Positions 1-12,331 of a stretch of DNA of 12,331 nt are shown here, in pieces (position 1 is the first letter of the stretch; each line of letters opens with the position of its first letter). Location: assembly GCA_021202325.1 (NCBI GenBank), contig JAJQDF010000139.1, positions 1-12,331 on the forward strand, written 5' to 3'. Made by a program: the position numbers and the translations under genes. The notes beneath the pieces were generated by a model. The model was not told the origin of the DNA. It searched no databases and saw nothing but the letters and a program-made list of their open reading frames with translations. This DNA comes from Clostridiales bacterium. GTDB taxonomy: Bacteria > Bacillota > Clostridia > Lachnospirales > Anaerotignaceae.

Positions 1-84
1 ATCAGAGGCCGGGACTGGTTTTATACAAAAACAAGGTTCTTAGTCAGCTTTAAAAATTTCCGAGAAATGTTAGGACGCTTTAAT

Positions 85-113
85 TTGACAAGAGGTTGAT
101 TTTAGTATATAAT
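85..113 (+). promoter_or_regulatory. Consensus sigma-A promoter for the bcd leader/operon
   Basis: A perfect -35 box, TTGACA (85-90), is separated by exactly 17 bp from a perfect -10 box, TATAAT (108-113). Transcription would start near 119-121, about 415 nt upstream of the bcd start codon. No comparable promoter is visible between here and bcd, so the transcript probably includes the whole structured leader. Bases 1-84 contain no gene or motif that I recognise. Confidence 0.85.
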
Positions 114-356
114 ATAATACGGTCGGCTTAAGTCTCAAAATGGAGACTGCAAAAGGCTTGGAACCGGCTTTGGTTTCAAAAAGAATACAGCAATTTGTTA
201 AAATTATTGCAATTATTTTTGGTAAAATTGTTTAAAAAATGTCAAAAATGCAGTTTGGAATATAAAAGTTCGTTAAATTGCCGTTTTTGGCACGGGAATT
301 GCTGTAAAGCAACTTTTAAGTAACGGCAGTCGGCATGTGTAGTACGGCAGGCGCCA

Positions 357-506
357 TGCATGACTCAATCAAGTAAAGCATTCGTCATGCTAACCTCGAC
401 TCAAAGAGTCTCGGTTGGGCTTATCGCCCTATAAGCTAAAAACGTAACTTGCCTTCAGGTGAGTAAACTCCCCTTAGGCAATTACATTTTTATCTTGCAT
501 GACTCA
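357..506 (+). repeat. 11-nt direct repeat flanking the 3' domain of the bcd leader
   Basis: TGCATGACTCA occurs exactly at 357-367 and again at 496-506. A single complementary arm, GTCATGC (384-390), can pair with GCATGAC in either copy (358-364 or 497-503), so the two 7-bp helices exclude each other. Pairing with the first copy gives a local hairpin with a 19-nt loop. Pairing with the second closes a multi-helix domain around 391-496 that ends 17 nt before the SD. GACTCA also appears a third time at 398-403. Confidence 0.55.
444..496 (+). terminator. Terminator-like hairpin in the bcd leader (possible attenuator)
   Basis: GTAA (444-447) and TTGCCT (449-454), with one bulged C, pair with AGGCAA (476-481) and TTAC (482-485). 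An inner stem, 457-463 with 468-474, carries one T-C mismatch and a TAAA loop. The helix is followed directly by ATTTTTATCTT. The U-run is modest, so termination may be partial or conditional. It lies 50 nt upstream of bcd and could end a stand-alone RNA or attenuate the operon. Confidence 0.45.
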
Positions 507-534
507 TTATTATACAATATAGGAGGATTTTATA

Positions 535-1680
535 ATGGTTGGATTCAGTTTGACAAAAGAACAGATACTTCAGCAGCAATTATACAGAGAATTTGCTGAG
601 AATGAAGTAAAACCCAAAGCTGCTGAAATGGATGAGGCTGAGAAATTTGATGTTGGAATCATGGACAAGATGGCTAAATACGGCCTTCTCAGCATTCCTT
701 TCCCCAAAGAGGACGGCGGCGCAGGTGCAAGCGTTCTCTCTTATACACTTTGCATAGAGGAACTCGCAAAGGTTGATGCCAGCACAGCTACAGCTTGCTC
801 AGTACATACTTCTCTTTGCACAACTCTTATCGGAACATTCGGCACACCTTTCCAGAAGGAAAAATACTACAAACCCCTTGCAAGCGGACAGAAATACGGC
901 TGCTTCGGTTTGACAGAGCCCAATGCCGGTTCAGATGCTGCCGGTCAGCAGTCAACAGCTGTTAAGGAAGGCGACCACTACATTCTTAACGGTTCAAAAA
1001 TCTTCATCACAAACTCAGGTTTCTCGGATATCTTCGTAGTATTCGCTATGACAGATAAGTCCAAGGGAACAAAGGGTATCTCCGCTTTCATCCTTGAAAA
1101 GGGTATGCCCGGATTCACAGTAGGAAAAGACATCCCTCGTATGGGTATCAGAGCTGCTTCAAACTGCGAGCTTGCTTTTGACAACGTTATCATTCCTGAA
1201 GAGAACCTTATCGGAAGAGAAGGCGAAGGCTTCAAGATTGCTATGGCTACTCTTGACGGCGGACGTATCGGTGTTGCTGCTATCGCTCTTGGTATCGCTC
1301 AGGGCGCTATCAACGAAACAATTAAATATGTAGGCGAAAGAAAACAGTTTGGTAAGACAATCGGTTCATTCCAGAACACAAAGTTCGTTCTTGCCGGATT
1401 ACAGACAAAGGTTGACGCTTGCAGACTTCTTGTTTGGAGAGCTGCTTGTGCTAAAGACAACCACGAGCCCATTTCAACATATGCTGCTATGGCTAAGCTT
1501 GCTTGCTCAGACGTTGCCAACGAAACAGCAAGAGCTTGCGTACAGTTATTCGGCGGATATGGATATACAAGAGAGTATCCTATCGAAAGAATGATGCGTG
1601 ACGCTAAGATCACTGAAATCTATGAAGGAACATCAGAAGTTCAGAGAATGGTTATTTCAGGCGCAATGAAAGTTAAATAA
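535..1680 (+). CDS. bcd: Butyryl-CoA dehydrogenase (short-chain acyl-CoA dehydrogenase family)
   Basis: This cytoplasmic flavoenzyme interconverts crotonyl-CoA and butyryl-CoA in butyrate formation. Its 381 aa match the usual 379-383 aa of clostridial Bcd. The fold order is normal: an N-terminal helical domain; a middle beta domain with the FAD/substrate motif FGLTEPNAGSD (124-134); and a C-terminal helical domain with ERKQFGK (268-274) and the catalytic-base motif EIYEGTSE (361-368). In that motif Glu364 corresponds to the glutamate that removes the alpha proton in short- and medium-chain dehydrogenases. The ATG at 535 follows a perfect AGGAGG (521-526) by 8 nt. The gene lies immediately upstream of etfB and etfA, as in clostridial bcd operons, but crt, hbd and thl are not adjacent. 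Codon use is strongly biased (Ile mostly ATC), which suggests high expression. Substrate length cannot be proved from sequence; the Etf genes make butyryl-CoA most likely. Confidence 0.93.
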   Translation: MVGFSLTKEQILQQQLYREFAENEVKPKAAEMDEAEKFDVGIMDKMAKYGLLSIPFPKEDGGAGASVLSYTLCIEELAKVDASTATACSVHTSLCTTLIGTFGTPFQKEKYYKPLASGQKYGCFGLTEPNAGSDAAGQQSTAVKEGDHYILNGSKIFITNSGFSDIFVVFAMTDKSKGTKGISAFILEKGMPGFTVGKDIPRMGIRAASNCELAFDNVIIPEENLIGREGEGFKIAMATLDGGRIGVAAIALGIAQGAINETIKYVGERKQFGKTIGSFQNTKFVLAGLQTKVDACRLLVWRAACAKDNHEPISTYAAMAKLACSDVANETARACVQLFGGYGYTREYPIERMMRDAKITEIYEGTSEVQRMVISGAMKVK

Positions 1681-1702
1681 TAGCGGAGGGAGAAAAAGCA
1701 CA

Positions 1703-2494
1703 ATGAAAATTATTGTATGTATAAAACAGGTTCCGGATACATCGGAAGTTAAACTTGATCCTAAGACAAACACACTTATAAGAGAAGGCGTACCCAGCAT
1801 CATCAACCCCGATGACAAGAGCGGTATTGAAGCTGCTTTAAGAATCAAAGAGCAGGTTGGCGGTACAGTTACTATCGTCTGCATGGGCCCTGCACAGGCT
1901 GACGTTGCTATCAGAGAAGCACTCGCTATGGGATGCGACGACGCAGTTCTTATTTCAGGCAGAGAGTTCGGAGGTTCCGATACACTCGCTACATCCACAA
2001 TCATTGCTGCCGGCATCAAGACACTTGACTACGACCTTATCATCACAGGACGTCAGGCTATCGACGGAGACACAGCACAGGTTGGTCCTCAGATCGCTGA
2101 GCATCTTGGACTTCCCCAGGTTTCATACTGCGAGGATATCGAGGTTGAGAGCGAAAACAGCCTTATCGTTAAGAGACAGTATGAAGACAGATATCAGAAG
2201 ATCAGAGTTAAAACTCCTTGCGTACTCACAGCTCTTTCAGAGCTTGCTGAGCCCAGATATATGTCAGTAGGCGGAACAATCGACGCTTATGCTAAGGAAG
2301 TTAAGGTTCTTGGATTTGAAGAGCTTAAGGACAAGCTCAATCCTGAACATATCGGACTTAAAGGTTCACCCACAAACGTTATTCAGTCATTCACAAAGCA
2401 GGCTAAGGGCGCAGGAACAGTTGTAAAAGACGTTTCTCCTGATGAAGCTGTTAAGGCTATCATCGCTAAACTTGAAGAGAAATATATTATTTGA
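1703..2494 (+). CDS. etfB: Electron transfer flavoprotein beta subunit
   Basis: This is the beta subunit of the EtfAB heterodimer that exchanges electrons with Bcd. At 263 aa it is close to the family norm. The protein opens with the typical MKIIVCIKQVPDTSEV and carries the nucleotide-binding segment GREFGGSDTLATS (86-98) and TGRQAIDGDTAQVGP (115-129), followed by the EtfB signature region KRQYEDRYQKIRVKTP (157-172). In the known bifurcating clostridial enzymes EtfB holds the second FAD that accepts hydride from NADH; membership of that group is inferred from the bcd context, not proved. The ATG is preceded by GGAGGGAG (1685-1692) with a 10-nt gap. The gene begins 22 nt after bcd, and its TGA (2492-2494) lies 17 nt before the chosen etfA start. 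Confidence 0.95.
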   Translation: MKIIVCIKQVPDTSEVKLDPKTNTLIREGVPSIINPDDKSGIEAALRIKEQVGGTVTIVCMGPAQADVAIREALAMGCDDAVLISGREFGGSDTLATSTIIAAGIKTLDYDLIITGRQAIDGDTAQVGPQIAEHLGLPQVSYCEDIEVESENSLIVKRQYEDRYQKIRVKTPCVLTALSELAEPRYMSVGGTIDAYAKEVKVLGFEELKDKLNPEHIGLKGSPTNVIQSFTKQAKGAGTVVKDVSPDEAVKAIIAKLEEKYII

Positions 2495-2511
2495 TGAGGG
2501 GTGAACTTAAA

Positions 2512-3516
2512 ATGAGTAAAGATGTATATGTAATTGTAGAACAGAGAGACGCAAAAGTTCAGAAAGTCGGAGTTGAGCTTATCGGCGAGGCTACAAAGCT
2601 TGCTGCTGACTTAGGCGAAAAAGTTGTTGCTGTTATCATCGGTGCTAACGTAGCAGGAAGAGCACAGGAGCTCATTGCTTACGGCGCTGACAAAGTTGTT
2701 ATAGTTGATGATCCCATGCTTGAGAAATATGCTACAGAGCCCTATGCAAAGGCTGTTGCAGCTGTAATCAGAAACTATGATCCTAATATCGTTCTTTTCG
2801 GAGCTTCTTCAATCGGCCGTGACCTTGCTCCCCGTGTATCAGCAAGAGTTCATACAGGACTTACAGCTGACTGCACAAAGCTTGCTATCGATCCCGAGAC
2901 AAAGCTTCTTAACATGACACGTCCTGCATTTGGCGGTAACATCATGGCTACTATCATCTGCAAAAACCACAGACCTCAGATGGCTACAGTACGCCCCGGC
3001 GTTATGGCAGCACTTGCTAAAGACGAAACAAGAACAGGCGAAGTTGAGACATTCAAGGTTGACTTCGTACCTGCTGATATGAACGTTGAAATCATCGAAG
3101 AAGTTAAGGCTTCCAAGAAGATTGTTGACATTACAGACGCTAAGATCCTTGTATCAGGCGGACGTGGTATCGGCGGACCTGAATTCCTTCCTGTACTTCA
3201 AGAGGCTGCTGATGTTCTCGGCGGTATCGTTTCAGGAACAAGACCTGTTATCGAAGCCGGCTGGCTTGAAAAAGAGCGCCAGGTTGGACAGACAGGTAAG
3301 ACTGTTAGACCTAACCTCTACCTTGCTTGCGGTATCTCAGGTGCCATCCAGCACGTTGCAGGTATGGAAAGCTCAGAGGTTGTTATCTCCATCAACAAAG
3401 ATGACAACGCAGCTATCTTCGGCGTATCAGACCTTGGTGTAGTTGGAGACGTTAAGGTTATCCTTCCTAAACTCATTGAGGCTATCAAGAAAGTTAAAGA
3501 AGAGAAAATGAACTAA
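2512..3516 (+). CDS. etfA: Electron transfer flavoprotein alpha subunit
   Basis: EtfA provides the FAD that delivers electrons to Bcd. The start at 2512 (MSKDVYVIVEQ) is chosen because AGGGGTG (2496-2502) sits 9 nt upstream; an in-frame TTG at 2491 and ATG at 2494 would overlap etfB and lack an SD. The 334-aa product has the usual length with no extra N-terminal ferredoxin domain. The C-terminal FAD domain shows VSGGRGIGG (214-222), SGTRPVIEAGW (241-251), RQVGQTGKTVRP (256-267) and the alpha-subunit signature LYLACGISGAIQHVAG (269-284), then SINKD (293-297). The gene ends the operon, with a strong terminator 22 nt after its stop. Together with bcd and etfB it probably forms the NADH/crotonyl-CoA/ferredoxin bifurcating complex; that last step is inference. 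Confidence 0.95.
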   Translation: MSKDVYVIVEQRDAKVQKVGVELIGEATKLAADLGEKVVAVIIGANVAGRAQELIAYGADKVVIVDDPMLEKYATEPYAKAVAAVIRNYDPNIVLFGASSIGRDLAPRVSARVHTGLTADCTKLAIDPETKLLNMTRPAFGGNIMATIICKNHRPQMATVRPGVMAALAKDETRTGEVETFKVDFVPADMNVEIIEEVKASKKIVDITDAKILVSGGRGIGGPEFLPVLQEAADVLGGIVSGTRPVIEAGWLEKERQVGQTGKTVRPNLYLACGISGAIQHVAGMESSEVVISINKDDNAAIFGVSDLGVVGDVKVILPKLIEAIKKVKEEKMN

Positions 3517-3538
3517 CCATTATATATTAACCTATTAT

Positions 3539-3570
3539 AAGGACGTCCTACGGGGCGTCCTTTCTTTATT
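3539..3570 (+). terminator. Intrinsic terminator of bcd-etfBA
   Basis: AAGGACGTCC (3539-3548) pairs with GGGCGTCCTT (3553-3562), giving a 10-bp stem with one G-U. It is capped by a TACG (UNCG-type) tetraloop closed by C-G, a very stable loop. The run TTTCTTTATT follows. It lies 22 nt after the etfA stop and should end the operon efficiently. Confidence 0.9.
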
Positions 3571-3690
3571 AAGATGAAATCGTTGGGCGATTTCATCTTG
3601 TGCGGAGGTAACCGCAAAAGTTCCAGAAAAAACTTTTACGGTTACAGTGGCTAACTTTTAGGTATAGACATCCTCGGAAGTGAATTCCTC
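3571..3690 (+). repeat. Structured intergenic repeat, copy A
   Basis: This is one of two homologous, inverted copies. Hairpin 1 is a perfect 12-bp stem, 3571-3582 with 3588-3599, with loop TTGGG. The conserved block GCGGAGG (3602-3608) follows. Hairpin 2 pairs GTAACCG (3608-3614) with CGGTTAC (3639-3645), then, after one mismatch, AAAAGTT (3616-3622) with AACTTTT (3631-3637). The copy ends with the block TCGGAAGTGAATTCCTC (3674-3690). No reading frame fits. The region 3691-3783 between the copies holds nothing I recognise. Confidence 0.7.
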
Positions 3691-3783
3691 GGACGTTGAC
3701 GGTTTCTGTAGGCAAAATTGAGATTTGTACAAAATTTAGAGTTGTTGTTTACAGCTAACTAGATTGGTTTACATAAATCGCTT

Positions 3784-3904
3784 GAGGAATTTATTTCCGA
3801 AAGTGTCAAGGCATAGGAAAATGATAATGCAAAAGCAAAAGTTTCTTTGGAACTTTTGCTTTTGCCTCCGCAAATAAGCTGAAATCTCCCAAAGATTTCA
3901 GCTT
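3784..3904 (-). repeat. Structured intergenic repeat, copy B (inverted)
   Basis: Read on the minus strand this aligns end to end with copy A. The 12-bp hairpin (3876-3887 with 3893-3904) has loop TTGGG on this strand; GCGGAGG lies at 3865-3871; the second hairpin is a perfect 15-bp stem (3829-3843 with 3851-3865) that keeps the core AAAAGTTCC and AACTTTT; and the end block TCGGAAATAAATTCCTC (3784-3800) matches copy A at 15 of 17 positions. Outer stem sequences differ from copy A on both arms, so pairing is preserved. A mobile palindromic (MITE/REP-like) element or RNA element is possible. Confidence 0.7.
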
Positions 3905-3921
3905 ACACGGCTCTGCCGTGT
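3905..3921 (+). other. Short perfect hairpin abutting repeat copy B
   Basis: ACACGGC (3905-3911) and GCCGTGT (3915-3921) form a 7-bp stem with a TCT loop, starting at the base after copy B. No T-run follows directly on the plus strand, so I do not call it a terminator. It may be part of the same repeat element; copy A has the etfA terminator hairpin in the equivalent position. Confidence 0.5.
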
Positions 3922-3937
3922 TTGCCGCAACTTTTTG

Positions 3938-3966
3938 TGTACATTCATAAATGATTTTGTTATAAT
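3938..3966 (+). promoter_or_regulatory. Extended -10 promoter for the tmk operon
   Basis: TATAAT (3961-3966) is preceded by TG at 3958-3959, an extended -10 (TGnTATAAT). A weak -35, TGTACA (3938-3943), lies 17 bp upstream. The predicted start near 3973 gives a leader of about 34 nt before tmk. Confidence 0.7.
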
Positions 3967-4006
3967 AAAGTATTATAAAATGAATTTATAATCAGGAGTG
4001 GCAGGC

Positions 4007-4630
4007 ATGAAGGGGAAATTTATAACGATTGAAGGAACCGACGGTTCCGGAAAAAGTACACAGATAGAGCTTCTTATGAAATATCTTGATGAAAAGGGTG
4101 TTGACTCCGTTTTGACAAGGGAGCCCGGAGGTACGCCCATAGGCGAGAAAATAAGGGAAATTCTGCTTGATAAAAACTTCAAAGAAATGACTGATATAAC
4201 CGAGGCATTTTTGTATGCGGCATCAAGGAACCAGCATGTTAGGGAGGTCATAATTCCCGCATTGGAGGCCGGCAAGGTTGTCGTATGCGACAGATTCATT
4301 GATTCCAGCATAGCCTATCAGGGCGGTGCCAGGGAACTGGGCGCGGATATGGTTATGGATATAAACAAATTTGCCATTGAGGGAGTAATGCCCGACATGA
4401 CTTTGTTTTTCGACCTTGCTCCGGAAAAGGGAATACTGAGAAAGAAAAAAGAGCATGAACTGGACAGGCTCGAGGAAGAAAAGCTTGATTTTCACAAAAA
4501 GGTATATGACGCCTATAAAAAGCTTTGCGAAGACTATCCGGAGAGGATAAATGCCATTGATGCCGACGATACCGTTGATAATATCCACAAAAAAGTCATA
4601 GAATATGTGGACAAACTGCTTAAGGAATAA
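4007..4630 (+). CDS. tmk: Thymidylate kinase (dTMP kinase)
   Basis: It phosphorylates dTMP to dTDP with ATP in dTTP synthesis. The 207 aa are the normal family length. The P-loop GTDGSGKS (10-17) follows the N-terminal strand KFITIE; TREPGGTPIGE (37-47) is the substrate-side motif, DRFIDSSIAYQG (95-106) the DR(Y/F) motif, and 145-165 the charged lid region. The ATG at 4007 is preferred because AGGAG (3994-3998) lies 8 nt upstream and the protein then begins MKGKFITIEG, as in homologues; an in-frame GTG at 3998 overlaps that SD. It is first in the tmk-holB-yaaT-yabB-rsmI operon. Ile codons are mostly ATA, unlike the bcd operon. Confidence 0.97.
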   Translation: MKGKFITIEGTDGSGKSTQIELLMKYLDEKGVDSVLTREPGGTPIGEKIREILLDKNFKEMTDITEAFLYAASRNQHVREVIIPALEAGKVVVCDRFIDSSIAYQGGARELGADMVMDINKFAIEGVMPDMTLFFDLAPEKGILRKKKEHELDRLEEEKLDFHKKVYDAYKKLCEDYPERINAIDADDTVDNIHKKVIEYVDKLLKE

Positions 4631-4635
4631 ATGCT

Positions 4636-5631
4636 ATGTATAATTTCAGCGAGATAATCGGAAATGAACAGATAATAAAAAGCATGAGAACATCCATAAG
4701 ACATTCTATGGTTTCCCATGCCTATATAATAAGCGGCCCTGAGGGCAGCGGAAAAAAGCTTATAGCTTCGGCCTTTGCTAAGACGCTTATGTGCGAAAAG
4801 GGCGGCGATGCGGCCTGTGACAGCTGTGTTTCCTGCCGTACATTTGACGGCGGAAACAATCCCGATGTAATATATGTCCACCCCACAAAGACCAAGGCGC
4901 TGTCTGTGGATGATGTCAGGGAACAGATAACGGCGGATGTAAATATAAAGCCCTATAACCACAAATATAAGATTTATATTATCCCCAAGGCCGACACAAT
5001 GACACATCCGGCGCAAAATGCCCTTCTGAAAACATTGGAGGAGCCGCCGCGTTACGCAATTTTCCTGCTCATTGCCGAAAACATGAATTCCTTTCTGCCG
5101 ACAATATTGTCTAGGTGTGTGGCCTTCAGCATAAAGCCCCTGCCCACCGAAAAGGTCAAGAATTATCTTTTGGCAAAGGGTATAGCTGATGAGAAAAATG
5201 CCGCCGTATGTGCTGCCTATTCCCAGGGGAGTATCGGAACGGCCATAAAATTTGCCCAGTCGGAGGAATTTGCGAGTCTCAGGCAAAAACTGCTGTCGGT
5301 GCTGACAGACATTCGGAGGCTGAATTATATTGAACTGAGCGATGCGGTAAAGGAACTGGAAGAATTTAAAGATTTAACAGACATAACCGATATGATATAT
5401 ATATGGTACAGGGATGTCTTTGTATACAAAACAACGGCTAACGAGGCCGATATAATAGAGAGGGACATGGTTGAGGATATAAAGAGGGAGGCCGGAAGGG
5501 TTTCCTTCGATGGTATATACAATGTTCCCAAGCTTATAATTGAGACAAAAAGGCAGATAAAGCAAAACGTAAATTTCAGCTTTGCTTTGGAAATGCTGTT
5601 TATAAATATAAAAGGAGAGTTAATTGAATGA
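4636..5631 (+). CDS. holB: DNA polymerase III delta' subunit (clamp loader)
   Basis: Delta' is the stator subunit of the replicative clamp loader that opens the beta clamp. The 331-aa protein has the clamp-loader N-terminal domain: a P-loop-like GPEGSGKK (34-41); a four-cysteine zinc module (Cys53, Cys61, Cys64, Cys67); KADTMTHPAQNALLKTLEEPP (118-138), characteristic of DnaX/HolB; and the SRC motif (159-161), whose arginine acts in trans on neighbouring ATPase sites. The final P-loop residue is Lys rather than Thr/Ser, in line with delta' often not hydrolysing ATP. The start ATG at 4636 lies 5 nt after tmk, with AAGGA (4622-4626) upstream inside tmk. The gene overlaps yaaT by 4 nt (ATGA). The tmk-holB neighbourhood is typical of Firmicutes. 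Confidence 0.93.
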   Translation: MYNFSEIIGNEQIIKSMRTSIRHSMVSHAYIISGPEGSGKKLIASAFAKTLMCEKGGDAACDSCVSCRTFDGGNNPDVIYVHPTKTKALSVDDVREQITADVNIKPYNHKYKIYIIPKADTMTHPAQNALLKTLEEPPRYAIFLLIAENMNSFLPTILSRCVAFSIKPLPTEKVKNYLLAKGIADEKNAAVCAAYSQGSIGTAIKFAQSEEFASLRQKLLSVLTDIRRLNYIELSDAVKELEEFKDLTDITDMIYIWYRDVFVYKTTANEADIIERDMVEDIKREAGRVSFDGIYNVPKLIIETKRQIKQNVNFSFALEMLFINIKGELIE

Positions 5632-6500
5632 TAGAGGTAATAGGCGTTAAATTTAAAAAGGCCGGAAAGCTTTATTATTTCGATCCGGATGGACAGAAGC
5701 TGGAGGAAGGCAGCCATGCTATAGTCGAGACTGTCCGCGGCGTTGAATACGGAACGGTAATAAAGGGCAACACAATGGTTCAAGACGGAGAGGTTGTACA
5801 GCCGCTGAAAAAGGTAATAAGAAAGGCAACCCCCGAGGACGACAAAAGCGAGGCTGAAAACAGAAACAAGGAGAAGGAAGCCTTCGCCATATGTGAGGAA
5901 AAAATAGCCAAGCATAAGCTGGACATGAAGCTCATTGATGTGGAAATTACATTTGACCACAACAAGCTCATATTCTATTTCACCTCCGATGAGCGAGTGG
6001 ATTTCCGTGAGCTTGTAAAGGAACTGACTGCGGTATTCAGAACAAGGATTGAGCTGAGACAGATCGGCGTCCGTGACGAGGCCAAGATGATGAATGGTAT
6101 AGGCATATGCGGCAGATCCCTTTGCTGTGCTACGTTTTTGGGCGATTTCCACCCGATAAGCATAAAGATGGCCAAGGAGCAGAGCCTGTCCCTGAACCCC
6201 ACTAAGATTTCCGGCATATGCGGCAGACTTATGTGCTGCCTGAAATATGAGGAGGATGTTTACGAGGAGCTCAACAGCAAAATGCCCAATGTCGGCGACA
6301 TTATAAGCACCGTTGACGGTACCGGCGAGATACTTTCGACAAACGTACTTATGCAGGTCGTAAAGGCTGCCGTACGGAAGAAGGAAAACGATCCCCCGAC
6401 AATTGATTTTTATTCTGTAAACGAAATAAAGGTAATAAAGTCAAAGAGACAGAAAAAGCACGATGAGCATGAAGAGCTGGACACCAGCTTAGACGATTGA
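5628..6500 (+). CDS. ricT: PSP1 domain protein, YaaT/RicT family
   Basis: In Bacillus subtilis YaaT (RicT) joins RicA and RicF in an Fe-S protein complex that promotes RNase Y-dependent mRNA maturation and affects sporulation and biofilm formation. The 290-aa protein begins MIEVIGVKFKKAGKLYYFDP, typical of the family. It has the PSP1 core near residues 60-150, then the paired motifs CGRSLCC (161-167) and CGRLMCC (198-204), six cysteines suited to [4Fe-4S] binding. The C-terminal tail is charged. The ATG overlaps the holB stop (ATGA), and AAAGGAG (5611-5617) supplies the SD, so the two are probably translationally coupled. Homology is strong; the exact role in this organism is inferred, since ricA and ricF are not in this window. 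Confidence 0.92.
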   Translation: MIEVIGVKFKKAGKLYYFDPDGQKLEEGSHAIVETVRGVEYGTVIKGNTMVQDGEVVQPLKKVIRKATPEDDKSEAENRNKEKEAFAICEEKIAKHKLDMKLIDVEITFDHNKLIFYFTSDERVDFRELVKELTAVFRTRIELRQIGVRDEAKMMNGIGICGRSLCCATFLGDFHPISIKMAKEQSLSLNPTKISGICGRLMCCLKYEEDVYEELNSKMPNVGDIISTVDGTGEILSTNVLMQVVKAAVRKKENDPPTIDFYSVNEIKVIKSKRQKKHDEHEELDTSLDD

Positions 6501-6501
6501 T

Positions 6502-7239
6502 ATGGATGTAGAAATAAAGGATTATGAGCGGGTGGACGATCTTCACCGCAACGGCTACAAAATAATACAGGATCCCAAAAGGTTCTGCTTCGGCATTGAT
6601 GCGGTTATACTCAGCGGCTTTGCCGAGGTTAAGAAGGGCGAGAGGGTAATGGATCTCTGCACCGGCACCGGAGTTATACCGATACTGCTGGAGGCAAAGA
6701 CCGAGGGCAGTCATTTCACTGGCCTTGAGATACAGACAGAGAGTGCGGAAATGGCCCGCCGCTCTGTGCTTCTGAACGACCTTCGGGATAAGGTAACAAT
6801 AGACGAGGGCGACCTGAAAAATGCAGAGAATCTCTACAGAAATTCATCATTCGATGTGGTGACTGTAAATCCGCCTTATATGAATGACGGCGGAGGGCTT
6901 AAAAACGCCTTTTCGCCGAAAACCATAGCAAGACATGAGGTGCTGTGTTCGCTGGAGGATGTTGTGGCGGCTTCTGCAAAGCTTCTTGTGCCCCAAGGCA
7001 GGCTGTACATGGTTCATAGGCCGCATAGACTGACTGACATATTGGTTACTTTGAGAAGCTATCGCCTTGAGCCTAAAAGGATAAGATTTGTACATTCCTT
7101 TGCCGACAGAGAGCCGGTCATGGTGCTCATAGAGGCGGCAAGTAACGGCAGACCGACTGTGAAGGTTATGCCGCCCCTTGTTATATACAATGATGACCGA
7201 AGCTATACAGATGAGATAATGAGTATATATTACGAATAG
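6502..7239 (+). CDS. yabB: SAM-dependent N6-adenine methyltransferase, YabB/TrmN6 family
   Basis: A class I methyltransferase of 245 aa, the usual length for YabB/TrmN6 proteins. Motif I is VMDLCTGTG (49-57), with the acidic residue of motif II in GLEIQTE (74-80). The catalytic NPPY (123-126) is diagnostic of N6-adenine methylation. TrmN6 in Escherichia coli modifies A37 of valine tRNA; that target here is inferred from family only. The gene begins 1 nt after the yaaT stop with no clear SD, so translation probably depends on coupling. The order yabB then rsmI follows the Bacillus arrangement. Confidence 0.88.
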   Translation: MDVEIKDYERVDDLHRNGYKIIQDPKRFCFGIDAVILSGFAEVKKGERVMDLCTGTGVIPILLEAKTEGSHFTGLEIQTESAEMARRSVLLNDLRDKVTIDEGDLKNAENLYRNSSFDVVTVNPPYMNDGGGLKNAFSPKTIARHEVLCSLEDVVAASAKLLVPQGRLYMVHRPHRLTDILVTLRSYRLEPKRIRFVHSFADREPVMVLIEAASNGRPTVKVMPPLVIYNDDRSYTDEIMSIYYE

Positions 7240-7240
7240 G

Positions 7241-8095
7241 GTGAGTACTTTGAACGGAACTTTATATCTGTGCGCCACGCCCATAGGAAACCTGGGGGAC
7301 ATGACGTTAAGGGTAATAGAAATATTGAAAAATGCGGACATAATCGCCGCCGAGGATACGAGAAACACAATTAAGCTTCTGAACCATTTTGATATAAAAA
7401 CGCCGATGACAAGCTATCATCAGCACAATATGGACACAAAGGGCCCGGCACTCATTGAGAAGCTGAAGGAGGGCAAGAACATTGCCCTTGTCACCGATGC
7501 CGGAATGCCGGGAATATCCGATCCCGGTGAGGACATGGCAAAACGCTGCCGTGAGGAAGGGATACCGGTCACAATAGCTCCCGGGGCATCTGCCGGAATA
7601 TCGGCGCTGGTTCTTTCGGGCATGAATGCAAGACGGTATGTTTTCGAGGGATTTCTTCCTACTGACAAAAAGGAAAGACAAATGGTGCTTGAAAATCTGG
7701 AAAACGAAACGAGGACGACTGTGTTTTATGAGGCGCCCCACAGACTGACAGATACATTGGAGGCGCTTTATAAGGCCGCAGGGGACAGAGAAGCTGCCGC
7801 AGTCAGGGAAATTACAAAGCTTCATGAGGAGGTTAGGCACGATACGCTTTCAGGCCTTTTGGAATACTACAAGGAGAATCCGCCTAAGGGCGAGTTTGTG
7901 CTTGTTGTCGGCGGCAAGAGCGTCAGCGAGCTTAAGCAGGAAAAGATGGACAGCTGGCTTTCCATACCCATAGAGGAGCATATGAAAAGGTATACCGACC
8001 GGGGCATGACCGAAAAGGAAGCCATGAAATGCGTTGCCAAGGATAGAGGAACGACAAAGAGAGAAATATATGCATATCTGAATTGCAGTGAGTAG
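7241..8095 (+). CDS. rsmI: 16S rRNA (cytidine1402-2'-O)-methyltransferase
   Basis: RsmI (YraL/YabC in older naming) methylates the ribose of C1402 in the decoding centre of 16S rRNA. The 284-aa product has the tetrapyrrole-methylase-like fold with the family hallmarks GTLYLCATPIGNL (6-18), AAEDTR (36-41), VTDAGMPGISDPG (84-96) and APGASA (113-118). The C-terminal domain is complete. Start choice is uncertain: the GTG at 7241 lies 1 nt after the yabB stop without an SD, whereas an in-frame TTG at 7250 has GGGTGAG (7239-7245) just upstream and would give 281 aa beginning MNGTLYL. This is the last gene of the tmk operon, and no strong terminator is visible after it. Confidence 0.95.
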   Translation: MSTLNGTLYLCATPIGNLGDMTLRVIEILKNADIIAAEDTRNTIKLLNHFDIKTPMTSYHQHNMDTKGPALIEKLKEGKNIALVTDAGMPGISDPGEDMAKRCREEGIPVTIAPGASAGISALVLSGMNARRYVFEGFLPTDKKERQMVLENLENETRTTVFYEAPHRLTDTLEALYKAAGDREAAAVREITKLHEEVRHDTLSGLLEYYKENPPKGEFVLVVGGKSVSELKQEKMDSWLSIPIEEHMKRYTDRGMTEKEAMKCVAKDRGTTKREIYAYLNCSE

Positions 8096-8166
8096 TGGTT
8101 ATTGGACAGCTTCAACTGCTTGATTTTTCAGTTCATTAAAATTTGAATGCTTAAACAAGGAATATA

Positions 8167-8196
8167 TTGATTAATAACAATCAATTGATGTATAAT
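8167..8196 (+). promoter_or_regulatory. Promoter with operator-like dyad ahead of the small membrane protein/asnA
   Basis: TATAAT (8191-8196) is paired with TTGATT (8167-8172) across 18 bp. The -35 box itself is one arm of a perfect inverted repeat, TTGATT-N6-AATCAA (8167-8184), followed by the palindrome TCAATTGA (8181-8188). This arrangement suggests a repressor or activator site, but no regulator is identifiable from the window. The rest of the 125-nt gap (8096-8166, 8197-8220) holds nothing else recognisable. Confidence 0.55.
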
Positions 8197-8220
8197 TAAA
8201 CTTTGAAAGGAGTTGATAGT

Positions 8221-8610
8221 ATGCTGGAGAGAATGACTTCATTGGGAGCTTATAGCTATTTATATGCGGCTTTTATGGCTTTTTTGATTACATATATAGT
8301 AATGAAGGTTATAGCCTTAAGGCAGGTTTTGAGTAAGGATGAGTTCAAAATGGAGTATAAGGAAAAAGACAGGAACTTAGCTATGGCAAGACTCACAAAG
8401 ATGTTTCCCATAGAAACAGTTAATTTCAAAGGAAGAATATTTAAAAAGGGTATGACCGTCAGGATAACAACCCTGCAGAAGAAGGTTTTTCAAGGAGAAT
8501 TTATTGGAAAAAACGATCTGAACGTAATATGTATACTAACGAATGAGCATATAATTGCCCATGAGATAAACAAAATATCGGAAATGATTTCACTTGACGA
8601 GACAAAATAA
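8221..8610 (+). CDS. Small single-pass membrane protein of unknown function
   Basis: I do not recognise this 129-aa protein. A hydrophobic segment at about residues 12-29 (YLYAAFMAFLITYIVMKV) is a probable transmembrane helix or uncleaved anchor. It is followed by a charged linker and a soluble C-terminal part of about 70 residues, rich in beta-type alternation (KGMTVRITTLQKKVFQGEF, then NDLNVICILTNEHIIAHEI), that could form a small beta barrel. This is speculative. The ATG at 8221 is set by AAAGGAG (8206-8212), 8 nt upstream; an in-frame TTG at 8203 is unlikely. asnA starts 17 nt after its stop, so the two are probably co-transcribed from the promoter at 8167-8196. Codon use is like that of the neighbouring operon. 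Confidence 0.8.
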   Translation: MLERMTSLGAYSYLYAAFMAFLITYIVMKVIALRQVLSKDEFKMEYKEKDRNLAMARLTKMFPIETVNFKGRIFKKGMTVRITTLQKKVFQGEFIGKNDLNVICILTNEHIIAHEINKISEMISLDETK

Positions 8611-8627
8611 AAAGACAGAGGTGCTAT

Positions 8628-9635
8628 ATGAACAACGTTTACATTCCCAAGGACTATAAATGTCCGCTTACAATCTACGAAATGCAGAGAGCCATTGACT
8701 TCATAAAAAAGGTTTTCCCTTATAGGCTCAGCAGTGAGCTCAACCTGAAAAGGGTTTCGGCTCCCCTCTTTGTTGACGAGGCTTCCGGACTTAACGACAA
8801 TCTTAACGGCTATGAAAGACCGGTTGGCTTCGATGTTCCTGCGGCCGGAAGAGACTGCCAGGTCGTACAGTCGCTGGCAAAGTGGAAACGCTATGCCTTA
8901 AAGCGCTATGACTTCTATGTTGGAAAAGGCTTATATACCGATATGAACGCCATCAGACGTGATGAGGAGCTGGACAATTTACATTCGGTATATGTTGACC
9001 AGTGGGACTGGGAAAAGATAATAACAAGAGAGGAAAGAAATCTCGATTATCTCAAGGAAACAGTGCAGAAAATTGTAAATGCCATCTGCGATACATGGGG
9101 ACAGCTTAAAAATGAATTCCCTGTGCTTTCAACGGAGCTGAGCAACGAAATTACATATATCACAACCCAGGAGCTGGAGGATATGTACCCCGACCTGGAG
9201 CCCAAGGAGAGAGAAACAGCCTTTGCCAAGGACCATAAAACAATATGCCTTATGAAAATTGGCGGTGCTCTTAAATCCGGAAAGCCCCACGACGGCAGAG
9301 CCCCGGACTATGACGACTGGGAGCTTAACTGCGACATTATTTTCTGGAACGAGCTGCTTCAGCAGGCCTTTGAGGTTTCATCAATGGGTATCAGAGTTGA
9401 TGAAGAATCCCTCGACAGACAGCTTACAATTGCCGGCTGTGACGACAGAAGGAACCTTCCCTTCCATAAGGCGCTGTTAAACGGCGAGCTTCCCCTTACA
9501 ATCGGCGGAGGCATCGGCCAGTCCAGACTTTGCATGCTTATGATAGGCACAGCCCATATCGGCGAAGTACACGCCAGCATGTGGGACGATGCCACAAGGG
9601 AAGCCTGCGAAAAGGCCGGAATAATGCTGCTGTAA
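8628..9635 (+). CDS. asnA: Aspartate--ammonia ligase (asparagine synthetase A)
   Basis: AsnA makes asparagine from aspartate, ammonia and ATP; it is structurally related to class II aminoacyl-tRNA synthetases. The 335 aa match the usual 330-340. Family segments are complete: LKRVSAPLFVDEASGLNDNL near 40-60, GFDVPAAGRDCQVVQSLAKWKR near 68-90, the Tyr/Asp-rich GLYTDMNAIRRDEELDN, the dimer/ATP region SVYVDQWDWE, and the C-terminal GGGIGQSRLCMLM with EVHASMW. The ATG at 8628 follows AGAGGTG (8617-8623). Use of free ammonia suits an ammonia-rich anaerobic habitat. Only a weak AT-rich dyad follows the stop, so transcription may continue into the HicB-like gene. Confidence 0.97.
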   Translation: MNNVYIPKDYKCPLTIYEMQRAIDFIKKVFPYRLSSELNLKRVSAPLFVDEASGLNDNLNGYERPVGFDVPAAGRDCQVVQSLAKWKRYALKRYDFYVGKGLYTDMNAIRRDEELDNLHSVYVDQWDWEKIITREERNLDYLKETVQKIVNAICDTWGQLKNEFPVLSTELSNEITYITTQELEDMYPDLEPKERETAFAKDHKTICLMKIGGALKSGKPHDGRAPDYDDWELNCDIIFWNELLQQAFEVSSMGIRVDEESLDRQLTIAGCDDRRNLPFHKALLNGELPLTIGGGIGQSRLCMLMIGTAHIGEVHASMWDDATREACEKAGIMLL

Positions 9636-9660
9636 AACAATTAATTGCTTTGTTTTTAGT

Positions 9661-9692
9661 GAAGATAATGTATAAAGAAGATAATGTATAAA
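9661..9692 (+). repeat. 16-bp perfect tandem duplication over the HicB-like start
   Basis: GAAGATAATGTATAAA occurs twice in direct succession (9661-9676 and 9677-9692). Each unit has an ATG (9668 and 9684). Because 16 is not a multiple of three, the first ATG is out of frame with the second and opens a 7-codon reading frame ending at 9691, which overlaps the HicB-like start. Confidence 0.9.
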
Positions 9693-9893
9693 TATGAAAT
9701 TATTATCTACTGGAGTAAAGATGACAATGCGTTTATAGCAGAGGTGCCGGAGCTTTCAGGATGCATGGCCGATGGTGCCACGACCGCAGAGGCCGTAAAT
9801 AACGTGGAAAAAGTGATAAGCGAGTGGATTGAAACCGCCAAAGAGCTGGGAAGAGAGATTCCAGAGCCTAAGGGACGGCTCCGCTTTGCTTAA
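9684..9893 (+). CDS. HicB-like protein (UPF0150 domain only)
   Basis: A 69-aa protein with the HicB N-terminal fold: YEIIIYWSKDDNAFIAEVPE, then LSGCMADGATTAEAVNNVEK, and a helix VISEWIETAKELG ending GREIPEP. In HicAB toxin-antitoxin systems HicB binds and blocks the mRNA-interferase HicA. Many family members also carry a C-terminal DNA-binding domain, absent here. No HicA gene (about 60-80 aa with a conserved His) lies on either side: asnA is upstream and a terminator downstream. It is therefore an orphan antitoxin-like protein, and its toxin-antitoxin role is unproved. The SD is weak (GAAG only) and the start sits in a tandem duplication. Confidence 0.75.
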   Translation: MYKYEIIIYWSKDDNAFIAEVPELSGCMADGATTAEAVNNVEKVISEWIETAKELGREIPEPKGRLRFA

Positions 9894-9908
9894 TTAGAGA
9901 ATATTGGA

Positions 9909-9961
9909 AACAACAAAAAGCCCCTCAATTTGGGGCTTTTAGTTTACTGTTTTTTGTTGTT
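9909..9961. terminator. Bidirectional terminator between convergent genes
   Basis: AAAAGCCCC (9916-9924) pairs with GGGGCTTTT (9932-9940) around a 7-nt loop, giving T-rich flanks on both strands. An outer arm AACAACAAAAA (9909-9919) can alternatively pair with TTTTTGTTGTT (9951-9961), sharing the A-tract. It lies 16 nt past the HicB-like stop and 9 nt past the stop of the minus-strand flavoprotein gene, so it can end both transcripts. Confidence 0.85.
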
Positions 9962-9969
9962 GCATAAAT

Positions 9970-10443
9970 TTACTTGTGATATTTTCCTGTTATGCTTACC
10001 GGCGTAACCTTTACGACAGCCGTGCCTCTGAGCATATTATCGGGAAGGGTAAAGCCGCTCATTTCCGGCACATATTTGTCTATTATAAGGCCGAGAACTT
10101 TTGCCTTTTCAGAGATATCTTTCACTACTTCGGCATCGCCTCTTACTACAACGCTTTCATATTCGGCATCGGCATCGCAGGGCAAAGGAAGATCTTCTTT
10201 CATTATTCTTGTAAGCTCGCTTATTTCAAGGCATACTTTTGGGCAGCGCGCTATATTATCAAGCTTTTCACCCTGAGGCAGTCCATGGAAATAGAAGCAT
10301 CCGTCATAGCGTATATAGTGTACGCAAACAGTATAGGGATAGCCATTAGCATCGATGGTGGATATTCTCATGGCCGGAACCCGTGCTATGAGGGCGTCGA
10401 TGTCATTTTGTTCCATTGTAAATTCTTTCATTCTGTGCTGCAT
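9970..10443 (-). CDS. NimA-like pyridoxamine 5'-phosphate oxidase-fold flavoprotein
   Basis: A 157-aa split-barrel (PNPOx-like) protein. Family features are MRISTIDANGYPYTVCVHYIR (25-45), the FYFHGLPQGEKLDNI segment (50-64) that places His53 at the flavin site, and PKVCLEIS (68-75). These patterns are typical of the NimA/5-nitroimidazole reductase-like and heme-utilisation-like branches, most of which bind FMN or F420-type cofactors; the substrate here is unknown. The ATG at 10443 is preceded on this strand by AAAGGAG (complement of 10451-10457) with 7 nt spacing. It lies 48 nt after the small membrane-protein gene and is probably the last gene of the minus-strand unit, ending at the bidirectional terminator. 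Confidence 0.82.
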   Translation of the reverse strand: MQHRMKEFTMEQNDIDALIARVPAMRISTIDANGYPYTVCVHYIRYDGCFYFHGLPQGEKLDNIARCPKVCLEISELTRIMKEDLPLPCDADAEYESVVVRGDAEVVKDISEKAKVLGLIIDKYVPEMSGFTLPDNMLRGTAVVKVTPVSITGKYHK

Positions 10444-10491
10444 AATAGGACTCCTTTCAATTATATACTTATAAAAGCTTTAGAGTTTTGC

Positions 10492-10767
10492 TTATTTTTT
10501 ACTGTTCTTGTTTTTCATAGCATAAAACTCATCGGGTACATCATAATAGCCGGCATTCAAATGCTTATAGAAATAGTTCTTTCCGAATACCTTCATATCC
10601 AAATCGGCTTTTCTGCGGTCTATTCTATAGCCTTCCGGCGGCTTATAGTTACTCTGCAAGGGATCCGATTTTATTCCGCTTGAACGATTTTGCTGTCTGA
10701 GTCTTACAAAAAACAAAACTAACAGAAATACTGCTATTATACATACAGTGAGTATCATGTCATCCAT
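10492..10767 (-). CDS. Small membrane-anchored protein of unknown function
   Basis: I do not recognise this 91-aa protein. Residues about 4-22 (MILTVCIIAVFLLVLFFVR) form one clear transmembrane segment. A polar, basic stretch follows, with a tyrosine/proline-rich region (YKPPEGYRIDRRKAD, YFYKHLNAGYYDVPDEFYA) and a Lys-rich end. The start at 10767 (MDDMIL) is chosen because AAAGGTGG (complement of 10775-10782) lies 7 nt upstream; a 12-residue longer form is possible but lacks an SD. It has its own plausible promoter at 10803-10831 and lies between pncB and the NimA-like gene. Confidence 0.75.
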   Translation of the reverse strand: MDDMILTVCIIAVFLLVLFFVRLRQQNRSSGIKSDPLQSNYKPPEGYRIDRRKADLDMKVFGKNYFYKHLNAGYYDVPDEFYAMKNKNSKK

Positions 10768-10802
10768 TGCTAGTCCACCTTTCTTTTTTCGATTCTGAAT
10801 CA

Positions 10803-10831
10803 ATTATAGTGCCTGCAAAGCAGACATGCAA
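10803..10831 (-). promoter_or_regulatory. Promoter for the small membrane protein gene (minus strand)
   Basis: On the minus strand TTGCAT (complement of 10826-10831) lies 17 bp from a perfect TATAAT (complement of 10803-10808). The spacer contains a 6-bp inverted repeat around TTT (GTCTGC/GCAGGC, one G-U as RNA), a possible operator or weak hairpin. The -35 matches consensus only in TTG, so confidence is moderate. Confidence 0.5.
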
Positions 10832-10836
10832 GCATT

Positions 10837-12291
10837 TTATTCCGGCTCGCTCATTTCCTCTATAAGTTTGTTCTTAAGGTCGAGAAGCTTGTCCGACAGA
10901 TCTACCGGAACGGTATGGGGATTGGCAAGTCTTCTGTGTTCGTCCCAAAGGGTATCAAGCTCGCCCTGGCAGTAGGCTCTTATGTCCATTACGGCCGGGG
11001 ATTCATATACGCACTCACCGCCTATAAATACCGGTACAAGAAGTTCTCTTATAGTATATTCACCGGGATGGAGAACCATTTTTCTCCATTTTGCCATATG
11101 GTCGAAAAGCTTTATTTTCTGGTTTTCGCTGTAGACCTCGTCCTCAAGGCATATGAGGTCGGCCTTTATCTTTCCGGTGGATTTATCATAGAAGCGGAGA
11201 ACCTTTTTGATTCCGGGGTTTGTAACCTTGGAAGGGTTGTTGCTCAGTTTTATTTTCGGTATAAAGCCGCCATTGCCGTCGCTTTCTGCGGCCAGCTTGT
11301 ACACTCCGCCGAAGGAAGGACAGTCATCGGATGTTATGAGCTTTGTACCGACACCCCAGTTGTTTATTTTTGCGCCCTGGAGCTTGAGGCTCATTATAAG
11401 ATACTCGTCCAAATCGCTGGATGCCGTAATCTTTGCATCGGTGAAGCCTGCCTCATCCAGCATTTTTCTGGCCTTCTTTGAAAGGTAGGCCAGGTCGCCG
11501 CTGTCAAGGCGGATTCCGTAGTTTTTAAGCTCTATTCCTTCGTCCTTCATTTCCTGGAAAACCTTTATGGCGTTGGGAACACCGGAACGAAGGGTGTCAT
11601 ATGTGTCCACAAGGAGAGTACATTGCTCAGGGAAGGTTCTGGCATAGTGCCTGAATGCTTCTACCTCCGAGGGGAAGCTCATAACCCAGCTGTGGGCATG
11701 GGTACCCAGTACGGGTACGCCGAACATTTTGCCGGTCAGCACATTGCTTGTTCCGGCACAGCCGCCTATGATTGCGGCTCTGGCACCGTAAACACCGGCA
11801 TCTGGGCCTTGGGCACGGCGAAGGCCGAATTCCATGACCGCATCGCCGCTTGCCGACCATACAACTCTTGAAGCCTTTGTGGCAATAAGCGACTGATGGT
11901 TTACAATGTTGAGAACTGCGGCCTCTATTATCTGCGCCTCCATAATGGGCGCCTTTACCCTGAGCAGAGGCTCAGTGGGAAAAACAACGGTTCCTTCCGG
12001 AATCGCATAAATATCGCCTGTGAATTTAAATGTCTTGAGATAGTCAAGAAATTCATCCGAAAATGTGTTCATTGAACGGAGATAGTCAATATCATCCTCG
12101 TTAAACTTAAGATTTTTTATATAGTCGATAACCTGTTCAAGTCCTGCGGCGATGGCGAAGCCGTTTTCCGAAGGATTGACACGGTAAAATACGTCGAATA
12201 CGACGGTTTTGTCGTTGCCTGCATTGAAATAACCCTGCATCATGGTCAGCTCGTAAAAGTCGGTCAGCAGCGACATATTGCCAAGATTCAT
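10837..12291 (-). CDS. pncB: Nicotinate phosphoribosyltransferase
   Basis: It converts nicotinate and PRPP, with ATP, to nicotinate mononucleotide in the NAD salvage (Preiss-Handler) pathway. The 484 aa are typical of the longer bacterial NAPRTases. The N-terminus MSLLTDFYELTMMQGYF (6-22) is diagnostic, followed by SRVVWSASGD (141-150), EFGLRRAQGPDAG (154-166), the GTHAHSW motif (196-202) containing candidate phospho-histidine residues, RLDSGD (261-266) and the phosphate-binding GVGT (313-316). The C-terminal domain ends in a conserved KLIEEMSEPE-type tail. The ATG at 12291 has AGAAGGGA about 9 nt upstream on this strand. It is the first visible gene of the minus-strand group. Confidence 0.96.
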   Translation of the reverse strand: MNLGNMSLLTDFYELTMMQGYFNAGNDKTVVFDVFYRVNPSENGFAIAAGLEQVIDYIKNLKFNEDDIDYLRSMNTFSDEFLDYLKTFKFTGDIYAIPEGTVVFPTEPLLRVKAPIMEAQIIEAAVLNIVNHQSLIATKASRVVWSASGDAVMEFGLRRAQGPDAGVYGARAAIIGGCAGTSNVLTGKMFGVPVLGTHAHSWVMSFPSEVEAFRHYARTFPEQCTLLVDTYDTLRSGVPNAIKVFQEMKDEGIELKNYGIRLDSGDLAYLSKKARKMLDEAGFTDAKITASSDLDEYLIMSLKLQGAKINNWGVGTKLITSDDCPSFGGVYKLAAESDGNGGFIPKIKLSNNPSKVTNPGIKKVLRFYDKSTGKIKADLICLEDEVYSENQKIKLFDHMAKWRKMVLHPGEYTIRELLVPVFIGGECVYESPAVMDIRAYCQGELDTLWDEHRRLANPHTVPVDLSDKLLDLKNKLIEEMSEPE

Positions 12292-12324
12292 TAAAAAACA
12301 TCCCTTCTTCTTTATATAACCTTC

Positions 12325-12330
12325 ATTATA
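12325..12330 (-). promoter_or_regulatory. Probable -10 box of the pncB promoter
   Basis: On the minus strand TATAAT (complement of 12325-12330) lies 33 nt upstream of the pncB ATG, giving a short leader. The -35 box would fall beyond the window edge, so the call is incomplete. Confidence 0.45.
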
Positions 12331-12331
12331 C

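Follow-up and report, generated by a model that had tools for sequence, protein, structure and literature searches.

Predicted sigma-54 control and a probable inverted copy of a dispersed structured element upstream of a bcd-etfBA operon in Clostridiales

Composite organization of the upstream region

The region from 85 to 534 upstream of bcd-etfBA, which the first-pass annotation had described as one structured leader, is probably a composite of a promoter region and an inverted copy of a separate element. We consider it likely that this copy, at 384-502, belongs to a dispersed, multi-copy element distantly like Clostridiales-1 and that the promoter region contains a sigma-54 promoter; the function proposed for the element, taken alone, is tentative. 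The window, i.e. the whole stretch of 12,331 bases that was analysed, corresponds to the complete contig G000:C307 of a genome that is 83% complete and divided into 313 contigs. The genus, whose order is probably Lachnospirales, was sampled with four genomes, G000-G003, G000 being the window's own. The following features are referred to below.

85-113, plus strand: TTGACA-17-TATAAT, a sigma-70-like promoter that may serve the operon for basal transcription
131-148, no strand assigned: palindrome AGTCTC-N6-GAGACT, predicted activator site (matrix core 132-147)
173-188, no strand assigned: weak second activator site about 42 bp on (matrix score 6.0, not significant alone)
287-303, plus strand: predicted sigma-54 promoter TTGGCACGGGAATTGCT (-24/-12), start predicted near 311-314
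357-367, plus strand: TGCATGACTCA, first of two exact copies
384-502, minus strand: one copy of the structured element, read from 502 to 384 as P1, long hairpin, GGGC-GAUAA-GCCC hairpin, tandem-G.A hairpin and P1'
496-506, plus strand: TGCATGACTCA, second exact copy
509-514, minus strand: TATAAT directly before P1, outside the interval from -21 to -25 that is usual in the family
521-526, plus strand: Shine-Dalgarno sequence AGGAGG of the first gene
535-1680, plus strand: bcd-like gene for an acyl-CoA dehydrogenase (454 bits to acryloyl-CoA reductase, its best NCBIfam match, under the cut-off of 640)
1703-2494, plus strand: etfB
2491-3516, plus strand: etfA

Predicted sigma-54 promoter, activator and activator sites

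The sole match to the sigma-54 consensus TTGGCATNNNNNTTGCT (PMC6615313) on either strand of the 12,331-base window was found at 287-303, with the correct spacing. The same element, TGGCACGGTTTTTGCT, was present before bcd in G003, while no match was found before bcd in G001 and G002. Among the matches to a looser pattern, TGGCACGG-N4-TTGC(T) occurred nine times (one each in G000 and G001, two in G002 and five in G003). The DNA-binding domain of rpoN was detected in 50 of the 58 family genomes, including G000, and was not found in G003, although G003 has the same promoter. Five PF00158 matches were obtained in G000, and the protein encoded on C266 is a full activator with an AAA+ domain (224.8 bits), an HTH_8 domain (49.3 bits), a weak PAS domain and the GAFTGA motif; the protein on C3 lacks GAFTGA by reading, and the other three matches scored 28-35 bits. 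The PrdR match of the activator was 382.7 vs 795 bits. In G002 and G003 the activator gene is located directly before an isomerase operon, which has its own sigma-54 promoter and is followed by bcd-etfBA; in G000, contigs break at the place corresponding to the junction of the activator, the isomerase operon and bcd.

To score activator sites, we used a matrix made from six palindromes picked by eye in front of the G001-G003 isomerase operons. The best site in the 12,331 bases was 132-147 (11.7), the next being a coding site at 7619 (11.5), and a related site before bcd in G003 scored 13.1. Scores as high were reached by 20 of 1000 Markov versions of the upstream region of the window (1-534) and by 7 of 1000 for G003. 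Both bcd sites scored below all six training sites (14.4-22.8), and their middle differs from that of the isomerase-operon sites. The predicted site lies 156 bp upstream of the sigma-54 promoter, and most activator sites in Clostridiales are reported to lie 100-250 bp upstream (PMC6615313). At the level of sequence, the consensus spacing, the presence of rpoN and of a GAFTGA activator, and a predicted activator site at the right distance give good support to the predicted sigma-54 control.

Control of bcd-etfAB operons of Clostridium through sigma-54 by CrbR, XcgR and YctR is described by Nie et al. (2019, PMC6615313), and since that work already assigns bcd-etfAB to sigma-54 activators, the control predicted here adds to a known kind. 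Those systems share with ours a sigma-54 promoter, upstream palindromes, a Fis-type activator and genes for an acyl-CoA dehydrogenase and Etf; in contrast, the activator found here is PrdR-like with a PAS domain, its site is of the GTCT..AGAC type and its partner operon encodes a nickel-pincer isomerase. We infer a scheme of protein binding and transcription starts in which RNA polymerase with sigma-54 would bind 287-303 and be switched on by the PAS-AAA+-Fis PrdR-like protein at 131-148, the resulting bcd-etfBA mRNA having a 5' UTR of about 220 nt, while a sigma-70 start near 120 may contribute basal transcription. A PrdR-like activator joined to operons for a nickel-pincer isomerase and for an acyl-CoA dehydrogenase with Etf would point to an uncharacterised fermentation route under sigma-54.

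The isomerase operon (L188:3422-6148, minus strand; L189:2787-5508, plus strand; L193:186-2909, minus strand) encodes a 132-aa protein, a protein of about 340 aa and the nickel-pincer isomerase, which matched NPN_iso_grp_22 with 490 bits, over the cut-off of 400. No Pfam or NCBIfam family was matched by the 132-aa or the 340-aa protein. For the latter, 352 homologues were found, and any name shown among the 120 listed is hypothetical or uncharacterised.

The sigma-70-like promoter and the leader as a whole

The perfect TTGACA-17-TATAAT promoter that had been noticed at 85-113 is present, with 12/12 consensus positions. It is rare by chance: five such sites appeared in 1000 Markov windows (both strands) and one in 1000 Markov versions of 1-534 (plus strand), and upstream of its sites G003 has, by eye, an extended -10 without a -35. 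Transcription may start at 120; from the sequence, the start near 312 is better supported as the regulated promoter of the operon. The first-pass annotation was also correct in calling the leader structured, as 120-534 folds at -118.9 compared with a shuffle mean of -93.7 (sd 4.5, z -5.54) and none of 100 shuffles was as low. Fold energy alone nevertheless proves little, because all 30 of the 30 bcd leaders examined fold below their own shuffle mean (z -0.2 to -3.8).

When the individual hairpins were compared with the promoter map, the letters of the proposed GNRA-capped stem TTGCTGTAAAGCAA (299-312) were found to be in place, but they are the -12 element of the sigma-54 promoter plus its neighbours. 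Similarly, the complement forming the 7-bp helix 279-285/322-328 exists, although its arms flank the sigma-54 promoter at 287-303. The compact 3' domain placed at 358-503 was confirmed and sharpened to 384-502, its functional strand being most likely the minus strand rather than that of the leader.

The Rfam scan that had been recommended, performed on 60-560, gave no family near its cut-off, the best match in the leader being to a 339-nt Yersinia sRNA (E 0.0099, 17.3 bits vs a cut-off of 428), and nothing real was obtained for six other bcd loci. The structured RNA raiA of Clostridia had been suggested as a candidate; its Rfam model gave no match in the window, with thresholds as loose as E 5 to 10, which sets raiA RNA apart from the element described here.

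A riboswitch, or a single 415-nt sensor leader made from the promoter at 85-113, is highly improbable. The perfect promoter and the fold (z -5.5) agree with such a leader, but a sigma-54 promoter and an activator site are nested inside it and no expression platform was seen, whether as a terminator or as masking of the Shine-Dalgarno sequence: the plus strand of 85-534 has no terminator-like site, and the Shine-Dalgarno sequence is unpaired in the minimum-energy fold, a weak local hairpin covering it in the centroid only. A conserved sense position before functionally related genes was not found either, the contexts being different, and a DNA search with the whole of 85-534 matched 13 of 98 genomes, its own included, with only short stretches beyond the window itself. 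In the bcd loci searched outside the genus (46 sources), the 3' domain was not found. Without an expression platform, and with relatives of the element adjoining unrelated genes, the proposal of a sensor for butyrate/flavin electron flow was left unsupported.

Other signals were noted in bcd leaders. Candidate Rex sites before bcd (11/14 matches) were rejected, as 23, 15 and 31 of 100 Markov versions reached that level for G000, G003 and G002, respectively. Seven leaders from another part of the family (L020, L022, L029, L032, L037, L040 and L043) have, roughly 180-215 nt upstream of bcd, a TTGACAA-like -35 within a Rex-like palindrome, for which the shuffle test was not significant. By eye, the G003 bcd leader (L188) shares with L192:640-800 hairpins around CTTCCTCA..GCGGAA and CTCCCG..TGCGACACGGGAG; located upstream of the tandem copies, these may be a second leader module.

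The structured element at 384-502

Two 146-nt tandem repeats, 74% identical, precede bcd in G001, and as a DNA query they matched one of 58 genomes, namely G001 itself. Their 126-nt cores showed 12 compensatory pairs and none broken among the 43 counted, in a hand-made structure that left out columns pairing in one copy only, which favours its 100%. A covariance model made from these two cores only, with the window copy excluded (R1), was run on 263,665 bases. It found 384-502 of the window with 44.0 bits (E 7.6e-9), and a further copy in G001, the third, scored 39.2 bits. An antisense match across the G001 copies reached 44.4 bits, a score that palindromy alone can yield. When the filters were switched off, the second-best match within the window had 13.0 bits. 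Over 10 kb of G003 the top match (10.6 bits, E 0.15) was immediately upstream of bcd and lacked the long helix, and over 10 kb of G002 it had 7.9 bits and was not at the leader. A family search with R1 under strict filters missed even the window copy. In the alignment of the four copies, 25 of 43 pairs had double changes, with 34 double-changed cells vs 12.3 in shuffles. The 3' domain is certainly a conserved structure and probably a minus-strand RNA element. The two exact copies of TGCATGACTCA, at 357 and 496, appear to be what is left of a second tandem copy in the window.

At E<=5, a model built from the four copies (R2) gave matches in 8 of 39 relatives, two of those outside the genus being below 1e-3. 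Within the order, 48 of 344 genomes matched at E<=0.1, the best outside the genus at 1.2e-13. In addition to the returned loci, 40 further regions were fetched, a subset of the matches listed. In alignment A5 (61 copies at E<=5e-4), 91.4% of the cells of the 60 distinct rows pair, compared with 56.4% in shuffles, and 793 cells are double-changed vs 240 (sd 13), while sliding the structure lowers pairing to 29-45%; these and the later counts come from model-fitted alignments, which lean towards their own structure. The number of pairs with a double change was barely above shuffles (37 vs 33.4, reached by 2 of 500), and RNAalifold on a MAFFT alignment (A6) recovered 12 pairs only. A second alignment of 46 copies, mainly from G047 and G325 and with a few shared with A5, gave 87.4% paired vs 57.9%, 496 double-changed cells vs 147, and 37 vs 31.4 pairs with a double change.

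We then scanned 16 genomes, the genus plus twelve picked for having hits, with a model built from A5 (R3), and 15 of them matched at E<=0.01. At least 27 copies were found in G047, at least 23 in G325, at least 19 in G181, at least five in G003, at least three in G001 and at least one in G000, with none in G002 at this threshold. Many intergenic copies per genome, as expected of a mobile repeat, are present. In a draw of 398 genomes across the phylum five matched, the window's own and four of the same order, with none outside the order. The element is not called by Rfam 15. Among the publications listed by our searches, none was recognised as describing it; the 3161 candidates of PMC8040213 may include it. 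Tandem arrays of two to four copies were observed at G181:C75:9885-10342, G051:C174:525-748 and G001:C40:802-1200.

Functional strand of the element

The four genus copies alone left the strand undecided. In bcd-sense letters, two-by-two symmetric loops were UC/UC in 51 of 69, equivalent to tandem GA/GA on the other strand, and single mismatches under Watson-Crick-only folding were A.C 32, G.U 8 and C.U 35. For 103 distinct copies read on the strand opposite bcd the mismatches were G.U 56, A.C 14 and A.G 41, with lower energy in 93, and ordinary folds were steadier on that strand for 57 of 61 copies. A model-guided census of 57 copies outside bcd leaders had given G.U 50 and A.C 39 in bcd-sense letters, and we replaced it by the Watson-Crick-only folding because its alignment model favours bcd-sense G.U. 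All 13 overlaps of RF01699 were on the strand opposite to R2 and R3. On account of the mismatches, the G.A loops, the fold energy and the sense of RF01699, we read the element on the minus strand of the window, its functional strand being most likely opposite to bcd.

Anatomy, promoters and gene context

In its own sense, the consensus runs ..A(U/C)(G/A)AG, P1 CC(A/G)UGC, a long hairpin usually tipped GCUUGC, AUA and GGGC-loop-GCCC, followed in the 3' part by A(C)CGAG-hairpin-CGAGGU, P1' and CGNAA. The long hairpin of the window copy ends in UUUA where the family has CUUG. A perfect TATAAT within 32-14 nt before the core was found in 18 of 102 copies, all of them at 21-25 nt (1.5 expected for the stretch); nine of these were among 22 copies of G047, where a run like GGTATAATRTTCACGAAAGCAATGAG recurs, one among 21 of G325 and eight among 59 elsewhere. 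Matches at 5/6 were not in excess (19 vs 16.1). The window copy has no -10 at the family position and no terminator-like site after it on the minus strand, where a 10-of-12 promoter-like site was found at 556-527.

With respect to genes, 92 of 99 copies were outside ORFs of at least 200 aa. An upstream gene within 500 nt was in sense for 51 copies and antisense for 34, and 20 of the 51 sense genes end no more than 25 nt from the core; downstream genes of the 99 copies were in sense for 49, antisense for 26 (p 0.011) and unknown for 24. Ten neighbours were checked with NCBIfam: DnaK, DnaJ, phosphotransacetylase, acetate kinase, IF-1, EF-Tu, L4, PheS and FabG were above cut-off, and the tenth, flagellin, was below its cut-offs. 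In G047, one copy of the element has a 6S RNA gene beside it on the opposite strand (L276:389-578, minus strand; 60.8 bits, cut-off 46.4). Other copies lie near tRNA genes, a T-box and S10 and L10 leaders.

Comparison with Clostridiales-1 and dispersed palindromes

RF01699 (Clostridiales-1) overlapped 13 loci with 27.5-44.4 bits, all under the gathering cut-off of 48, in a scan of 75 sources, some covering the same place; the window, G001 and G003-leader copies tested gave no match. The overlaps were in the same sense as the element, with ends agreeing within a few nt in most loci. The two have in common the closing stem, the GCUUGC-tipped long hairpin and the AUGAG/CGAAU-type tandem G.A hairpin. 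In contrast, the element is about 120 nt long vs 166, contains the GGGC-loop-GCCC helix and has in the window the tip UUUA, and in two alignments, read by eye, the fourth helix of the Rfam model (GAUuGcGGGAG...) is deleted or much shortened. In Weinberg et al. (2010, PMC2864571), Clostridiales-1 is assigned to Clostridiales and human gut and entered as RNA 'y' and cis-regulatory 'n'.

Taking 384-502 as an independent ncRNA, as the first-pass annotation had offered, is right in kind, but the RNA would be on the opposite strand and is one copy of a dispersed Clostridiales-1-like family. Dispersed palindromes of the REP/MITE type are multi-copy, intergenic, arranged in tandem and often placed after stop codons. 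The element behaves in the same manner, and differs from them in having four helices, conserved loops, tandem G.A pairs, a strand bias and, in some copies, a fixed -10. REP is mentioned in PMC8040213.

Possible roles of the element

The reading that we rank first, and hold tentatively, is that of an order-wide family of mobile, multi-copy structured RNA that has Clostridiales-1 at its margin. Its members would serve housekeeping transcripts, at their ends, as a portable module for processing or stability, some copies having their own -10 and the window copy being inverted before a sigma-54 operon. The element would most likely spread as a DNA repeat and, in sense, would act on RNA processing or stability at transcript ends or between cistrons; its mobility and every RNA function are what we infer from its distribution and anatomy. 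Since the window copy is backwards, it could affect bcd only through the mirrored UTR fold or an antisense RNA, so that its strong fold might merely shield the UTR, or an antisense RNA might be expressed. Ranked second, as an unlikely but serious candidate, is a hairpin repeat that acts at the level of DNA, either REP- or MITE-like or one that a transposase recognises as ssDNA; the RNA fold would then be a by-product without RNA function. Such a repeat would account for the 27 or more copies in one genome, the tandem arrays, the location of 92 of 99 copies outside long ORFs in both orientations to their neighbours, and the closeness of copies to stop codons (within 25 nt for 20 of the 51 that have an upstream gene in sense). 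The element is also strongly palindromic, its models matching the other strand too, and one contig carries near-identical long hairpins at two places (L291 and L292). What opposes a pure DNA repeat is the strand asymmetry of mismatches and G.A loops, together with the -10 at fixed distance in 18 of 102 copies. The asymmetry argument is weakened because G.T is milder than A.C in DNA hairpins too.

An independent, trans-acting small RNA of the Clostridiales-1 kind with its own promoter, which in the window would be transcribed leftward from near the start of bcd, appears rather improbable to us. The 13 RF01699 overlaps in the same sense, the RNA 'y', cis-regulatory 'n' entry of Clostridiales-1 in PMC2864571, the -10 boxes in 9 of 22 G047 copies and, in the window, the minus-strand TATAAT at 514-509 and promoter-like site at 556-527 are consistent with it. 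However, no copy reached the RF01699 cut-off, G325 shows no -10 excess beyond 1 of 21, many copies directly follow stop codons, and no terminator-like site follows the window copy on the minus strand. Little probability is also given to a 5' UTR structure on the bcd strand that simply stabilises or insulates and is kept for the operon: the folding of 30 of 30 bcd leaders below their shuffle means, the 12 compensatory pairs of the G001 tandem copies before bcd and the weak reduced form in G003 are as such a structure would have it, but in other places the family shows no tie to bcd, the strand signal is opposite and G002 has no such structure. Under the portable transcript-end module, copies beside tuf, dnaK-dnaJ, pta-ackA, L4 and pheS should shape the mRNAs, or else the element would be a new class of repeat; in either case Clostridiales-1 would gain a wider family with testable habits, namely tandem arrays, proximity to stop codons and a partly fixed -10.

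Further observations on the operon

A second set of genes for an acyl-CoA dehydrogenase, etfB and etfA was found in the window's own genome on G000:C85 (L198:2547-5610, minus strand), its dehydrogenase being 54% identical to that of the window. Strong terminator-like hairpins, placed after etfA or between later genes, were located in the window at 3539-3562 (plus strand), 3829-3865 (minus strand) and 9916-9940 (both strands).
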